This document shows, one piece after another, positions 1 through 64,000 of a stretch of 64,000 bases of DNA. The DNA is taken from contig NZ_JAMXQS010000003.1 of assembly GCF_024053505.1 (NCBI RefSeq), positions 186,001 through 250,000 on the forward strand, given 5' to 3'. The stretch comes from Mesorhizobium liriopis (GTDB lineage: Bacteria; Pseudomonadota; Alphaproteobacteria; Rhizobiales; Rhizobiaceae). The translations under genes and the position numbers were made by a program. Within the stretch, counting starts at the first letter, position 1. Each line of letters opens with the position of its first letter. The notes below the pieces were generated by a model. That model was not told the DNA's origin and ran no database searches. It saw only the letters and a program-made list of their open reading frames with translations.

Positions 1-1657
1 CGTCGCTTCCATACAGCGCCTCCTTGAACGGCGCGGCGCCGACACGGCGATAGGCGTCGAGGAACTTTTCAGACTTGTCGAGACGCAACCCGAGATAGGT
101 GTCGACCACCGTCTCGACGGCGTCGGTGATCTCTTCGGGCGCGAAGCCGCGGCCGACGATCTCGCCGATCGAGGTCACCTCGTCGCCCGAGCCGCCGAGC
201 GTGATCTGGTAAAGCTCGGTGCCTTTCTTTTCGACGCCCAGAATGCCGATATGACCGACATGGTGGTGGCCGCAGGCATTGATGCAGCCGGAGATCTTGA
301 GCTTCAACTCGCCAATCTCCTGCTGCCGAACGGGGTCTGCGAAGCGGTCGGAGATTTCCTGCGCGACGGGAATCGAGCGGGCATTGGCCAGCGCGCAGTA
401 GTCGAGGCCGGGACAGGCGATGATGTCGGTGATCAGACCGGCATTGGCGGTATGCAACTGGCCTTCCACGAGGCGGTCATAGACGGCCTTCAGATCGGCA
501 CGCGCGACATGGGGCAGGATCAGGTTCTGCTCGTGGGACACGCGGATCTCGTCGAAGGCATAGCGCTCGGCGATGTCGGCGACGAGATTCATCTGGGCGT
601 CCGACGCGTCACCGGGCGCTTCGCCGATGCCCTTCAGCGAGATGGTCACGCAGGCATAGTCGGGATGCTTGTGGGTGATGACGTTCTGATCGACCCAGGT
701 GCCGAAGTCGCGGCTGTCGAGACGCGCGAGCTTTATGGCCTCGTCGCCTTCGGGACGAGCGGGCAAGTCGGGCAGCGCGAAATAGCGGTCGATGGCCTGG
801 ATGTCGCTTTGCGGCAGCTTCAGCTCACCATCCTTGATCGCCAGCCATTCCTGCTCGATCTGCGCGGAAAGCTCCGCCGTACCCGTCTCGTGGACGAGGA
901 TCTTGATGCGGGCCTTGTATTTGTTGTCGCGGCGGCCGTGCAGGTTGTACACGCGCATGATCGCGGTGGTGTAGGAGAGCAGGTGCTCTTCAGGCAGGAA
1001 GTCCTTGATCTTCTTGGCGATCATCGGCGTGCGCCCCTGACCGCCGCCGACATAAACGGCAAAGCCCAGCTCGCCCGCTTCGTTCTTCTTGAGATGCAGG
1101 CCGATATCGTGGACCTGGATCGCCGCGCGGTCGCGCTCCGCACCCGTCACCGCGATCTTGAACTTGCGCGGCAGGTAGGAAAATTCCGGGTGCACCGAGG
1201 ACCACTGGCGCAGGATCTCGGCGTAAGGGCGCGGATCGGCGACCTCATCGGCCGCGGCACCGGCGAAGTGGTCTGCCGTCACATTGCGGATGCAGTTGCC
1301 GCTCGTCTGAATGGCATGCATCTCGACGGAAGCCAGATCGGCCAGGCAGGCCGGCATGTCGGCGAGTGCGGGCCAGTTGTACTGGATGTTCTGGCGCGTG
1401 GTGAAGTGGCCGTAGCCCTTGTCATATTTGCGCGCGATATGGGCGAGCATCCGCAACTGGCGCGAGGACAGTGTGCCATAGGGGATGGCGACACGCAGCA
1501 TATAGGCGTGAAGCTGGAGATAGACGCCGTTCATCAGGCGCAGCGGCTTGAACTGGTCCTCGGTCAGCTCGCCCGAAAGACGGCGTTGCACCTGATCGGA
1601 AAACTCGGCCACGCGGGCATTCACGAAGGCCTGATCGAATTCATCGTAGCGATACAT
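1..1657 (-). CDS. cysI: Nitrite/sulfite reductase (assimilatory sulfite reductase hemoprotein), 3' end cut by window
   Basis: Siroheme/[4Fe-4S] enzyme that reduces sulfite to sulfide (or nitrite to ammonia) in the cytoplasm. About 552 codons are visible and the last few residues lie beyond the left edge. The protein starts MYRYDEFDQ and contains the ferredoxin-like repeat region (GYGHFTTRQNIQYNWP). It also has the two cluster/siroheme cysteine motifs near the C terminus, CPGLDYC and CINACGHHH. It is the last visible gene of a leftward operon behind cysG and a DUF2849 gene, with a 13-base gap to the latter. The siroheme synthase upstream supplies its cofactor. Sulfite rather than nitrite is preferred because this gene order is usual for cysteine biosynthesis in rhizobia; the sequence alone does not settle the substrate. 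A long open frame on the opposite strand is a codon-bias shadow. Confidence 0.93.
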   Translation of the reverse strand, partial: MYRYDEFDQAFVNARVAEFSDQVQRRLSGELTEDQFKPLRLMNGVYLQLHAYMLRVAIPYGTLSSRQLRMLAHIARKYDKGYGHFTTRQNIQYNWPALADMPACLADLASVEMHAIQTSGNCIRNVTADHFAGAAADEVADPRPYAEILRQWSSVHPEFSYLPRKFKIAVTGAERDRAAIQVHDIGLHLKKNEAGELGFAVYVGGGQGRTPMIAKKIKDFLPEEHLLSYTTAIMRVYNLHGRRDNKYKARIKILVHETGTAELSAQIEQEWLAIKDGELKLPQSDIQAIDRYFALPDLPARPEGDEAIKLARLDSRDFGTWVDQNVITHKHPDYACVTISLKGIGEAPGDASDAQMNLVADIAERYAFDEIRVSHEQNLILPHVARADLKAVYDRLVEGQLHTANAGLITDIIACPGLDYCALANARSIPVAQEISDRFADPVRQQEIGELKLKISGCINACGHHHVGHIGILGVEKKGTELYQITLGGSGDEVTSIGEIVGRGFAPEEITDAVETVVDTYLGLRLDKSEKFLDAYRRVGAAPFKEALYGSD

Positions 1658-1670
1658 CGAAGAATGCTCC

Positions 1671-2012
1671 TCAGGCGTTGGCAGGGGTGATGAAGGGCGT
1701 GGGGGCGGCCTGCGGGGGCAGCTTGCCCTCGGCCTGCTTGCCGAGATCGGTGCGGTTGGTGGGGCCCGCGGCGCGGATGCGCTCGCGGATGCGGACAGGC
1801 ACCGGCACGCCTTCGACCACGTTGACGTCGATCAGGTTGATGTCCACGGCGAAATTGGTGCGGCCGGCTTCTGTGCCCACGGCTTCGAGAGCCGCTTCCT
1901 CGTCCTTGGAGGCGGCGGGCTTGGCACCCAGGATCGTTTCGATCCAGCCATCGGTTTCGCACCACCAGACGGCGATGCCATCGGTCAGCCTGTTTGCGGT
2001 CAAAACCTTCAC
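1671..2012 (-). CDS. DUF2849 family protein of the sulfite-reduction operon
   Basis: Small protein of 113 residues (starts MKVLTANRLTDG, then AVWWCETDGW) matching the DUF2849 family, which in alphaproteobacteria sits between cysG and cysI. Its biochemical role is not known. Translation starts at a GTG whose bases overlap the cysG stop (GTGA, 2009-2012), which implies translational coupling. It ends 13 bases before cysI. The middle of the protein is acidic and the C-terminal 30 residues are Pro/Ala-rich and probably disordered. I infer an accessory role in assembling or feeding the siroheme reductase, from position only. Confidence 0.85.
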   Translation of the reverse strand: MKVLTANRLTDGIAVWWCETDGWIETILGAKPAASKDEEAALEAVGTEAGRTNFAVDINLIDVNVVEGVPVPVRIRERIRAAGPTNRTDLGKQAEGKLPPQAAPTPFITPANA

Positions 2013-3469
2013 TGCGGCATACCTTGTTTCTGGGCTTCCATCTGGGTCTGCCTGTTATGAGCCGCAAGCGGCTCCGAACGATCCAACTTGGCGCCTGCCA
2101 CCGCATCGCCGATCACGGTCATCACGGGGCCGGCCAGATCCGTGCGCTCGGAAAGCGCGGGCAGATCGGCCAAGGTGCCGTGGAACATGCGCCGATAGGG
2201 CAGGCTCGCATTTTCGGCCACTGCCACCCCGGTGTCGGGCGACAGGCCCGCATCGATCAGGCGCGAGGCGACGTCGGCCGCGTTGGAGCGCCCCATGTAG
2301 ACGGCGAGCGTCGCCCCGCCAAGTGCCAAGCCCGCCCAGTCGGGCAGGCTTTCGCCGTGGAGATCGTGGCCGGTGGTGAGCACCAGCGAAGACGACACGC
2401 CGCGCAAGGTGAGCGGCAGTTCGAAGTCGGCCGCAGCGGCAAGTGCAGCGGTGACGCCAGGCACCACTTCATAGGACAGGTTGGCGTCGCGGAGCGCGGC
2501 CATTTCCTCCCCGGCGCGGCCGAAGACGAGCGGATCGCCGCATTTGAGGCGCACCACCTGCTTGCCCTGGCGCGCGAGCGCGACGAGCAGGTCGTTGATC
2601 TCGCTTTGGGTCTTGGAATGACAACCCTTGCGTTTCCCCACGCCGATGCGCTCGGCGTCGCGACGACCGACGGCCACCACGGCCTCGGGCACCAGCGCGT
2701 CGAACACGATCACGTCGGCTTCCATGAGAAAACGCTGGGCGCGCAGCGTGAGCAGGTCTTCCGAACCCGGCCCGGCACCCACCAGCGCCACATGGCCACG
2801 CCGTTCGAGACGGCGGGCAAGCAGCTCTTCCGCAGCCTCCTGCGCCTCGTCGAAATGGCCGATCTCCATGGCGCGCGCGGGCGCGCCTTCAAAAAAGCTC
2901 TTCCAGAAGCGGCGGCGCAGGTTTCCCTTGGGAACCAAATGCTCGACGCGGTCGCGCAAGGAAGCGGCAAGCGTCGCGAGACGCCCGAGCGAAGGCGATA
3001 ACATACGGTCGATGCGGGCGCGGATCATCTGCGCGAGAACCGGCCCCGCCCCTTCCGTGCCGATGGCGACCGCGACCGGCGCGCGGTTGACGAGCGCGGG
3101 CGTGAAGAAATCGCAGAGGTCGGGGCGGTCCACGCAGTTGACGGCCACCTTGCGCGCGCGGGCATCCTCGGAGATGCGGCGGTCGGAGGTTTCGTCACCC
3201 GTCGCGGCAAAGGCGAGCACCGCGCCTTCGAGATGGGCGGGACCATAGGCTTCGCGGCGCAGTTCGACATTGTTCTCAGCAGTCCAGGCAACAAGCGCCG
3301 GCTCCGGGGTTTCGGCGACCACGAGCAGGCGTGCGCTCGATTGCGACAGGAGCCGTGCCTTGGCGAGCGCCTCGTCGCCCTCGCCCACGATCACCACGAG
3401 CGCACCCTCCACCTTCACGAAAAACGGGAAGGCGTTGAGCTTGGGCGTGGGCGTTGGTTCGACTGACAT
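2009..3469 (-). CDS. cysG: Siroheme synthase (uroporphyrinogen-III methyltransferase / precorrin-2 dehydrogenase / ferrochelatase)
   Basis: Bifunctional cytoplasmic enzyme making siroheme from uroporphyrinogen III. The N-terminal about 210 residues are the NAD-dependent precorrin-2 dehydrogenase/sirohydrochlorin ferrochelatase (VVIVGEGDEALAKARLL nucleotide fold). The C-terminal half is the SAM uroporphyrinogen methyltransferase (VALVGAGPGSEDLLTLRA and RLKCGDPLVFGRAGEE). I chose the ATG at 3469 (MSVEPTPTPKLNAF), giving 486 residues. An in-frame upstream ATG at 3541 adds 24 residues that look non-coding. It is first in the operon with DUF2849 and cysI, whose product needs siroheme. The 149-base gap to the PBP gene should hold the operon promoter. 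Confidence 0.95.
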   Translation of the reverse strand: MSVEPTPTPKLNAFPFFVKVEGALVVIVGEGDEALAKARLLSQSSARLLVVAETPEPALVAWTAENNVELRREAYGPAHLEGAVLAFAATGDETSDRRISEDARARKVAVNCVDRPDLCDFFTPALVNRAPVAVAIGTEGAGPVLAQMIRARIDRMLSPSLGRLATLAASLRDRVEHLVPKGNLRRRFWKSFFEGAPARAMEIGHFDEAQEAAEELLARRLERRGHVALVGAGPGSEDLLTLRAQRFLMEADVIVFDALVPEAVVAVGRRDAERIGVGKRKGCHSKTQSEINDLLVALARQGKQVVRLKCGDPLVFGRAGEEMAALRDANLSYEVVPGVTAALAAAADFELPLTLRGVSSSLVLTTGHDLHGESLPDWAGLALGGATLAVYMGRSNAADVASRLIDAGLSPDTGVAVAENASLPYRRMFHGTLADLPALSERTDLAGPVMTVIGDAVAGAKLDRSEPLAAHNRQTQMEAQKQGMPQ

Positions 3470-3618
3470 TAAAGGGCTTATCCCGTGAGCGCGGAAAATA
3501 GGGAATGCGTCATGGTTTCCCAAGGAATCCATTGAGGACAAACACGCACTTATCGCGAGGGATATTCTATGTGACGCCGGCTGATTAGAATATTATTTCA
3601 ACGGCAGTCTTCCGCGCA

Positions 3619-5760
3619 TTACCGACCGAACAGCCGCTCCAGAATGGAGCCCGCTTTCGTCTTCGGGCCGCCGACATCTGCGGGCGGAACGGGACGGTTG
3701 ATCGAGCCCGACGACTCGCGATCGAGCGAGGGCGTGGCTTGCGGCTCCGAGGAGACCGAAACCGTGCGTGGCGCGGCGAACGGGTTCCAGTGGCCCGGCA
3801 GCGGGCGGGGCGACAGGCCTTCGTGGGCCGCGGCCATGAACTCGTGCCAGGCAAGCGTCGGCAGCGAGCCGCCGGTCACGTCCTTCATCGGCTTGCCGTC
3901 GTCATTGCCGAACCAGACGCCGGTGGTGAGGTTGGCCGTATAGCCCACGAACCAGGCATCGCGCGCATTCTGCGTGGTGCCGGTCTTGCCGGCGGACGGC
4001 CAGCCGAAGCGGGCATTGCGCGCAGTGCCGACCGACACCGCTTCCTGCATCATAGTGTTCATCATGCCGACCTTTTCGTCGGAGACCACGCGTGAGAGCT
4101 TCTGGTCATGCCATTCGAAGATCGTCTTGCCTGCCGCCGTCTTGATGCGCGACACGGTGTGGACATCCGGCTTCAAGCCGCCATTGGCGAAGGGCACGTA
4201 AGCCGCCGTGAGTTCGAGCGGCGTGACTTCGGACGTGCCGAGCGCGATGGAAACGTTGGGCTGGAGCTTGGACGTGATGCCCAGACGCTCGGCGGTCGCG
4301 ATCACGGTTTGCGGGCCGACCTGCTGGGCGAGTTGGGCGGCGACCGAGTTCAGCGATTCAGCGAGAGCAGTCGTGAGCGTGACGGCCCCGCGATATTTCT
4401 TCTTGTAGTTGGACGGGCTCCATTTGCCGATGCGGATCGGCGCGTCGTCGCGCACGCTGTCGGGCGTTTCGCCGGCCTCGAGGGCTGCGAGATAAACGAA
4501 GGGTTTGAAGGCCGAGCCCGGCTGGCGGCGGGCTTCGGTGGCGCGGTCGAACTGGCTCGCCGCATAATCCGCGCCGCCGACGAGCGCGCGCACCGCGCCC
4601 GTGCCGTCGATGGAGACGAGCGCGCCCTGGCTGACGGCGAGCGTCCTGCCCTTTTCTTTCAAAAGGCGGCGGATCGAATCTTCGGCGGTTTTCTGCAAAT
4701 GCAGATCGACCGTGGTTTCGACCACGAGGTCCTCGCGCGGCTCGCCGATCAGGTCGGTGAGGTCATCCATCACCCGGTCGGCAACATATTGTTCGGAGCC
4801 CGTCCAGTAGGACGGCGCGCTGACGGCGGGTGCGCTCATGGCGGAGGCGAGCTGACGGTCGGACACCATGCCCTCCTCGCGCATCGCACCGAGCACCACT
4901 TGGGCGCGCTCTTCCGCCGCCTTCGGGTCGCGCGCGGGCGACAGGCGCGAGGGAGCTTTCAGGAGGCCCGCCAGCATCGCGGCTTCGCCCAGCGTCACGT
5001 CGCGGGCGGATTTGTTGAAGTAGCGCCGCGAGGCGGCTTCCACGCCATAGGCGCCGGAGCCGAAATAAACGCGGTTGAGATACATCTCCAGGATCTCGTC
5101 CTTGGAGTGCTCCTGTTCGAGCCAGAGCGCGAGCAGCGCTTCCTGCACCTTGCGGCCCACCGTGCGGTCGGGTTTGAGGAACAGGTTCTTGGCGAGCTGT
5201 TGCGTGAGCGTCGAGCCGCCCTGCGCCACGCGGCCGCGCACAACGTTTTCGACACCCGCTCGCGCGAGGCCGAGCGGATCGACACCCCAATGCGAGCGGA
5301 AGCGGCGGTCCTCGATCGCGATCACGGCCTTGGGGATGAAAGGCGACATCTTGGCGAGCGTCACCGACTCGCCACCCGTCGCGCCGCGATTGGCGAGAAG
5401 CTTTCCTTCCGCCGAGACGATCTTCACATTGGGCGCGCGGTCGGGCACGGCCCAGTCGGTCGCGCTCGGCATCTGCGCGCCGTAATAGGCGACGACGCCA
5501 GCCAGTGCGATCACGCTCCAAAGCCCGAGAACGGCGGTCCAGTAGACGAGACGCGACGCGCGACGGAACAGACCGGGACCTTTGCGGCGGGCAGCAGGCC
5601 GGGACGTTCCGCGTGCTTTCGGCTTCGCCTTGCGCTTGGGCGCCGTCAATGCGTCGTTCCGCATGATCCGGTCGCCCGGACCGATCTGAAGGCCGTAAGG
5701 GACTTCAGGACTGTCGCCGAAGCTGGGCTCGATCCGCCGCTTGTCGCCATTCCTCGCCAT
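3619..5760 (-). CDS. Class A penicillin-binding protein 1A (bifunctional transglycosylase/transpeptidase)
   Basis: Peptidoglycan synthase of 713 residues. It has a basic cytoplasmic tail, one membrane segment near residues 70-92, a family 51 glycosyltransferase domain (EDRRFRSHWGVD with catalytic Glu, then GGSTLTQQLAKNLFL) and a transpeptidase domain. The penicillin-binding motifs are all present: SAFK (Ser near 415), SLN and KTGTTQ (near 592). The Ser/Pro-rich C-terminal tail is low complexity. The basic N terminus before the membrane segment makes the exact start uncertain; an internal ATG at 5664 is an alternative. It stands alone between the cys operon and the SRAP gene, all on the same strand. 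Confidence 0.93.
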   Translation of the reverse strand: MARNGDKRRIEPSFGDSPEVPYGLQIGPGDRIMRNDALTAPKRKAKPKARGTSRPAARRKGPGLFRRASRLVYWTAVLGLWSVIALAGVVAYYGAQMPSATDWAVPDRAPNVKIVSAEGKLLANRGATGGESVTLAKMSPFIPKAVIAIEDRRFRSHWGVDPLGLARAGVENVVRGRVAQGGSTLTQQLAKNLFLKPDRTVGRKVQEALLALWLEQEHSKDEILEMYLNRVYFGSGAYGVEAASRRYFNKSARDVTLGEAAMLAGLLKAPSRLSPARDPKAAEERAQVVLGAMREEGMVSDRQLASAMSAPAVSAPSYWTGSEQYVADRVMDDLTDLIGEPREDLVVETTVDLHLQKTAEDSIRRLLKEKGRTLAVSQGALVSIDGTGAVRALVGGADYAASQFDRATEARRQPGSAFKPFVYLAALEAGETPDSVRDDAPIRIGKWSPSNYKKKYRGAVTLTTALAESLNSVAAQLAQQVGPQTVIATAERLGITSKLQPNVSIALGTSEVTPLELTAAYVPFANGGLKPDVHTVSRIKTAAGKTIFEWHDQKLSRVVSDEKVGMMNTMMQEAVSVGTARNARFGWPSAGKTGTTQNARDAWFVGYTANLTTGVWFGNDDGKPMKDVTGGSLPTLAWHEFMAAAHEGLSPRPLPGHWNPFAAPRTVSVSSEPQATPSLDRESSGSINRPVPPADVGGPKTKAGSILERLFGR

Positions 5761-5835
5761 TTCCGCGTGTGTGATCCTTCGGGCCCGCGTGGATGGCGGT
5801 GGGGAGAGGGTAACGGCGCGGCGGTTACCGGAATG

Positions 5836-6498
5836 TTATGAGAGGTAAGCGAGGTCCCCGCGCCCGATGATCTTGAGCTTTTCATCGGGCAGAGGTCGTT
5901 GCAGCGAAAGGGCGTCCTTTGTCGGTGCTTCGAGCCAATGGTGCACTTCCTCGGGTGTCGTCAGAAGCACCGGCATGGCCTTGGGGTGGATCGGCTTCAC
6001 CACGGCGTTGGCATCGGTCGTCAGGAAGCCGAAGAGCTCGTGGTCCTGCGGGCCTTCCGCTTTCTTGCGGATGCCGTGCCATGGCGTCCAGATGCCCGCG
6101 AAGAAGAAGAGCGGTTCCTCGTCGTCGAGCGCGAACCAGACCTTGGTCTTTTTCGGCACCGTGTTTTCCCATTCGCAGAAGCGGTTGGCGGGAACCACGC
6201 AGCGGTGTTCGGGACCGAGCCAGCGGCGCCAGTGGGGCGAGCCGGCACTGCGGATATTGGTGACGCCGGGATCGGTCTCACGCCCCTTCATCGCAAAGAA
6301 GGGTGACGGCATGCCCCAGCGCAGGCGGACAAGTTCCAGGCCTGCCTCTGTCTTGCGCACGACAGGCGCAGGGCTATCGGGATAGAAATCGTCGGGCTGG
6401 AGGTTGCCGGCCCGGTTCTCGAACGGACCTTCGATGATCTTTCCGAACCAGCGGCGGACGCCCTCCGGGCCTTTGGTCAGCGAATAAAGATTGCACAT
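5836..6498 (-). CDS. yedK: SOS response-associated peptidase family protein (SRAP, YedK/HMCES-like)
   Basis: 220-residue SRAP domain protein. In this family Cys2, exposed after Met removal, forms a stable thiazolidine crosslink with abasic sites in single-stranded DNA. Here the protein begins MCNLYS, so Cys2 is present. Other family signatures visible are the GMPSPF region, the VVPANRFCEW motif, which carries the catalytic Asn and Glu, and a conserved His in the C-terminal HPKAMPVLL segment. The requirement for Cys at position 2 fixes the start at 6498. It lies between PBP1A and RNase D on the same strand with gaps of 75 and 39 bases. Confidence 0.93.
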   Translation of the reverse strand: MCNLYSLTKGPEGVRRWFGKIIEGPFENRAGNLQPDDFYPDSPAPVVRKTEAGLELVRLRWGMPSPFFAMKGRETDPGVTNIRSAGSPHWRRWLGPEHRCVVPANRFCEWENTVPKKTKVWFALDDEEPLFFFAGIWTPWHGIRKKAEGPQDHELFGFLTTDANAVVKPIHPKAMPVLLTTPEEVHHWLEAPTKDALSLQRPLPDEKLKIIGRGDLAYLS

Positions 6499-6537
6499 CG
6501 GCCGACTATGCCCGGAGCAAGTCCGTCACGCCAGCGC

Positions 6538-7164
6538 TCAACTATGAGCGAAGATGTCCTGCTCTTCCCAGCCCATCAGGTCGAGCTTCGCGCGTGTGGG
6601 GAGGAAGCGGAAACAGGCCTCTGCCACTTCCACGCGCTCCTCACGCGCGAGACGTCCGTCGAGAACTTCGCGCAGGCGGTGAAGATAAAGGACGTCGGAC
6701 GCCGCATAGTCGAGCTGGTCCTGCGACAGCGTTTCCGCCCCCCAGTCCGAGCTCTGCTGCGCCTTGGAGATGCCGACGCCGATCAGTTCGCCACACAGCT
6801 CCTTCAGCCCATGCCGGTCGGTATAGGTGCGCACCAGCTTGGAGGCGATCTTCGAGCAGAAGACGGGCTCGGCCCAGATGCCGAAGGCATGGGCCAGAAC
6901 GGCGATGTCGAAGCGGCCGAAATGGAAGAGCTTGGTGATCGCCGGATCGGCCAACAGCTTCTCGATGTTCGGGGCCGAGGTCTGACCTTTGAGTATCTGC
7001 ACCACATCGGCCGTGCCGTCGCCCGGCGAAAGCTGGACGACGCAGAGCCGGTCGCGATGGGGATTCAGGCCCAGCGTCTCGGTGTCGATGGCGACCGCGT
7101 CCACCTGATAATGGTCGAGGTTCGGCAGGTCGCCCTGATGGAAGCGGATTTCAGGACGGCTCAC
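6538..7164 (-). CDS. rnd: Ribonuclease D (3'-5' DEDD exonuclease, short form)
   Basis: 208-residue DEDD-family exonuclease. Exo I motif AIDTETLGL, Exo II segment LFHFGRFDIAVLAHAFG and Exo III YAASD (the YxxxD form) are intact. There is no room for HRDC domains, so it is the short alphaproteobacterial type, acting on tRNA or other RNA 3' ends. I chose a GTG start at 7164 because it overlaps the stop of the upstream M20 gene as GTGA (7161-7164) and the protein then begins VSRPEIRFHQGDLP. A longer in-frame extension inside the M20 gene is spurious. Confidence 0.88.
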   Translation of the reverse strand: MSRPEIRFHQGDLPNLDHYQVDAVAIDTETLGLNPHRDRLCVVQLSPGDGTADVVQILKGQTSAPNIEKLLADPAITKLFHFGRFDIAVLAHAFGIWAEPVFCSKIASKLVRTYTDRHGLKELCGELIGVGISKAQQSSDWGAETLSQDQLDYAASDVLYLHRLREVLDGRLAREERVEVAEACFRFLPTRAKLDLMGWEEQDIFAHS

Positions 7165-8555
7165 GCGGATGCTCCCGACACGGCGTCCAGAATGCGCGCC
7201 CAGGAGCGCGTGCCCTTGTGGAAGCTCTGGAGGTCGTATTTCTCGTTGGGCGAGTGGATGCGGTCGTCCGACAGCGCGAAGCCGACCAACAGCGATTCCA
7301 TGCCGAGATAGGTCTGGAAATCGCCGACGATCGGGATCGAGCCGCCCATGGCGATGGTCACCGCCGTTTTCGGCCACTCGTCGGACAGCGCGCCCTGCGC
7401 TTTCACGAGGAAGGGCGAGTCGTAGGAAAGCTGGATCGCCGGCGAGCCGCCATGCGGGTGGAACTCGACCGAGCAGTCGGCCGGCAACCGGTCGCGGACG
7501 AATTGCTGGAAATTGTCGCGGATGGCGTCCGGGTTTTGTTTGTGAACCAAGCGGAACGAGATCTTGGCGTGTGCCTCGGCCGGGATCACGGTCTTGAAGC
7601 CTGCGCCCGTATAGCCGCCCCACATGCCGTTGATCTCGGCCGTGGGCCGCGCCCAGGTCAGCTCCTGCACGGTCCGGCCCTGTTCGCCTGACGGCACGGA
7701 CAGGCCGATGGGGCCAAGGAAGTCTTCGGCCGTTTCGCCCAGCGCAGTCCAGGACTGCAGGATCTGCGTCGGCGTTTCCTCGACGCCGTCATAGAAATCG
7801 GGGATCGTGACGCGGCCGGTCTCGTCGTGGAGATCGCCCAGGATCTTGGCGAGCACGCGGTTGGGGTTGGCTGCCGCTCCGCCGAACTCGCCCGAATGCA
7901 GGTCACGGTTGGCGGCGCGGATCGTGATCTCCTGCCCCACGAGGCCGCGAAGGCCCACACAGATCGCGGGCGTTTCGCGGTCCCACATGCCGGTGTCGCA
8001 GACCATGGCGAAATCGGCCTTGAGCTCGGCAGCATTGGCTTCGAGGAAGGGTTTCAGCGAGGGCGAACCGGACTCCTCCTCGCCCTCAAACAGAAGCGTG
8101 ATACGCGCGGGCAGGCCGCCATGAACCGCCTTCCAAGCACGGCAGGCTTCCACGAAGAGCATCAGCTGCCCCTTGTCGTCCGACGAGCCACGGCCGGTGA
8201 TGACCTCGTGCCCGCCTTCGATCGTCTTGATCTTCGGGTCGAACGGGTCGTCGTGCCAAAGGCTGAGCGGATCGACGGGCTGCACGTCATAGTGGCCGTA
8301 GAACAGAAGATGCGGCGAACCGGCCGGGCCCTCGTGGTGGGCGACCACCATCGGGTGGCCGGGCGTGTCGCGCACGCTCGCCACGAAGCCGATGGTCTTC
8401 AGGTCTTCCACCAGCCATTCGGCGGCACGGCGGCAATCGGCGGCATGGGCCGGATCGGTGGAGATGGAAGGAATGCGCAGAAGCGAAAAGAGACGGTCGA
8501 GGCTTTGCGGAAGATCGGCGTCGATGCGCTCGAGAACGGAGGCGATGCGGGACAT
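7161..8555 (-). CDS. M20 family metallopeptidase (dipeptidase-like)
   Basis: 464-residue zinc peptidase of the M20/M25/M40 family, probably a cytosolic dipeptidase. The metal and catalytic motifs are clear: FYGHYDVQPVDP, GRGSSDDKGQL and LLFEGEEESGSPSL. A dimerisation (lid) domain lies around residues 190-330. The stop overlaps the RNase D GTG start, so the two are cotranscribed leftwards. The start at 8555 gives MSRIASVLERID, the normal family N terminus. Substrate cannot be read from sequence; related proteins cleave small dipeptides or remove N-acyl groups. Confidence 0.9.
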   Translation of the reverse strand: MSRIASVLERIDADLPQSLDRLFSLLRIPSISTDPAHAADCRRAAEWLVEDLKTIGFVASVRDTPGHPMVVAHHEGPAGSPHLLFYGHYDVQPVDPLSLWHDDPFDPKIKTIEGGHEVITGRGSSDDKGQLMLFVEACRAWKAVHGGLPARITLLFEGEEESGSPSLKPFLEANAAELKADFAMVCDTGMWDRETPAICVGLRGLVGQEITIRAANRDLHSGEFGGAAANPNRVLAKILGDLHDETGRVTIPDFYDGVEETPTQILQSWTALGETAEDFLGPIGLSVPSGEQGRTVQELTWARPTAEINGMWGGYTGAGFKTVIPAEAHAKISFRLVHKQNPDAIRDNFQQFVRDRLPADCSVEFHPHGGSPAIQLSYDSPFLVKAQGALSDEWPKTAVTIAMGGSIPIVGDFQTYLGMESLLVGFALSDDRIHSPNEKYDLQSFHKGTRSWARILDAVSGASA

Positions 8556-8631
8556 GAAACGGGCCTTTCGAATCTGCGCGCGAACCTAGAGACGACGACG
8601 CAAAACGGAAAGAAAAAAGCATGGCCCGGAT

Positions 8632-8780
8632 AAAGAAGCGCCGCCGTGGTGGAGGGGGAACCACGGCGGCTTTACTTCTTGAGGGGCAGCCCGGAGAGGG
8701 GGGATGAGGCTGCCGCCTTTACCCGGTCGAGGCGGGGGACGAGCCTCGTAGTGACCGGATCTCGACGTGTGACCCGCCGA
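8632..8780 (-). ncRNA. Candidate trans-acting small RNA, alpha-r7-like, divergent from polA
   Basis: On the minus strand three consecutive hairpins can be read. The first has arms 8744-8749/8729-8734 plus an outer 8755-8759/8724-8728. The second pairs GGCAGCC (8709-8715) with GGCTGCC (8685-8691). The third is a perfect 11-bp stem (8660-8670 with 8640-8650) followed by GCTTCTTTAT, typical of an intrinsic terminator. All three loops are C/U-rich (for example TCCCCCTCC), complementary to Shine-Dalgarno sequences. A -35-like CTTGAA (8818-8813) and -10-like GATAAC (8792-8787, about 19 bases apart) lie upstream. Both ends are estimates. From memory, the rhizobial alpha-r7 family (Smr7C) also neighbours polA; that link is recalled, not checked. 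Confidence 0.6.
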
Positions 8781-8903
8781 TGGGTGTTATCTGTGCGCCA
8801 CAATCGGGCATTTCAAGGATGCGATTTCGTAACGAAGGCGTGAACACCGGCAAGGGCTCGAACGCCCGTGGACAGGCCCCTGCCCCCGCGCTACGGGTTC
8901 GCC

Positions 8904-11840
8904 ATGAAAAAGGGTGATCACCTCTTCCTCGTCGATGGTTCGGGCTACATCTTCCGCGCCTATCACGGCCTGCCGCCGCTGACGCGCAAGTCCGACGGCT
9001 TGCCCGTGGGCGCCGTTGCGGGCTTCTGCAACATGCTGTGGAAGCTGATGGTTTCCGCGCGCGACACGGAAGTGGGCGTGACACCGTCCCACTTCGCGGT
9101 GATCTTCGACTATTCGTCGAAGACATTCCGCAACGAGCTCTACGACCAGTACAAGGCGAACCGCTCGGCCCCGCCGGAAGACCTCGTGCCGCAGTTCGGC
9201 CTGATCCGTGACGCCACCCGCGCCTTCGAGCTGCCTTGCATCGAGATCGAGGGCTTCGAGGCGGACGACCTGATCGCCACCTATTGCCGGCTTGCGACCG
9301 AAGCGGGTGGCGACACCACGATCATTTCCTCCGACAAGGATCTGATGCAGCTCGTGTCGCCCTCGGTCTCCATGTACGACCCGATGAAGGACCGCGAGAT
9401 CCGCGAGCCGGAAGTGATCGAGAAGTGGGGCGTGCCGCCTGCGAAGATGATCGACCTCCAGGCGCTGACCGGCGATTCCATCGACAATGTGCCGGGCGTG
9501 CCGGGCATCGGGCCCAAAACGGCGGCGCAATTGCTCGAAGAATACGGCGATCTCGACACGCTTCTGGAACGGGCGGGCAAGATCAAGCAGCAGAAGCGGC
9601 GCGAGGTCATCATCGCGAATGCCGACAAGGCGCGGCTCTCGCGTGAGCTGGTGCGCCTGCGCACCGACGTGCCGGTGCCTGAAACGCTGGATGAGCTGGT
9701 GCTCCATCCACTGAACGGGCCGAAGCTGATTTCCTTCCTGAAAGCGATGGAGTTCACCGCGCTCACCCGCCGCGTGGCCGACAAGACGGATACCGATCTG
9801 GCTTCCGTCGGTAAGGCGAAGGTCGAGGTGGAGACCGGCGCGGAAGCGCATGGACCCGATCTGGATACAGGCGAGCCTAGGCCCGCGCCCGACAAGGACA
9901 CGAGCTTTCCCGGCGACCGCGCCGGAAAGGTGGAGGGCAAGACCCCGCAGGATCTGGCCAACAAGCGCATCGAGGAGGCGGCGAACAGCAAGATCGACAC
10001 GAGCGCTTATGTGACGATCCGCGATGCCGACACGCTGAAAGAATGGATCGAGCGCGCGAAGGACATCGGCTATGTCGCCTTCGACACCGAAACCACCTCG
10101 CTCGACCCGATGCAGGCGGAGCTTTGCGGCTTCTCGCTCTGCTCGGAACCGGGAGTCGCGGCCTATGTGCCCCTGATCCATAAATCCGGCACGGGCGACC
10201 TCTTGGGAGGCGGGTTGGCGCCCGACCAGATCGATACGCGCACGGCACTCGACCTGCTCAAGCCGCTGCTCGAAGACCCGTCCGTGCTGAAGATCGCGCA
10301 GAACCTCAAATACGATCTCGTGGTGATGAACCGCTACGGGATCGACGTGCGGCCCTTCGACGACACGATGCTGATCTCCTATGTGCTCGACGCCGGCAAG
10401 GGCGGGCACGGCATGGATGTGCTGGCCGAACGCTGGCTCGGGCACCGCACCATCCAGTTCAAGGATGTGGCGGGCACCGGCAAGGCCAAGACCACCTTCG
10501 ACTATGTGCCGATCGACCGCGCCACCGAATATGCGGCCGAAGACGCCGACGTCACCTTACGCCTGTGGCGCGCGCTGAAACCGCGGCTCGTGGCCGATGG
10601 CGTGGTCGCGGTCTATGAGCGGCTCGAACGGCCGCTGGTGCCGGTGTTGGCCCAGATGGAGCAGCGCGGCATCTCGGTCGATCGCCAGACACTGTCACGC
10701 ATCTCGGGCGAGCTCGCGCAAAAGGCGGCGGCGCTGGAAGACGAGATCTACGAGCTTGCCGGCGAGAAGTTTTCGATCGGCAGTCCCAAGCAGCTCGGCG
10801 ACATTCTGTTCGGGCGCATGATGCTGCCGGGCGGGTCCAAGACCAAGACCGGCCAGTGGTCCACCTCGGTGTTCGTGCTGGAAGAGCTGGCGGCGGAAGG
10901 CCATGAACTGCCGCGCAAGATCGTGGACTGGCGCCAGCTCACCAAGCTGAAATCGACTTATACCGATGCGCTGCCCGAATATATCCACCCCGAAACCAAG
11001 CGCGTGCACACCTCTTTCGCGCTTGCCGCGACCACCACGGGCCGACTGTCCTCGTCGGAGCCCAATCTTCAGAACATCCCGATCCGCACCTCGGAGGGAC
11101 GGCGCATCCGCACGGCCTTCGTGGCGGAGCCCGGCAACAAGCTGATCTCGGCCGATTACAGCCAGATCGAGCTGCGCCTGCTTGCCCACATCGCCGATAT
11201 TCCCGAACTCAAGCACGCGTTCGAGAACGGCTTGGACATTCACGCGGCGACCGCCGCCGAAATGTTCGGGTTGGATGTCGAGAAGGTGCCGACCGATGTG
11301 CGGCGTCAGGCCAAGACCATCAATTTCGGCATCATCTATGGCATCTCCGCCTTCGGGCTCGCGACGCGACTGGGGATTAGCCGCGAGGAAGCGGGTGACT
11401 ACATCAAACGCTATTTCGACCGTTTCCCTGGCATCCGCAACTATATCGAAGGCACCAAGAAGCGGGCGCGCGACAGGCTCTATGTTGAGACGATCTTCGG
11501 ACGCCGCGCCTATTATCCCGAGATCAAGGCGTCGAACCCGCAGACCCGCGCCTTCAACGAGCGCGCGGCGATCAACGCGCCGATCCAGGGCTCGGCCGCC
11601 GACATCATCCGCCGCGCGATGATCCGCATGGATGATGCGCTCAAACAGGAAAAGCTCGGCGCGCGCATGCTGTTGCAGGTGCATGACGAACTGATCTTCG
11701 AGGCACCCGAAAAGGAAGTGGACGAGACGATCCGCATCGTGCGCGCGGTGATGGAGGATGCCGCGATGCCGGCGGTGTCGCTGTCCGTGCCGCTGCAGGT
11801 CGATGCGCGGGCGGCGGATAATTGGGACGAGGCGCACTGA
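8904..11840 (+). CDS. polA: DNA polymerase I
   Basis: 978-residue repair and Okazaki-fragment polymerase. Domains in order: 5'-3' exonuclease (about 1-290, starting MKKGDHLFLVDGSGYIFRAY), a charged linker, 3'-5' exonuclease (about 360-560), and family A polymerase (about 580-978). The proofreading site looks active (DTETT at 394-398, plus YAAEDAD). Polymerase motifs are intact, including DYSQIELRLL (Asp751) and QVHDELIFEAP (Asp928, Glu929). I chose ATG 8904; an in-frame ATG at 8868 adds 12 atypical residues. The gene stands alone, divergent from the small RNA candidate and M20 peptidase and convergent with the small gene ending at 11954. Confidence 0.97.
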   Translation: MKKGDHLFLVDGSGYIFRAYHGLPPLTRKSDGLPVGAVAGFCNMLWKLMVSARDTEVGVTPSHFAVIFDYSSKTFRNELYDQYKANRSAPPEDLVPQFGLIRDATRAFELPCIEIEGFEADDLIATYCRLATEAGGDTTIISSDKDLMQLVSPSVSMYDPMKDREIREPEVIEKWGVPPAKMIDLQALTGDSIDNVPGVPGIGPKTAAQLLEEYGDLDTLLERAGKIKQQKRREVIIANADKARLSRELVRLRTDVPVPETLDELVLHPLNGPKLISFLKAMEFTALTRRVADKTDTDLASVGKAKVEVETGAEAHGPDLDTGEPRPAPDKDTSFPGDRAGKVEGKTPQDLANKRIEEAANSKIDTSAYVTIRDADTLKEWIERAKDIGYVAFDTETTSLDPMQAELCGFSLCSEPGVAAYVPLIHKSGTGDLLGGGLAPDQIDTRTALDLLKPLLEDPSVLKIAQNLKYDLVVMNRYGIDVRPFDDTMLISYVLDAGKGGHGMDVLAERWLGHRTIQFKDVAGTGKAKTTFDYVPIDRATEYAAEDADVTLRLWRALKPRLVADGVVAVYERLERPLVPVLAQMEQRGISVDRQTLSRISGELAQKAAALEDEIYELAGEKFSIGSPKQLGDILFGRMMLPGGSKTKTGQWSTSVFVLEELAAEGHELPRKIVDWRQLTKLKSTYTDALPEYIHPETKRVHTSFALAATTTGRLSSSEPNLQNIPIRTSEGRRIRTAFVAEPGNKLISADYSQIELRLLAHIADIPELKHAFENGLDIHAATAAEMFGLDVEKVPTDVRRQAKTINFGIIYGISAFGLATRLGISREEAGDYIKRYFDRFPGIRNYIEGTKKRARDRLYVETIFGRRAYYPEIKASNPQTRAFNERAAINAPIQGSAADIIRRAMIRMDDALKQEKLGARMLLQVHDELIFEAPEKEVDETIRIVRAVMEDAAMPAVSLSVPLQVDARAADNWDEAH

Positions 11841-11900
11841 GGCCTTAGTCTGCCGCACAACGACTCAAACTTCTAAGGTCTGCGCCAGCAGTCCCAACTA

Positions 11901-11940
11901 AAAAACGGCAGCTCGTTTCCGAGACCGCCGCTTTCTTTAT
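11901..11940. terminator. Candidate bidirectional intrinsic terminator between polA and a convergent small gene
   Basis: An imperfect hairpin (CGGC 11906-11909 with GCCG 11927-11930, and CTCG 11912-11915 with CGAG 11920-11923) is flanked by an A-run on the left and CTTTCTTT on the right. That is what a terminator serving both converging transcripts looks like. The stem is interrupted by mismatches, so confidence is moderate. Confidence 0.5.
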
Positions 11941-11953
11941 CGCGGATCAAAGC

Positions 11954-12163
11954 TCAGGCAGGTCTTGTGCCGCCGCCCTTCTTTTCCGCGTCATGGGTGT
12001 GGTGGCTGTCCTTCTCACCGCCGCCGCCCGAAACTTTCGAATGCTGGCGCTGATCGCTGTCGGCCTCGCCCTTCGGCACGTCGAGCGGAGCCTTGGCATT
12101 TTCGTGCGACGCGCCGGGCCCGCCCTGGCGGATGGTCTGGGGTGCCTTGGTGGATGTGCTCAT
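11954..12163 (-). CDS. Small hydrophilic hypothetical protein
   Basis: 69-residue protein, strongly hydrophilic and rich in Gly, Lys, His, Asp and Ser (starts MSTSTKAPQTIRQGG). It has no hydrophobic segment and is predicted disordered. A good ribosome binding site (AGGAG) lies just before the ATG at 12163, and the stop falls close to a likely terminator. A similar hydrophilic gene lies immediately upstream at 12174-12359, leaving a 10-base gap, so the two look like an operon of related or functionally similar proteins. I do not recognise the family; the composition resembles stress-associated hydrophilins, which is only a suggestion. Confidence 0.6.
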   Translation of the reverse strand: MSTSTKAPQTIRQGGPGASHENAKAPLDVPKGEADSDQRQHSKVSGGGGEKDSHHTHDAEKKGGGTRPA

Positions 12164-12173
12164 GGGGCTTCTC

Positions 12174-12359
12174 CTATCGGTCCTGCTGGTGGCCCTGATG
12201 GGTGGTGTTCACCTTGGTGTTGCCCTGCTGGCCCTGCTTGTCGGGATCGGGCGCACCGTGGCTCGCGGCCGAGCCCTGCACGGCTGCGTTCGCCTTTTCG
12301 TCGCCGGTGCCCTTGTGGCTCTGGTTCTCGCTCGGAACGGGTGGTGCCTTGGCAGACAT
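12174..12359 (-). CDS. Small hydrophilic hypothetical protein
   Basis: 61-residue protein rich in Gln, Gly, Asp, Lys and His (starts MSAKAPPVPSENQSHKG, ends QQDR), without hydrophobic stretches and predicted disordered. An AGGAG ribosome binding site precedes the ATG at 12359. It is the first gene of a two-gene unit with the similar protein at 11954-12163. Shared features are the short Ser/Lys/Ala/Pro N terminus and His/Gly/Lys-rich tail, but they are too short for a firm homology claim. Function unknown. Confidence 0.58.
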   Translation of the reverse strand: MSAKAPPVPSENQSHKGTGDEKANAAVQGSAASHGAPDPDKQGQQGNTKVNTTHQGHQQDR

Positions 12360-12495
12360 GGCTTGCTCCTGTTCGGGTTGAGCAAGCTAACCTCGAAGTG
12401 AAACGACGGTTCCCATCGGGAGCGCTTCGCATTTTCGGGAGAAGAATTTCAACAATCTATACGCGCATCAGTTATTACGTCTTTACAACTTAGAG

Positions 12496-14094
12496 ATGCA
12501 TTCGTATCAACCTGCGAATATGCAATCTGAAGGCACATTCCCTGTAACTTTCACAGCCAGCGCGAACAGGGCTCGGTTGGAGTTGACCTGGATCGGCAAG
12601 AACGCGCGACCGCGTCCCGAAACCCGATCATTGCGCGCGCTGGAAAAATTCGGGAAGGAAAACCACGCAGACAACCAGCTCATTTTCGGCGACAATCTGC
12701 TCGCGCTCAAAGCGTTGGCACCGGAATTCCACAACCGCGTCCGCTGCGCCTTCATCGATCCGCCCTACAATACGGGCAGCGCCTTCGAGCATTACGATGA
12801 TGGTCTCGAGCACTCGCTGTGGTTGAGCTTCATGCGCGACCGGATCGAGTTGATCCGCGACCTTCTTTCGCCCGACGGCTCGCTCTGGATCGCGATCGAC
12901 GACCATGAAGGCCATTACCTCAAAGTGCTCTGCGACGAGATCTTCGGGCGGCGCAATTTCGTCGCCAATGTCGTCTGGCAGAAGCGCATCTCTCCCGAAG
13001 CGCGCCTTCAGCTCGGGGCGGCGCATGACACGATCCTCGTCTATGCCAGGGACAAGGCTCGGCTTCGCTTCAACCCGCTGCCGCTCGGTGAAAAACAGCG
13101 CAGGAGTTATCGCAACGCGGATGGTGACAGGCGCGGGCCGTGGGTCTCGACCGATTTCACCGCGCAAGGCTGGCGGCCCAACCAGATGTACCCGATCACC
13201 ACGCCCGCCGGCATCGTGCACCAGCCGCCTTAAGGCCGATGTTGGGCCAATGTCGAGCCGGTCTTCGAACGGCTGAGGGCGGAGGGACGAATCTGGTTCG
13301 GCGCGGAAGGCGATGCGCGTCCGCGGATCAAAAACTTTCTCTCCGAAGCCAAGGGCCTGCGGCCATGGAGCTGGTGGCCGCATGAAGAGGCCGGACACAA
13401 TCAGGAGGCCAAGAAGGAAAGCATCGCGCTTTTCGGCGACGCCCCCTTCGCAACGCCCAAGCCCGAGCGGCTGGTCAAGCGCGTTCTGGAAATCGCGAGC
13501 GATCCGGGCGATCTCGTGCTCGACAGTTTTGCGGGCTCCGGCACCACGGGGGCCGTCGCGCACAAGATGGGCCGTCGCTGGATCATGGTGGAGCATGGCG
13601 CGCACTGCCATTCCCACATCGTACCGCGCATGAGACGCGTGGTGGACGGAAGCGATGCAGGCGGGGTCTCAGGCGAACTCTGCTGGCAGGGCGGTGGCGG
13701 GTTCCAATTATTCGAGCTGGGGCCATCGCTTCTGGAGAAGGATGCGCATGGCCGGCATGTCGTATCTTCCCGCCTGGCCTCGGCGGAACTCGTCGAAGCC
13801 GTGTGCCGGCAATTCGGCTTCACGCCTGAGCCGCAGGGACGGGACCCTTGGCGGCACGGCTCGTCGAGCGAGCGCCAGTTCATCCATGTCGCGCCGCGCA
13901 TGCTGTTTCGCGAGGACCTCCTGCCCTTGAGCGAGGCGCTCGACCCTGACGCGACGCTTCTCGTGGCATGCCTTGCGCATGACACCGATGCGGGCAATTT
14001 TCCCAACCTCGATATCCGCAAGATCCCGCGCGACCTGCCCGACGCGATCGACTGGGCAAAAGACGACTACAGCCTCGCCCTCGCCTTGACGTGA
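12496..14094 (+). pseudogene. Site-specific DNA methyltransferase (beta-class, type III Mod-like), interrupted by one in-frame TAA
   Basis: A single reading frame of 533 codons carries an N6-adenine/N4-cytosine methyltransferase in beta-class order. The catalytic motif FIDPPYNTGS lies early and the SAM-binding motif DSFAGSGTTGAV late, flanked by the typical LTWIGKNARPRPETR and GQGG-like (WQGGGGFQLFELGPS) segments. The codon at 13231-13233 is TAA, in the motif normally read PPKGRCW, so one A-to-T change of a Lys codon AAA would explain it. The frame continues unchanged on both sides. No restriction (res) gene is adjacent, so this was a solitary enzyme. It could be dead, read through, made as two pieces (a reinitiation ATG exists only far downstream, at 13516), or a sequencing error. 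Confidence 0.85.
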
Positions 14095-14141
14095 TCCTGC
14101 CCGCCTGTATCTCCCGCCTCACACATTCGAGGAGAGAGACT

Positions 14142-15128
14142 ATGCGTGAGCGCCCTTTTGGCCGGACCGGCCGTTCCGTCAGCGAGATCGGCTTCGGCGC
14201 CTGGGCCATCGGCGCTTCATGGGGCAGCGTGGATGACCGGGAAAGCCGCGCGGCGCTCAATGCCGCGCTCGATTCTGGCGTGACATTCATCGACACGGCC
14301 GATGTCTATGGCGACGGCCACTCCGAAAAGCTGATCGCGTCCGTGCTGAAGGAACGCGGCGGCGAGCGGCCCTTCGTCGCCACCAAGGCAGGACGTCGCC
14401 TGCCCGAGCAAACCGTGGAAGGCTACAGTGCCGAGAATCTGTCGAACTGGATCGACCGCTCCCTGCAGAACCTCGAAGTGGACACGCTCGACCTCGTCCA
14501 GCTCCATTGCCCGCCGACCGCGCTGTTCTCGCAAAGAGAGGTGTTCGAACGCCTCGACCGGCTGGTGGAAAGCGGCAAGATCCGGAATTACGGCGTCAGC
14601 GTCGAGAAGATCGAGGAGGCCGAAAAGGCGCTCGACTATCCGGGCGTTCAGAGTGTGCAGATCATCTTCAACGCCTTCCGCCAGCGCCCGGCAAAAGAGT
14701 TCTTCGCGCGGGCGCAAGCAGCGCAGGTCGCCGTGATCGCACGCGTGCCGCTAGCCAGCGGGCTCCTGTCTGGCAAGTTCAAGCCGGATACCAGGTTCGA
14801 GGCCGACGACCACCGCCAGTTCAACCGCCATGGCGAGGCTTTCGACGTGGGCGAGACTTTTTCGGGCGTGCCCTATGAGGTCGGCCTCGCCGCCGTCGAG
14901 CGCATCCGTCCGCTGGTCGAGGGCGATGCCACCATGGCTCAGCTCGCGCTGCGCTGGATCCTGATGTTCGACGCCGTGACGGTGGTCATCCCCGGCGCCA
15001 AGAACCCGGCGCAGGCGCAAGGCAATGCGGAAGCGGCCGCCCTGCCCCCGCTCTCGGAAGAAACCATGACAGCCATTCGCCAGATCTACGACGAGGACAT
15101 CGCTCCCCACGTCGAGAACCGCTGGTGA
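14142..15128 (+). CDS. Aldo/keto reductase
   Basis: 328-residue NADPH-dependent oxidoreductase of the AKR superfamily (YajO/TAS-like). The fold's catalytic residues are visible: Asp51 and Tyr56 in FIDTADVYG, Lys in FVATKAGR, and the histidine in VQLHCPP. The cofactor segment PGAKNPAQAQGNAEAA is near the C terminus. I chose ATG 14142, preceded by GGAGAGAG, rather than the in-frame ATG 14091 that overlaps the methyltransferase. The substrate is unknown. It sits alone after the broken methyltransferase and 59 bases before an ABC exporter. Confidence 0.92.
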   Translation: MRERPFGRTGRSVSEIGFGAWAIGASWGSVDDRESRAALNAALDSGVTFIDTADVYGDGHSEKLIASVLKERGGERPFVATKAGRRLPEQTVEGYSAENLSNWIDRSLQNLEVDTLDLVQLHCPPTALFSQREVFERLDRLVESGKIRNYGVSVEKIEEAEKALDYPGVQSVQIIFNAFRQRPAKEFFARAQAAQVAVIARVPLASGLLSGKFKPDTRFEADDHRQFNRHGEAFDVGETFSGVPYEVGLAAVERIRPLVEGDATMAQLALRWILMFDAVTVVIPGAKNPAQAQGNAEAAALPPLSEETMTAIRQIYDEDIAPHVENRW

Positions 15129-15187
15129 GTTGAGCCCCCGTTGAGTAGAATCGTGTTCTGATTCTTCCCCACAGCGCGGCACGAAAT

Positions 15188-16143
<956 letters not shown>

Positions 16144-16147
<4 letters not shown>

Positions 16148-16905
16148 ACTGGCGGGCAGTGGGGGCCATCTACGGATTCGAGATGGCACGCTGGCGGCGC
16201 ACGCTTTTGCAGAGCGTGGTGTCGCCGGTGATTTCGACATCGCTTTATTTCGTGGTTTTCGGCGCGGCCATCGGCTCGGCGATCACAGCCATCGACGGCG
16301 TTTCCTACGGTGCCTATATTGTGCCGGGCCTGGTGATGCTGACGCTGCTCACGCAAAGCATCTCGAACGCCTCCTTCGGCATCTATTTTCCGCGCTTTTC
16401 GGGCACGATCTACGAGATCCTGTCGGCGCCTGTCTCGCCCGTCGAGATCGTGTTGGGCTATGTCGGCGCGGCTGCGACCAAGTCGGTGATCCTGGGCCTG
16501 ATCATCCTTGCAACCGCCTCCCTCTTCGTGCCGCTCAGGATCGACCATCCCTTCGTGATGATCCTGTTCCTGCTCCTGACGGCCGCGACCTTCAGCCTGT
16601 TCGGCTTTCTGATCGGCATCTGGGCGGACGGTTTCGAAAAGCTCCAGCTCGTGCCGCTTCTGATCGTCACCCCGCTGACATTCCTCGGCGGCAGCTTCTA
16701 TTCCATCAAAATGCTCCCGCCCTTCTGGGAAACGGTCAGCCTGTTCAACCCGGTCGTCTATCTCGTCAGCGGCTTCCGCTGGAGCTTCTTCGGCCAATCC
16801 GATGTCGGCGTCGCGATCAGTCTCGCCATGACGGGGCTGTTTCTGGTGCTGTGCCTGGCGACCGTCGCCTGGATATTCAGAACGGGATATCGGCTGAAGG
16901 CATAA
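16144..16905 (+). CDS. ABC-2 type exporter, permease (YadH-like)
   Basis: 253-residue inner-membrane protein with six predicted hydrophobic segments, the ABC-2 membrane fold ([20 protein letters not shown] and [16 protein letters not shown] are family signatures of YadH). It is translationally coupled to the ATPase by an ATGA overlap and forms the membrane half of the exporter. Nothing follows on this strand before the divergent region at 17.9 kb. Confidence 0.93.
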
Positions 16906-17131
16906 GAGCAGGCGGTCATCGCCGGCGAGAAAGCGGCGCAATGAGCAGCTCAAGCAGACATCTTTTTTCGACCAGCGGCGGCACCGGCTCGTGGCGGTCG
17001 AGTTCGATCAGGCGGAGTCGATCTTAAGCTGCGCGGCCTTGCGCTTCTGGCGCGGCGGCTCGGGGCCACATAAGGCTGGAACGGCAGAACACAGCAGGAT
17101 CCGATTGGGGCCGGGTTAGAGAGTTCCCAAG

Positions 17132-17869
17132 TCAGCTGTTTTGAGCGAGGACCGACGGCTCCCATGGAGCGACGGCGTCGCGCAGGCTGTTCCCGCCTCT
17201 CAGACGAAGGTCGAGATCGGCCTCGATATGGTCGAGGTGACGGAGCATCAGATGCGCGGCCTCGTCACCCTCCCCCGCCTTCAGCGCATCGAGGATTTCG
17301 CCGTGATGGGTATGCCCGCAACTCGACGCACCGGATCGGCCATAAAGCGCGATGACGAGCGAAGAGCGGGCCACGAGTTCGGCCAGGAAACGGGCAAGAA
17401 TCGGATTGCCGGCAAATGATGCCAGCACCAAGTGGAAATCGCCCGAAGCCTTGATCTCGGCACGCCGGGCCTGAGGGCCGCGCCGGTCGAGAAAGGCGGC
17501 CTCCGCTTCGAGCTGCGCTGCGATGGTCTCCAGTCCTTCCGCAGTCAGCTGCTCGCAGGCTCGGCGCGCAATGCCGGGCTCGATCGAACGGCGCGCTTCG
17601 AAGATCTGCCGTGCTTCATCCGGGGAAGGCTGCGCGACAAAGGCGCCGCGATTGCGCTCGATGCGGGCAAGCCCCTCATAGGCCAGCATCTGCAGCCCGG
17701 CTCGCGCGACCGTGCGGCTGACCCCGAACAGCGCACCGACTTCCGCTTCATTGAGTTTGGTTCCCGGTGCGAGCCGATGGTCCACGATGGCATCGTGCAA
17801 CCGGTCGCGGATGGCGCGGGCGCGATCCTCGTTGGCAGCGTCGGTGGAGGGGGAAGCGATGAGATTCAT
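17132..17869 (-). CDS. GntR-family regulator, FCD subfamily (block one)
   Basis: 245-residue regulator with an N-terminal winged HTH (about residues 10-75: LHDAIVDHRLAPGTKLNEAEVGALFGVSRTVAR, shown in part) and a C-terminal all-helical FCD effector domain. That domain ends with the metal-site pattern HTHHGEIL and a later MLRHLDHIE. I chose ATG 17869, which has a GGGGGAAG ribosome binding site; a frame start at 17941 is longer but lies inside the operator. It is divergent from the ABC/racemase operon starting at 18128 and probably controls it. It resembles the second GntR-FCD protein at 26084 (SRTVARAGLQMLAYEGL against SRTLARHALAQLASEGL). Confidence 0.92.
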   Translation of the reverse strand: MNLIASPSTDAANEDRARAIRDRLHDAIVDHRLAPGTKLNEAEVGALFGVSRTVARAGLQMLAYEGLARIERNRGAFVAQPSPDEARQIFEARRSIEPGIARRACEQLTAEGLETIAAQLEAEAAFLDRRGPQARRAEIKASGDFHLVLASFAGNPILARFLAELVARSSLVIALYGRSGASSCGHTHHGEILDALKAGEGDEAAHLMLRHLDHIEADLDLRLRGGNSLRDAVAPWEPSVLAQNS

Positions 17870-17934
17870 GTCTTCCCCCGGTTCTAATGCCTGTGGGGAA
17901 AACTGAAAGAGGTCGCCCGCAATCTCCAGCGGAG

Positions 17935-17967
17935 ATTGCATACAATCCTAGCATGAATTGCAAACAA
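17935..17967. promoter_or_regulatory. Candidate GntR operator, two copies of a TTGCATACAA-like site
   Basis: The intergenic region between the GntR gene and the ABC operon holds ATTGCATACAAT (17935-17946), whose ATTG/CAAT ends are inverted repeats. A near copy, ATTGCAAACAA, lies at 17957-17967. The 11-mer TTGCATACAAT recurs exactly at 25970-25980 before the second GntR gene. GntR-FCD proteins commonly bind short palindromes of this kind; the assignment is by position and recurrence. Confidence 0.6.
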
Positions 17968-18127
17968 CGCGCTCAATGCTTGAGCAGCGCGCCCCTTCCG
18001 CCGCCTCTATCCCTTGCACCTCGATTGCTTGGTGGCCTGCAAACCAAGGGTCTGATCAGCCTTGGGCGAAACTGGCACGGAGAATGCAACGGCGGAAGCT
18101 GAGTGACCACATCCTGCGGGAGAGCCG

Positions 18128-19216
18128 ATGTCCAAGGCAGCCGTGATCGACATTGCTTCCGTATCGAAAATCTATGGGCAGACCACGGCGGTAAATGCGA
18201 TCAGCCTGAAGATTCCGGCTGGCACCTATTGCTGCCTGCTTGGCCCCTCGGGCTGCGGCAAGACTTCGACATTGCGCATGATCGCAGGCCATGAGGCGAT
18301 TTCCAGCGGTGACATCCGGCTCGGCAACGCCGTCGTCACCGACCTCCCCCCTGCCCGCCGCGGCACGGCGATGATGTTTCAGTCCTACGCGCTGTTTCCT
18401 CATCTCGACCTCGTCGACAACGTCGCCTTCAGCCTCAAGATGAAGGGCTCACCTAAGGACGAGCGCCGCGCCAGAGCTCTCGAAATGCTGAAGCTGATGC
18501 AGATGGACGCCTATGCGACGCGCCGTCCCGCTCAGCTTTCGGGCGGCCAGCAGCAGCGCGTCGCGCTCGCCCGCGCGCTGATCACCGACCCGGAAGCGCT
18601 ATTGCTCGACGAGCCGCTGTCCGCGCTCGATCCCTTCCTCAAGGTGCGGATGCGCGCCGAACTCAAGAAGCTGCAGAAGAGCCTCGGCATCACCTTCGTC
18701 CATGTCACGCACAGCCAGGAGGAAGCGATGGCGCTCGCCGACCTGATCGTGGTGATGAACAATGGCCGGATCGAGCAGGCCGCGATCCCGCGCACGGTGT
18801 TCGAGCGCCCCGCCACCGCCTTTGTGGCCCGCTTCATGGGCGATCACAACGTGGTCTCGGGCCGGGTAACCGAATGCCGCGACGGTTTGGTTTCCGTTGA
18901 AGTGGCGCAAGGCGGACGCTTCAAGGGCGTCGGAGCCGGAGAGGAGACCGGCGCTCTCGCCGACCTCGCGATCCGCATCGACCATGTCCGTATCGGCGAG
19001 CCCGCCGAGCCCGGCCTCGGCTTCACAGGCACGGTCCAGAACATCGAATATCGCGGTGCCTCGGTGAAGCTTTCCGTGGCCGGCGCCGGGCTCGACGAGT
19101 TCACCGCCATTCTCAGCGACAAGCACTTCTTCGCCCATCCGGTTTCGGTGGGCGATGCGGTGCCGCTTTGCTGGGAGCCGGCCGACAGCATCCTGCTCGG
19201 CCGCCTCGATTCATAA
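18128..19216 (+). CDS. Polyamine/opine-type ABC importer, ATP-binding protein (PotA-like)
   Basis: 362-residue ATPase with Walker A GPSGCGKTS, signature LSGGQQQRV, Walker B LLLDEPLSALDP and H-loop VTHSQEEAMAL. A C-terminal TOBE regulatory domain lies from about residue 245. First gene of the operon divergent from the GntR regulator; the binding protein follows after 23 bases, then two permeases. PotA-family importers move polyamines, opines, iron or related cations. Here the downstream racemase suggests an amino-acid-derived or hydantoin-like substrate, an inference. Confidence 0.92.
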   Translation: MSKAAVIDIASVSKIYGQTTAVNAISLKIPAGTYCCLLGPSGCGKTSTLRMIAGHEAISSGDIRLGNAVVTDLPPARRGTAMMFQSYALFPHLDLVDNVAFSLKMKGSPKDERRARALEMLKLMQMDAYATRRPAQLSGGQQQRVALARALITDPEALLLDEPLSALDPFLKVRMRAELKKLQKSLGITFVHVTHSQEEAMALADLIVVMNNGRIEQAAIPRTVFERPATAFVARFMGDHNVVSGRVTECRDGLVSVEVAQGGRFKGVGAGEETGALADLAIRIDHVRIGEPAEPGLGFTGTVQNIEYRGASVKLSVAGAGLDEFTAILSDKHFFAHPVSVGDAVPLCWEPADSILLGRLDS

Positions 19217-19239
19217 AACAACCAAAGGGGAACCAACCA

Positions 19240-20532
19240 ATGACAAAAGAACAGGAAAAGAAGTCCGGTCTTTCGCGCCGCGAGCTTCTCAAGCGCGGCA
19301 CCGGAGCCGCGCTCGGCTTCGCAGCGGGCTCGGGCGCGATCACCGGCTTTCCCACGATCTGGGCACAGAACCCGATCACGCTGCGCCAGTTCGGCACGGG
19401 CGTTTCGAACATCAACGCCATCGCCGAGAAGTGCAAGGAAGACCTCGGCATCACGCTGGAAATGACGGCGACCGACTCGGACGCCGCCGCCCAGCGCGCG
19501 GTGACCCAGCCCAACTCCTACGACATCGCCGACATCGAATACTGGATCCTGAAGAAGGTGTTCCCGACCGGTGTGATCCAGCCGATGGAGGTCGCCAAGC
19601 TCAAGCACTACGATTCCATCGTGCCGCTGTTCAAGACCGGTAAGCTGACGCCTGAGAGCACGATCGCACAAGGTACAGCGCCGCACACGGTCGGTTATGT
19701 CGACAGCGCCGACGCCAAGACCTTCGCCAAGAGCGAGACCGGCTTCTTCACCATGGTGCCCACCATCTACAATGCCGACACGCTCGGCATCCGTCCCGAT
19801 CTCGTAGGCCGCGAGATCACGACCTGGGCCGACATCATGGACCCGGCCTTCAAGGGCAAGACCTCGATCCTCAACATCCCCTCCATCGGCATCATGGATG
19901 CAGCCATGATCACCGAAGCGATGGGCAAGATCAAATATGCCGACAAAGGCAACATGACCAAGGAAGAGATCGACCAGACCATCGATTTCCTAATCGAAGC
20001 CAAGCAGGCCGGCCAGTTCCGCGCCTTCTGGAAGTCGTTCGATGAGAGCGTCAACCTGATGTCCTCGGGCGAAGTGGTGATCCAGTCGATGTGGTCGCCG
20101 GCGGTTGCGGCCGTACGCTCCAAGGGCATCGCCTGCAAGTATCAGCCGCTGAAAGAGGGCTACCGCGCCTGGGGCGGCGGCCTGGGTCTTGCCAAGCACT
20201 TGAGCGGCGCGCAGCTCGACGCGGCCTATGAATACATCAACTGGTACACGTCCGGCTGGGTCGGCGCCTATCTCAACCGGCAAGGCTACTATTCGGCGGC
20301 GATGGACACGGCCAAGAAGTTCATGACCGAGGACGAGTGGGGCTTCTGGATCGACGGCAAGGCGGCAAAGGGTGACATCGTAGCCCCCGACGGCAAGGTC
20401 ATGGAGAAGGCGGGCGCCGTGCGCGACGGCGGCTCCTTCGCCGAGCGCATGGGCAAGGTCGCCTGCTGGAACTCGGTGATGGACGAGGACCGCTACATGG
20501 TCCGCCGCTGGAACGAGTTCATCGCCGCCTGA
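19240..20532 (+). CDS. Tat-exported ABC substrate-binding protein (PotD-like)
   Basis: 430-residue periplasmic binding protein. It begins MTKEQEKKSGLSRRELLKRG, so the twin-arginine motif SRRELLK is followed by a hydrophobic stretch and an AQ cleavage area. The body is the family 1 spermidine/putrescine-like fold (TIWAQNPITLRQFGTG, FTMVPTIYNADTLG). ATG 19240 is preceded by an AAAGGGG ribosome binding site; an earlier in-frame start at 19168 would run into the ATPase gene. It delivers solute to the permeases at 20612 and 21534. A strong hairpin follows the stop. Confidence 0.93.
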   Translation: MTKEQEKKSGLSRRELLKRGTGAALGFAAGSGAITGFPTIWAQNPITLRQFGTGVSNINAIAEKCKEDLGITLEMTATDSDAAAQRAVTQPNSYDIADIEYWILKKVFPTGVIQPMEVAKLKHYDSIVPLFKTGKLTPESTIAQGTAPHTVGYVDSADAKTFAKSETGFFTMVPTIYNADTLGIRPDLVGREITTWADIMDPAFKGKTSILNIPSIGIMDAAMITEAMGKIKYADKGNMTKEEIDQTIDFLIEAKQAGQFRAFWKSFDESVNLMSSGEVVIQSMWSPAVAAVRSKGIACKYQPLKEGYRAWGGGLGLAKHLSGAQLDAAYEYINWYTSGWVGAYLNRQGYYSAAMDTAKKFMTEDEWGFWIDGKAAKGDIVAPDGKVMEKAGAVRDGGSFAERMGKVACWNSVMDEDRYMVRRWNEFIAA

Positions 20533-20547
20533 CCCGTGCCACCGACT

Positions 20548-20577
20548 GCCGCTCCCCGGCTCCCGATGGGGAGCGGC
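20548..20577 (+). terminator. Perfect 10-bp hairpin after the binding-protein gene
   Basis: GCCGCTCCCC (20548-20557) and GGGGAGCGGC (20568-20577) form a perfect stem with a 10-base loop, followed by TCTTCTTTGATTTT. It looks like a partial (attenuating) terminator or 3' mRNA stabiliser separating the binding-protein gene from the permease genes, so more binding protein than permease would be made. Confidence 0.7.
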
Positions 20578-20611
20578 TCTTCTTTGATTTTCCGAACGGA
20601 AAGGCGCGAGG

Positions 20612-21529
20612 ATGAGTATCGCATTCGACCAGCCCGCACTCTCAGCACTCAGCAAGGCTCCCTCTAACCCGTTGCGAGGCCGTGCGCGCAGCCTTGCCTC
20701 CTATCTCCAAGCGGCTCCGCTCGCGCTGATCCTCGGCTTCTTCCTGCTTTTGCCGCTCGTGATGATCGTGGTCGTGTCCTTCTGGGATTACGACTTCGCG
20801 CAGATGTATCCGGATTTCGTGACGTTCAACTATTCCGAGACTCTCACGTCCTGGGTCACGTGGAAGACCTATCTCAACACGCTGAAATACGCCGCGCTCG
20901 TCTGGATTTTGACGACCACGATCGGTTTTACCGTCGCTTATTTCCTGGCCTTCCATATCCGCACCACCGCCATGCAGACGGTGCTGTTTCTCGTCTGCAC
21001 CGTGCCATTTCTTACCTCGAACATCATTCGCATGATCTCGTGGATCCCGGTTCTGGGGCGCAACGGCCTGATCAACTCGTCTCTGATCGAATCCGGACTG
21101 GTCGCAAGCCCGGTCGAGTGGCTGCTTTATTCGGATTTCGCGGTCGTGCTGGCCATGGTGCATCTCTACACGCTGTTCATGGTGACGCCGATCTTCAACA
21201 CCTTGATGCGCATCGACCGCGCGCTGATCGAAGCGGCGCGTGATGCGGGCGCGAGCGGGCCGCAAATCCTCTGGAACGTTGTGCTGCCGCTCGCCAAGCC
21301 CGGCATCGCCATCGGCACGATCTTCGTGGTGACGCTGGTGATGGCCGATTTCTCGACGGTTCAGGTGATGTCGGGCGGACAGAGCGCATCCGTCGCGCTG
21401 ATGATGAAGAACCAGATGTCGCTGCTGCAATATCCAGCAGCGGCTGCCAATGCGGTGGTGCTCCTGTTGCTGGTGCTCGTGATGGTGGGCGCGCTCCTGC
21501 GCATCGTCGATATCCGCAAGGAGCTTTGA
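20612..21529 (+). CDS. ABC importer permease (PotB-like)
   Basis: 305-residue inner-membrane protein with six predicted transmembrane helices after a short cytoplasmic N terminus. The EAA loop that contacts the ATPase is visible as EAARDAGASGPQILWNVVLP. The start at 20612 follows GGAAAGGCGCGAGG. It is one half of the membrane channel with the next gene, which starts 4 bases after its stop. Confidence 0.93.
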   Translation: MSIAFDQPALSALSKAPSNPLRGRARSLASYLQAAPLALILGFFLLLPLVMIVVVSFWDYDFAQMYPDFVTFNYSETLTSWVTWKTYLNTLKYAALVWILTTTIGFTVAYFLAFHIRTTAMQTVLFLVCTVPFLTSNIIRMISWIPVLGRNGLINSSLIESGLVASPVEWLLYSDFAVVLAMVHLYTLFMVTPIFNTLMRIDRALIEAARDAGASGPQILWNVVLPLAKPGIAIGTIFVVTLVMADFSTVQVMSGGQSASVALMMKNQMSLLQYPAAAANAVVLLLLVLVMVGALLRIVDIRKEL

Positions 21530-21533
21530 CGCC

Positions 21534-22358
21534 ATGCGTGAGGAAAGACGCTCAGGCACGTTCTGGCTGCTCGCCGGTTTTTTCGCTCTCTTCGTGCTGT
21601 TTCTCTATGGTCCCCTTTCGGCCATCCTGATCCTGTCCTTCCAGGGACCGGATGGTGGGCTCACTTTCCCGCTCAATGGCGTGTCACTGCACTGGTTCGC
21701 GAACCTCTTGGAGCAACAGGCGGTGGGCGATTTCGGCGGCTCGTTCCGCCGCTCCTTCGCGCTCGGCCTTCTGGTGATGGCCGTAACGGTCGTCGTCTCG
21801 CTTCTGGCCGGCCTCGCCTTCCGCCGCCGCTTCATGGGCGCCACGGTACTCTTCTACCTCTCGGTCGCGAGCCTCGTCGTGCCCTCGATCATCGTCTCGC
21901 TGGGCATCGGCGTGCTGTTCAGCCAGTTGGGACTGGAGCCGTGGTGGTTGTCATCGGCTTTCGGCGCGCATCTGACATGGACACTGCCCTTCGGCGTGCT
22001 CATCATGTTCGCCGTCTTCAACCGCTTTTCGCCCTCATACGAGGAGGCCGCACGCGATCTCGGTGCCTCGTCCTGGCAGAGCTTCGCCCATGTGGTCTTG
22101 CCGATGATCCTGCCGAGCCTTGTCGGCGTGGGCCTGTTCGGCTTCACGCTGTCCTATGACGAGTTCGCACGCAGTTTGATGACGGCCGGCACCTACAACA
22201 CCCTGCCGCTCGAACTCTACGGCATGACCACCAATGTGACGACGCCCGTTCTTTACGCGCTGGGTACGGTGACGACCGTCTTTTCGCTTCTCGTCATTCT
22301 CGTCACGGTGGGCATGATAACGGCTCTCCGACGCCGAAATATGCAGGCCAGACCGTGA
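21534..22358 (+). CDS. ABC importer permease (PotC-like)
   Basis: 274-residue permease with six membrane segments and the EAA motif EEAARDLGASSWQSFAHVVLP. Its stop overlaps the GTG start of the racemase as GTGA (22355-22358), so importer and enzyme are cotranslated. It pairs with the PotB-like permease at 20612. Confidence 0.93.
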   Translation: MREERRSGTFWLLAGFFALFVLFLYGPLSAILILSFQGPDGGLTFPLNGVSLHWFANLLEQQAVGDFGGSFRRSFALGLLVMAVTVVVSLLAGLAFRRRFMGATVLFYLSVASLVVPSIIVSLGIGVLFSQLGLEPWWLSSAFGAHLTWTLPFGVLIMFAVFNRFSPSYEEAARDLGASSWQSFAHVVLPMILPSLVGVGLFGFTLSYDEFARSLMTAGTYNTLPLELYGMTTNVTTPVLYALGTVTTVFSLLVILVTVGMITALRRRNMQARP

Positions 22359-23095
22359 AGCTTCTCGTCATCAATCCCAACACCACGGCAAGCATGACCG
22401 CAACGATCGCGGCTGCCGCCGGTGCTGCGGCCGCGCCGGGCACGGAAGTGATTGCCGCCACCTCGGCCATGGGGCCGGTTTCGATCGAGGGCTTCTACGA
22501 CGAGGCCTTTGCCGTGCCCGGCATGCTCGCCGCACTTCGCAAAGGCGAAGCGGATGCGGCCGACGCGGCCGTGATCGCCTGCTTCGACGATACCGGCCTC
22601 GATGCCGCCCGTTCGCTTGCCCGCATTCCCGTTCTCGGCATCTGTGAGGCAGGCTTGAGCCTGGCGAGCTTTCTGACCCCGCGCATCGCGATCGTCACCA
22701 CCATGGAGCGCTCGCGCGTGCCGCTCGAGCATCTGGTCGCACGCTACGGCAAGAGCCATACCACGACCGTGCGCGCCGCCGACATTTCCGTGCTTTCGCT
22801 CGAAGATCCGCGTTCCGGTGCCCGCGAGCGATTGCGGCATGAAATCAGGCTGGCCATCGAACACGACCGCGCCGAGGCCATTTTGCTCGGTTGCGCGGGC
22901 ATGGCCGATCTTGCGAAGAGCTTCGAGACCGAGTTCGGCCTGCCGGTGATCGATGGCGTGGGAGCAGCCGTCAAGCAGGCGGAAGCCCTGGTGGCGCTCG
23001 GTCTTCAGACATCCAAGCACCGCACCTATGCTGCGCCCGTGCCCAAAACCTATCACGGTGTTCTCGCCGGATTCGCACCCGTCGAAGCCGCATGA
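22355..23095 (+). CDS. Asp/Glu/hydantoin racemase family protein
   Basis: 246-residue cofactor-independent racemase of the Asp/Glu/hydantoin family. The two catalytic cysteines are visible in VIACFDDTGLDAAR and ILLGCAGMADL, and the N terminus KLLVINPNTTASMT is the substrate-binding signature. The GTG start overlaps the permease stop, and its own stop overlaps the next gene as ATGA. Known members racemise 5-substituted hydantoins or allantoin, or isomerise maleate. With a hydantoinase gene 7 kb downstream, hydantoin or allantoin racemisation is the most economical reading; the exact substrate is open. Confidence 0.9.
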   Translation: MKLLVINPNTTASMTATIAAAAGAAAAPGTEVIAATSAMGPVSIEGFYDEAFAVPGMLAALRKGEADAADAAVIACFDDTGLDAARSLARIPVLGICEAGLSLASFLTPRIAIVTTMERSRVPLEHLVARYGKSHTTTVRAADISVLSLEDPRSGARERLRHEIRLAIEHDRAEAILLGCAGMADLAKSFETEFGLPVIDGVGAAVKQAEALVALGLQTSKHRTYAAPVPKTYHGVLAGFAPVEAA

Positions 23096-23940
23096 CCTCT
23101 GAAATCCGCGTCTTGACGCAGACAGAGGTTCAACGCCTTCTGGACTGGGCCGCCGATGAGGGCTGGAATCCCGGCATCGGCGATGCCGAGGCATTCCATG
23201 CCGTCGATCCAGACGGCTTTCTGGGCTGCTTCGTCGGAGGCGTGATGGCAGCGGGAATTGCCGCAGTGGCCTATGACGACCAGTTCGGCTTCATCGGTCT
23301 CTATATCTGCCATCCGGCTTATCGCGGCAAAGGGTTCGGGCGAATGGTCTGGGATGCCGGCATGGCCCATCTCGGCACGCGCGTGATCGGCCTCGATGGC
23401 GTGCCTGAACAGGAGGAAAACTATCGCCGGATGGGCTTCGAGGCAGCCTGTCGAACGATCCGCTATAGTGGTCCGCCAGCGCGGTTGGCTGAATCGGCGG
23501 GAAAGGCGAGCAATCGGTCGGTCCGCCCCTACAACTCAAGCTGGCATGACGCTGTGATGCAAATCGATCGCGCATGCTTTCCGGCCGAACGCACCACGTT
23601 CATGGCTGGGTGGCTCCAGCCTCCCCGACATGCGGTGGTGGCCGAACGTGAAGGCAAGTTCAGCGGTTTCGCCGCAGCACGTCCCTGTCAGGTGGGATGG
23701 AAGATCGGCCCCGTCATGGCGAGGGACCATGAGGCCACGGCCGCGCTTGTTCGCGATCTTGCGCGAACCATCGATGGGACGTTGAGCATCGACGTGCCCG
23801 AGAACCAAGCATCATTGGTTTCTCTTCTGCTCGACGCCGGGTTCGTCTCCGATTTCGCAACCGCCCGTATGTATCGCGGGGGCGCACCAAGGGTTTCCGC
23901 CCCCCACCTTTACGCGACGACGACGCTCGAGCTTGGCTAG
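23092..23940 (+). CDS. GNAT family N-acetyltransferase with two GNAT domains (YitH-like)
   Basis: 282-residue protein. The first about 130 residues are a GNAT domain with the acetyl-CoA loop ICHPAYRGKGFGRMVW. The C-terminal half matches the second, divergent domain found in YitH-like acetyltransferases (Acetyltransf_18). The start at 23092 overlaps the racemase stop (ATGA), which puts it in the same operon. It probably acetylates an amine or amino acid generated by the pathway, or detoxifies an analogue; this is inference from context. Confidence 0.87.
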   Translation: MTSEIRVLTQTEVQRLLDWAADEGWNPGIGDAEAFHAVDPDGFLGCFVGGVMAAGIAAVAYDDQFGFIGLYICHPAYRGKGFGRMVWDAGMAHLGTRVIGLDGVPEQEENYRRMGFEAACRTIRYSGPPARLAESAGKASNRSVRPYNSSWHDAVMQIDRACFPAERTTFMAGWLQPPRHAVVAEREGKFSGFAAARPCQVGWKIGPVMARDHEATAALVRDLARTIDGTLSIDVPENQASLVSLLLDAGFVSDFATARMYRGGAPRVSAPHLYATTTLELG

Positions 23941-24099
23941 GCGGCAAGGTTCAAGACGACCTTATGCCCCTGGCAATGCAGCCCCGAGAAAGTCGATCTC
24001 GCCGACATGGACTAAGAACGACGCCTACGATCCAGACGAACATGAGCGCCACAAGCGGCGGGGATGGAGCGACGCGATAAATGAGAGCGGCCTCTCCAG

Positions 24100-24231
24100 T
24101 TAAGTCGGATCTCGTGCGTACTGGTCCTGTGGTTGAATGGTTCGGTCGGGTTCCTGCGTCTGGCATCCGACCGAGAGCAGGGCCAGACCGCAGAAGAGAA
24201 TGAAGGCAGGGATCGCAAGTGTGACTCGCAT
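24100..24231 (-). CDS. Small putative lipoprotein (43 residues)
   Basis: 43-residue protein beginning MRVTLAIPAFILFCGLALLS, then VGCQTQEP, i.e. a signal peptide ending in a lipobox-like LSVGC followed by a short polar tail (ending QYARDPT). A perfect AAGGAG ribosome binding site lies 7 bases before the ATG, the main reason to believe it. The lipobox has Ser at -3, slightly off consensus. Function unknown; it sits between the GNAT gene and the VOC gene and is transcribed alone. Longer in-frame starts upstream lack a ribosome binding site. Confidence 0.6.
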   Translation of the reverse strand: MRVTLAIPAFILFCGLALLSVGCQTQEPDRTIQPQDQYARDPT

Positions 24232-24462
24232 GTCGCGCTCCTTTATGAATGGAGCGAACAGTGACTGCGAGGGCCAGTTCCGCAGGAAGTGTTCTTGCCC
24301 GGCGGCTGAGAGCGCGCATCCAAGGGAAGTCCAGCGCTCTGCCTCGAAGCGATAACAGGCCCTGCACCATGACCCATGCCAGATCGATCGCGTAGCCAGA
24401 GCCTGCTTGCCGTGCACGGCTCGGCTGCTTTACCTGACCGAATTCGTTCCGGGAGAGGCAGC

Positions 24463-24837
24463 ATGTTTACTCACGTCATGATCGGCAGCAACGATCTGGA
24501 TCAGGCCAAAGCCTTCTATGACGCCACTTTCACCGCATTAGGCGGCTGGACTGGCTCGGTGGATGAAAGGGGCAGGCTGATCTACGTGCACGAAGGGGGG
24601 CGCCTGATGATCACGAAACCGATCGATGGCAAACCGGCGACCCCGGCCAATGGTGGAACCATCGGCTTCGCCGCGGCGAGCCGTGACGACGTTCTTGCAT
24701 GGCACCAGGCGGGCATCACACATGGGGGCATGGCGATCGAAAGCCCACCCACCGAGCGTGCGAACGGCTCATTCGTCGCCTATCTGCGTGACCCGGATGG
24801 AAACAAGCTTACCGCACGGACTTTGCCCCGGAGGTAG
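24463..24837 (+). CDS. VOC family protein (glyoxalase/dioxygenase fold)
   Basis: 124-residue single-domain vicinal-oxygen-chelate protein. It starts MFTHVMIGSNDLDQAKAFYD, the standard first beta-alpha unit with the metal His, and ends FVAYLRDPDGNKLTAR, the second unit. GGGAGAGG precedes ATG 24463; an earlier in-frame start lacks a ribosome binding site. Members include glyoxalases and antibiotic-binding proteins; no specific function can be assigned. Confidence 0.9.
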   Translation: MFTHVMIGSNDLDQAKAFYDATFTALGGWTGSVDERGRLIYVHEGGRLMITKPIDGKPATPANGGTIGFAAASRDDVLAWHQAGITHGGMAIESPPTERANGSFVAYLRDPDGNKLTARTLPRR

Positions 24838-24923
24838 CCGGAGCGAAAACGGGTTGGGGCGATCTCTCGAGATAGGCTCTTGATGGTACGCTTGGAGCGC
24901 GCTTCGCATACGGAAACGCGCTG

Positions 24924-25226
24924 TCACCTGCGCTTCTGATCGATCAGAACCGCTTGCTGCCACTTACCGGGCGCCTTGTCGGTGCGGTGAATGCAGCCTG
25001 CCCAGCAGCAGGGCCGCTTCTTTCCCTCCTGCAACTCCTCTTTCGTTCGCTCGATACGGCGCAGGCGGGTCTTCGGCTGCTTTGCGTCGTCAATCCAGCA
25101 CAGGAACTCGTTGCGGCCCAGCGGTGTCAGGCCACCCCACAGAGCATAGACCTGCGGGTCGGCTCGCAAAGCGGCCTGCACGTCATCCGCTGCCTCGTGC
25201 ACGGTGCCTTGAGGAAACGCGCTCAT
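24924..25226 (-). CDS. YdeI/OmpD-associated family protein (short form)
   Basis: 100-residue cytoplasmic protein carrying the YdeI C-terminal pattern: LTPLGRNEFLCWIDDAKQ, KTRLRRIERTKEELQEGKKR and the cysteine signature PCCWAGCIHR. Longer YdeI proteins have an additional N-terminal domain that is absent here, but many alphaproteobacterial members are this size. The family is linked to stress and peptide resistance in other bacteria; function here is unknown. ATG 25226 is the only reasonable start. Confidence 0.82.
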   Translation of the reverse strand: MSAFPQGTVHEAADDVQAALRADPQVYALWGGLTPLGRNEFLCWIDDAKQPKTRLRRIERTKEELQEGKKRPCCWAGCIHRTDKAPGKWQQAVLIDQKRR

Positions 25227-25459
25227 ATGAAAATTCCTGCTTATCGCCCGTCGCTTGCTTCGGCTCGCCGCGAGGCTTCTTTCGTTTCGCGGTCACATGC
25301 TTGAGCGGGCTCGGCAACGGATCATTTCCGTACCTTGGAACATCGAGCTCCGGGCAACATCATCGCGCATGATACGGGTACAGGTCGTGCTCGGCGGAGC
25401 CCAGCGAAGGAATTCGGATGATGTGGTGCGACCGTTGCAAAGGTCGCGCATGGCCCCGT

Positions 25460-25684
25460 TCAGGCGTTGCCTTCCGGCTCCATGTCGCCGATGTCGCCGC
25501 TCGGCTCGATATCCTCCTCGTCTGAAGCCGAGAGAAGCTGGCCGATGACCTGGCCGGCCTTCCAGAGCATCATAGCAAGATCCTTCTTCGAAAATTGGTC
25601 TGGCGCCGCATGCATGGCCTCAATGGTGATCAGGAATTCCTCGAGATCGAGAGCGTCGTCTTCGTCGTCCGGGATGTCGACCAT
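25460..25684 (-). CDS. Small acidic hypothetical protein
   Basis: 74-residue acidic protein (starts MVDIPDDEDDALDLEEFL, ends DMEPEGNA). It has an amphipathic helical centre (FSKKDLAMMLWKAGQVIGQLL) between two acidic, probably disordered ends. The ribosome binding site is weak. Composition and third-position GC fit a real gene, but I do not recognise it. It is flanked by non-coding DNA on both sides. Confidence 0.5.
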   Translation of the reverse strand: MVDIPDDEDDALDLEEFLITIEAMHAAPDQFSKKDLAMMLWKAGQVIGQLLSASDEEDIEPSGDIGDMEPEGNA

Positions 25685-26083
25685 GGTGCACTGCCTGAAA
25701 AAGGTATGAGGTTGCCGCTTTCCGGCATCGAGTTCTCACATAGGGGAGCGCGGCGATCCAGGTAGTGTCAGGGGGCTGTAGATGGTTAGGCTTTCTGCCC
25801 TTTCATCGAGCTTTTCTGGATCGCGGCCGGCAAGCTCCCTTTGCACCAAACGCGCCTTCCGTCGCCTGTGATGGCAGTCCGGTCTACTGGTGAACGGTGC
25901 TCGCTTGGGTGGCTTGAGGGTTTTCCAGCAATCTGAACTTTGCTCATCGATCACAAGCGTGGTCGTCTTTTGCATACAATGCGACTGCGGTTATGCTTGC
26001 GATCAGTTCGACGGACAGGTTTGCGTAGGAGCCATGTGCCGTTGTTCCGCATATTCGTCATTTGATTTCATTCGCGAGTCGTC
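25685..26083. other. Intergenic region with a GntR operator copy
   Basis: No convincing gene in about 400 bases; a 79-codon open frame on the minus strand has no ribosome binding site or recognisable product. The notable content is TTGCATACAAT at 25970-25980, an exact 11-base match to the site at 17936-17946, about 100 bases before the second GntR gene. It presumably mediates autoregulation or cross-regulation. Confidence 0.6.
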
Positions 26084-26803
26084 ATGGAGCCGCTGGACAA
26101 ATCCTCTCTCATCCGCGACGCCATCCGCCGCGCCATTCTCGATCAGGCGCTTGCCCCTGGCGATACGTTGCCGGAAGACACTCTGGGCGAACGCTTTGGC
26201 GTCAGCCGGACACTGGCCCGTCATGCGCTGGCGCAGCTCGCTTCGGAAGGTCTGGTCGAACTCAGGCGCAACAGAATGGCCATCGTCGCCATGCCTTCGT
26301 TTGAAGATGCGCGCGATGAGTTCGACATCAGGATCCAACTCGAGCGTCTTGTGGTGGACCGTCTCTGCGGGAAGCTCGATGCGGTGCAGCTCGCCGAGCT
26401 TCGTGCCCATGTGGATGAGGAAGAGCGCAGCGACGGCAATAATGGCGGCAAGAGCGCCATACGGCTGGCCACCGAGTTTCACGTCAAGCTCGCCGAAATG
26501 ACCGGCAAAGGTCTGCTGACCCGCTATGTCCGTGAAATCGCCTATCGCTCCTGCCTCTCGCTCGCGACATTCGGCCGGCCCCATTCATCCGAATGCGCGA
26601 TCTCGGAACATCGGGCGCTGATCGATGCACTGGAAAAGAACGACGCGGAGCAGGCGTCGGCCCTGATGAGCGATCATCTCGAGCAGGTCGCCGGACGTGC
26701 ATTCCTGAAAGTGCCGGAGCGACGGGGCGATCTGATGGAGGTTCTCGCGCCATATGCGGTGATCGAGAAAGCGTCGCCGCGAAAAAGAATGCAGGGAGGC
26801 TGA
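26084..26803 (+). CDS. GntR-family regulator, FCD subfamily (block two)
   Basis: 239-residue regulator starting MEPLDKSSLIRDAIRRAI. It has a winged HTH at about 10-75 (TLGERFGVSRTLARHALAQL) and an FCD ligand domain with metal-type histidines (EFHVKLAEMTG, SEHRALIDALE, LMSDHLEQV). It is transcribed in the same direction as the ABC/hydantoinase operon that begins 171 bases later, and TTGCATACAA-like sites lie on both sides of it. It is related to, but clearly diverged from, the GntR protein at 17132. A repressor role is likely by family but not shown. Confidence 0.92.
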   Translation: MEPLDKSSLIRDAIRRAILDQALAPGDTLPEDTLGERFGVSRTLARHALAQLASEGLVELRRNRMAIVAMPSFEDARDEFDIRIQLERLVVDRLCGKLDAVQLAELRAHVDEEERSDGNNGGKSAIRLATEFHVKLAEMTGKGLLTRYVREIAYRSCLSLATFGRPHSSECAISEHRALIDALEKNDAEQASALMSDHLEQVAGRAFLKVPERRGDLMEVLAPYAVIEKASPRKRMQGG

Positions 26804-26841
26804 TCGGACTTTACCAAAAAGAGCTTCCCACGTCGCGATTA

Positions 26842-26874
26842 ATCGCATACATTTTTCTTAGCAATTGCATGCAC
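26842..26874. promoter_or_regulatory. Candidate operator upstream of the block-two ABC operon
   Basis: Between the GntR gene and the binding-protein gene lie TCGCATACAT (26843-26852) and ATTGCATGCA (26864-26873), both one or two bases from the TTGCATACAA core seen at 17936 and 25970. Their spacing is about 21 bases, two helical turns, as at 17936/17957. This supports coordinated control of the two catabolic blocks. Confidence 0.45.
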
Positions 26875-26974
26875 TTTTAGTTGGCATCAATGGGAGTTTC
26901 TGCCTCTTCAATGTGCACACGGTTGCTTGCGGGCTCCGAACGGAGACCGACCAAAACGAAAAAGGGGAACCACC

Positions 26975-27760
26975 ATGATCCGCAGCTTCATCGCCGCGCT
27001 TGCGCTTGCAGCAGCTACCATTGCCAGTCCCGCAATGGCCAAGACACTCACCGTCGGCGCCAATGTCGGCAACGTGCCCTGGGAATTTCAGGACGAGAAA
27101 GGCGAGATCGTCGGCTTCGAGATCGAACTCGTGAAAGAGGTCGCCAAGCGGCTGGGCTATGATGATGTTCAGGTCGAGAACATCCCTTTCAACGGCCTCT
27201 TCTCCGCAGTGCAGTCGAACCGCATCGATGTCGCCGTTTCCTCGATCACCATCACCAAGAAGCGACTGGAATCCGTTTCCTTCGCCCAGCCCTATTACGA
27301 CAGCGACCAGTCGCTATCCGTGCTCGCCTCGTCCGGCATCAAGAGCCAGGCCGACCTGAAGGGTAAGGTGCTCGGCGTCGATACCGGCTCGACGGGGGAC
27401 ATGTATGCGACCGAGCACCAGAAGGAGACGGGCGTTTCCGAAATCCGCCGCTTCGAAGGGCTCGCGCCCGCCATGCTCGATCTGGGCAATGGCGGCATCG
27501 ACGGCTACATCTCCGACATCCCGGCCGTCGCCTACTACATCAAGGACAAGCCGCAATATGCGGTGGTCGAGCGCATCAAGACCGGCGAGCAGTATTCGAT
27601 GATGTTCGCCAAGGACTCGCCGCTCGCAGCCCAGGCCAGCGAGGCGATCTCGGCGCTCAAAAAGGAAGGTTTCCTGTCGGCGCTTCACAAGAAGTGGTTC
27701 GGCACGGAAGCCGATGCCGCAACCTCGACCGCAACCGTCGCGGATATGCCAAAGCTCTAA
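26975..27760 (+). CDS. Amino-acid ABC importer, substrate-binding protein (PAAT family)
   Basis: 261-residue periplasmic binding protein of family 3. It has a signal peptide to about residue 22 (cleavage after SPAMA), then KTLTVGANVGNVPWEF and the IDVAVSSITITKKR and FAQPYYDS motifs of polar amino acid binders. ATG 26975 is preceded by AAAAAGGGGAACC; the in-frame codon at 26927 has no good ribosome binding site. It heads the operon with a permease (27843), an ATPase (28517), a class V aminotransferase-fold protein and a hydantoinase. A perfect 12-bp hairpin follows its stop. Confidence 0.93.
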   Translation: MIRSFIAALALAAATIASPAMAKTLTVGANVGNVPWEFQDEKGEIVGFEIELVKEVAKRLGYDDVQVENIPFNGLFSAVQSNRIDVAVSSITITKKRLESVSFAQPYYDSDQSLSVLASSGIKSQADLKGKVLGVDTGSTGDMYATEHQKETGVSEIRRFEGLAPAMLDLGNGGIDGYISDIPAVAYYIKDKPQYAVVERIKTGEQYSMMFAKDSPLAAQASEAISALKKEGFLSALHKKWFGTEADAATSTATVADMPKL

Positions 27761-27768
27761 GCATCCTC

Positions 27769-27805
27769 CGGCATGACCGGGAGCACCCCGCTTCCGGTCA
27801 TGCCG
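27769..27805 (+). terminator. Perfect 12-bp hairpin after the binding-protein gene
   Basis: CGGCATGACCGG (27769-27780) pairs perfectly with CCGGTCATGCCG (27794-27805) across a 13-base loop, followed by ATCCGTTTCTGTT. The weak T-tract suggests partial termination or 3'-end protection of the binding-protein mRNA rather than a full stop, since the permease follows on the same strand. Confidence 0.65.
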
Positions 27806-27842
27806 ATCCGTTTCTGTTGCTTATTCACGGATCTGAGTGCGG

Positions 27843-28517
27843 ATGGATCTCGCTTCGACCTTCTTCAACCTCGACGTTCTCGCGCGCTCCTGGCCGCTGC
27901 TGCTCGACGGGCTTGGCCGCACGATCCTCCTCGGCGCCTTGTCCATCGTGCTCGGCCTCGTTGGCGGTCTGTTTCTGGCGCTCATCCGCCTTTACGCGCC
28001 GCAGCCCTTCCGGTTTCTGGCCATCGCCTATATCGACGTCTTTCGCGCTTTGCCGGTGCTCGTCTGGCTGGTCATCGTTTACTACGCTTTCCCATTCCTC
28101 GGCCTGAGGCTTTCGCCCTTCGCCTCGGCCTGTCTGGCGCTTTCGACCGTTTCCGCTGCCTACACGGCCGAAATCTATCGCGCCGGCATCCAGGCCATTC
28201 CGCTCGGTCAGTTCGAGGCTGCCTATTCGATCGGCCTCAACGCATTCGACCGCATGCGCGACGTGATCCTCCCGCAGGCCATCCGCATCGTCATTCCGCC
28301 GCTCACCAACAACTCGATCAATGTGATGAAAGACACGGCGCTCGCCTCCGTGGTCGCGCTGCCGGATCTGCTCAAGCAGGCAACGCAGGCCCAGGCGCTT
28401 GCCGCCAATCCGAGCCCGCTGATCGGGGCGGCTGTTCTCTATCTGCTTCTGCTTTTGCCCCTCGTCCGGCTCGTGGCTGTGTATGAAGAGCGGTTTCGCC
28501 GCAAGGGAGCCCGCTGA
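27843..28517 (+). CDS. Amino-acid ABC importer, permease
   Basis: 224-residue HisM/GlnP-type permease with five or so membrane segments and the EAA motif FEAAYSIGLNAFDRMRDVILPQAIR. Starts at ATG 27843, with a GTG two codons upstream (27837) as an alternative; ribosome binding signals are weak for both. The stop shares one base with the start of the ATPase gene (TGATG). One permease gene only, so the channel would be a homodimer. Confidence 0.92.
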   Translation: MDLASTFFNLDVLARSWPLLLDGLGRTILLGALSIVLGLVGGLFLALIRLYAPQPFRFLAIAYIDVFRALPVLVWLVIVYYAFPFLGLRLSPFASACLALSTVSAAYTAEIYRAGIQAIPLGQFEAAYSIGLNAFDRMRDVILPQAIRIVIPPLTNNSINVMKDTALASVVALPDLLKQATQAQALAANPSPLIGAAVLYLLLLLPLVRLVAVYEERFRRKGAR

Positions 28518-29257
28518 TGAGTGCCGCGCCCCTGATCCGCATGCGAAACGTCGGCAAGCGCTTCGGCGAATTCAACGCGCTGAAGAACGTGTCGCTGGAT
28601 ATCTTCGCTGGCGAAGTGGTGGTGCTGCTCGGACCTTCCGGGTCCGGCAAGTCGACCTTGATCCGCTGCATCAACCATCTCGAAGACTATGACAGCGGCG
28701 ATGTGTTCGTGGGCGATATACGCGTCGAGCGCGGACGCAACCTGCTTGCCGTCCGCCAGCAAACAGGAATGGTGTTTCAAAGCTTCAACCTGTTTCCCAA
28801 CCTGTCCGTGCTCGACAATGTGGCGCTCGGGCCCGTGCGGGTGAAGAAGCAGTCATGGGATGGGGCCCGAACCAGGGCGCGCGAACTCCTGCATCGTGTC
28901 GGCATCGCCGATCAGGCGGAGAAATATCCGGCTCAGCTTTCAGGCGGGCAGCAGCAACGCGTCGGCATCGCGCGCGCGCTCGCCATGGAACCGCGCATCC
29001 TGCTTTTCGATGAGCCCACTTCCGCGCTCGATCCCGAAATGGTGGGCGAGGTGCTCGACGTGATCAAGAGGCTCGCCCATGGCGGCGTGACGATGATTCT
29101 CGTCACCCATGAAATGGGGTTCGCCCGTCAGGTCGCCGACCGTATCGTTTTCATGGAAGCCGGCGAAATCCGCGAGATTGCCGACCCACAGACCTTCTTT
29201 TCCTCGACCACGAACGAGCGCGCCCGCGCCTTTCTCGACGCCGTGCTCAACCACTGA
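28517..29257 (+). CDS. Amino-acid ABC importer, ATP-binding protein (GlnQ-like)
   Basis: 246-residue ATPase with Walker A GPSGSGKST, Q-loop VFQSFNLFPN, signature LSGGQQQRVGIARAL, Walker B ILLFDEPTSALDPEM and H-loop VTHEMGFARQVADR: the polar amino acid transporter class. Overlaps the permease stop by one base. The class V aminotransferase-fold gene follows after 35 bases. Confidence 0.94.
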   Translation: MSAAPLIRMRNVGKRFGEFNALKNVSLDIFAGEVVVLLGPSGSGKSTLIRCINHLEDYDSGDVFVGDIRVERGRNLLAVRQQTGMVFQSFNLFPNLSVLDNVALGPVRVKKQSWDGARTRARELLHRVGIADQAEKYPAQLSGGQQQRVGIARALAMEPRILLFDEPTSALDPEMVGEVLDVIKRLAHGGVTMILVTHEMGFARQVADRIVFMEAGEIREIADPQTFFSSTTNERARAFLDAVLNH

Positions 29258-29292
29258 GCTCCGGCTGATACGCCTTCAAGGACAGCCCAACC

Positions 29293-30507
29293 ATGCTCGA
29301 TCTTTCCTATGTGCGCAGCCAATTCCCTGCCCTTTCGGGCGAATGGGCCTTTATGGACAATGCGGGCGGCTCGCAGGTGCTGAAATCCGTTGCCGACCGT
29401 GTGTCGGACTATCTCCTCACTTCGAACGTCCAGACCGGTGCGAGCTACGCACCGAGCCAGGAATCGACGCGGCGGGTGGGCGAAAGCCGCAACGCCTTTG
29501 CCCGCTTCATGAACTGCGCGCCGAACGAGATCGTGATGGGCCCCTCCACCACGATCCTGATCCGCTTTCTATCGGAAGCCATGACCGGACGCCTCCAGCC
29601 GGGCGACGAGATCATCCTGACCAACGTCGATCACGAAGCCAATATCGGCCCCTGGCTGCGCCACGAGGGCCGGGGCGTCACCGTCAAGTGGTGGCGCTGT
29701 GACCCCGAAACCTTCGAGCTCGACCTCGACGATCTGCGCGGCCTGATGAGCGAGCGCACCAAGCTCGTCTGCGTGACGCATGCTTCCAACATCCTCGGCA
29801 CGATCAACCCGATCCGGGAGATCGCGGACATCGCGCATGAAGCGGGCGCGGAACTCTGCGTCGATGCGGTGGCCTATGCGCCGCACCGCGCCATCGACGT
29901 GAAGGCACTCGATGCCGACTACTATATCTTCAGCGTCTACAAGGTGTTCGGGCCCCACCATGCGGTGATGTTCGGCAAGCGCGAGAAGCTGGAAGCGCTC
30001 GACAATATCTACCACTACTTCTTCGATAAATCGCGGGTACCTCACAAGCTCGAACCCGGCAACATCAATTATGAATGCGCCTGGGGTTCGATCGGCGCGG
30101 TCGATTATGTCGAGGAGCTCGGCCGTCAGGCCAATGGCAGCACCGGCCGCGCGGCAATCGAGGCGGGCTTCGAGGCGATCACCGAGCAGGAACGGAAACT
30201 CACCGGAAAGCTCCTCGACTTCTTTCAAAGCCGAAACTCGGTGCGCGTGATCGGTCGCGCCACAGACGCACCAGCCGAGCGCGTTTCGACAGTCAGCTTC
30301 ACCGTGGAGAACACGGACTCGGCCGCAGTGGTGGAAGCCGTGGACAGGCATCACATCGGCATCCGCTTCGGCGACTTCTATGCCCGCCGCATCGTCGAGG
30401 AGCATGGGTTGCTCGGCAATCACGGCGTGGTGCGGGTATCGATGATCCACTACAACACCGAAGCCGAGGTCGATCGCCTGATCCAAGCTCTCGAGCCCAG
30501 CCTTTGA
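29293..30507 (+). CDS. Class V aminotransferase-fold protein (cysteine desulfurase-like, no catalytic Cys)
   Basis: 404-residue PLP enzyme of fold type I, class V. The PLP lysine is in YIFSVYKVFGPHH, and the phosphate/Asp region is AGAELCVDAVAYAPHR. It resembles the cysteine-desulfurase-like VC1184 group. The position that holds the sulfur-accepting Cys in SufS/CsdA is here RFGDFYARRIV, with no Cys, so it is unlikely to be a desulfurase. Its place between an amino acid importer and a hydantoinase points to a PLP-dependent reaction on the imported compound, such as lyase, transaminase or epimerase chemistry. That is inference. Confidence 0.88.
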   Translation: MLDLSYVRSQFPALSGEWAFMDNAGGSQVLKSVADRVSDYLLTSNVQTGASYAPSQESTRRVGESRNAFARFMNCAPNEIVMGPSTTILIRFLSEAMTGRLQPGDEIILTNVDHEANIGPWLRHEGRGVTVKWWRCDPETFELDLDDLRGLMSERTKLVCVTHASNILGTINPIREIADIAHEAGAELCVDAVAYAPHRAIDVKALDADYYIFSVYKVFGPHHAVMFGKREKLEALDNIYHYFFDKSRVPHKLEPGNINYECAWGSIGAVDYVEELGRQANGSTGRAAIEAGFEAITEQERKLTGKLLDFFQSRNSVRVIGRATDAPAERVSTVSFTVENTDSAAVVEAVDRHHIGIRFGDFYARRIVEEHGLLGNHGVVRVSMIHYNTEAEVDRLIQALEPSL

Positions 30508-31967
30508 GCACGACCGTGGCTTACGATCTTCTTATCCGCAGCGGCACGGTCGCGACCGCGAGCGATGTGTTTCAGGCCGACGTCGCGGTCCACGATGGTA
30601 CCATCGTAGCGATCGGCAGGAATCTCGGTGAGGCGTCGCGCGTGATCGACGCCACGGACCGGCTTGTCCTGCCGGGCGGCATAGACAGTCATGTTCACAT
30701 CTCGCAGCCATCGGGCGACGGCATCGTCATGGCCGACGATTTCGAGTCCGGCACGCGCTCAGCTCTCTTCGGCGGCAACACCACGGTGATGCCGTTCTGC
30801 CTGCAGACAAAGGGCCAGAGCTTGCGCGAGGCGCTTTCCTGGTATCACGGCCTGGCGGAAGGCCAGTGCTACACGGATGTGTCCTTCCACCTTATCCTGA
30901 CCGACCCCAGCGCCGCGGTGCTCGGGCAGGAACTGCCTGCGCTTGTCGCCGACGGTTACACCTCGCTCAAGGTCTTCATGACCTATGAGGATCTCAGGCT
31001 GAACGACGCGCAGATTCTGGGTGTGATGGATACCGCCCGCCGCACCGGCGCGCTGGTGATGGTCCACTGCGAGAACGAGGATGCGATCCGCTATCTCGTC
31101 AATGCGCATGAGCATCGCGGCGATGTTCGCCCGCTGGCGCATGCCACGACACGACCGACGGCGGTCGAGCGCGAAGCGACCCATCGCGCCGTGTCGCTGG
31201 CCGAAGTGGTGAATGTGCCAGTGGTCATCGTCCATGTCTCAAACGGCGAAGCCATCGCAGAAATTCGGGCCGCCCGCGGCCGTGGACGCAAGGTCGTAGC
31301 TGAAACCTGCCCGCAATATCTGATGCTGACAGCCAAGGACCTCGATGGCATGGACTGGGAGGGCGCGAAATTCGTTTGCTCGCCGCCGCCCCGGGATGAG
31401 GCAGCGCAGGCCGCCTGCTGGGTCGGGCTCGAGCAGAACGACTTCGATCTCTTTTCATCCGACCATTGCCCGTTCCGCTACGACGACCCGCACGGCAAAC
31501 TGAACCCGAGAGGACGGCAGAGCTTCAGGCACGTGCCCAACGGCATTCCCGGTGTGGAAACGCGCCTGCCGATCCTTTTCTCGGAAGGCGTCGTCAAGGG
31601 CCGCATCACGCTCGAACGCTTCGTGGCCCTGACTTCCACCAACCATGCCAGGCTTTACGGCCTTTCGCGCAAGGGCTCGATCGCGGTGGGCATGGATGCC
31701 GACATCGCCATCTGGGACCCGAAGGCGAAACGCACGATCCGCCACGCCGACCTCCACGACGGCGCCGATTACACACCCTATGAGGGGCTGGAAGTGACCG
31801 GCTGGCCGACCACCGTGTTGCTCGGCGGGAAGATCATGGTCGAAAACGACGCGCTTATCGGAACGAAGGGCAGCGGGACCCATGTCGCGCGGGCACTTTC
31901 GTCGCTGGCCAAGCCCTTGGAAACCAGCTTCAATGTCGGCACGTTCCATCCGACACGGCTTGCCTAG
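30504..31967 (+). CDS. Dihydropyrimidinase / hydantoinase
   Basis: 487-residue cyclic amidohydrolase. All binuclear metal ligands are visible: HVH in GGIDSHVHISQP, the carbamylated Lys in YTSLKVFMTYE, His in MVHCENED and VIVHVSNG, and Asp in FSSDHCPF. The family hydrolyses dihydropyrimidines or 5-substituted hydantoins to N-carbamoyl amino acids. No ATG is available at the right place: TTG 30504 overlaps the previous stop (TTGA) and gives MSTTVAYDLLIRSG, while GTG 30516 is an alternative. The frame is open far upstream inside the previous gene, but that part is not coding. No N-carbamoylase gene is seen in the window. Confidence 0.92.
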   Translation: MSTTVAYDLLIRSGTVATASDVFQADVAVHDGTIVAIGRNLGEASRVIDATDRLVLPGGIDSHVHISQPSGDGIVMADDFESGTRSALFGGNTTVMPFCLQTKGQSLREALSWYHGLAEGQCYTDVSFHLILTDPSAAVLGQELPALVADGYTSLKVFMTYEDLRLNDAQILGVMDTARRTGALVMVHCENEDAIRYLVNAHEHRGDVRPLAHATTRPTAVEREATHRAVSLAEVVNVPVVIVHVSNGEAIAEIRAARGRGRKVVAETCPQYLMLTAKDLDGMDWEGAKFVCSPPPRDEAAQAACWVGLEQNDFDLFSSDHCPFRYDDPHGKLNPRGRQSFRHVPNGIPGVETRLPILFSEGVVKGRITLERFVALTSTNHARLYGLSRKGSIAVGMDADIAIWDPKAKRTIRHADLHDGADYTPYEGLEVTGWPTTVLLGGKIMVENDALIGTKGSGTHVARALSSLAKPLETSFNVGTFHPTRLA

Positions 31968-32101
31968 ATCAACGCTGAATTTCGGGGGCGAAAGTCTGGC
32001 AAGCACTCAAGCGCACTTCAATCGCGGCAAGCGACACTGCCTGCGTCCGCATAGTCGACCCTGAAACCACCGGCTCCCGTCCACCGGCGCATGATGTGGG
32101 G

Positions 32102-32527
32102 CTACTGGCCGGCGCGCCTTGTCGCATAAGCGGCGCGCGCTGCCTCCATGCGTGGGCTGTTGACCATGACCCATTCGGCAAGCGCTCTGACGGGCTCGAG
32201 AAATTCACGCCCCAGATCAGTCAAAGCATACTCGACTTGCGGTGGCGTCACAGGTGTCACCGTTCGCGAGACGAACCCGTGTTCTTCCAAGTCGCGGAGC
32301 GTCGAGGCGAGCATTTTCTGACTGATCTCGCCGATCTCGCGACGCAGCGCGTTGAAACGGCGCGGGCCTTTTCCGAGCACCCGCACGATCAGCATCGACC
32401 ACTTGTCGCTGGTGCGCGCCAGCGTTCGACTGATGTGCTCACAGGCTGCCACATTGTGCGTCTCACGCTCGTGAGCGGTTTCCAAAGGGTTATCTGGTGT
32501 CGCCACGGTGCCTCCTTGTGCGCCCAA
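32102..32527 (-). CDS. HxlR-family transcriptional regulator (with flavin reductase)
   Basis: 141-residue winged-helix protein of the HxlR type. An N-terminal Cys lies in VAACEHISRTL, then KWSMLIVRVLGKGPRRFNAL, REIGEISQKMLASTLRDLEE (recognition region) and the wing VEYALTDLG. Many HxlR proteins sense electrophiles or oxidants through this N-terminal Cys. It is divergent from the NAD(P)H-dependent FMN reductase at 32580, with a near-perfect inverted repeat between them, so it probably controls that gene and itself. Confidence 0.92.
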   Translation of the reverse strand: MGAQGGTVATPDNPLETAHERETHNVAACEHISRTLARTSDKWSMLIVRVLGKGPRRFNALRREIGEISQKMLASTLRDLEEHGFVSRTVTPVTPPQVEYALTDLGREFLEPVRALAEWVMVNSPRMEAARAAYATRRAGQ

Positions 32528-32537
32528 TTGCGATCCG

Positions 32538-32566
32538 TAATTAGGTTTCTGTTGTAAACCTGATTA
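32538..32566. promoter_or_regulatory. Candidate HxlR operator
   Basis: TAATTAGGTTT (32538-32548) and AAACCTGATTA (32556-32566) are inverted repeats matching at 10 of 11 positions with a 7-base spacer. They fill most of the 52-base gap between the divergent HxlR and FMN-reductase genes. AT-rich palindromes between such pairs are typical HxlR sites. Confidence 0.7.
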
Positions 32567-32579
32567 CACGAGGAACCTG

Positions 32580-33170
32580 ATGACAACCAAGCCCCGAATA
32601 GCGCTCATCATCGGATCGACGCGTCCGACGCGCTTCGCGGACGTGCCTGCCCAATGGATGTTGAAACAAACTCAGGCACGCAATGACATGGAGGTCGAGG
32701 TTGTCGACCTGCGCGATCATCCGATGCCGTTCTTCGATGAAGCAGCGTCCAACCTGTGGGCCCCAAGCGAGAACCCTGAAGCCGTTCGATGGCAGCAAAC
32801 AATCGGGAAATTTGATGGCTTCATCTTCGTGGTTGCCGAGTACAACCATTCGATCACGGGCGTTCTGAAGAACGCGCTCGACCAGGCCTACAAGGAATGG
32901 AACCGCAAGCCGTTCACTGCGATCGGATATGGCGGCACGGGTGGTGCACGTGCAGTCGAGCACCTGCGCGGCATCGGCGTTGAGCTTCAGATGGTTTCCA
33001 CGAAGTCTGCTGTCCATATTGGCGGCGGCGACTTCATGGCGATCCACCCATATTTCGGCAAACAGTCGATCGAATCGATCGAAGCGAACCTGCTTCCCTC
33101 CGCCACTGCAGCATTGGATGAGCTCGTTTGGTGGGCCAAAGCGACCATTGCGGCGCGTGCCACCGTCTAA
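32580..33170 (+). CDS. NAD(P)H-dependent FMN reductase (flavodoxin-like)
   Basis: 196-residue flavoprotein of the NADPH-dependent FMN reductase/azoreductase family. It has the phosphate loop IIGSTRPTRFADVPAQW, the isoalloxazine-contacting AEYNHSITGVLKNALD, and GYGGTGGARAVEHLR. ATG 32580 follows ACGAGGAACCTG. It is likely an oxidative or quinone stress enzyme controlled by the divergent HxlR regulator. Confidence 0.92.
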   Translation: MTTKPRIALIIGSTRPTRFADVPAQWMLKQTQARNDMEVEVVDLRDHPMPFFDEAASNLWAPSENPEAVRWQQTIGKFDGFIFVVAEYNHSITGVLKNALDQAYKEWNRKPFTAIGYGGTGGARAVEHLRGIGVELQMVSTKSAVHIGGGDFMAIHPYFGKQSIESIEANLLPSATAALDELVWWAKATIAARATV

Positions 33171-33183
33171 AGGCAACCCCATC

Positions 33184-33214
33184 GCCTCTGCCCGTATTCA
33201 AGTTGGGCAGAGGC
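33184..33214. terminator. Perfect 10-bp hairpin between convergent genes
   Basis: GCCTCTGCCC (33184-33193) pairs with GGGCAGAGGC (33205-33214) across an 11-base loop just after the FMN-reductase stop. There is no T-tract, so it may act as an mRNA end or a weak terminator. It lies 14 bases after the stop codon. Confidence 0.55.
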
Positions 33215-33334
33215 GTCACAACCTGCGGTCTGTCATTTTCGAGCGGAACTCACACAGGCGGTTCCGGGGACGCATCATAGCAACCGACCTCTATCTGCAG
33301 GCCACAGCACTCTCCGGTTCATGGCCTGCAACAG

Positions 33335-33742
33335 CTATCGGTCAGCTTTCGCCTGATCGAAGTTGGTGCTCGCTCGCTCAATGTCAGGACCGTGCGTAAG
33401 CGCCCAGGCGCATAAGGCCTCGAACGGCTGCCGCAACGAGTGGCCAAGCGGTGTGATCGTGTACTCCACGCCGATCGGCGCGGTCGGCAGGACCGTCCGG
33501 GTGACGAGACCATTTCGTTCCAGCCGCTTCAAGGCGTCAGCAAGCGCCTTGTGCGTGATGCCGTTCAGCCGTCGCTTGATTTCGTTGAACCGTGCCGGCT
33601 TGGGGCACAACACGGTCAGGATCAGGATCGTCCACTTATCCGCGATCCGATCCAGAACTGGCCGGATGCGGACCATCTCCACGCATGCCTGCGCCGACAA
33701 ACGCTCAAGCTCGGTATAGTCCGTCATATCTAGGCTCTTCAA
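33335..33742 (-). CDS. HxlR-family transcriptional regulator (with SDR)
   Basis: 135-residue HxlR protein: VLDRIADKWTILILTVLCPKPARFNEI, RRLNGITHKALADALKRLER and wing GVEYTITPLG. A Cys near residue 20 (AQACVEM) occupies the usual sensor position. The start is uncertain: ATG 33742 or ATG 33727, the latter overlapping an ATATCTAGG element. It is divergent from the SDR at 33810 and probably regulates it. Only distantly similar to the HxlR protein at 32102, so not a recent duplicate. Confidence 0.9.
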   Translation of the reverse strand: MKSLDMTDYTELERLSAQACVEMVRIRPVLDRIADKWTILILTVLCPKPARFNEIKRRLNGITHKALADALKRLERNGLVTRTVLPTAPIGVEYTITPLGHSLRQPFEALCAWALTHGPDIERASTNFDQAKADR

Positions 33743-33757
33743 AGTGCGTTCTTGCGA

Positions 33758-33780
33758 CTAGATACCCGTCGTATATCTGG
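33758..33780. promoter_or_regulatory. Candidate HxlR operator
   Basis: CTAGATAC (33758-33765) and GTATATCTGG (33771-33780) form an imperfect inverted repeat in the gap between the second HxlR gene and the SDR. A third related half-site, ATATCTAGG, lies at 33726-33734. The match is weaker than at 32538. Confidence 0.4.
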
Positions 33781-33809
33781 ATGCCATCGCTGAGCAAGGA
33801 GCATGTGCG

Positions 33810-34541
33810 ATGGCAAGAGTTGAGAACAAGACCGCTCTCGTGATCGGGGGCGCCAAGGGCATCGGTCTGGCGGTCGCCGAACGCCTGTCGCGTGAAGGGG
33901 CGACCGTCTTTCTGACCGGGCGAAGGACCGAAGAGGTCGAGGCCGCCGCTCGCAAACTGGGCCCGCAGGCCCGCGGCTTGGTGGCCGATGCCGGCGCGCC
34001 GGAAGACCTGTCGCGCGCTGTCGCGGCGGTCATGGAGGCGCGCGGACGCTTGGACCTTCTCGTTCTGAATGCCGGCCTGTCCGAGCCAGCCTCGATCGCG
34101 GACCAAACCCCCGAGCACTTCGATCGCCACTTCGGAGTGAACGTGCGTGGCATGGTCTTCGGCCTCAAGGCGGCCTTACCCGCGATGGGTGATAGGGCCT
34201 CGGTGGTCCTGATGGGATCGATCGCGGACGTCATGGGCATCCCGCCCTACAGCACCTATGCGGCCACAAAGGCGGCAGTCCGATCATATGCGCGTTCCTG
34301 GGCCGCCGAACTCGCCCCTCGCGGCATCCGCGTCAACGTCGTGGCACCGGGTCCGACGGATACGGACATGATGGCGGCCGTGCCGGAAGAAGGACGTGCG
34401 GCACTGATTGCGCCCATTCCGCTGGGCCGCATGGCGCGCCCCGACGAGGTCGCCGCCGCGACGCTCTTCCTCCTCAGCGACGAGGCGAGCTTCATTACCG
34501 GTGCGGAACTCTGCGTCGATGGCGGGATGCAGCAAATTTAG
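33810..34541 (+). CDS. SDR family oxidoreductase
   Basis: 243-residue short-chain dehydrogenase. Cofactor loop GGAKGIGLAVAERL, NAG motif LNAGLSEPAS, catalytic YAATK and C-terminal GRMARPDEVAAATLFLLSDEA plus VDGGMQQI. An AAGGAG lies 8 bases before ATG 33810. Basic residues after the second strand (TGRRTEE) favour NADP(H). Regulated presumably by the divergent HxlR protein. Substrate unknown. Confidence 0.92.
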   Translation: MARVENKTALVIGGAKGIGLAVAERLSREGATVFLTGRRTEEVEAAARKLGPQARGLVADAGAPEDLSRAVAAVMEARGRLDLLVLNAGLSEPASIADQTPEHFDRHFGVNVRGMVFGLKAALPAMGDRASVVLMGSIADVMGIPPYSTYAATKAAVRSYARSWAAELAPRGIRVNVVAPGPTDTDMMAAVPEEGRAALIAPIPLGRMARPDEVAAATLFLLSDEASFITGAELCVDGGMQQI

Positions 34542-34919
34542 CAGCCGCCTTTTTTAAGCCATCGCATCTTTCTCCCACGTATTCATCTCTGAACGCACCG
34601 TCGGGTTCCATACCGACAACGTGGTTCAGACGGGTAGACGCAAACCGTCCGAAAGCGGTCCAAACGCTTTCGGCTCGACCCAGGCAAGCTGAGGCGTCCC
34701 AGAGGCTTCGAGAAGCACCTCAAAATGCTGTCGACAGACCGGTCAAGCATGGAAAGCTCACGTCCACTTCACAGCACTGTGCGGGTTGTCGTCCCGCACT
34801 CGCGCGTTACCCTATTTCGGTAATAGCGGTCCTGCGGCTTCACGCATGATTGGCACCGGTCTCAATCAAGCAAGGGCGCGCCTTGGCGCGTCCCAGCCAG
34901 ACAAGGACGATCCGTCTTG
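34542..34919. other. Gene-free stretch before the aldehyde oxidoreductase operon, with two hairpins
   Basis: No coding frame is convincing. Two perfect hairpins stand out: CCGAAAGCG (34649-34657) with CGCTTTCGG (34665-34673), and GTGCGGG (34779-34785) with CCCGCAC (34793-34799). They could be parts of a leader or small RNA upstream of the paoABC-type operon, but no promoter is clear. Confidence 0.4.
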
Positions 34920-35555
34920 ATGCAATCTCCCGGACAACTCGAACTCAACCGGCGCGACCTGCTCGTCAGCACGGCCGCAACCGTCGCCGTTTCCGCGGTG
35001 CCCGCAGCCGCCCAAGCCCAGAACTCGACAGGAGAAACCGTGCAGACCACGCGCATCAAACTAAGCGTCAATGGTAAGCCGCGCGAGTTGGAAGTCGACA
35101 CACGCACCACGCTGCTCGACGCGCTGCGCGAACACATGCAACTGACGGGCACCAAGAAAGGCTGTGATCACGGTCAGTGCGGCGCCTGCACGGTTCTGGT
35201 CGATGGCCGGCGCATCAACTCATGCCTGACATTGGCCTGGATGCATGAGAACGAGGAGGTCACCACGATCGAGGGCCTTGGTACCCCAGAAACCCTGCAT
35301 CCGATGCAGGCGGCCTTTGTGTCGCATGACGGCTACCAATGTGGCTACTGCACCCCGGGGCAAATCTGCTCGGCGATAGCCGTGCTCGATGAGATCAAGG
35401 CGGGCATACCGAGCCATGTCAGCGGCGACATCACAGCTGCGCCCGAGGCCACGGCATTGGAGATGCGGGAACGGATGAGCGGAAACATCTGCCGCTGCGG
35501 TGCCTATTCCAACATCGTCGATGCCATGACCGATGTCGCCGGGAGGCAGGCATGA
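34920..35555 (+). CDS. paoA: Periplasmic aldehyde oxidoreductase, [2Fe-2S] subunit (PaoA/YagT-like)
   Basis: 211-residue electron-transfer subunit with a Tat signal (NRRDLL near residues 10-15, hydrophobic stretch, AAAQA). Two [2Fe-2S] clusters are present: plant-type [15 protein letters not shown] with a further Cys at INSCL, and alpha-helical [11 protein letters not shown] with [12 protein letters not shown]. The ATG at 34920 is chosen over a TTG one codon upstream. It overlaps the FAD subunit as ATGA. With the next two genes it forms a heterotrimeric xanthine-oxidase-family enzyme that detoxifies aldehydes in the periplasm. Confidence 0.92.
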
Positions 35556-36502
35556 AAAGCTTCTCTTTCGAACGTGCTCAGTCTCCGGCGGACGCAGCAG
35601 CCGCTGCCGCGCGCCAACCCGACGCCAAGTTCATAGCAGGCGGCACCAATCTTCTCGATTTGATGAAGCTCGAGATTGAGGTGCCGACGCACCTGATCGA
35701 TGTGAACGGACTTGCACTCGACCGCATCGAGGACACGGAACAGGGCGGCATCCGGATCGGTGCGCTGATGCGCAACACCGATCTGGCTGCGCATGAACGC
35801 GTGCGGAGCGACTACGGGCTCCTGTCCCGCGCACTCCTCGCAGGCGCCTCGGGCCAGTTGCGCAACAAAGCGACGACCGCTGGCAACCTGCTTCAGCGCA
35901 CGCGATGCCCTTACTTCTACGACACCAACATGGCCTGCAACAAACGGCAGCCCGGCTCAGGCTGCTCGGCCATCGGCGGCTTCACGCGCCAGCTCGCCGT
36001 GGTGGGCGTCAGCGATGCCTGCATCGCCACCAATCCAAGCGACATGAATGTGGCCCTGCGTGCTTTGGATGCGACGGTCGAGACGGTGAAACCCGATGGC
36101 CAAACACGTGCGATCCCCATCGCCGACTTCCACAAGCTGCCCGGCGACACGCCGCATATCGAGACCGCTCTCGAACAGGGTGAATTGATCACGGCCGTGA
36201 CCTTGCCCAAGCCGCTTGGTGGTAAGCACATCTACCGCAAGGTCCGGGACCGTGCGTCCTATGCCTTTGCGCTCGTTTCGGTGGGAGCCGTGATCCAACC
36301 AGACGGCACGGGGCGCTTCGCAGTAGGTGGTGTCGCGCACAAGCCGTGGCGAGTGGAGGAGGCTGAAAGCGAGCTGTCGCGCGGTGCGCCAGCCGTTTCG
36401 CAACGCCTTTTCGCGGACGCCAAGCCCACCAACGAAAACCGTTTCAAGCTGGCGTTGACCACACGAGCGCTGGCCTCAGTGGTCGAAGAGGCGAGGACCT
36501 GA
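35552..36502 (+). CDS. paoB: Periplasmic aldehyde oxidoreductase, FAD subunit (PaoB/YagS-like)
   Basis: 316-residue FAD-binding subunit. FAD-loop motifs are [14 protein letters not shown] and [14 protein letters not shown]. It also has the extra cysteine cluster diagnostic of PaoB (RTRCPYFYD, then [15 protein letters not shown]), which binds a [4Fe-4S] cluster in the E. coli enzyme. Translationally coupled to paoA (ATGA) and followed 3 bases later by the molybdenum subunit. It has no signal peptide, so it would be exported with the Tat-targeted PaoA. Confidence 0.92.
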
Positions 36503-36505
36503 GCC

Positions 36506-38752
36506 ATGAAGTTTGACACCCCCGCCGCCACCAATCCTATCGATCAGCTCAAGGTCGTCGGACAACCGCATGACCGGATCGAAGGCCCGCTCAAGACGAC
36601 GGGCACCGCGCTTTACGCCTATGAGCACAACCTGCCGAACCAGGCTTACGGCTATGTCGTGGGCGCAGGCATCGCCAAGGGCCGCATCCGCTCGATGGAA
36701 ACGGCCGAGGCCAAGCGCGCACCGGGCGTAATTGCCATTGTCACGGCAGAAAACGCCGGCAAGCTCGGCATCGGTGAGAAGAACACGGCTAAGCTGCTCG
36801 GCGGACCTGAGATCCAGCACTACCATCAAGCCATTGCCCTTGTGGTGGCCGAGAGTTTCGAGCAGGCGCGTGCGGCAGCCAATCTCGTCCGTGTTGAATA
36901 TCAGAGTGAGAAAGGACGCTTCAGCCTCAACGAGGAAAAGGGTCAGGGAAAGAAGCCGGAAGATGGCGAGCCCGATTCAGCCGTCGGCGATTTTCAGGCA
37001 GGGTTCGAACGTGCGGCCGTCAAGTTCGACGCGATCTATCATACGCCCGACCACTCCCATGCGATGATGGAGCCTCACGCCTCGGTCGCAGCGTGGGACG
37101 GCGATAAGTTGATGGTCTGGACATCCAACCAGATGATCAACTGGGGTGCGGACGATCTGGCCAAGACGCTGAACATCAATCGCGACAGCATACGCCTGAT
37201 GTCGCCTTTCGTCGGGGGCGGGTTTGGCGGCAAGCTCTTTCTGCGCTCGGACATCGTGCTGGCAGCCCTTGGGGCAAAGGCCGCGCATCGTCCGGTGAAG
37301 GTCGCGTTGCAGCGGCCGTTGATCGCCAACAACACAACCCACCGTCCGGCCACGGTGCAGCGCATCCGCATCGGTGCGAGCCAGGACGGCAAGATCAGTG
37401 CCATCGGCCACGAGAGCTGGTCTGGCGATCTTGAAGGCGGGCAACCCGAGAACGCCGTGCAGCAGACGCGCTTCCTTTACGCAGGCGCTGACCGCATGAC
37501 GCAGACCCGCCTTGCCGTGCTTGATCTGCCCGAGGGCAATGCCATGCGCGCGCCCGGTGAGGCGCCAGGGCTGATGGCGCTCGAGATCGCGATGGACGAG
37601 ATGGCCGAGCGGCTCGAGATCGATCCGATCGAGTTCCGCATCCTCAACGACACGCAGGTGGTACCGGACAAGCCTTCCGCGCCTGCGGACGAAACCGACC
37701 CGCAGGCCAAGGCGGGCGAAGGCGGAAACAAGGACCTGCCATTTTCACAGCGCCAGTTGACCGAATGCTTCCGCCAAGGTGCGGAACGCTTCGGCTGGAA
37801 CAAGCGCAACCCGCAGCCCGCCCAGGTTCGCGACGGACGCTGGCTTGTCGGCATCGGTGTCGCAGCGGCATTTCGCAACAACCAGACCATGGATTCCGGC
37901 GCTCGTGTGCGCCTAGCCACAGATGGCGTGGTGACGGTCGAGACGGACATGACCGATATCGGCACGGGCTCCTATACGATCATCGCGCAGACGGCGGCCG
38001 AGATGATGGGCGTGCCACTCGAAATGGTCGAGGTGCGGCTGGGCGACTCGACCTATCCGGTATCGTCCGGCTCGGGCGGTCAGTGGGGTGGCAATTCGTC
38101 GACCGCCGGCGTCTATGCCGCTTGCGTCAAGCTGCGCGAGGCTGTCGCCCAGAAGCTCGGCTTCAATGCGGACGATATCGAGTTCGCAGACAGCAAGGTG
38201 CGAGCAGGCAATCGTTCCCTGCCCCTCAAGGATGCAGCAAAGGACGGGGAGATCGTCGCCGAGGATACGCTGGAGTTCGGCGATCTCGACAAGAAGATCC
38301 ACCAATCCACCTTCGGCGCACATTTCGTGGAGGTGGGCGTCGACAGCTTCACCGGTGAGACCCGCATCCGCCGCATGATGGCCGTGTGCGCGGCGGGCCG
38401 CATCCTGAATCCCAAGACTGCGCGCTCACAAGTGATCGGCGCGTTGACCATGGGTGCGGGCGCGGCCCTGATGGAGGAGTTGGCCATTGATGAACGCCAT
38501 GGCTTCTTCGCCAACCACGATCTCGCCGGCTACGAAGTGCCGGTCCATGCCGATATCCCACACCAAGAGGTGGTTTTCCTCGACGAAACCGATCCGACTT
38601 CCTCACCGATGAAGGCGAAAGGCGTGGGTGAACTCGGTATCTGCGGTGTGGGTGCCGCAGTGGCGAACGCCATCTATAACGCCACGGGCGTGCGCGTACG
38701 CGAGTATCCGATCACACTCGATAAGTTGTTGCCAGAAATGCCGGACGTTTAA
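36506..38752 (+). CDS. paoC: Periplasmic aldehyde oxidoreductase, molybdenum-binding subunit (PaoC/YagR-like)
   Basis: 748-residue catalytic subunit of the xanthine oxidase family. Molybdopterin-contact motifs are GGGFGGKLFLRSD, MRAPGEAPG and SGSGGQWGGNSS; the catalytic Glu is in AKGVGELGICGVGAAV near the C terminus. The cofactor is expected to be molybdopterin cytosine dinucleotide as in E. coli PaoC. Normally a dedicated insertion chaperone (paoD, XdhC family) follows; here the next DNA holds only a decayed phage terminase, so that factor must be elsewhere or lost. Confidence 0.93.
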   Translation: MKFDTPAATNPIDQLKVVGQPHDRIEGPLKTTGTALYAYEHNLPNQAYGYVVGAGIAKGRIRSMETAEAKRAPGVIAIVTAENAGKLGIGEKNTAKLLGGPEIQHYHQAIALVVAESFEQARAAANLVRVEYQSEKGRFSLNEEKGQGKKPEDGEPDSAVGDFQAGFERAAVKFDAIYHTPDHSHAMMEPHASVAAWDGDKLMVWTSNQMINWGADDLAKTLNINRDSIRLMSPFVGGGFGGKLFLRSDIVLAALGAKAAHRPVKVALQRPLIANNTTHRPATVQRIRIGASQDGKISAIGHESWSGDLEGGQPENAVQQTRFLYAGADRMTQTRLAVLDLPEGNAMRAPGEAPGLMALEIAMDEMAERLEIDPIEFRILNDTQVVPDKPSAPADETDPQAKAGEGGNKDLPFSQRQLTECFRQGAERFGWNKRNPQPAQVRDGRWLVGIGVAAAFRNNQTMDSGARVRLATDGVVTVETDMTDIGTGSYTIIAQTAAEMMGVPLEMVEVRLGDSTYPVSSGSGGQWGGNSSTAGVYAACVKLREAVAQKLGFNADDIEFADSKVRAGNRSLPLKDAAKDGEIVAEDTLEFGDLDKKIHQSTFGAHFVEVGVDSFTGETRIRRMMAVCAAGRILNPKTARSQVIGALTMGAGAALMEELAIDERHGFFANHDLAGYEVPVHADIPHQEVVFLDETDPTSSPMKAKGVGELGICGVGAAVANAIYNATGVRVREYPITLDKLLPEMPDV

Positions 38753-38937
38753 GGAATGAGACCCTCGCTAATGCTATCGTGCCTGCTTTGCATTTGTTAA
38801 ACAACGATTACGTTTACGGGTGCCGCCACAAGTGCACATTTCCGACACATGCAAGAATCTAGTTGTATTTGGAGTATATTGCGAAGTTAGCCTGGAGATC
38901 CCAGCAACCACAATTTGTCCGCCATGGTACGAGCGGC

Positions 38938-39385
38938 TTAGCCTAAGGACGAATTTGGCCTGAGAGACTGCAATGCTAGCTTCAAGCTCAAATCGCGGCG
39001 TCGGAGCGAGCCACGCATTGAAAAGCTTTTGGTTTGAGCAAATCGACACGCAGCGGAAAACTTGGCGGCAGAATCGAGTGCCTCGTTGCGTTTGCCTGAT
39101 GGCAAGCCCAATTCACGGACAGGCCTGCCTTTGACCATTCGCACCTGCACGACTTCAGCAACCAGCTGCGCCACGTAGCTTACCGTGACGCTCAAGCAAG
39201 GGCAGATGCACATACCCGGAATGGCTAGCGTGGTCTGGCTGAGGCGCGTGGGATGATGGTTCTGTCCGCTCCGCTTGCTGAGGTTGTCTGGGTGGCTCAT
39301 TCTTTATGCTTGGCCCGTCGATCTGCATCCGGGCATAGAGCGTGTCCTTGGCCGTATCGATGCCGATACCACGGCATCGCAGACC
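38938..39385 (-). pseudogene. Phage terminase large subunit (GpA family) remnant
   Basis: Two minus-strand segments in different frames match the C-terminal nuclease part of GpA-type terminases. The right one reads GIGIDTAKDTLYARMQIDGP and later GYVHLPL; the left one reads VRMVKGRPVREL then PSGKRNEALDSA, which ends the family's nuclease domain. A frameshift near 39180-39200 separates them. About 28 extra codons sit between GP and GYVHLPL, where the family has only a few residues. The ATPase half is not recognisable to the right. This is a decayed prophage fragment, not an active gene, and the rest of the 38753-39512 gap shows nothing else identifiable. Confidence 0.75.
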
Positions 39386-39512
39386 TTAAGCGGATCACTT
39401 GATTGTCCGCGATCCCGACGGCTATCGATAAGGCGCCATACCGGCTCGGCCGACCACCAGACACAATGCCATTCTTGCTTTGGCGCCTTTCAGTTCGGAA
39501 ACAGCGATCTTC

Positions 39513-40862
39513 GTGACCATCACTTTCCCTTTCTCTGACACTTACCCCGCCCGGTTCCAGTCGCCGCTGCCTGAAGCAGCGGACGTCGTGATCGTGGGCG
39601 GCGGCGTTATCGGGATTATGACGGCGCTGTTTCTGCGGCGCCGCAATATCTCCGTCACGGTTCTGGAGAAAGGCCGCGTTGCAGCGGAACAGTCCTCACG
39701 CAACTGGGGCTGGATTCGTCAGCAGGGTCGGGACGCGGATGAACTGCCGATCGTGATCGAAGCGCGCCGCCTCTGGCAGCAACTGGCCGAGGAATGCGGC
39801 GAGGATATCGGGCTCACGCAGTCGGGCGTCGCCTATCTCGCACGGACAGACAAGGAAATGAGCGCCTATGCCGACTTCATGGTGGTTGCCGGCGCCCATG
39901 GCGTTGATACGCGGCTGCTTTCCTCGCAGGATGTGGCAGACCTGATACCGGCCATGTCGCGGCGCTACAAAGGCGGCATGCTGACGCCGTCGGACATGCG
40001 TGCCGAGCCATGGGTTGCGGTACCGGCAATCGCCCGCATGGCCGCGCGTGAAGGTGTCACGATCATCGAACACTGCGCTGTGCGCAAACTTGACATCGCG
40101 GCAGGCCGCATCAACGGTGTCTGGACCGAAAAGGGGCGCATCTCGACCTCCTCGGTGCTTGTTGCAGGTGGTGCATGGTCGTCGCTGCTTTTGCGTGCAC
40201 ACGGCGTCTCGATTCCGCAGTTGAGTGTCAGGTCGACGGTTGTTGCAACCGAGCCCATGCCGGAAATCCATGTGGGGGCCGTCACCGACGGATCGATCGC
40301 GTTTCGGCGCAGGCAGGACGGCGGCTACACGCTTGCCGGCGGCGGTGCTTCAGAACTCTTCATCGGGCCGGATGCCTTCCGCCATGCATCGAAATATGTT
40401 CCTGCCCTCAGAGCCAATCCGTTCGGAACGCGCTACGGACCAGCCGCTCCGCGTGGTTATCCGGACAGCTGGCTGACATCACGCCAGTGGGACGCCGACA
40501 CACAAAGCCCATTCGAGCGAATGCGGGTTCTCAATCCGACACCCAAGCCCGGGGCGGTGCGCAGTATCGGCAAGGAGTTCCGGGCGCTGTTTCCAGACTT
40601 CAAAGACGTGCGTCTCAAGGCAAGCTGGGCGGGCATGATCGACGCTATGCCGGATGTCGTGCCGATCGTCGATCGCATCGCGACGATCCCGGGCCTCTTC
40701 GTGGCGACCGGCATGAGCGGCCATGGCTTTGGCATCGGACCGGGCATCGGCCGCGTCATGGCCGACCTGATCCAGAACAACGAAGTCGGACACGATCTCA
40801 GTCGTTTCCGCTCCACCCGCTTCGCCGATGGCAGCCCGATCCGGCTCGGGCCAGCGCTCTAG
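39513..40862 (+). CDS. FAD-dependent oxidoreductase (DAO family; amine/amino-acid type)
   Basis: 449-residue flavoenzyme with the FAD dinucleotide fold VVIVGGGVIGIMTALFLRRR near residue 25. It also has the EQSSRNWGWIRQQGRD segment typical of PuuB/OoxB-like enzymes and a C-terminal FAD loop GLFVATGMSGHGFGIGPG. There is no nearby ATG, so I chose GTG 39513 (MTITFPFSDTYPARF); TTG 39480 is a longer alternative. It may oxidise a substrate brought in by the polyamine-type importer encoded convergently at 41667-45632. The phage remnant directly upstream may have displaced its original promoter. Confidence 0.88.
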   Translation: MTITFPFSDTYPARFQSPLPEAADVVIVGGGVIGIMTALFLRRRNISVTVLEKGRVAAEQSSRNWGWIRQQGRDADELPIVIEARRLWQQLAEECGEDIGLTQSGVAYLARTDKEMSAYADFMVVAGAHGVDTRLLSSQDVADLIPAMSRRYKGGMLTPSDMRAEPWVAVPAIARMAAREGVTIIEHCAVRKLDIAAGRINGVWTEKGRISTSSVLVAGGAWSSLLLRAHGVSIPQLSVRSTVVATEPMPEIHVGAVTDGSIAFRRRQDGGYTLAGGGASELFIGPDAFRHASKYVPALRANPFGTRYGPAAPRGYPDSWLTSRQWDADTQSPFERMRVLNPTPKPGAVRSIGKEFRALFPDFKDVRLKASWAGMIDAMPDVVPIVDRIATIPGLFVATGMSGHGFGIGPGIGRVMADLIQNNEVGHDLSRFRSTRFADGSPIRLGPAL

Positions 40863-40904
40863 GAGCGAGTTGGCCTTTGTGTCGATTGTTCGATGACTCC
40901 CCCT

Positions 40905-41666
40905 TCAAACGACTGTTTCACCCCCATCCGCAACGAGGATCTGACCGGTCATGTAGGAAGAGCGGTCGGAAACGAGGAAGAGAATGCATTCGGCGATCTC
41001 GTCCACCGTTCCCCAGCGCCCGAGCGGCACCTTCTCGCGCATGTAGGCTTCGATCGCGTCGCGCCCGCCCATTTGCGCGATGAATGGGTCGTTGAAGGGC
41101 GTATCCACCCAGCCCGGACAGAGCGCGTTCACGCGGATATTGAAACGGGCATAGTCGCCGGCCATCTGGCGCGTCATGGCGATCACGGCGTGCTTGGTGG
41201 TGGTATAGGCGATCATCTCGCGGTCATAGAGCACGCCCGAGCTCGATGAGGTGTTGAGGATCACGCCGCGCCCCGCGGCCTTCATGGCGGGCACCACGAG
41301 GCGGGCTGCCATGAAATGGGCGCGTACATTGAGCTGCCAGGAGCGGTCGAAGCCGGACGGATCGACGGTTTCGAGCGTGCCGGCCACCTGTGCGCCCGCA
41401 TGGTTATGGAGAATGTCGATGCGCCCGAAACGAGCGAGCACGTCATCGACGAGCACTGAGAGGGCGGCATCGTCGGTGACGTCGAGGGCATGGGCCTCGG
41501 CCGAAAAGCCTTCCGCACGGATCAAAGCGGCAGCGTCTTCGCCGCCCTCCGCGTCGCGATCGATGATCACGACATGGGCACCCTCGCGCGCCATCAGCGC
41601 GGCTCCTGCCCGGCCGATGCCGGAACCGGCACCGGTCACGAGCGCCACGCGCCCCTTCAGGATCAT
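40905..41666 (-). CDS. SDR family oxidoreductase (end of the polyamine-type ABC operon)
   Basis: 253-residue short-chain dehydrogenase: VTGAGSGIGRAG, NHAG (an unusual form of NNAG), active-site Ser in NTSSSSGVL, YTTTK, and PLGRWGTVDEIAECILFL. An Asp after the second strand (VVIIDRDAEGG) favours NAD. Its ATG (41666) directly abuts the TAG of the upstream permease, with the GGGGAGGGG ribosome binding site inside that gene, so it is cotranslated with the importer and probably acts on the imported compound. Confidence 0.91.
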   Translation of the reverse strand: MILKGRVALVTGAGSGIGRAGAALMAREGAHVVIIDRDAEGGEDAAALIRAEGFSAEAHALDVTDDAALSVLVDDVLARFGRIDILHNHAGAQVAGTLETVDPSGFDRSWQLNVRAHFMAARLVVPAMKAAGRGVILNTSSSSGVLYDREMIAYTTTKHAVIAMTRQMAGDYARFNIRVNALCPGWVDTPFNDPFIAQMGGRDAIEAYMREKVPLGRWGTVDEIAECILFLVSDRSSYMTGQILVADGGETVV

Positions 41667-42491
41667 CTACCCCTCCCCAGAGGTTCTCATTGTTTTCTCG
41701 CGCATCAGAAAGCGTGCGGCGAAGATCAGAAAAAGCGAGGCGATGAGCACCGTGGTTGCCACCGCATTGATCTCGGGTGTCACGCCGCGCCGGATCGAGG
41801 CAAAGACATAGATGGGCAGCGTCGTTTTCGAGCCGGCCACGAAGAAGGCGATGATGAAGTCGTCGAAGGAGAAGGTGAAGGCCAGCAGGAAGCCTGCCAG
41901 CACCGAGGGCATGATCTGGGGGAGCACGATCTGCCGAAAGGTGCCGAAGGGGGTGGCGTAGAGATCGTTCGAGGCTTCCACGATGTCGCGACCCAGGCTC
42001 GCGATACGGGCGCGCACGATCATGGACACCACGGCCATCGAGAACAGGCCATGGGCCGCGATGATCGAGAAATAACCCAAACCGAACTGCGGCGGCGTCG
42101 CGGTAGGCCACAGGCTGGCGAGTGCCGGATTGAGCACGGAAAAGACGGCAGCCAGTGCTACGAGCGTCGCGATACCGATCACCACGCCCGGCACGACGAT
42201 GGCGGCGGCAAAGAGCCCGTCGAAGACGAGGCGCATCCTTGCGCCCATGCGCTCCATGGCGAGTGCTGCCATGGTGCCGAACACTGCGGCCAAAAGCGCG
42301 CTGGTGAAGGCGATGATCAGGCTATTCTGCAGCGCCTGAATCAGGAAGGTGTTCGAGAAGGCCTTGCCGTACCATGCGAGTGAGAAGCCGGTGAACTCGC
42401 TCGCGCTGCGCCCTGCATTGAATGAGAACAGCACGACGAGTGCAATCGGCGCATAAAGGAAGAGATAAACAAAGGAAACGAAGGCGCGCAT
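41667..42491 (-). CDS. potC: Polyamine-type ABC importer, permease (PotC-like)
   Basis: 274-residue permease with six membrane helices and EAA motif VEASNDLYATPFGTFRQIVLPQIMP (read in part). ATG 42491 shares one base with the stop of the upstream permease (TGATG); a longer in-frame start at 42530 is rejected because it lies within that gene. Functions with the PotB-like permease and PotA-like ATPase. Confidence 0.92.
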   Translation of the reverse strand: MRAFVSFVYLFLYAPIALVVLFSFNAGRSASEFTGFSLAWYGKAFSNTFLIQALQNSLIIAFTSALLAAVFGTMAALAMERMGARMRLVFDGLFAAAIVVPGVVIGIATLVALAAVFSVLNPALASLWPTATPPQFGLGYFSIIAAHGLFSMAVVSMIVRARIASLGRDIVEASNDLYATPFGTFRQIVLPQIMPSVLAGFLLAFTFSFDDFIIAFFVAGSKTTLPIYVFASIRRGVTPEINAVATTVLIASLFLIFAARFLMREKTMRTSGEG

Positions 42492-43357
42492 CAGACGAGG
42501 TCCACGCGTCGCGTACCGGCAAAGCGCCAAGCGATCCGCATCGCCACCGTCAGCACCACCACGACCACCAGAACCAGTGTCACTGCGATGGCAGAGCCGA
42601 AGGGCCAGTTGCGCGACTGCAGGAAAAGGTCGACCAGCGCATTGCCGATAAAGAACACCTTGCCGCCACCGAGCAGTTGCGGGATCAGGTATTCTCCGAG
42701 GAGCAGGATGGTGACGAGCGCCACACCCGTCATGACACCCGGCAAGGAAAGCGGCAGCGTGATGCCGAGAAAGGTCGAAACGGGCCTTGCCCCGAGATCG
42801 GCAGAGGCGTCGAGCAGGCGCCGATCAAGCTTCTCGAGGCTGACATAGATCGGCATGATCATCAGAGGCAGGTAGCCGTAGACGATGCCGACGAGCACCG
42901 CGCCCGGCGTGTTGAGCATGCGCAAGTCGGGCAGGCCGATCGTGCTCAGGAGGTTCGGCAGGCCGCGCGAACCCAGGATATACATCCACGCATAGGTGCG
43001 CACGAGGAGGCTCGTCCAGAACGGCACGACGATCAGCGAGACCAGAACCAGCCGATGGCGCGGCGCGGCTTTGACCGCGAGATAATAGGCGACGGGATAC
43101 GCGACCAGCAGGCACAGGAGGGCGCCTGCTGGTGCGAGCATCAGCGTGTTGCCGAAGGCCGCCGCTCGCGCAGGCAGGTTCAGGAACTGCTCGAAGGTGA
43201 AGCCGGGCAGATAGCCGCCCTCGGGCGCACGGCGTCCGAAGGCGAAGACCAGCATGGCGACGAAGGGCAGAACCAGAAAGACGAGCATCCACAGCGCGGC
43301 AGGCGCCGCGAGCGCTGCCGTCACAAACCGATGTCTCGTTCCCGCACGCGTCGCCAT
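42491..43357 (-). CDS. potB: Polyamine-type ABC importer, permease (PotB-like)
   Basis: 288-residue permease with six membrane segments and a short basic N terminus. The EAA-like loop is LDASADLGARPVSTFLGITLP. It starts 7 bases after the stop of the binding-protein gene and ends overlapping the PotC-like gene. Symbols here indicate family; polyamine specificity is not proven. Confidence 0.92.
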   Translation of the reverse strand: MATRAGTRHRFVTAALAAPAALWMLVFLVLPFVAMLVFAFGRRAPEGGYLPGFTFEQFLNLPARAAAFGNTLMLAPAGALLCLLVAYPVAYYLAVKAAPRHRLVLVSLIVVPFWTSLLVRTYAWMYILGSRGLPNLLSTIGLPDLRMLNTPGAVLVGIVYGYLPLMIMPIYVSLEKLDRRLLDASADLGARPVSTFLGITLPLSLPGVMTGVALVTILLLGEYLIPQLLGGGKVFFIGNALVDLFLQSRNWPFGSAIAVTLVLVVVVVLTVAMRIAWRFAGTRRVDLV

Positions 43358-43364
43358 GGTTGGA

Positions 43365-44516
43365 TCAGGCCGCCTTGAAACGCGCCATCACTTCGGCACG
43401 GGCCGGGTCGGTCAGCGTCACCGCGGCACCGAATTCGAGCGGAGTCAGCGCGGCCTCGTCCGGGTAGACGATCTTGTTGCTGGTGACTTCGGTCGGAAGA
43501 AGAGCGAGCACCCGGCTGTCGGTGGTCGGCGCGCCATTGGCGATGTGTTCCTTGACGGCGTTTTCAGGCGTCATCAGGAAATCGAGCAGCGCATAGCCGG
43601 CGGCCTTGTTCGCCGCGCTCGACGGGATGGCGTAGAAATCCGACCAGATCTCGCCGCCATCCTTGCCCAGCACGAAGGCGATCTCGGGCATGTCGCGGTT
43701 GAGCTGTGCGCCGTCATTGGTCCAGCACATGGTCATCCAGGCGTCGGTTGCGCGCATGGCCGGCTGGTAGTCGCTGTTGATGGCGAAGAGATGCGGCTTG
43801 ACCTTGACCAGCAGCTCCTCGGCCTTGGCGAGTTCGGCCGGATCGACCGAGTTGAACTTGTAGCCGAGCGATACCAGCGCGCTGCCGATGGTGGTCAGCT
43901 GATAGTCGTGAACCATGGCCCGACCATCGGCTTCCGTCTGTGCCAGCTCGAAGAAATCCTTCCAGCTCGTCACGGGCGTCTTCAGCTTGTCCGTATTGAT
44001 CGCCATGCCCGTGGTGCCCCAGTTCTTCGGCACGGCATAGGTCTGGCCGTCGATCACGCCTTCCTGCGTGAAGCGGGCGGTTTCGGTCTTGGCGCTGTAG
44101 TTGGGCAGCTTGGACAGGTCGAGCGGGTCGATCAGCTTCAGCTTGGCATAGGTCGAGATCGTATAGTTGGTCGGCACGAACAGGTCCCAGCCCGTGCCGC
44201 CGGCCTGAAGCTTGGCGAGCATCTCCTCGTTCGAGCCGAACACGTTGACTTCGACCGCAACCCCGGTCTTGGCGGTGAAGGCCTCAAAGCTCGCCGGATC
44301 GTGGTAGTTCGGCCATGTCGCGAGCGACATCTGGGAGCCGAGGTCCTGTGCGTGTGCTTCGAGGGAGAAAGAGCCAGTGCGGCCCAACACGGCGGTGGCA
44401 AGGCCAAGGCCCGTCACGCCCAGAAAATGGCGGCGCGAAACGGAGCCGCGTTTGAGCCGCATGAATTGCGCCGTCAGGGCCTCTGCGCTGATGGGCTTTT
44501 CCGGAAGCTTCGACAT
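43365..44516 (-). CDS. potD: Polyamine-type ABC importer, Tat-exported substrate-binding protein (PotD-like)
   Basis: 383-residue binding protein. A twin-arginine motif, SVSRRHFLGVTG, lies near residues 26-36 with a hydrophobic stretch and AHAQD cleavage region. The mature part begins SQMSLATWPNYHDP, the PotD/PotF fold, with VFGSNEEMLAKL and DLFVPTNYTI. Only 7 bases separate it from the PotB-like gene, so unlike the other importers in this window there is no hairpin after it. Confidence 0.92.
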   Translation of the reverse strand: MSKLPEKPISAEALTAQFMRLKRGSVSRRHFLGVTGLGLATAVLGRTGSFSLEAHAQDLGSQMSLATWPNYHDPASFEAFTAKTGVAVEVNVFGSNEEMLAKLQAGGTGWDLFVPTNYTISTYAKLKLIDPLDLSKLPNYSAKTETARFTQEGVIDGQTYAVPKNWGTTGMAINTDKLKTPVTSWKDFFELAQTEADGRAMVHDYQLTTIGSALVSLGYKFNSVDPAELAKAEELLVKVKPHLFAINSDYQPAMRATDAWMTMCWTNDGAQLNRDMPEIAFVLGKDGGEIWSDFYAIPSSAANKAAGYALLDFLMTPENAVKEHIANGAPTTDSRVLALLPTEVTSNKIVYPDEAALTPLEFGAAVTLTDPARAEVMARFKAA

Positions 44517-44555
44517 GGTGGTTCCCCTTTTTTGTTGTCGGACTTGTTCGGCAGG

Positions 44556-45632
44556 TCAGGCTGGAAAAACGAGCAGGCTCTCCGGCTTGAAGCTGAGATT
44601 GACGCGCTCGCCGGGCTCGGCCGGGTCACGGGCGGCACTGCGGTCGGCGGTGACAAGCATTTCGCCTAACCCGTCGATCGCCACCGCATACTCCACAGCG
44701 TTGCCGAGAAAGATGCGATGCGTGACGGTGCCGCCGAGCGCGTCCATTCGCTCCGAACACTCACCCCGGTCGAGCCGGATGGCTTCGGGGCGCAGAACGG
44801 CCGTCACAGCTCCGGGCGTCTGTGCAACAACAGGCAGAGCCCGGCCATCGCCCAAGCGCAGGGTCGTGCCGCCTGCTTCGACCGTGCCGGAAAGGCGATT
44901 GGTCTTGCCCACGAAATCCGCGACGAACAGGGTCCGCGGCCGGTCGTAGACTTCCTGCGGCGGGGCCATCTGCACGATCTGGCCGGCATTCATGACGCAG
45001 ACATAGTCGCTCATGGAAAGCGCCTCCTCCTGGTCATGTGTCACGAGAAGGAAGGTGATGCCGAGTTCGCGCTGCAGGCTTTGCAGTTCGATCTGCATGG
45101 CCGTGCGCAGCTTGCGGTCGAGCGCCGCGAGCGGTTCGTCGAGAAGCAGCACAGCGGGGCGGTTGACGATGGCGCGCGCCAGCGCCACCCGCTGCTGCTG
45201 ACCGCCCGACATCTCGTGGACGCGCCGTTTGGCGAAGCCGCCGAGACGCACGAGTTCGAGTGCCTGCGCGGTGCGCTTCGCCACTTCGCGGCGTTCGATG
45301 CGCGGCCGCCGCTGGCGCAGGCCGTAGGACACGTTGGCTTCCACATCGAGATGGGGGAAGAGCGCGTAATGCTGGAACACCATGTTTACGGGCCGGCGAT
45401 AGGGCGGCACGCCGTTCATGGGCTGGCCATCGATCAGCACCGTGCCCTCGCTCGGTTGCTCGAAGCCGCCGATCATGCGCAAACAGGTGGTCTTGCCGCA
45501 ACCGGATGGACCGAGCAGTGCCACGAAGGCACCCTTGGGCACGGCCACGTCGATGCCGGACACCGCCAGAACTTCGCCATAGCGCTTGCTGACCGAGCGG
45601 AACTCGATGTCGTTCACGGCGGCGGCCGTCAC
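44556..45632 (-). CDS. potA: Polyamine-type ABC importer, ATP-binding protein (PotA-like)
   Basis: 358-residue ATPase: Walker A GPSGCGKTT, Q-loop MVFQHYALFPH, signature MSGGQQQRVALARAI, Walker B VLLLDEPLAALDRK, H-loop VTHDQEEALSM, and a C-terminal TOBE domain. First gene of the operon potA-potD-potB-potC-SDR. Its start lies 128 bases from the divergent LuxR-type regulator, with a strong palindrome between. Confidence 0.94.
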   Translation of the reverse strand: MTAAAVNDIEFRSVSKRYGEVLAVSGIDVAVPKGAFVALLGPSGCGKTTCLRMIGGFEQPSEGTVLIDGQPMNGVPPYRRPVNMVFQHYALFPHLDVEANVSYGLRQRRPRIERREVAKRTAQALELVRLGGFAKRRVHEMSGGQQQRVALARAIVNRPAVLLLDEPLAALDRKLRTAMQIELQSLQRELGITFLLVTHDQEEALSMSDYVCVMNAGQIVQMAPPQEVYDRPRTLFVADFVGKTNRLSGTVEAGGTTLRLGDGRALPVVAQTPGAVTAVLRPEAIRLDRGECSERMDALGGTVTHRIFLGNAVEYAVAIDGLGEMLVTADRSAARDPAEPGERVNLSFKPESLLVFPA

Positions 45633-45709
45633 GCTTCCCGCATCCTCATTGCCCCCGCTTCTGTTCCGCTCAACGGACGAAGCCTACCGAAAGGGGATAC
45701 TCGCGGTAT

Positions 45710-45727
45710 ATACCCCAAGAGGGGTAT
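45710..45727. promoter_or_regulatory. Perfect palindrome, candidate operator of the LuxR-type regulator
   Basis: ATACCCC-AAGA-GGGGTAT is a perfect 7-bp inverted repeat with a 4-base centre, about 80 bases before potA and 33 bases before the regulator start. A further inverted half-site, GGGGATAC, lies at 45693-45700. The placement between divergent genes suits a shared operator. Confidence 0.65.
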
Positions 45728-45760
45728 TTTTCTCGTTATCGGCTCCTGCAAGGTATAGGC

Positions 45761-46561
45761 ATGATCCAACGAAGCGGCCTGCTCAACGTGATTGTGCCTT
45801 TGCTGGCGAAGGAGGCGCTGCCTGATGCAGCAGTGGGTGCCGCGTTTGGTGAAGCCATGGCGGCGCTCGCACGCTTCGATTTTACTGTGGTCTTCGCTTA
45901 TCGAGGCCAGGAGCGGCCGATCGATCTCTTTTCGAACTTCGAGCCTTCCGATTACGAGATTTTCGTGTCGCGCTATCAGGCCGGGGCCTACCTGCTCGAC
46001 CCGTTCTTTCACGCCGCGCGGCAGCCGATATCCGGCGTGTTTCGCATGCGCGAATTGGCACCCGACCGCTTCTTTTCGAGCGAGTATTTCCGCACCTACT
46101 ATTCGGAAACGAGGCTAGCCGAGGAGATCGGCTTTTTCGTGCCGGCCGAAAACGGCATCACGGTCGTGCTTTCACTGATGCGCAAGCACAGCACGCATGT
46201 CTTTCCCGCTCGCGAGTTCGCTCTCCTGAAGGACGCAGAGCCTTTCGCGGCAGCGCTCGTCAAACGTTTCTGGTCCGATCTCGACCCGCGCTTCGATGCA
46301 GCTCACGCAGAACGGAGGCGCAAAGCATCGCCGATCGACGCGCAGCGAGGTGTGTGGCAGCGCTTGGGGCTGACGACACGCGAGGCCGCCATTGTCGAAC
46401 TGGTGCTGCAGGGGCACTCGTCGGAGGCGGTCGGCGAAAGGCTGGGCATCGCGACAGGAACCGTGAAGGTCCATCGCCGAAACGTCTACCGAAAGCTTGG
46501 CATCGCCTCGCAGACCCAATTGCTCTCGCTTTACCTCAAGACGATTCAAGCCGCGGCTTAA
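45761..46561 (+). CDS. LuxR-family (HTH) transcriptional regulator
   Basis: 266-residue regulator with a C-terminal LuxR/NarL-type HTH (about 205-262: LGLTTREAAIVELVLQGHSS, then GIATGTVKVHRRNVYRKLG). The N-terminal about 190 residues are an uncharacterised sensory region without clear autoinducer-domain signatures. ATG 45761 follows an AAGGTATAGGC sequence. Divergent from the polyamine-type ABC operon, which it probably controls through the palindrome at 45710-45727. Not a quorum-sensing gene on this evidence. Confidence 0.9.
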   Translation: MIQRSGLLNVIVPLLAKEALPDAAVGAAFGEAMAALARFDFTVVFAYRGQERPIDLFSNFEPSDYEIFVSRYQAGAYLLDPFFHAARQPISGVFRMRELAPDRFFSSEYFRTYYSETRLAEEIGFFVPAENGITVVLSLMRKHSTHVFPAREFALLKDAEPFAAALVKRFWSDLDPRFDAAHAERRRKASPIDAQRGVWQRLGLTTREAAIVELVLQGHSSEAVGERLGIATGTVKVHRRNVYRKLGIASQTQLLSLYLKTIQAAA

Positions 46562-47000
46562 GGCTCGGCTCCTTGAGTTCAGCCCCTTGCACTTGGCAAT
46601 CGATCTTTCCGATCGGTCCGAGCAGATCCTCTGCGAAGTGCATGCGCAAAGTCCTAGGATCGATGCCGAAAACAGTCGCGATCCAATCTGGGAGCTGGAT
46701 AACGGAACATGACCAGTCGCTTGGTTGCCGCCTATCCTGTTCCGAAAAGCTCGCGATCAGCATTCCAGCCCAAAACGCCCAAACCTGCGAGTTTCGCTCG
46801 CGGGACGGAAGCTGTGGGTGGGCGGCTGGTTTCAGATGGTAGATGATGTCCAACTGTGTTCCAGACGTGCGCGGAGGAATCACTCCCGCGAAGCTGCAAC
46901 TGTTGATGAGGCATCAGGACCGTGTTGCATTCGTTTCGATGCGAGATAGTAGAAGGCATCGCGCTCAACAGGCGCTGGCTTGAGAGCGAAAGAGGATAGC
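46562..47000. other. Gene-free region with a possible decayed HTH gene
   Basis: No intact gene. On the minus strand, about 46590-46690, one frame reads WIATVFGIDPRTLRMHFAEDL. This resembles the small HTH proteins often found beside phage terminases (pattern IGIDxKTLRKHF), so it may be a phage remnant like that at 39 kb. The start of the ribose-type ABC operon promoter should lie at the right end. Confidence 0.4.
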
Positions 47001-48533
47001 GTGACGATCCCGACGACCTCCGCCCCCGCGCTTGAAATGCGCCATATCAGCAAGACGTTCGGCCCGGTTCGCGCCCTCAATGACGTCTCGCTCACGGTCT
47101 ATCCTGGCGAGGTCCACGCGCTGATGGGCGAGAATGGCGCGGGCAAGTCGACGCTGATGAAGGTCTTGTCGGGCGCCTACTCGCCCGACAGCGGCGGCGA
47201 GATCCTGATCGAGGGCAAGCCGGCCTCCACGGGTGATCCCATCAAGGCGCGCGCGAATGGCGTGGCGGTGATCTATCAGGAACTGTCGCTCGCGCCCAAC
47301 CTGTCGGTTGCCCAGAACATCTTTCTCGGCAACGAGCCGCGCCACTTCGGCATCGTGGATCGAGCCGCGATGGTTCGGAATTCCGAAGGCATCCTGAAGC
47401 GGCTCGGTGTTTCGTTCGGCCCACGCACGCTCGTGGAAGGGCTGTCGCTCGGCGAGCGGCAGATGGTGGAGATCGCACGCGCGCTTTCCACCAATGCCCG
47501 CATCATCGTGATGGACGAGCCGACCACCTCGCTGTCCTCGCGCGAAACCGACCGGCTGTTCGAGGTGATTGCGAACCTCAAGAGCCAGAACATCGCGATC
47601 ATCTACATCTCTCACCGCATGGAAGAGATTTACCAGCTCGCCGACCGCGTCAGCGTTTTGCGCGACAGCGGCTATGTGGGCACGCTTTCGCGCGAAGAAT
47701 TGAACGCACCGCGCCTCGTTTCCATGATGGTCGGCCGTGACCTGTCCTCGTTCTACAAGAAGGACCACAAGGCGCCCGTGGGCGAGCGGACTGTGGCTCT
47801 GAGCGTCCGCAACATGTCGGACGGCGACTTCCTGCAGAACTGTTCCTTCGACCTCTACAAGGGTGAAGTGGTGGCGCTGGCAGGTCTCGTCGGCTCGGGC
47901 CGAACGGAACTGGCACGCCTCATATTCGGCGCCGACAGGAAGCGCACGGGAACGGTCGAACTCGACGGCAAGCCGCTCGCGGTCAACTCGCCACGCGAGG
48001 CACTCCAGGCGGGCATCGCCTACCTCACCGAGGACCGCAAGCAGCTCGGTTTGTTTCTCGATATGTCGATCGCCGACAACATCAATATCGGCGTGATCGG
48101 CGAGGACGCCAAAGCCGGCGGCATTCGCGACTTCGGGATGGCGCGCAAGCGTGCCGACAAGGCAGTGTCCGATCTTTCCATCCGCACCAAGTCGATCAGC
48201 ACCACTGTCGGCTCCCTCTCGGGTGGCAATCAGCAGAAGGTGCTTCTCGCGCGTCTGCTCGAGACCAAGCCGAAGGTCGTCATTCTCGACGAACCGACGC
48301 GTGGCGTGGATGTCGGCGCAAAGTCGGAAATCTACCGCCTCATCGATAGTCTCGCCTCGCAAGGCATCGGCATTTTGATGATCTCGAGCGAACTACCCGA
48401 GGTGACCGGCGTCGCCGACCGTGTGCTCGTGATGCGTGATGGCCATATCGCTGGCGAGGTTCGTGCGGCCCCCGGCCAGCCCGCTGCGCAGGAAGATATC
48501 ATGGAACTCGCCACAGGAGCCGCGGCACGATGA
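47001..48533 (+). CDS. Sugar ABC importer, ATP-binding protein (RbsA-like, double ATPase)
   Basis: 510-residue tandem ATPase of carbohydrate class CUT2. The N-terminal half has intact Walker [10 protein letters not shown] and signature [11 protein letters not shown] with MDEPTTSLS. The C-terminal half has the usual degenerate Walker A (LVGSGRTEL) and [16 protein letters not shown] 47001 ([13 protein letters not shown]) is chosen because AGAGGATAG precedes it; a TTG at 46980 is an alternative. Stop overlaps the permease as ATGA. Forms an operon with the permease and binding protein, with no enzyme or regulator attached. Confidence 0.93.
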
Positions 48534-49564
48534 GCGTGAACGACCCCAACACCACGCCTGCCTCCAACATGGCTGGAGCCGCGCCGGTGGCGGCGACGTC
48601 TGCGAAGCCTGCGACTAGCGCGCGCTGGCGGACGCTCGTCTCCGCGCTTGGCATGCTGCCGATCCTGGTTCTGCTCGCCATCGGCTTCTACTTCATCAAT
48701 CCGCGCTTTCTGACAGACACCAATCTGCTGATCGTCATGCAGCAGGCTTCGATCAATCTGGTGCTTGCCGCCGGCATGACCTTCGTCATCCTGACCGGCG
48801 GCATCGACCTGTCCGTCGGCTCGATTCTGGCGGCCTCGGCCATGGTCGCGGTGATCGTGTCTCTGTTTCCCGACTGGGGCCTGCTCGGCGTGCCTGCGGC
48901 GATCCTGGTCGGCCTCGGCTTCGGCGTCATCAATGGCCTGCTCGTCGCCTATGTCAAACTGCCGCCCTTCATCGTCACGCTCGGCTCGCTGACGGCCGTG
49001 CGCGGCATTGCGCGTCTGCTCGGCAATGATACGACGGTGTTCAATGCGGATCTGCCGTTTGAGGCGATCGGCAATGGCTCGCTCTTCGGCGTGCCATGGC
49101 TCGTGATCATCGCGCTGTCGGTGATCGTGATCTCCTGGTTCGTTCTGAAGCGCACCGTGCTCGGCACCTGGATCTACGCCGTCGGCGGCAATGCCGAGGC
49201 CGCGCGCCTGACAGGCATCAAGGTCTCGCTCGTGTTGCTCTTCGTTTACGGCGTGTCGGGCCTGCTCGCAGGTCTGGGCGGCGCCATGTCGGCCGCGCGG
49301 CTTTATGCGGCGAACGGTCTGCAGTTGGGCACGAGCTACGAACTCGATGCCATCGCGGCGGTGATCTTGGGCGGCACCAGCTTCGTGGGCGGCGTCGGTT
49401 CGATCTGGGGCACGCTGGTGGGTGGCCTGATCATCGCCGTTCTGTCCAACGGCCTGATCCTCGCGGGCGTGTCCGACATCTGGCAGTATATCATCAAGGG
49501 CCTCGTCATCATCGTGGCCGTGGCGCTCGACCGCTACCGTGCGCAGGGCACCGCGCGGACATAA
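48530..49564 (+). CDS. Sugar ABC importer, permease (RbsC-like)
   Basis: 344-residue permease with about eight to ten membrane segments. CUT2 signatures are [15 protein letters not shown] and [20 protein letters not shown] Pro/Ala/Thr-rich cytoplasmic N terminus precedes the first helix. Coupled to the ATPase (ATGA) and followed after 77 bases by the binding-protein gene. Confidence 0.93.
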
Positions 49565-49641
49565 GGCCCAAAGGAGCTCCGGCGATGTGCCGGGAGAAAA
49601 CGGCTTCCAGCAGAAGCGGAAGCCTCAACAGGAGGAATACA

Positions 49642-50580
49642 ATGAAGAAGCTTTCCGCGCTGCTCTGCGGCGCAGCCCTTGCGGCGCTGGTCGCGGCTCC
49701 CGCCTCGGCCAAGGATCTCGAAAAGGTCGGCATCTCGGTCGGCCTGCTCGGCAACCCGTTCTTCGTCGCCACCATCAAGGGCATCGAGGACGCTGCCAAG
49801 AAGATCAATCCGAACGTGCAGGTCACCTCCGTTTCCGCCGACTACGACCTCAACAAGCAGGTCTCCCAGGTGGACAGCTTCATCGCGGCCGGCGTGGACG
49901 TGATCATGCTCAACGCCGTCGACGCCAAGGCGATCGCGCCCGCGGTGAAGAAGGCCCAGGCTGCCGGCATCGTGGTGGCTGCCTTTGACGTGTCCGCACC
50001 CGGCGCCGACGTCACGGTCATGACCAACAACGTCAAGGCCGGCGAGGAAGCCTGCAAGTATCTGGTCGACCAGACCGGTGGCAAAGGCGATTACGTAATC
50101 ATCAACGGCCCGGCTTCGTCGTCGATCCTCGACCGCGTGCAGGGCTGCAAGAACGTGCTCAGCCAGCATCCCGACATCAAGATCCTGTCGGACGACCAGA
50201 ACGCCGAAGGCTCACGTGACGGCGGCCTGAAGGTGTTCCAGTCCCTGCTCACCCGCTTCGACAAGATCGATGCCGTGTTCGCCATCAACGACCCGACGGC
50301 GATCGGCGCGCAGCTTGCCGCCAAGCAGCTGAACCGCAACGAGTTCATCATCACCGCAGTCGACGGCGCACCGGATATCGAGAAGGAATTCTCGTCAGGC
50401 AACTCCATGATCAAGGCCTCGGCCTCGCAGGATCCTTATGTGATGGCTGGTCAGGCCCTGACCATGGCTGCCGACGTGCTTGCCGGCAAGAAGCCTGCCG
50501 AGCCGACCGTGCTGCTCGACCCCAAGCTGATCACCGCCGAGAATGTCGGCGAGTATAAAGGTTGGACCGCAGCCCGCTAA
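49642..50580 (+). CDS. Sugar ABC importer, substrate-binding protein (RbsB-like)
   Basis: 312-residue periplasmic binding protein: signal peptide MKKLSALLCGAALAALVAA with cleavage near ASA-KD, then the type I fold (KVGISVGLLGNPFF, FIAAGVDVIMLNAVDA, VFAINDPTAIGA). A strong GGAGG lies before ATG 49642; the longer open frame upstream lies inside the permease gene in another frame and is rejected. Last gene of the operon, closed by a clear terminator. The sugar is not deducible. Confidence 0.94.
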   Translation: MKKLSALLCGAALAALVAAPASAKDLEKVGISVGLLGNPFFVATIKGIEDAAKKINPNVQVTSVSADYDLNKQVSQVDSFIAAGVDVIMLNAVDAKAIAPAVKKAQAAGIVVAAFDVSAPGADVTVMTNNVKAGEEACKYLVDQTGGKGDYVIINGPASSSILDRVQGCKNVLSQHPDIKILSDDQNAEGSRDGGLKVFQSLLTRFDKIDAVFAINDPTAIGAQLAAKQLNRNEFIITAVDGAPDIEKEFSSGNSMIKASASQDPYVMAGQALTMAADVLAGKKPAEPTVLLDPKLITAENVGEYKGWTAAR

Positions 50581-50600
50581 CTGCTGGCATCGAATAGGAT

Positions 50601-50626
50601 ACGGCCGGGCTCAACCCGGCCGTTTT
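50601..50626 (+). terminator. Intrinsic terminator of the ribose-type ABC operon
   Basis: ACGGCCGGG (50601-50609) and CCCGGCCGT (50615-50623) form a perfect 9-bp stem with a 5-base loop, ending in TTTT, 20 bases after the binding-protein stop codon. Confidence 0.88.
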
Positions 50627-51278
50627 CCGTTCCGAAAAGGTAAAACACCACAGCTGAAACGCGAGGTGTAAATGAGGTGTTCAATTAAAGGCTCGCTACC
50701 GTCTTCTAACGCCTAACCTCTTCACTCCGCCCTGCCTGCTCGCTGCGTCACCCGTCCCATGGGGCTCTGCCCCTTCGGCGGCATCATCCCCGAACCCCGG
50801 CACGACCGGCCGTGCCTACCACGGATGGAGTGGTACGACAGACGCGGAACTGGGACTTGAGCTTATGGCCGCCTCACTGTTTCAGACAGGTGCGTCGCCG
50901 TCCTGTTTATTGTCTACTGGCGACAGACTTGTCTCACGCTGTTGATACCAAGTCGCTCGGCCGGTTCCCAACGCTTCCCATGGCCTCGAGGGATGTAGAG
51001 CTCTGCCTCATAGCATGCGCGATTACAGCGGCCTGATGCACTCCTCTTTTGTTCTTGTCGCGCTCCATAGCTTTCACACTTGATCTCTTTGAAAAGCTTG
51101 AGTCGTTCCAGCCGCGTCAGATCGAATGCTCCGATCGTGCGAAGCTTGAGCTGACCCCGCTCAGCCATTCCAACCCTGAGAAGATGGGCGCACCCTTGTG
51201 CTGAGATCGTTCGCCGCCGTGGTTCAGAGGTCAAGCGCGTAAGCAGGGTGGAAAAGACCCTTTCTCGAATTAGCAGGC
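50627..51278. other. Gene-free stretch of about 650 bases
   Basis: I find no convincing gene. A minus-strand open frame of about 106 codons (50914-51234) is rich in Arg, Cys and Gln without recognisable motifs or a good start. The base composition is less biased than in neighbouring genes, which suggests decayed DNA. No inverted terminal repeats of an insertion sequence are apparent. Confidence 0.5.
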
Positions 51279-51626
51279 TCAGCGGTCGGTTAGGAAATCC
51301 ACGCGGGCTGGCGTGAAGCTATCGATCAGACGGCCTTTCTCCATGGCTTTGACGCCATGCTCCAATCCTGAGGGCACGATGAAACAGTCGCCTGCGTTCA
51401 ATCGCTCCGTTTGCCCGTCGATAGTGACATCGAATGCGCCTTCGGCGACAAAGCTCGACTGCACGTGCGGGTGCGAGTGCTTCCAGCCTACGCCGCCTTT
51501 CTCGAAGGTGAACTCCACCATCATCAACTCTGCGGTATGAACGAGCACGCGGCGCCGGTTGTTGTCCGGTGTGGCTTCCCACACGCCCTCGTCGGCACGC
51601 ATGAAGATGTCGGTGTTCTGGGTCAT
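51279..51626 (-). CDS. kdgF: Cupin-domain protein, KdgF-like (unsaturated uronate to 5-keto-4-deoxyuronate)
   Basis: 115-residue cupin. The metal-binding pattern of KdgF is present: HSHPHVQSSFV (two His and the Gln) and GLEHGV (third His). KdgF catalyses ring opening of 4,5-unsaturated uronates released from pectin or alginate, giving 5-keto-4-deoxyuronate, the substrate of KduI. It lies 4 bases after kduD and is last in the operon ALDH-SBP-permease-ATPase-kduI-kduD-kdgF, which is the main reason for the specific name over a generic cupin. Confidence 0.85.
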   Translation of the reverse strand: MTQNTDIFMRADEGVWEATPDNNRRRVLVHTAELMMVEFTFEKGGVGWKHSHPHVQSSFVAEGAFDVTIDGQTERLNAGDCFIVPSGLEHGVKAMEKGRLIDSFTPARVDFLTDR

Positions 51627-51630
51627 TACA

Positions 51631-52392
51631 TTACCTCGCCAGCCAGCCGCCGTCGGCCGGTATCACCGCACCGTTCACATAGCCCGATGCGGGCGCCAAC
51701 AGAAATACAACCACATTGCCGATATCGTCCGGCTGGCCCCAACGTCCCGCCGGAATGCGCGATAGAATGGCGGCATTGCGTTCGGGATCGGCGCGCAGCG
51801 CCTCGGTGTTGTTCGAGGAAACATAACCCGGCGCCACGGCATTCACATTGATGTTCCGGCTCGCCCATTCATTGGCGAGGATTCTCGTGAGGCCAAGAAC
51901 CCCATGTTTGGAAGCCGTGTAGGACGCAACGCGGATACCGCCCTGAAACGACAGAAGCGAGGCGATGTTGACGATGCGGCCCGGCCGGTTCTCGGCCATC
52001 GCATGGCGTGCAAAGGCCTGCGAAAGCAGGAATGTGGCCTTGAGGTTGAGATCGAGCACATCGTCCCAGTCGGCTTCGCTCAGCTCCACCGAGTCGGCGC
52101 GACGGATGATACCGGCATTGTTGACCAATCCATCGAGCGGCCCAAGACTTTGCCATATCTCGCCGATCAGGTTTTTAGCGGCGGCATCGGCCAGATCGCA
52201 TGCGGCGGAGACGATCCTGCCACCCGCAGAAGCGACCATCCGCTCGGTTTCGGCCATCGACGAGCGGCCGAACGCCACCACCGCGCCGCCAGCCCGCGCG
52301 ATCGCCACGGCGATCGCCTGACCGATGCCGGTATTCGCACCCGTCACCGCGATGCGTTTGTTTTCGAGGCTGAACGCGGAGAGACCGCTCAC
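51631..52392 (-). CDS. kduD: 2-dehydro-3-deoxy-D-gluconate 5-dehydrogenase (KduD)
   Basis: 253-residue SDR, the usual KduD length: VTGANTGIGQAIAVA, NNAGIIRRADSVELSEADWDD (family-specific NNAGIIRR in part), IVNIASLLSFQGG, YTASKHG and GWLAR at the end. It reduces 2,5-diketo-3-deoxygluconate to KDG. GTG start at 52392 overlaps the kduI stop as GTGA; the longer in-frame stretch upstream lies in kduI. Third step after KdgF and KduI. Confidence 0.92.
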   Translation of the reverse strand: MSGLSAFSLENKRIAVTGANTGIGQAIAVAIARAGGAVVAFGRSSMAETERMVASAGGRIVSAACDLADAAAKNLIGEIWQSLGPLDGLVNNAGIIRRADSVELSEADWDDVLDLNLKATFLLSQAFARHAMAENRPGRIVNIASLLSFQGGIRVASYTASKHGVLGLTRILANEWASRNINVNAVAPGYVSSNNTEALRADPERNAAILSRIPAGRWGQPDDIGNVVVFLLAPASGYVNGAVIPADGGWLAR

Positions 52393-53261
52393 CGCATGGC
52401 TCCGAGCGGCACTGGATCGACATCTGTGTAATCGACATTGTCGCCGGCCATCGCCCAGATGAAGGCGTAGTTTGAAGTGCCGCAGCCGGAATGGATCGAC
52501 CAGGGCGGCGACAGAACGGCCTCCTCGTTGGCCATCACGATGTGCCGCGTCTCGTGTGGCTCGCCCATGAAGTGGAACACGCGTGCGCTGTCGGGCAGAT
52601 CGAAATAGAGATAGGCCTCCATGCGCCGGTCGTGCAGATGCGCGGGGATCGTGTTCCACACCGAGCCCTTGGCGAGCTGCGTCATGCCGACCACGAGCTG
52701 GCAGGTCTCGATAGCCGAGGTGAACTGGAAGATGGACCGCTCGTTGGAGGTTTCCTGCGCGCCGAGGTCCAGCCGCTTGGCGTCCGCGACTGTCATCAGA
52801 CGCGTCGGGCAGGCTTGGTGCGCGGGAGCGGAAAGCAGGTAGAACCGGGCGGGCTCGTTCGCATTGTCCGAACCGAAGGAAACCCTCTCACCCCGGCCGA
52901 CATAGATCATGTCGCGCGGTCCAAGGCGGTGCTGCTCGTTGCCCGCCGTCACGGTTCCGGGCGCGCCGATATTTACCGCAACCAATTCCCGCCTGTCGAG
53001 GAAGGACGAGGTGCCGGCCGTCTTGACGGCTTCGAGCGACAGAGTTTCGCCCAAGGGCACCGCGCCACCGACCACCATGCGGTCGTAATGGGAATAAACG
53101 AGGTTCACGCGGCCGGGCTCGAAGAGCTGTCCCAAGTGAAAATGCTGACGCAGGTCTTCCGTACCCATCGCGGCCGCGGCCGCGGGCGCCACCGCATGGC
53201 GCGATGTAGTGAGCTGATGCGCGCAGGCTTCGCCTTTGATGTCGCGTTCGGGCTTGTTCAT
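52389..53261 (-). CDS. kduI: 5-dehydro-4-deoxy-D-glucuronate isomerase (KduI)
   Basis: 290-residue cupin-fold isomerase. Family motifs are visible: YSHYDRMVVGGAVP, SFLDRRELVAVNIG, RDMIYVGRG, WNTIPAHLHDRRMEAYLYF (zinc-site His and Glu) and VLSPPWSIHSGCGTSNY. It converts 5-keto-4-deoxyuronate to 2,5-diketo-3-deoxygluconate for KduD. About ten N-terminal residues exceed the usual length. Its start overlaps the stop of the ABC ATPase gene (ATGA, 53258-53261), so import and catabolism are tightly coupled. Confidence 0.94.
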   Translation of the reverse strand: MNKPERDIKGEACAHQLTTSRHAVAPAAAAAMGTEDLRQHFHLGQLFEPGRVNLVYSHYDRMVVGGAVPLGETLSLEAVKTAGTSSFLDRRELVAVNIGAPGTVTAGNEQHRLGPRDMIYVGRGERVSFGSDNANEPARFYLLSAPAHQACPTRLMTVADAKRLDLGAQETSNERSIFQFTSAIETCQLVVGMTQLAKGSVWNTIPAHLHDRRMEAYLYFDLPDSARVFHFMGEPHETRHIVMANEEAVLSPPWSIHSGCGTSNYAFIWAMAGDNVDYTDVDPVPLGAMR

Positions 53262-53992
53262 GTCAGCACCACATATTCCGTCAGTTGGCTGATACTCGTG
53301 TCGGCCTTGGCGACATCGAAGACCTTGGTGCCGTGGCTCATGATCACGAACCGATCGCAGACCTGGTAGGCATGGTAGAGATTGTGCGTCACGAGCACGC
53401 TCGACACGTTCTCAGCCTTGAGCTTGAGTACCTGGTTGAGCAGCGCTTCGGTTTCGCGCACGGAAAGCGCGGAGGTCGGCTCGTCGAGCATCAGGATGCG
53501 CCGCTTGAAGAACACGGCGCGCGCAATCGCCACCGCCTGCTTCTGGCCGCCCGACAACTCGCCCACCAGCATGTCAGGCGAGTCGATGCCAGAGATATGT
53601 ACGGCGCTTTTGAGCACCTGCATCGCGATCTCGCGCATCTCGGCAAGTTTCAGCATGCCAGCGTGCGTGCAAAGCTCCCGGCCCATGAAGATGTTGCGCG
53701 TGATCGAGAGCGAATCCACGAGCGCCGTGTTCTGGTAGATCGTCTCGATGCCGGCTTCGGCGGAGTCGGTGCGACAGGAGAACAGCGTTTGCTTGCCATC
53801 GACGAAAAGATGCCCGCCGCTCGGCTTGTGGATCCCTGAGATCAGGTTCACCGCCGTCGATTTTCCCGCTCCATTGTCGCCGAGTAGCCCGATCACCTCC
53901 CCTTCATTGACGTGAAAGCTCAGGTCGCGGAGTGCCGTGAGCGCTCCGAAGCGCTTGGTGATGTTATGGAGTTCGAGGATCGGCATATGCAT
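53258..53992 (-). CDS. Sugar ABC importer, single-domain ATP-binding protein (FrcA-like)
   Basis: 244-residue ATPase with one nucleotide-binding domain: [36 protein letters not shown] and VTHNLYHAYQV. CUT2 importers usually have a double ATPase; the half-size form occurs in the rhizobial fructose importer FrcA and relatives. ATG 53992 shares a base with the permease stop (TGATG). By context it imports unsaturated or keto-deoxy uronates. Confidence 0.92.
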   Translation of the reverse strand: MHMPILELHNITKRFGALTALRDLSFHVNEGEVIGLLGDNGAGKSTAVNLISGIHKPSGGHLFVDGKQTLFSCRTDSAEAGIETIYQNTALVDSLSITRNIFMGRELCTHAGMLKLAEMREIAMQVLKSAVHISGIDSPDMLVGELSGGQKQAVAIARAVFFKRRILMLDEPTSALSVRETEALLNQVLKLKAENVSSVLVTHNLYHAYQVCDRFVIMSHGTKVFDVAKADTSISQLTEYVVLT

Positions 53993-55017
53993 CAGCCCCG
54001 TCCCTTCCGCTCAATCATGCTGTTGAAGGCGGCGGCCCCGACGATGAGCACAGCGATGAACATGTCGAGATAGAATCCCGGGGCACGCATCAGCAGAAGC
54101 ACGTTGGTGATGGTGTGGATCAGCATGCCGCCCAGGAAGATGCCGAGCACCGAACCGCGCCCGCCGGTCAGCGACAGGCCGCCGATCACGCAGGCCGCGA
54201 TGGCCTGCAATTCGAGCCCCGTGCCCTGCCCCGGCTGGACACTGCCGACCCGCACGGTCGCCAGAATGCCGGCGAACGCCGCCATGCCGCCGGCAATCGC
54301 AAAGGCGGTCATCTTCACGCGGTTCACATCGATGCCGATGGCGGTCGCAGCCGCACGGTTGCCACCGGTCGCAAAGACGTGGTTGCCGAAGCGGTGACGG
54401 TGGAGCAACAAGTAAAAGGCGAGGCTGAGTGCAAGGAACCACCAGAAGGCGGCGTTGATGCCGAGAAACGTGCCGCCGAACAGGCCTTGGAAAGCCGGTC
54501 CCGGATCGAAGCGCACCTGCACCGCGCCATTATAAAGAAGCACCGCGCCTCGCCAGAAAAGCAGGCCGCCGAGCGTGACGATAAAGGAGGGGAGTGCTGC
54601 CCGCAGCGTGATGAAGCCGTGGAGCAGACCGATCGCGACCCCGATCAGCACCGCCAAGGGTGCCGCCAAAAACGGGCTCATTCCGCTGCCGACCTGCACC
54701 GCCATGACGATGGCGGTGAGCGCATAGACGGAGCCCACCGACAGGTCGAACTCGCCTGCGATCATCAGCACGCCGACGCCCAGCGCCATGCAGCCCAGAA
54801 CCGGCACGGCCTTCATCAGGATCGTGAGGTTCTGTGAGGACAGGTAGCGGAACTCGTCGGGGGCGATCAGCGCGTAAGCGATGCACAGGACCTGAATCAG
54901 GATGAAGGCGACGAGGATGGCGCCCGCCGGCGCGCCGATCAGGCGCATCAGGGGTGATTGTCTTCGCAGGCGGCCATGCGGCGCCGTCGCCTGCACGAGC
55001 ATGGGTGCAGCGGTCAT
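53992..55017 (-). CDS. Sugar ABC importer, permease (CUT2)
   Basis: 341-residue permease with about nine membrane helices, signatures IAGEFDLSVGSVYA and IGGLSLTGGRGSVLG. It is preceded by a 69-base gap with a moderate hairpin after the binding-protein gene and is fused by overlap to the ATPase gene. Part of the kdu operon. Confidence 0.92.
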   Translation of the reverse strand: MTAAPMLVQATAPHGRLRRQSPLMRLIGAPAGAILVAFILIQVLCIAYALIAPDEFRYLSSQNLTILMKAVPVLGCMALGVGVLMIAGEFDLSVGSVYALTAIVMAVQVGSGMSPFLAAPLAVLIGVAIGLLHGFITLRAALPSFIVTLGGLLFWRGAVLLYNGAVQVRFDPGPAFQGLFGGTFLGINAAFWWFLALSLAFYLLLHRHRFGNHVFATGGNRAAATAIGIDVNRVKMTAFAIAGGMAAFAGILATVRVGSVQPGQGTGLELQAIAACVIGGLSLTGGRGSVLGIFLGGMLIHTITNVLLLMRAPGFYLDMFIAVLIVGAAAFNSMIERKGRG

Positions 55018-55044
55018 GGTATTTCGAACCTCGGGAACCCGAAG

Positions 55045-55067
55045 CCCTACGCGCCTGACGCGAAGGG
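55045..55067 (-). terminator. Intergenic hairpin after the kdu-operon binding-protein gene
   Basis: On the minus strand CCCTTCGCG and CGCGTAGGG pair except for the central dinucleotide, loop TCAGG. No T-tract follows, so it probably protects the upstream mRNA rather than terminating. Weaker than the hairpins at 20548, 27769 and 63853. Confidence 0.4.
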
Positions 55068-55086
55068 TCGGAACAGTTTGGACGGA

Positions 55087-56037
55087 CTAGCGGTAGGAGC
55101 CGATCATCGGCTTGACCCTCGCGATGCGATCCTTGTCGAGGAAGGCGCCCTGGCCGGTATCCACGTCGGTGGGGGTCAGGCCGTATTTCTTGGCCATGGC
55201 GATCTGAGCGATCGGATAATAGCCCTGCAGGTAGGGCTGCTGGTCCATGGTCGCGAACATCGCGCCCGACTCCACGGCGTTGGCGATCTCGACAGCGAGG
55301 TCGAAGCCGCCGAACGGCACCTTGACGCCGGCATCTTCGATGGCTCCCGCGCCGACCGTCGAGGTGACCGAGCCCGTGCCGAACACCGCCTTGACGTCCT
55401 TGTTGGCGATCAGGAACTGCGCCATGATGTTACGCGCTTCGGCGAGGTCGAGCCCGGCGCGAACCGTTTCCACCTTGATGCCCTTTTCCTTCATCGCCTT
55501 CTCGATGCCGCCGCCCCGTGCGACCGCGAAGCTCGCTTCGGGGATCTCGCGCGGATTGAACACCACGTCGCCTCGCTTCAGACCGAACTTCTCGATCATG
55601 CGGTTGCCGAGCTCGTAGCCCGAAGCGAACTCGTTCATGCCGACATAGGCTTGGCGGCAATTGCCCTTGGAACCCTCCAGATCGTCATTGTTGAAACCGA
55701 TTACGACGATGCCGGCCTTAACCGCGTCGCAGATGCTCTTGTCGAAGGCGTCCGAGCTCGAGATCGCGACCGCGATGCCATCGACGCCGGCCACGGTCGC
55801 CGCCTCGATCAGGTCGTTCTGGCGGACAGGGTCGTTATTGGCATATTGCACGTCGAGGTCGACGCCGAACTGCGCAGCGGCATCCTGTGCGCCCTTCACG
55901 ACCGGATTGAAGAACTGGACGCTGGGGTTCAGGTAGATGATCATGGTCGCCTTGACGTCGGCGGCGTGCGCCGCCGTCGAAAGCATCAAGGCCCCAACTG
56001 TTGCAGCCAGTCGGCCGCGGAATTTAACTTTCGCCAT
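55087..56037 (-). CDS. Sugar ABC importer, substrate-binding protein (CUT2)
   Basis: 316-residue binding protein: signal peptide from MAKVKFRGRLAATVGALMLS with cleavage after AHA, then the type I fold (TMIIYLNPSVQFFNPVVKG, GVDGIAVAISSSDAFDK, VKAVFGTGSVTSTVGAG). GGGAGGAACGAG precedes ATG 56037, preferred over the in-frame 56076. Second gene of the kdu operon, 81 bases after the aldehyde dehydrogenase gene. Confidence 0.92.
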   Translation of the reverse strand: MAKVKFRGRLAATVGALMLSTAAHAADVKATMIIYLNPSVQFFNPVVKGAQDAAAQFGVDLDVQYANNDPVRQNDLIEAATVAGVDGIAVAISSSDAFDKSICDAVKAGIVVIGFNNDDLEGSKGNCRQAYVGMNEFASGYELGNRMIEKFGLKRGDVVFNPREIPEASFAVARGGGIEKAMKEKGIKVETVRAGLDLAEARNIMAQFLIANKDVKAVFGTGSVTSTVGAGAIEDAGVKVPFGGFDLAVEIANAVESGAMFATMDQQPYLQGYYPIAQIAMAKKYGLTPTDVDTGQGAFLDKDRIARVKPMIGSYR

Positions 56038-56118
56038 TTCTCGTTCCTCCCTTTGGTTGCTGTTTTCTCCCGCCACGCCATCGTTCCCTCCCAGGCGTGG
56101 AGAGGTTCAGGGCAATCC

Positions 56119-57639
56119 TCAGTCGTTGAACCAGCGCGGTCCCTGGCCGAGCGTGATGTGGATGCCCTTGATCTGCGAGTATTCGTCGAAGCCGTAGCGG
56201 CCAAGCTCGCGGCCCAGGCCGCTCTTCTTGTAGCCACCGACCGGGAGTTCGGGCGTGCCGTCGATGACGCTGTTGATCCAGCAGCGCCCAGCACGCACGC
56301 GGCGGATGGTCTGCATCGCGTTTTCGAGGTCGGTGGACCAGACGGTGGCCGATAAGCCGAATTCGGAATCGTTGGCGAGCGCCACCGCCTCGTCGGCCGT
56401 CTTGAATGAAATCGTCGAAAGCACCGGGCCGAAGATTTCCTCTCGCGCGATCGACATGTCGGGCTGCACACCCCGGAACACGGTCGGCTGGTAGTAGAGC
56501 CCGTCTTTCCCCTGCCGCGCCCCACCCGTCAGCAGTTCCGCGCCTGCCGCCTCGCCGTCGCGAACATAGCGCTCGACCTTGTCGAGATGGGTGTCCGAGA
56601 TCATCGCGCCGATGCGCGTCTTCTCGTTGAGCGGGTCGCCGAACGGCACCTTGCGGGAAATTTCGAGGACGCGTTCGAGCAGGGCGTCTCGGATAGTCTC
56701 ATGTACGATGAGGCGGCTGCCTGAAATGCAGCACTGGCCCGCATTGTGGTAGACGCCGTAGGCGATGCCATCTGCCGCCACTTCCAGATGGGCATCAGAG
56801 AAGACGATCTGTGGCCCCTTGCCGCCCAGTTCCAGCCCGACACGCTTCACGTGGCGCGCCGCGAGCTCGGCGAGCTTCGTGCCGACCCGCACCGAGCCGG
56901 TGAAGGCCACCATGTCGACGCGCGGGTCTTCCGCGAAGGGCTGGCCGGCGGCATCGCCATAGCCGGTGACGACGTTGAACACGCCATCGGGCACACCCGC
57001 TTCCCGCGCCAGTTCTGCAAGCCGGATCGAGGTGCCGGATGTGAGTTCAGAGGGCTTGAGAACAATCGTACAACCGGCACCAATGGCCCATGGCACGCGC
57101 TCGGAAGCGATGATCAGCGGGAAGTTCCAGGGCGTGATGATGCCGACCACGCCGACCGGTTCGCGCAGCACGAGGCCTAAGCGGTTGTCGCCGATATCGT
57201 TGTGGCTGTCGCCATGTTGCCCCCGCGCCTGACCCGCCGCATAGGCCCAAAGATCGGCGCAGAAGGAGACCTCGCCACGTGCCTGCGCGATCGGCTTGCC
57301 GACTTCCAGGCTTTCCATCAGCGCCAATTCCTCGACATGGCGCTCGATCAGTTCGGCGACACGGAACATGATGCGCGAGCGTTCGGCGGCGGCCATGCGT
57401 GGCCACGGCCCACGGTCGAACGCCTCACGTGCGGCGGCGATTGCTGCCGAAACATCGGCGGGCGAGGCTTCCGGCCACGCGCCGACCACCGCTCCCTTGT
57501 GCCCGGGGCTCTCACGTTCGATCAGCTTGCCGGACGCGGCATCGACCGAGCGCCCGCCAACGAGCATCTTGCGCGGCGCGGGGCGTACGAGGCGGCTGTC
57601 GTTGCTGTCGGGAGAGACGAAGTTATCGGGAAATGCCAT
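56119..57639 (-). CDS. NAD(P)-dependent aldehyde dehydrogenase
   Basis: 506-residue ALDH. Motifs: TPWNFPLIIASERVPWAIGA (Asn and Rossmann entry), FTGSVRVGTKLAELAA, catalytic Glu in LELGGKGPQIVFSDA and nucleophile Cys in YHNAGQCCISGSRL. It heads the leftward kdu operon and faces the GntR regulator at 57740 across 100 bases. The substrate is unclear: a sugar-acid semialdehyde such as alpha-ketoglutarate semialdehyde would fit the pathway, but the sequence is also close to general betaine/aminobutyraldehyde types. Confidence 0.92.
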   Translation of the reverse strand: MAFPDNFVSPDSNDSRLVRPAPRKMLVGGRSVDAASGKLIERESPGHKGAVVGAWPEASPADVSAAIAAAREAFDRGPWPRMAAAERSRIMFRVAELIERHVEELALMESLEVGKPIAQARGEVSFCADLWAYAAGQARGQHGDSHNDIGDNRLGLVLREPVGVVGIITPWNFPLIIASERVPWAIGAGCTIVLKPSELTSGTSIRLAELAREAGVPDGVFNVVTGYGDAAGQPFAEDPRVDMVAFTGSVRVGTKLAELAARHVKRVGLELGGKGPQIVFSDAHLEVAADGIAYGVYHNAGQCCISGSRLIVHETIRDALLERVLEISRKVPFGDPLNEKTRIGAMISDTHLDKVERYVRDGEAAGAELLTGGARQGKDGLYYQPTVFRGVQPDMSIAREEIFGPVLSTISFKTADEAVALANDSEFGLSATVWSTDLENAMQTIRRVRAGRCWINSVIDGTPELPVGGYKKSGLGRELGRYGFDEYSQIKGIHITLGQGPRWFND

Positions 57640-57687
57640 GCGAGTGCCTTCTGTGCAGTCACGACGAACAGATCACGACCGTTGTTG

Positions 57688-57704
57688 TATGGTACGGTAT
57701 GGTA
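57688..57704. promoter_or_regulatory. Direct repeat, candidate GntR binding site
   Basis: TATGGTA occurs at 57688-57694 and 57698-57704, a 10-base period (one helical turn), between the aldehyde dehydrogenase and GntR starts. TTGTATGG at its left edge and GTAGTTG at its right suggest an AT-rich operator overlapping the divergent promoters. It differs from the TTGCATACAA sites of the other two GntR proteins. Confidence 0.45.
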
Positions 57705-57739
57705 GTTGTGAAATGCTGTCAACGTGCTAATGTGTGCCC

Positions 57740-58435
57740 ATGAACATCGCGTCCCACAGCTTCTTTAAAGACGCTGAGCCAAGCACATCGGTCGCCTTGC
57801 AGGTCGAGCGCGACCTGCGGGAGGCAATCATTTCCCTGTCGCTCAAACCCGGGGCGCGGCTTTCCGAGCAGGAGATCGCAGATCAGCTGCGCGTGTCACG
57901 CCAGCCGGTGCGGGAAGCCCTGATCGCGCTGGCCCGCGCGAACCTTGTCGAAGTCCGCCCCAAGCGCGGCACGATCGTCGTCAAGATTTCGGCGCGCAAG
58001 ATGATGGAAGCGCGCTTCGTGCGCGAATCCATTGAGACGGCGGTGGTGCGCCGGGCTTGCGAGAGTTTCGACCCCTGGGTGCGGGTAACCATCGACGAAA
58101 ATCTCGTACGCCAGCGTGCAGCCTGCGCGGCGAGCGACTACACGGCGTTCCGGAAAGAAGACGAGCGGTTCCACATCGCGATCGCCCATGGCGCAGGATG
58201 CGGCTTGGCGTGGGATGTCATTGCCGACATCAAAGCGCATGTGGACCGCGTCTGCAACCTACAGCTCCGCAAGGCAGAGTCGATGCCGCGGCTGATTGCC
58301 CAACACGAGAAGATTGTCGAGGCCATAGACAGCTGTAACGCTGAAAGTGCAGCCGCTGCCATGCACGCGCACCTCACCAGCATACTCGTCGATCTGCCGG
58401 CCATCGCCGCCGGCAACCCGGATCTTTTCGAGTAG
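57740..58435 (+). CDS. GntR-family regulator, FCD subfamily (uronate/galactonate region)
   Basis: 231-residue regulator: winged HTH at about 20-85 (LSEQEIADQLRVSRQPVREAL) and FCD domain (ERFHIAIAHGAG, LIAQHEKIVEAID, AAAMHAHL carry the metal-type residues). ATG 57740 chosen; a GTG two codons upstream is possible. It is divergent from the ALDH/ABC/kdu operon and convergent with the dgoD operon end, so the kdu operon is the likely target. Members of this group respond to sugar acids such as KDG, gluconate or galactonate. Confidence 0.92.
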   Translation: MNIASHSFFKDAEPSTSVALQVERDLREAIISLSLKPGARLSEQEIADQLRVSRQPVREALIALARANLVEVRPKRGTIVVKISARKMMEARFVRESIETAVVRRACESFDPWVRVTIDENLVRQRAACAASDYTAFRKEDERFHIAIAHGAGCGLAWDVIADIKAHVDRVCNLQLRKAESMPRLIAQHEKIVEAIDSCNAESAAAAMHAHLTSILVDLPAIAAGNPDLFE

Positions 58436-58508
58436 AACACGGGAAACGGTTGATGCGGACCGTCTCACATGGGACTTCAGACCGCCGAGAAACCGGGTGG
58501 CTCCAGAG

Positions 58509-59291
58509 CTACGCCGGATGCTGTTGAACGCTCAAGCCTCCATCGATTGTGAGGCAAGTGGCGTTCATGAAGGGGCATTCGTCGGAGATCATGAAAAGGG
58601 CGGCCAGTGCGATTTCTTCTGGCGTTGCGATGCGCCCGCCTGGATGCAGTGCCAGCGTTTCGGCTTTGGCGGTTTCAGGATCGGGAAACCCATTCCAGTA
58701 GTCGATCACTTTCTGGGTCGCGACATAGCCCGGCGCGAGTGCATTCACCCGCACGCCGCGCTTGGCATATTCGAGCCCGAGCGATTTGGTCATTCCCAAA
58801 AGCGCGTGCTTGGCGAGCGGATAGGGAAAGGTATGCGGGATGATCGTGAAGGCGTGCGTGGAGGCGATGTTGAGGATGGCGCCGCCGCCGCTCTCGATCA
58901 GGCCAGGCAGCACTGCGCGGCAGCAGTTCCATGCCCCCTTGAGGTTGACGTCGAAACAGCGTGACCAATCCGCGTCTGTGCTTTCCAAGGGATCGCTGAA
59001 GACGTTGATGCCGGCATTGTTGACGAGCGCGTTGAGAGGACCGATCGCGCCGTTGGCCATCTCCACCGCCTTTGCGACCGCCATGGCATCGGTGATGTCG
59101 GCTGCGGCCGTGACCAGCGTCGCACCCGCCTTTGTCAGGCGCCTGGCGCCCTCGGCAAGCAAGGCCCCGTCGCGGTCGAGAAGCAGCAGGCTTGCTCCTT
59201 CCCGGGCGAAGGCTTCCGCCATGGCATAGCCGATGCCCTGGGCCGCTCCCGTGATCATGATGCGTTTGGTGTGAAGCCGCATGCCGGTCAT
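58509..59291 (-). CDS. SDR family oxidoreductase (dgoD operon)
   Basis: 260-residue short-chain dehydrogenase: MITGAAQGIGYAMAEAF, NNAGINVFSDPLE, IASTHAFTIIPHTFPYPLAKHAL (catalytic Tyr and Lys in YPLAK, quoted here only as position) and an Asp at the end of the second strand (LLLLDRDG) favouring NAD. Start uncertain: ATG 59291 has GGTGAAG upstream; ATG 59306 overlaps dgoD by 7 bases. In an operon with an epimerase and galactonate dehydratase it most likely oxidises an aldose such as galactose, fucose or arabinose to the lactone. Confidence 0.88.
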   Translation of the reverse strand: MTGMRLHTKRIMITGAAQGIGYAMAEAFAREGASLLLLDRDGALLAEGARRLTKAGATLVTAAADITDAMAVAKAVEMANGAIGPLNALVNNAGINVFSDPLESTDADWSRCFDVNLKGAWNCCRAVLPGLIESGGGAILNIASTHAFTIIPHTFPYPLAKHALLGMTKSLGLEYAKRGVRVNALAPGYVATQKVIDYWNGFPDPETAKAETLALHPGGRIATPEEIALAALFMISDECPFMNATCLTIDGGLSVQQHPA

Positions 59292-59299
59292 GGTCGGCT

Positions 59300-60448
59300 T
59301 CACCATTCGGCAAACGAGCCGTCGGCATGGCGCCAGACCGGGTTGCGCCAGCGGTGCCCTTCTCGGGCGCGCTCGATCACGTAATCCTCGTTGACCTCGA
59401 CGCCGAGACCCGGGCCTTGCGGGATCGACACGAAGCCGTCAGCATAATGGAACACGTCCGGGTTCGAGAGGTAGTCAAGGATGTCGTTGCCGGTGTTGTA
59501 GTGGATGCCCAGGCTCTGTTCCTGAATAAAGGCATTGTAGCTCACCGCATCGATCTGCAAACAGGCGGCGAGCGCGATCGGCCCAAGCGGGCAGTGCGGC
59601 GCGAGCGCCACGTCATAGGCTTCCGCCATGGCCGCGATCTTGCGGCATTCGGTGATGCCGCCGGCATGGCTCAGATCGGGCTGGATGATGTCCACATAGC
59701 CGTCCTGCAACACACCCTTGAAGTCCCAGCGCGAGTAAAGCCGCTCGCCAAGCGCGATCGGCGTCGAGCAATGGTTGGCGATCTCCTTGAGCGCCTCGCG
59801 GTTCTCGGAGAGCACCGGCTCCTCGATGAACATCAGCTTGAAGGGCTCGAGTTCCTTGGCAAGCACCTTGGCCATCGGCTTGTGCACGCGACCGTGGAAG
59901 TCGACGCCGATGCCGATATGGGGGCCGACCGCCTCGCGGATGGTCGCAATCGTGGCGACCGCGCGCTCCACCTTCTCGTTGGTGTCGACGATCTGCATCT
60001 CCTCGCAACCGTTGAGCTTGATGGCCTTGAAGCCGCGCGCCACCACATCCTTCGCGTTGCGTGCCACATCCGCTGGCCGGTCGCCGCCGATCCAGGAATA
60101 AACCTTGATGCGGTCGCGGCACTGGCCGCCAAGCAGCTGGTGGACAGGCACCCCGAGCGCCTTGCCCTTGATGTCCCACAAGGCCTGGTCGATGCCCGCG
60201 AGCGCACTCATGTGGATCGCCCCGCCACGGTAGAAACCGCCCCGGTAAAGCACGTTCCAGTGGTCCTCGATCAGAAAGGGGTCCTTGCCGATCAGATAGT
60301 CGGCCAGCTCGTGCACCGCCGCTTCCACCGTCAGCGCACGCCCCTCCACCACCGGCTCGCCCCAGCCGACCACGCCCTCGTCCGTTTCGATCTTCAAAAA
60401 CAACCAGCGCGGCGGAACAATGAAGGTCGAAAGCTTCGTGATCTTCAT
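59300..60448 (-). CDS. dgoD: D-galactonate dehydratase
   Basis: 382-residue enolase-superfamily enzyme that dehydrates D-galactonate to 2-dehydro-3-deoxy-galactonate. It matches E. coli DgoD along its whole length: [20 protein letters not shown], the three metal carboxylates in GVDFHGR, MFIEEPV and ALGERLYS, the catalytic His in [19 protein letters not shown] (in part), and ending [12 protein letters not shown] 60448 (MKITKLSTF) matches the E. coli start; a GTG at 60463 overlaps the epimerase stop and is an alternative. Confidence 0.95.
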
Positions 60449-60459
60449 GGAATGCAAAC

Positions 60460-61353
60460 TCACTGCGCGAGGCTTGGCTGGAGAAGAAGGCTGGCTCGCA
60501 AGACCTCGCCTGGAGAAAGCATAGCGAGACCGCCGCCGTCAGTCATGTTGTGGCCGTCGGCAAGATGCGTCATCGGCTCGAAGGCGAAATAGTCTTGGGC
60601 GTAGTGGGAATCGAAGATCTCGTCGGGCATGAACAGGAAAAAGTGCCTGAACTTCTGGTCAGCCTGGATCTCAAGTGCTGTTTCTCTTTCCGGCCAAATG
60701 ATCCGCGTTGCGCCGCTCCAATCTTCGAAGCCGTTGTTGAGCCAGCGCCGTGGCATTTCGCGGGGGGCATGAAAGCGGAGATCGGCTGGAATGGTGGTTG
60801 GCCGGCCAGGGAGCCAGCCTTCTTCCTCCGTCCACATTCTTTCCGCCGACGCCTCGAGCGTGGTGCGGGGCGTAAGCGGAAAGTACGGATGCCAGCCGAG
60901 GCCGAAAGGCATCGGCGACGAACCGAGATTGGTTACGGCAAAGGTGGCGGTGAGACGGTTGCCTGCCACGCGAAAGTTTTGAGACGCCTCGTAGCGATAG
61001 GGAACAGGCTCAAGGGGCAGATGCGTATAGCCAAGCGTGAGATGATCCGCACCCTGTTCCAACACAGTCCAATCGCCCAGCCACCCATCGCCGTGGCAGT
61101 GGTGCGGATCGCCAACGGTGTTCGGTTCGAGCCGGTATTCGCGACCGCGGACCGTAAACCGGTTGCCACGCACGCGATTGGCGAAGGGCACCATGGGAAA
61201 GGCAGAAGACATGCCCGCGGTGGCGTCCGCCGCCGCCTCGCGTAGAAGCGGCACAGCACCCCCGCCCCCATTCCATTGCAGCTGCGTGAAGGCGCCGCCT
61301 ACCGTGTTGAAGCGCGCTTCGAAGCCTTCCGCTTGGAACGTGACGAGCGCCAT
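60460..61353 (-). CDS. Aldose 1-epimerase (mutarotase)
   Basis: 297-residue beta-sandwich epimerase of the galactose mutarotase family. Active-site residues visible: Asn/Arg in [10 protein letters not shown], His in [11 protein letters not shown] and HPYFPLT, and a C-terminal acidic residue in the [12 protein letters not shown] segment. It interconverts sugar anomers for the downstream dehydrogenase. It starts 6 bases after the permease stop and overlaps the dgoD leader. Confidence 0.92.
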
Positions 61354-61359
61354 CCGGCG

Positions 61360-62310
61360 TCAGCGCCTGACGAGCGCGCGGGTGCGCAGGTTGTCGAGGA
61401 GAACGGCGAGCAGCAGGATCGAGCCGCGCACCAGATACTGGTAGAAGGCCTGGATATTGAGAAGATTCATGACGTTTTCGGCAATGCCGAGGATCATGAC
61501 GCCGACGATCACCCCGCTCATCGAGGCGCGCCCCCCGGCAAGCGATACGCCACCCAGCACGCAGGCCGAGATCACCGAAAGCTCGAGGCCCGTCGCCGCA
61601 TTGGGCTGGCCCGAGGTGATGCGCGACGCGAGCAGGATGCCGGCGACCGCGCAGACAAGTCCTTGCAAGGCGAATATCCAGATGCGGCTCCAGTCCACAT
61701 CGACGCCCGCCAGCCGCGAGGCTTCTGGATTGCCGCCGATGGCCAGCGTATTGCGTCCGAAGACAGTGCGGTTGAGCACGAAGGCGAAGACCACGAACAA
61801 TGCGGCCATGATCCAGACCGGCGTCGGGATGCCCAGAAAGCGGCTCAGTGCCAGCGAATAGAAGGTCGGATCGTTGATGCCGACGGCACGCCCGTCGGAT
61901 GCCAGAAGCGCCAATCCGCGTACGATCTGCATGGTGGCAAGGGTGGTGATCAGCGCATTGATGTGGAGTTTGGCGATCACCACGCCATTGACGAGGCCGA
62001 CCAGCGTTCCGGCCAGAAGAGCGGCGAGGAGACCCAGCGGGATCGAGCCCGTCGAGTTGGACACCATCACCGCGACCATGCCGGCGAAGGCGACGATCGA
62101 GCCCACGGAGAGGTCGAAGTCGCGCGAGGCGAGGCAGAACATCATGGTGCAAGCTACGATGCCGATCGTCACCACTGACTGCAGCAGCCCGAGGATGTTG
62201 CGCTCGGACAGGAAATTCGGAACCGTCAGCGAAACGACGGCGAAAGCCAGAACAAAAATAACGAGAAGCCCCTGCTCGCCGAGGAGCACGCGCTTGAGGG
62301 TGGCGGTCAT
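61360..62310 (-). CDS. Sugar ABC importer, permease (CUT2, AraH-like)
   Basis: 316-residue permease with about nine membrane segments; signatures LASRDFDLSVGSIVAFAG and LGGVSLAGGRASMSGV. ATG 62310 lies 4 bases after the ATPase stop; a longer frame to 62415 lies inside the ATPase gene and is rejected. Works with the ATPase at 62315 and the binding protein beyond 63895 to import an aldose, probably galactose or arabinose-like given the downstream enzymes. Confidence 0.93.
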   Translation of the reverse strand: MTATLKRVLLGEQGLLVIFVLAFAVVSLTVPNFLSERNILGLLQSVVTIGIVACTMMFCLASRDFDLSVGSIVAFAGMVAVMVSNSTGSIPLGLLAALLAGTLVGLVNGVVIAKLHINALITTLATMQIVRGLALLASDGRAVGINDPTFYSLALSRFLGIPTPVWIMAALFVVFAFVLNRTVFGRNTLAIGGNPEASRLAGVDVDWSRIWIFALQGLVCAVAGILLASRITSGQPNAATGLELSVISACVLGGVSLAGGRASMSGVIVGVMILGIAENVMNLLNIQAFYQYLVRGSILLLAVLLDNLRTRALVRR

Positions 62311-62314
62311 GAGA

Positions 62315-63832
62315 TCAAGCCCTTTGAGCAGCGGTTTGCGGGGTCTGTCGATCGGGCAGAGCGGCGGCCAGCAACACGCCTTCAGTGAATTCGCCGCGCT
62401 TGAACTCGGCTGCAATGCGGCGCTCGCACATGACGAGGATGCGGTCTGAAATGCCCATTACCTCCGGCAGTTCGCTCGACACCACGACGATGGCGACGCC
62501 CTGCTCGGCAAGACGGTAGAGGATGTCGTAGATTTCGGCCTTGGCGCCCACATCGATGCCGCGCGTCGGCTCGTCCACGATCAGGACATTGATGCCGGGC
62601 TCGGACAGCCAGCGGGCGAGGATCACCTTCTGCTGGTTGCCGCCCGACAGGTTGACGATATCCTGTCGCCGCGACGGCGTGCGGATACGCAAAGCCTCGA
62701 TGAAGCGATCGGCAACGGAGGCTTCTCGGCGCGGATTGATCACACCGAGCGGCGAATAGTGACGGCGCGATGCGATCACCACATTCTCGCCGACCGAACG
62801 CCCCTGCACGATGCCGTCCGCCTTGCGGTCTTCCGGACAAAGCACGAGCCCTGCACGAATCGAGCGGCGGGGGCTGCCGAGCGCCAGCGGTGCGCCATCG
62901 AGAGCCACGCTTCCGCCGTTGGGCTGGTCAGCCCCGTAGACGAGGCGCATCAGTTCGGAGCGCCCAGCACCGACCAAGCCGAAGAAGCCGAGTATCTCGC
63001 CGGCTCGCGCTTCAAAGCTTGCCGGTTCCGGCACACGCGGGCCGTGAAGGCCTTGGACCGAAAGGCGCACGGCGCCACTCTCACGCGGCCGCCAGCCCCA
63101 GATATCGGCGATCTCGCGCCCGACCATTTCCGAAACGAGGCGGTCACGCGTTACGACTTCCATGGTCTCGTGGTGGGCGGCGAGCCTGCCGTCGCGCAGA
63201 ACCGTGCAACCGTCGCAAAGGCGGAATATTTCGTCCAAGCGGTGCGAAACATAGATGATGACCTTGCCGGCTTGGCGCAGGCGGTCGATCAGGCGAAACA
63301 GCACCTCGCTTTCGCGCGAGGATAGCGACGAGGTGGGTTCGTCGAGCGCGAGCACGCGGGCGTCGATCATCACCGCCTTGGCGATCTCGATCATCTGCCG
63401 CTCGCCGATCGATAGGCTCGACACGCGGGCGCGAGGATCGACATCGATGCCGATCTCCTTCAGCACGCGGCCGACTTCCTCGAAAAGCGCACGAAAGCCC
63501 ACCACGCCGCCTCTAGCTGGAAAGCGGCCGAGGCGCAGGTTCTCGGCCACCGACAATTCGGGAACGAGCTGCAATTCCTGATGCACCACCACGACACCGG
63601 CGTCGAAGGCATCGCGCGTGGACGCATAGGCCTGGGTGTTGCCGTCGATGCGGATTTCGCCTTCGTCGGCGCGCTGGTCGCCCGACAGCAAGCGGATCAA
63701 CGTAGATTTGCCCGCGCCATTCTCGCCCATCAGCCCGTGAACGCTGCCTTTGCGCACGCCGAAGCTGACGGACGACAAGGCCTTGACGCCCGGGTAGGTC
63801 TTGGAAATATCGGAAAACTCGAGAAACGCCAT
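62315..63832 (-). CDS. Sugar ABC importer, ATP-binding protein (AraG/MglA-like, double ATPase)
   Basis: 505-residue tandem ATPase. First half: [34 protein letters not shown]. Second half: degenerate [39 protein letters not shown] 63832 (MAFLEFSDISKTYPG) is the natural family start; the frame stays open to the window edge but upstream lies a hairpin and the previous gene. Second gene of the operon after the binding protein. Confidence 0.94.
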   Translation of the reverse strand: MAFLEFSDISKTYPGVKALSSVSFGVRKGSVHGLMGENGAGKSTLIRLLSGDQRADEGEIRIDGNTQAYASTRDAFDAGVVVVHQELQLVPELSVAENLRLGRFPARGGVVGFRALFEEVGRVLKEIGIDVDPRARVSSLSIGERQMIEIAKAVMIDARVLALDEPTSSLSSRESEVLFRLIDRLRQAGKVIIYVSHRLDEIFRLCDGCTVLRDGRLAAHHETMEVVTRDRLVSEMVGREIADIWGWRPRESGAVRLSVQGLHGPRVPEPASFEARAGEILGFFGLVGAGRSELMRLVYGADQPNGGSVALDGAPLALGSPRRSIRAGLVLCPEDRKADGIVQGRSVGENVVIASRRHYSPLGVINPRREASVADRFIEALRIRTPSRRQDIVNLSGGNQQKVILARWLSEPGINVLIVDEPTRGIDVGAKAEIYDILYRLAEQGVAIVVVSSELPEVMGISDRILVMCERRIAAEFKRGEFTEGVLLAAALPDRQTPQTAAQRA

Positions 63833-63852
63833 CCGCCTATGCCCGAACATGT

Positions 63853-63884
63853 CTCTGCCGGCAGCATTCGCGCAGCCGGCAGAG
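63853..63884 (-). terminator. Perfect 10-bp hairpin between binding-protein and ATPase genes
   Basis: CTCTGCCGGC (63853-63862) and GCCGGCAGAG (63875-63884) pair perfectly around a 12-base loop, 10 bases after the stop of the binding-protein gene and 20 bases before the ATPase start. No T-tract follows, so an RNA-stabilising or processing role is likelier than full termination. Confidence 0.65.
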
Positions 63885-63894
63885 AAATCGCTGA

Positions 63895-64000
63895 TTACTG
63901 GATACCGAGTTCCTTGCGCACGGCCTCGTAGTCGCCGCGCGTGGCGAGCTGGCCGCTGGTAAGAATCAGCTTTTCCGGCTCCTTGTCGTTGGCAATCCAC
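63895..64000 (-). CDS. Sugar ABC importer, substrate-binding protein, C-terminal end only
   Basis: Only the last 34 codons lie in the window (ending TSGQLATRGDYEAVRKELGIQ, quoted in part, then TAA). Position ahead of the CUT2 ATPase and permease and the trailing hairpin mark it as the periplasmic binding protein of the same importer. The N-terminal part is beyond the right edge. Confidence 0.7.
   Translation of the reverse strand, partial: WIANDKEPEKLILTSGQLATRGDYEAVRKELGIQ

Follow-up and report, generated by a model that had tools for sequence, protein, structure and literature searches.

The analysed DNA, a 64,000-nucleotide stretch of the Mesorhizobium liriopis genome (hereafter, the window), carries a gene for the small RNA ar7 on the minus strand next to polA, and there is hardly any doubt about this identification. 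The best overall explanation of the locus, to which we assign a probability of roughly 0.7, is a trans-acting small RNA that would be driven by its own promoter, end at its third hairpin (SL3) and pair with mRNAs through its loops. The Rfam model RF02342 (ar7) matched positions 8782–8635 over its full length (model positions 1–145 of 145) with 92.2 bits against a gathering threshold of 60 and an E-value of 1.6e-16. It was the sole Rfam match in the window at curated thresholds, and five further matches at E-values up to 1 were all sub-threshold. Our own covariance model, R1, gave 120.7 bits at 8785–8632 on the minus strand, the window being one of the 31 rows used to build it. The genome of 4.48 Mb contains a single copy. 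Judged by sequence, the gene is a fresh member of an already described family of trans-acting small RNAs in rhizobia and their relatives. The first-pass annotation had suggested the alpha-r7 family from its position beside polA, which agrees with these matches, and its interval of 8820–8632 proved slightly too wide, the limits of the Rfam match or of R1 being preferable. The features of the locus are as follows.

8635–8782, minus strand: ar7 small RNA gene (RF02342 match; 8785–8632 by our own model)
8789–8817, minus strand: putative promoter, −35 CTTGAA at 8817–8812, N17, −10 ACAGAT at 8794–8789 (from conservation; RpoH-like or sigma-70-like, sigma factor inferred)
about 8721–8761, minus strand: SL1, outer stem and inner 3-bp stem, GUCCCCCGCC at 8740–8731, loop core GUCCCCC
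about 8685–8717, minus strand: SL2, loop CAUCCCCCCUCUCC at 8706–8693
8640–8670, minus strand: SL3, perfect 11-bp stem (putative terminator stem), loop with CCCCCUCC at 8658–8651
8632–8639, minus strand: U-rich 3' tail GCUUCUUU, directly after SL3 in the sequence
8632–8737, minus strand: predicted processed form of about 105–108 nt, cut within loop 1 (by analogy with S. meliloti; 5' end within a few bases)
8904–11840, plus strand: polA, DNA polymerase I (PF00476, PF02739, PF01367, PF01612; ATG at 8904)
7161–8555, minus strand: M20 family peptidase gene (PF01546, PF07687), downstream of ar7 on the same strand

Four ORFs overlap ar7 or its promoter (8664–8287, minus; 8646–8843, plus; 9126–8719, minus; 10445–8787, minus). 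None of them had a Pfam match, in line with the earlier remark that no protein gene explains the stretch.

The window RNA resembles SmrC7 (= sra03 = SmelC023) of S. meliloti, which we take to be the ar7 of that species (position and structure agree), in its full-length model match, three covarying hairpins and constant loop cores, and further in its divergence from polA, its putative terminator stem and its predicted length. SmrC7 is reported to lie between polA and SMc02851 and to give a primary RNA of 148–150 nt, mapped in 2007, with a processing site 42 nt after the start that leaves a stable 106-nt form; its level rises about 13-fold in nodules (PMC2780559). Northern bands of about 140 and 90 nt were described for smrC7, which was equated with sra03 (PMC2573895), and three long hairpins with covariation and a 15-nt constant loop were described for sra03 (PMC2245857). 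The 29 ar7 relatives presented in PMC3927594 have conserved loops and covarying stems and, A. tumefaciens C58 excepted, adjoin DNA polymerase I. The downstream neighbour reported there for the Rhizobiaceae members is a MarR-type gene, whereas in the window it is the M20 peptidase gene. The window also differs from its ar7 relatives in lacking the upstream TTAC-N6-GTAA dyad and in having four extra bases between the outer and inner stems of SL1. By analogy, we infer that the window copy is transcribed as the S. meliloti copy is. The ar7 family and the S. meliloti transcript were already known; the constancy of the loop 1 and loop 2 cores, the kept −35 element and the upstream dyad in relatives are new here.

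The three consecutive minus-strand stems seen in the first-pass annotation were recovered on folding. The 189-nt stretch folds at −81.1 kcal/mol compared with −62.0 kcal/mol on average for shuffled sequences (z = −4.43), and none of 200 shuffles was as low. The last stem is, as had been described, a perfect 11-bp stem followed by a U-rich tail; a terminator scan did not call it, the SL3 loop having 9 nt and the scan allowing loops only to 8 nt.

Compensatory change, which had been proposed as a check on the upstream regions of polA, was abundant, so its absence, named in the first-pass annotation as a refuting outcome, did not occur. Alignment A2, made with MAFFT from the window and 30 RF02342 matches (the best 30 of 130), involved no fitting to the structure; it was itself the source of the structure, and R1 was built from its 31 rows. 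In A2, 99.6% of the cells were paired and double changes occurred in 18 of 31 pairs (145 cells), values that none of 500 shuffles reached. When partners were slid by 1–3 columns, 27.5–46.7% of the cells were paired (27.5–53.0% over A2 and A4 together), a control that is at a disadvantage because A2 also supplied the structure. The number of further pair types in A2 was not above that of the shuffles, 437 of 500 being as high. Alignment A4, comprising 80 rows (79 relatives and the window), was fitted to the model, so its values lean towards the model: 98.3% of the cells were paired, and the double changes in 22 of 31 pairs (228 cells) were reached by none of 500 shuffles. By hairpin, double changes in A2 were found in 7 of 11 pairs of SL2 and in 8 of 11 pairs of SL3. 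SL2 switches en bloc between two stem sequences in A2, so many covarying cells trace to few events. Judging from these alignments, the three hairpins are maintained by compensatory changes.

All three window loops are C/U-rich. The loop 1 core GUCCCCCG is found in 79 of 80 rows and the loop 2 core CCCCUCUCC in 78, and both are present in the window. Within loop 1, GTCCCCCG occurs in 79 of 80 rows and GTCCCCCGCC in 65, the CC after GTCCCCCG being part of the inner stem; CCCCTCTCC of loop 2 occurs in 78 of 80. The window thus shows the constant C-rich loops that characterise the two middle hairpins of ar7. The mean share of the commonest letter over the 80 rows was 0.996 for the loop 1 core, 0.994 for the loop 2 core, 0.878 for paired columns and 0.873 for the loop 3 core. 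By this measure, the RNA is most constant in the cores of loops 1 and 2, which surpass the stems; loop 3 does not, since 0.873 makes it as variable as the stems. The 80-row alignment separates constant parts (the loop 1 and 2 cores and the promoter −35) from free ones (the stems, the 5' arm and loop 3), and thereby names short segments for mutational change. The classical anti-Shine-Dalgarno motif CCUCC occurs in the window only in loop 3 (CCCCCUCC); loop 2 has CUCUCC, and loop 1 (GUCCCCCGCC) has neither. Over the 80 rows, CCUCC is present in loop 3 in 61 and in loop 1 or 2 in none. The earlier statement that each loop is C/U-rich and complementary to ribosome binding sites is consequently correct as to composition; complementarity in the classical sense is found in loop 3, to some extent in loop 2 and not in loop 1.

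Rfam also contains families named ar15/AbcR and ar9, which together with ar7 and ar14 had been suggested for the scan. No match to ar15/AbcR was listed in the window at E-values up to 1, and none to ar9 (SmrC9) either at the gathering threshold or at E-values up to 1, so the locus was assigned to neither. At the ar7 locus, ar14/NfeR1 (RF02344) scored 31.1 bits against a threshold of 58.8, short of membership. ar14/NfeR1 is like ar7 in its three hairpins, C-rich loops and similar size and is Hfq-independent in S. meliloti, but it is described as having CCUCCUCCC in each loop (PMC10746234), whereas the window loops GUCCCCCGCC, CAUCCCCCCUCUCC and CCCCCUCC all differ and none is CCUCCUCCC. CcsR1 (RF02791), named for its conserved CCUCCUCCC motif, shares C-rich loops with ar7; its match at the locus was weak and sub-threshold (25.2 bits against 65.3). 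The CcsR RNAs of Rhodobacter are RpoH-dependent. AbcR1 and AbcR2 (ar15) likewise have C-rich anti-Shine-Dalgarno motifs and act on mRNA starts; they differ in silencing transporter and metabolic mRNAs via CUCCUCCC and UUCCCCUC (PMC8844928) and in binding Hfq (PMC2848018, PMC7143759). PmaR was rejected as a relative owing to its different, single-loop structure. Bsr7 of Brucella shares its number with ar7, and the text examined draws no link between the two.

In the preferred reading, transcription would start from the conserved CTTGAA-N17-NCANAT promoter and the transcript would end at SL3. The unpaired C-rich loops would pair with G-rich stretches at or near the ribosome binding sites of several mRNAs, and this pairing would block translation without Hfq. 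Cleavage inside loop 1 would turn that loop into a free 5' end and so yield a second form with a different seed. Pairing with mRNAs through the loops, as in ar14 and ar15, is on this analogy the probable mode of action, with some reserve; a regulatory purpose of the loop 1 cleavage, also by analogy, is a tentative idea that we rather doubt. Counted from the assumed start, the loop 1 core of two Ensifer relatives begins at a distance of 39 nt, which should place the mapped S. meliloti cut at 42 nt within loop 1. If 42 nt are counted from the assumed start at 8781–8778 in the window, about 105–108 nt would be left. What speaks against pairing is that the most constant loops, 1 and 2, are not classical anti-Shine-Dalgarno sequences, and loop 3, which is classical, varies like the stems.

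Although 79 of 80 related loci (the best 80 of 560) retain ar7 next to polA, no experimentally proven target was found in the open-access literature searched. Two target ideas, one borrowed and one from earlier work, were compared with pairing energies, and neither was supported. The first, control of ABC importer mRNAs, was put forward in the first-pass annotation. It was borrowed from other small RNA families, such control being documented for AbcR1/2 and NfeR1 (PMC8844928, PMC7143759, PMC10746234), and is not documented for ar7 in the parts of the literature examined. The loops were paired with 46 binding-protein starts of the same genome (PF00496, 16 of 16 matches; PF13416, 30 of 31), and 30 of its 63 short-chain dehydrogenase starts served for comparison. 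Shuffled loops had a median as low as the real one at importer starts in 30 of 40 cases for loop 1, 35 of 40 for loop 2 and 14 of 40 for loop 3. For loop 3, pairing energies were lower at importer than at dehydrogenase starts (uncorrected p = 0.014), a difference equalled by 14 of 40 loop 3 shuffles; loops 1 and 2 and the best loop showed no difference between the 46 and 30 starts. This comparison is a weak one because start codons were taken from a crude score and accessibility was ignored. Because shuffled loops paired with importer starts just as well as the real ones, which also showed no selectivity, the importers were set aside as targets.

The second idea dates from 2007, when loop 2 of sra03 was noted to be complementary to the leader of the smc03977–smc03976 (zapA) operon; for the full RNA, no significant target is given in the accessible part of the same source (PMC2245857). 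In 28 leaders from 30 of 40 zapA loci (L204–L233), the real loops did no better than shuffled ones, of which 22, 99 and 100 of 100 were as low for loops 1, 2 and 3, respectively. The zapA operon was accordingly rejected as a target on pairing energies. In many of these loci, the intergenic region some 280–520 nt ahead of the zapA match has a GGGG(G)A run and a TTGAC...TAAT pair; the G-run is probably outside the leader because it lies upstream of this conserved, promoter-like pair. The same region in many loci also has a GATTCG site ahead of the start of a small upstream gene.

A pairing scan of the whole window (4738 overlapping stretches) gave, the RNA's own complement aside, the strongest loop 2 sites at +17821 and at the start of ORF 41666–40905. 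The former is antisense to ORF 17941–17132, which appears GntR-like by eye. The latter, a dehydrogenase ORF on the minus strand, paired with loop 2 at −28.0 kcal/mol, the strongest of 76 start-region pairings; the pairing is not kept, with −4.9 to −20.0 kcal/mol in 8 relatives (E-value 1e-70, 61 genomes). This ORF lies directly behind a permease-like ORF.

That no target emerged, together with the near-invariant cores of loops 1 and 2, would fit a constant protein or RNA ligand. ar7 would then act mainly as a sponge or by sequestering a protein, binding through its constant C-rich loops and not silencing mRNAs directly. The reported failure to detect SmrC7 in Hfq co-immunoprecipitation, as given in the available part of PMC2848018, leaves room for another partner. 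This alternative is nonetheless unlikely, as the sister families ar14 and ar15 silence mRNAs via similar C-rich anti-Shine-Dalgarno motifs (PMC10746234, PMC8844928).

Synteny was examined in the best 80 of 560 polA relatives, all with named records and including Mesorhizobium, Chelativorans, Brucella, Ensifer, Agrobacterium and others; among the matches listed, none shares more than 74% identity with the polA segment of the window. With R1 at E < 1e-9, ar7 was found in 79 of these loci, always on the strand opposite polA. Ten weak R1 matches in the polA loci (18.6–26.7 bits), nine of which lay on the same strand as polA, were dropped by this stricter E-value. The distance between ar7 and polA was at most 250 nt in 66 of 80 rows, the window included, with a median of 168 and a maximum of 2715; in the window, ar7 lies 118 nt from the polA start and is directed away from it. 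The sole polA locus with no ar7 nearby belongs to Oryzicola (L032). Its ar7 (L116, G345:C1:717975–718122) adjoins an M20 gene, and the 3.1-kb locus contains no polA; if contig C1 is the contig of L032, the two are about 90 kb apart. Oryzicola has a second, weak match, which proved to be an ar14 gene. An M20 gene is located within 400 bp downstream of ar7 on the same strand in 54 of 79 loci, lies farther away in 11 and was not detected in the remaining 14, 4 of them with downstream sequence shorter than 1.4 kb. Since the Oryzicola ar7 lies away from polA and M20 is not constant, ar7 is tied strictly to neither neighbour.

The frequent same-strand M20 gene, and the fact that in Oryzicola ar7 remains with M20, could suggest that ar7 is a leader or attenuator of the peptidase gene. 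Such a role is very improbable: in 10 loci whose downstream sequence extends for 1.9 kb or more, ar7 lies upstream of polA with no M20 match; in five Ensifer, Agrobacterium and Rhizobium loci (L102, L104, L107, L108 and L109), M20 is 698–853 bp away; and S. meliloti is reported to make discrete short transcripts that have a terminator (PMC2573895, PMC2780559). The Agrobacterium locus L107 also contains an ar35 match (354–483, plus strand; 50.4 bits against a threshold of 45) about 2.5 kb from polA.

The −35/−10-like pair mentioned in the earlier annotation was located about 150 nt upstream of the 3' end and has the form CTTGAA-N17-ACAGAT in the window. CTTGA[AT] occupies the −35 place in 78 of 80 rows, the window included; in 60 of these 78, NCANAT follows at 17-base spacing, and in 39 it reads CCAAAT. 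Across the rows, GCC-CTTGAA-TCGCCACGTTC...-CCAAAT emerges as the consensus, the spacer being 17 bases long. The spacer itself is conserved (TCGCCACGTTC; 8811–8795 in the window), although contacts with sigma would not by themselves clearly call for this. A sigma-70 scan of the window called no promoter at ar7. The pattern CTTGAA-N17-NCANAT resembles the alphaproteobacterial RpoH consensus. For the S. meliloti copy, RpoD and RpoH1/2 are tabulated in a review (PMC7143759) and sigma-70 is described for SmrC7 (PMC2780559); the list in the accessible part of PMC2245857 gives no sigma-70 promoter for sra03. That the hairpins are only terminator-like or chance structures with no RNA gene, as high GC content and the negative sigma-70 scan might suggest, is next to impossible given the family match, promoter conservation and synteny, and is largely refuted by the covariation found here and the transcript mapped in a relative.

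A TTAC-N6-GTAA dyad was found between polA and ar7 in 72 of 79 relatives (in L039, for example, at about 2890), and the window has a degenerate form of it near 8818–8840, with half lost. The dyad occurred in none of 948 polA coding stretches and in 2 of 4000 shuffled upstream segments, row kinship remaining in both controls; the GC content of the upstream region with the dyad is 0.50 and that of polA 0.63. In six genomes, GTTAC-N5-TGTAAY occurred 1–3 times per genome compared with 1–14 times for the reversed pattern, which is no genome-wide enrichment. The stricter dyad pattern was found at a single place across four genomes, the ar7 site of L039. A role as a regulon operator was rejected, as the dyad lacks genome-wide enrichment in the genomes searched. 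A more far-reaching proposal, which we regard as quite improbable, is that ar7 could be a heat-shock-sigma-driven, Hfq-independent RNA in two forms, in which the loop 1 cut would free GUCCCCCG as a 5' seed and change the mRNA or protein partners; the TTAC-N6-GTAA dyad would act as a local operator that, in most relatives, ties ar7 expression to DNA polymerase I, a link lost in the lineage of the window.

To describe the distribution of ar7, RF02342 was searched against 151 sampled genomes of the window's family, which the named polA relatives suggest to be Rhizobiaceae in a broad sense; 125 matched at E-values up to 0.001 and 100 exceeded the cut-off, compared with none of 14 control genomes. 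R1 matched 24 of 199 genomes of the order. Six of these belong to the window's family, with at least 108 bits; the 18 outside it reached at most 29.2 bits and are taken as chance matches on their scores. Among the genomes listed, eight do not exceed 2.0 Mb, and seven of these had no ar7 match (G005, G044, G072, G076, G090, G092 and G110) and one had a match of 27.1 bits, a pattern that suggests loss of ar7 with genome reduction. For Mesorhizobium huakuii 7653R, the accessible part of PMC5596092 states that Smr7C was undiscovered in that strain; in M. huakuii NBRC 15243, ar7 is present (L049:2683–2828, minus strand) with 120.2 bits.
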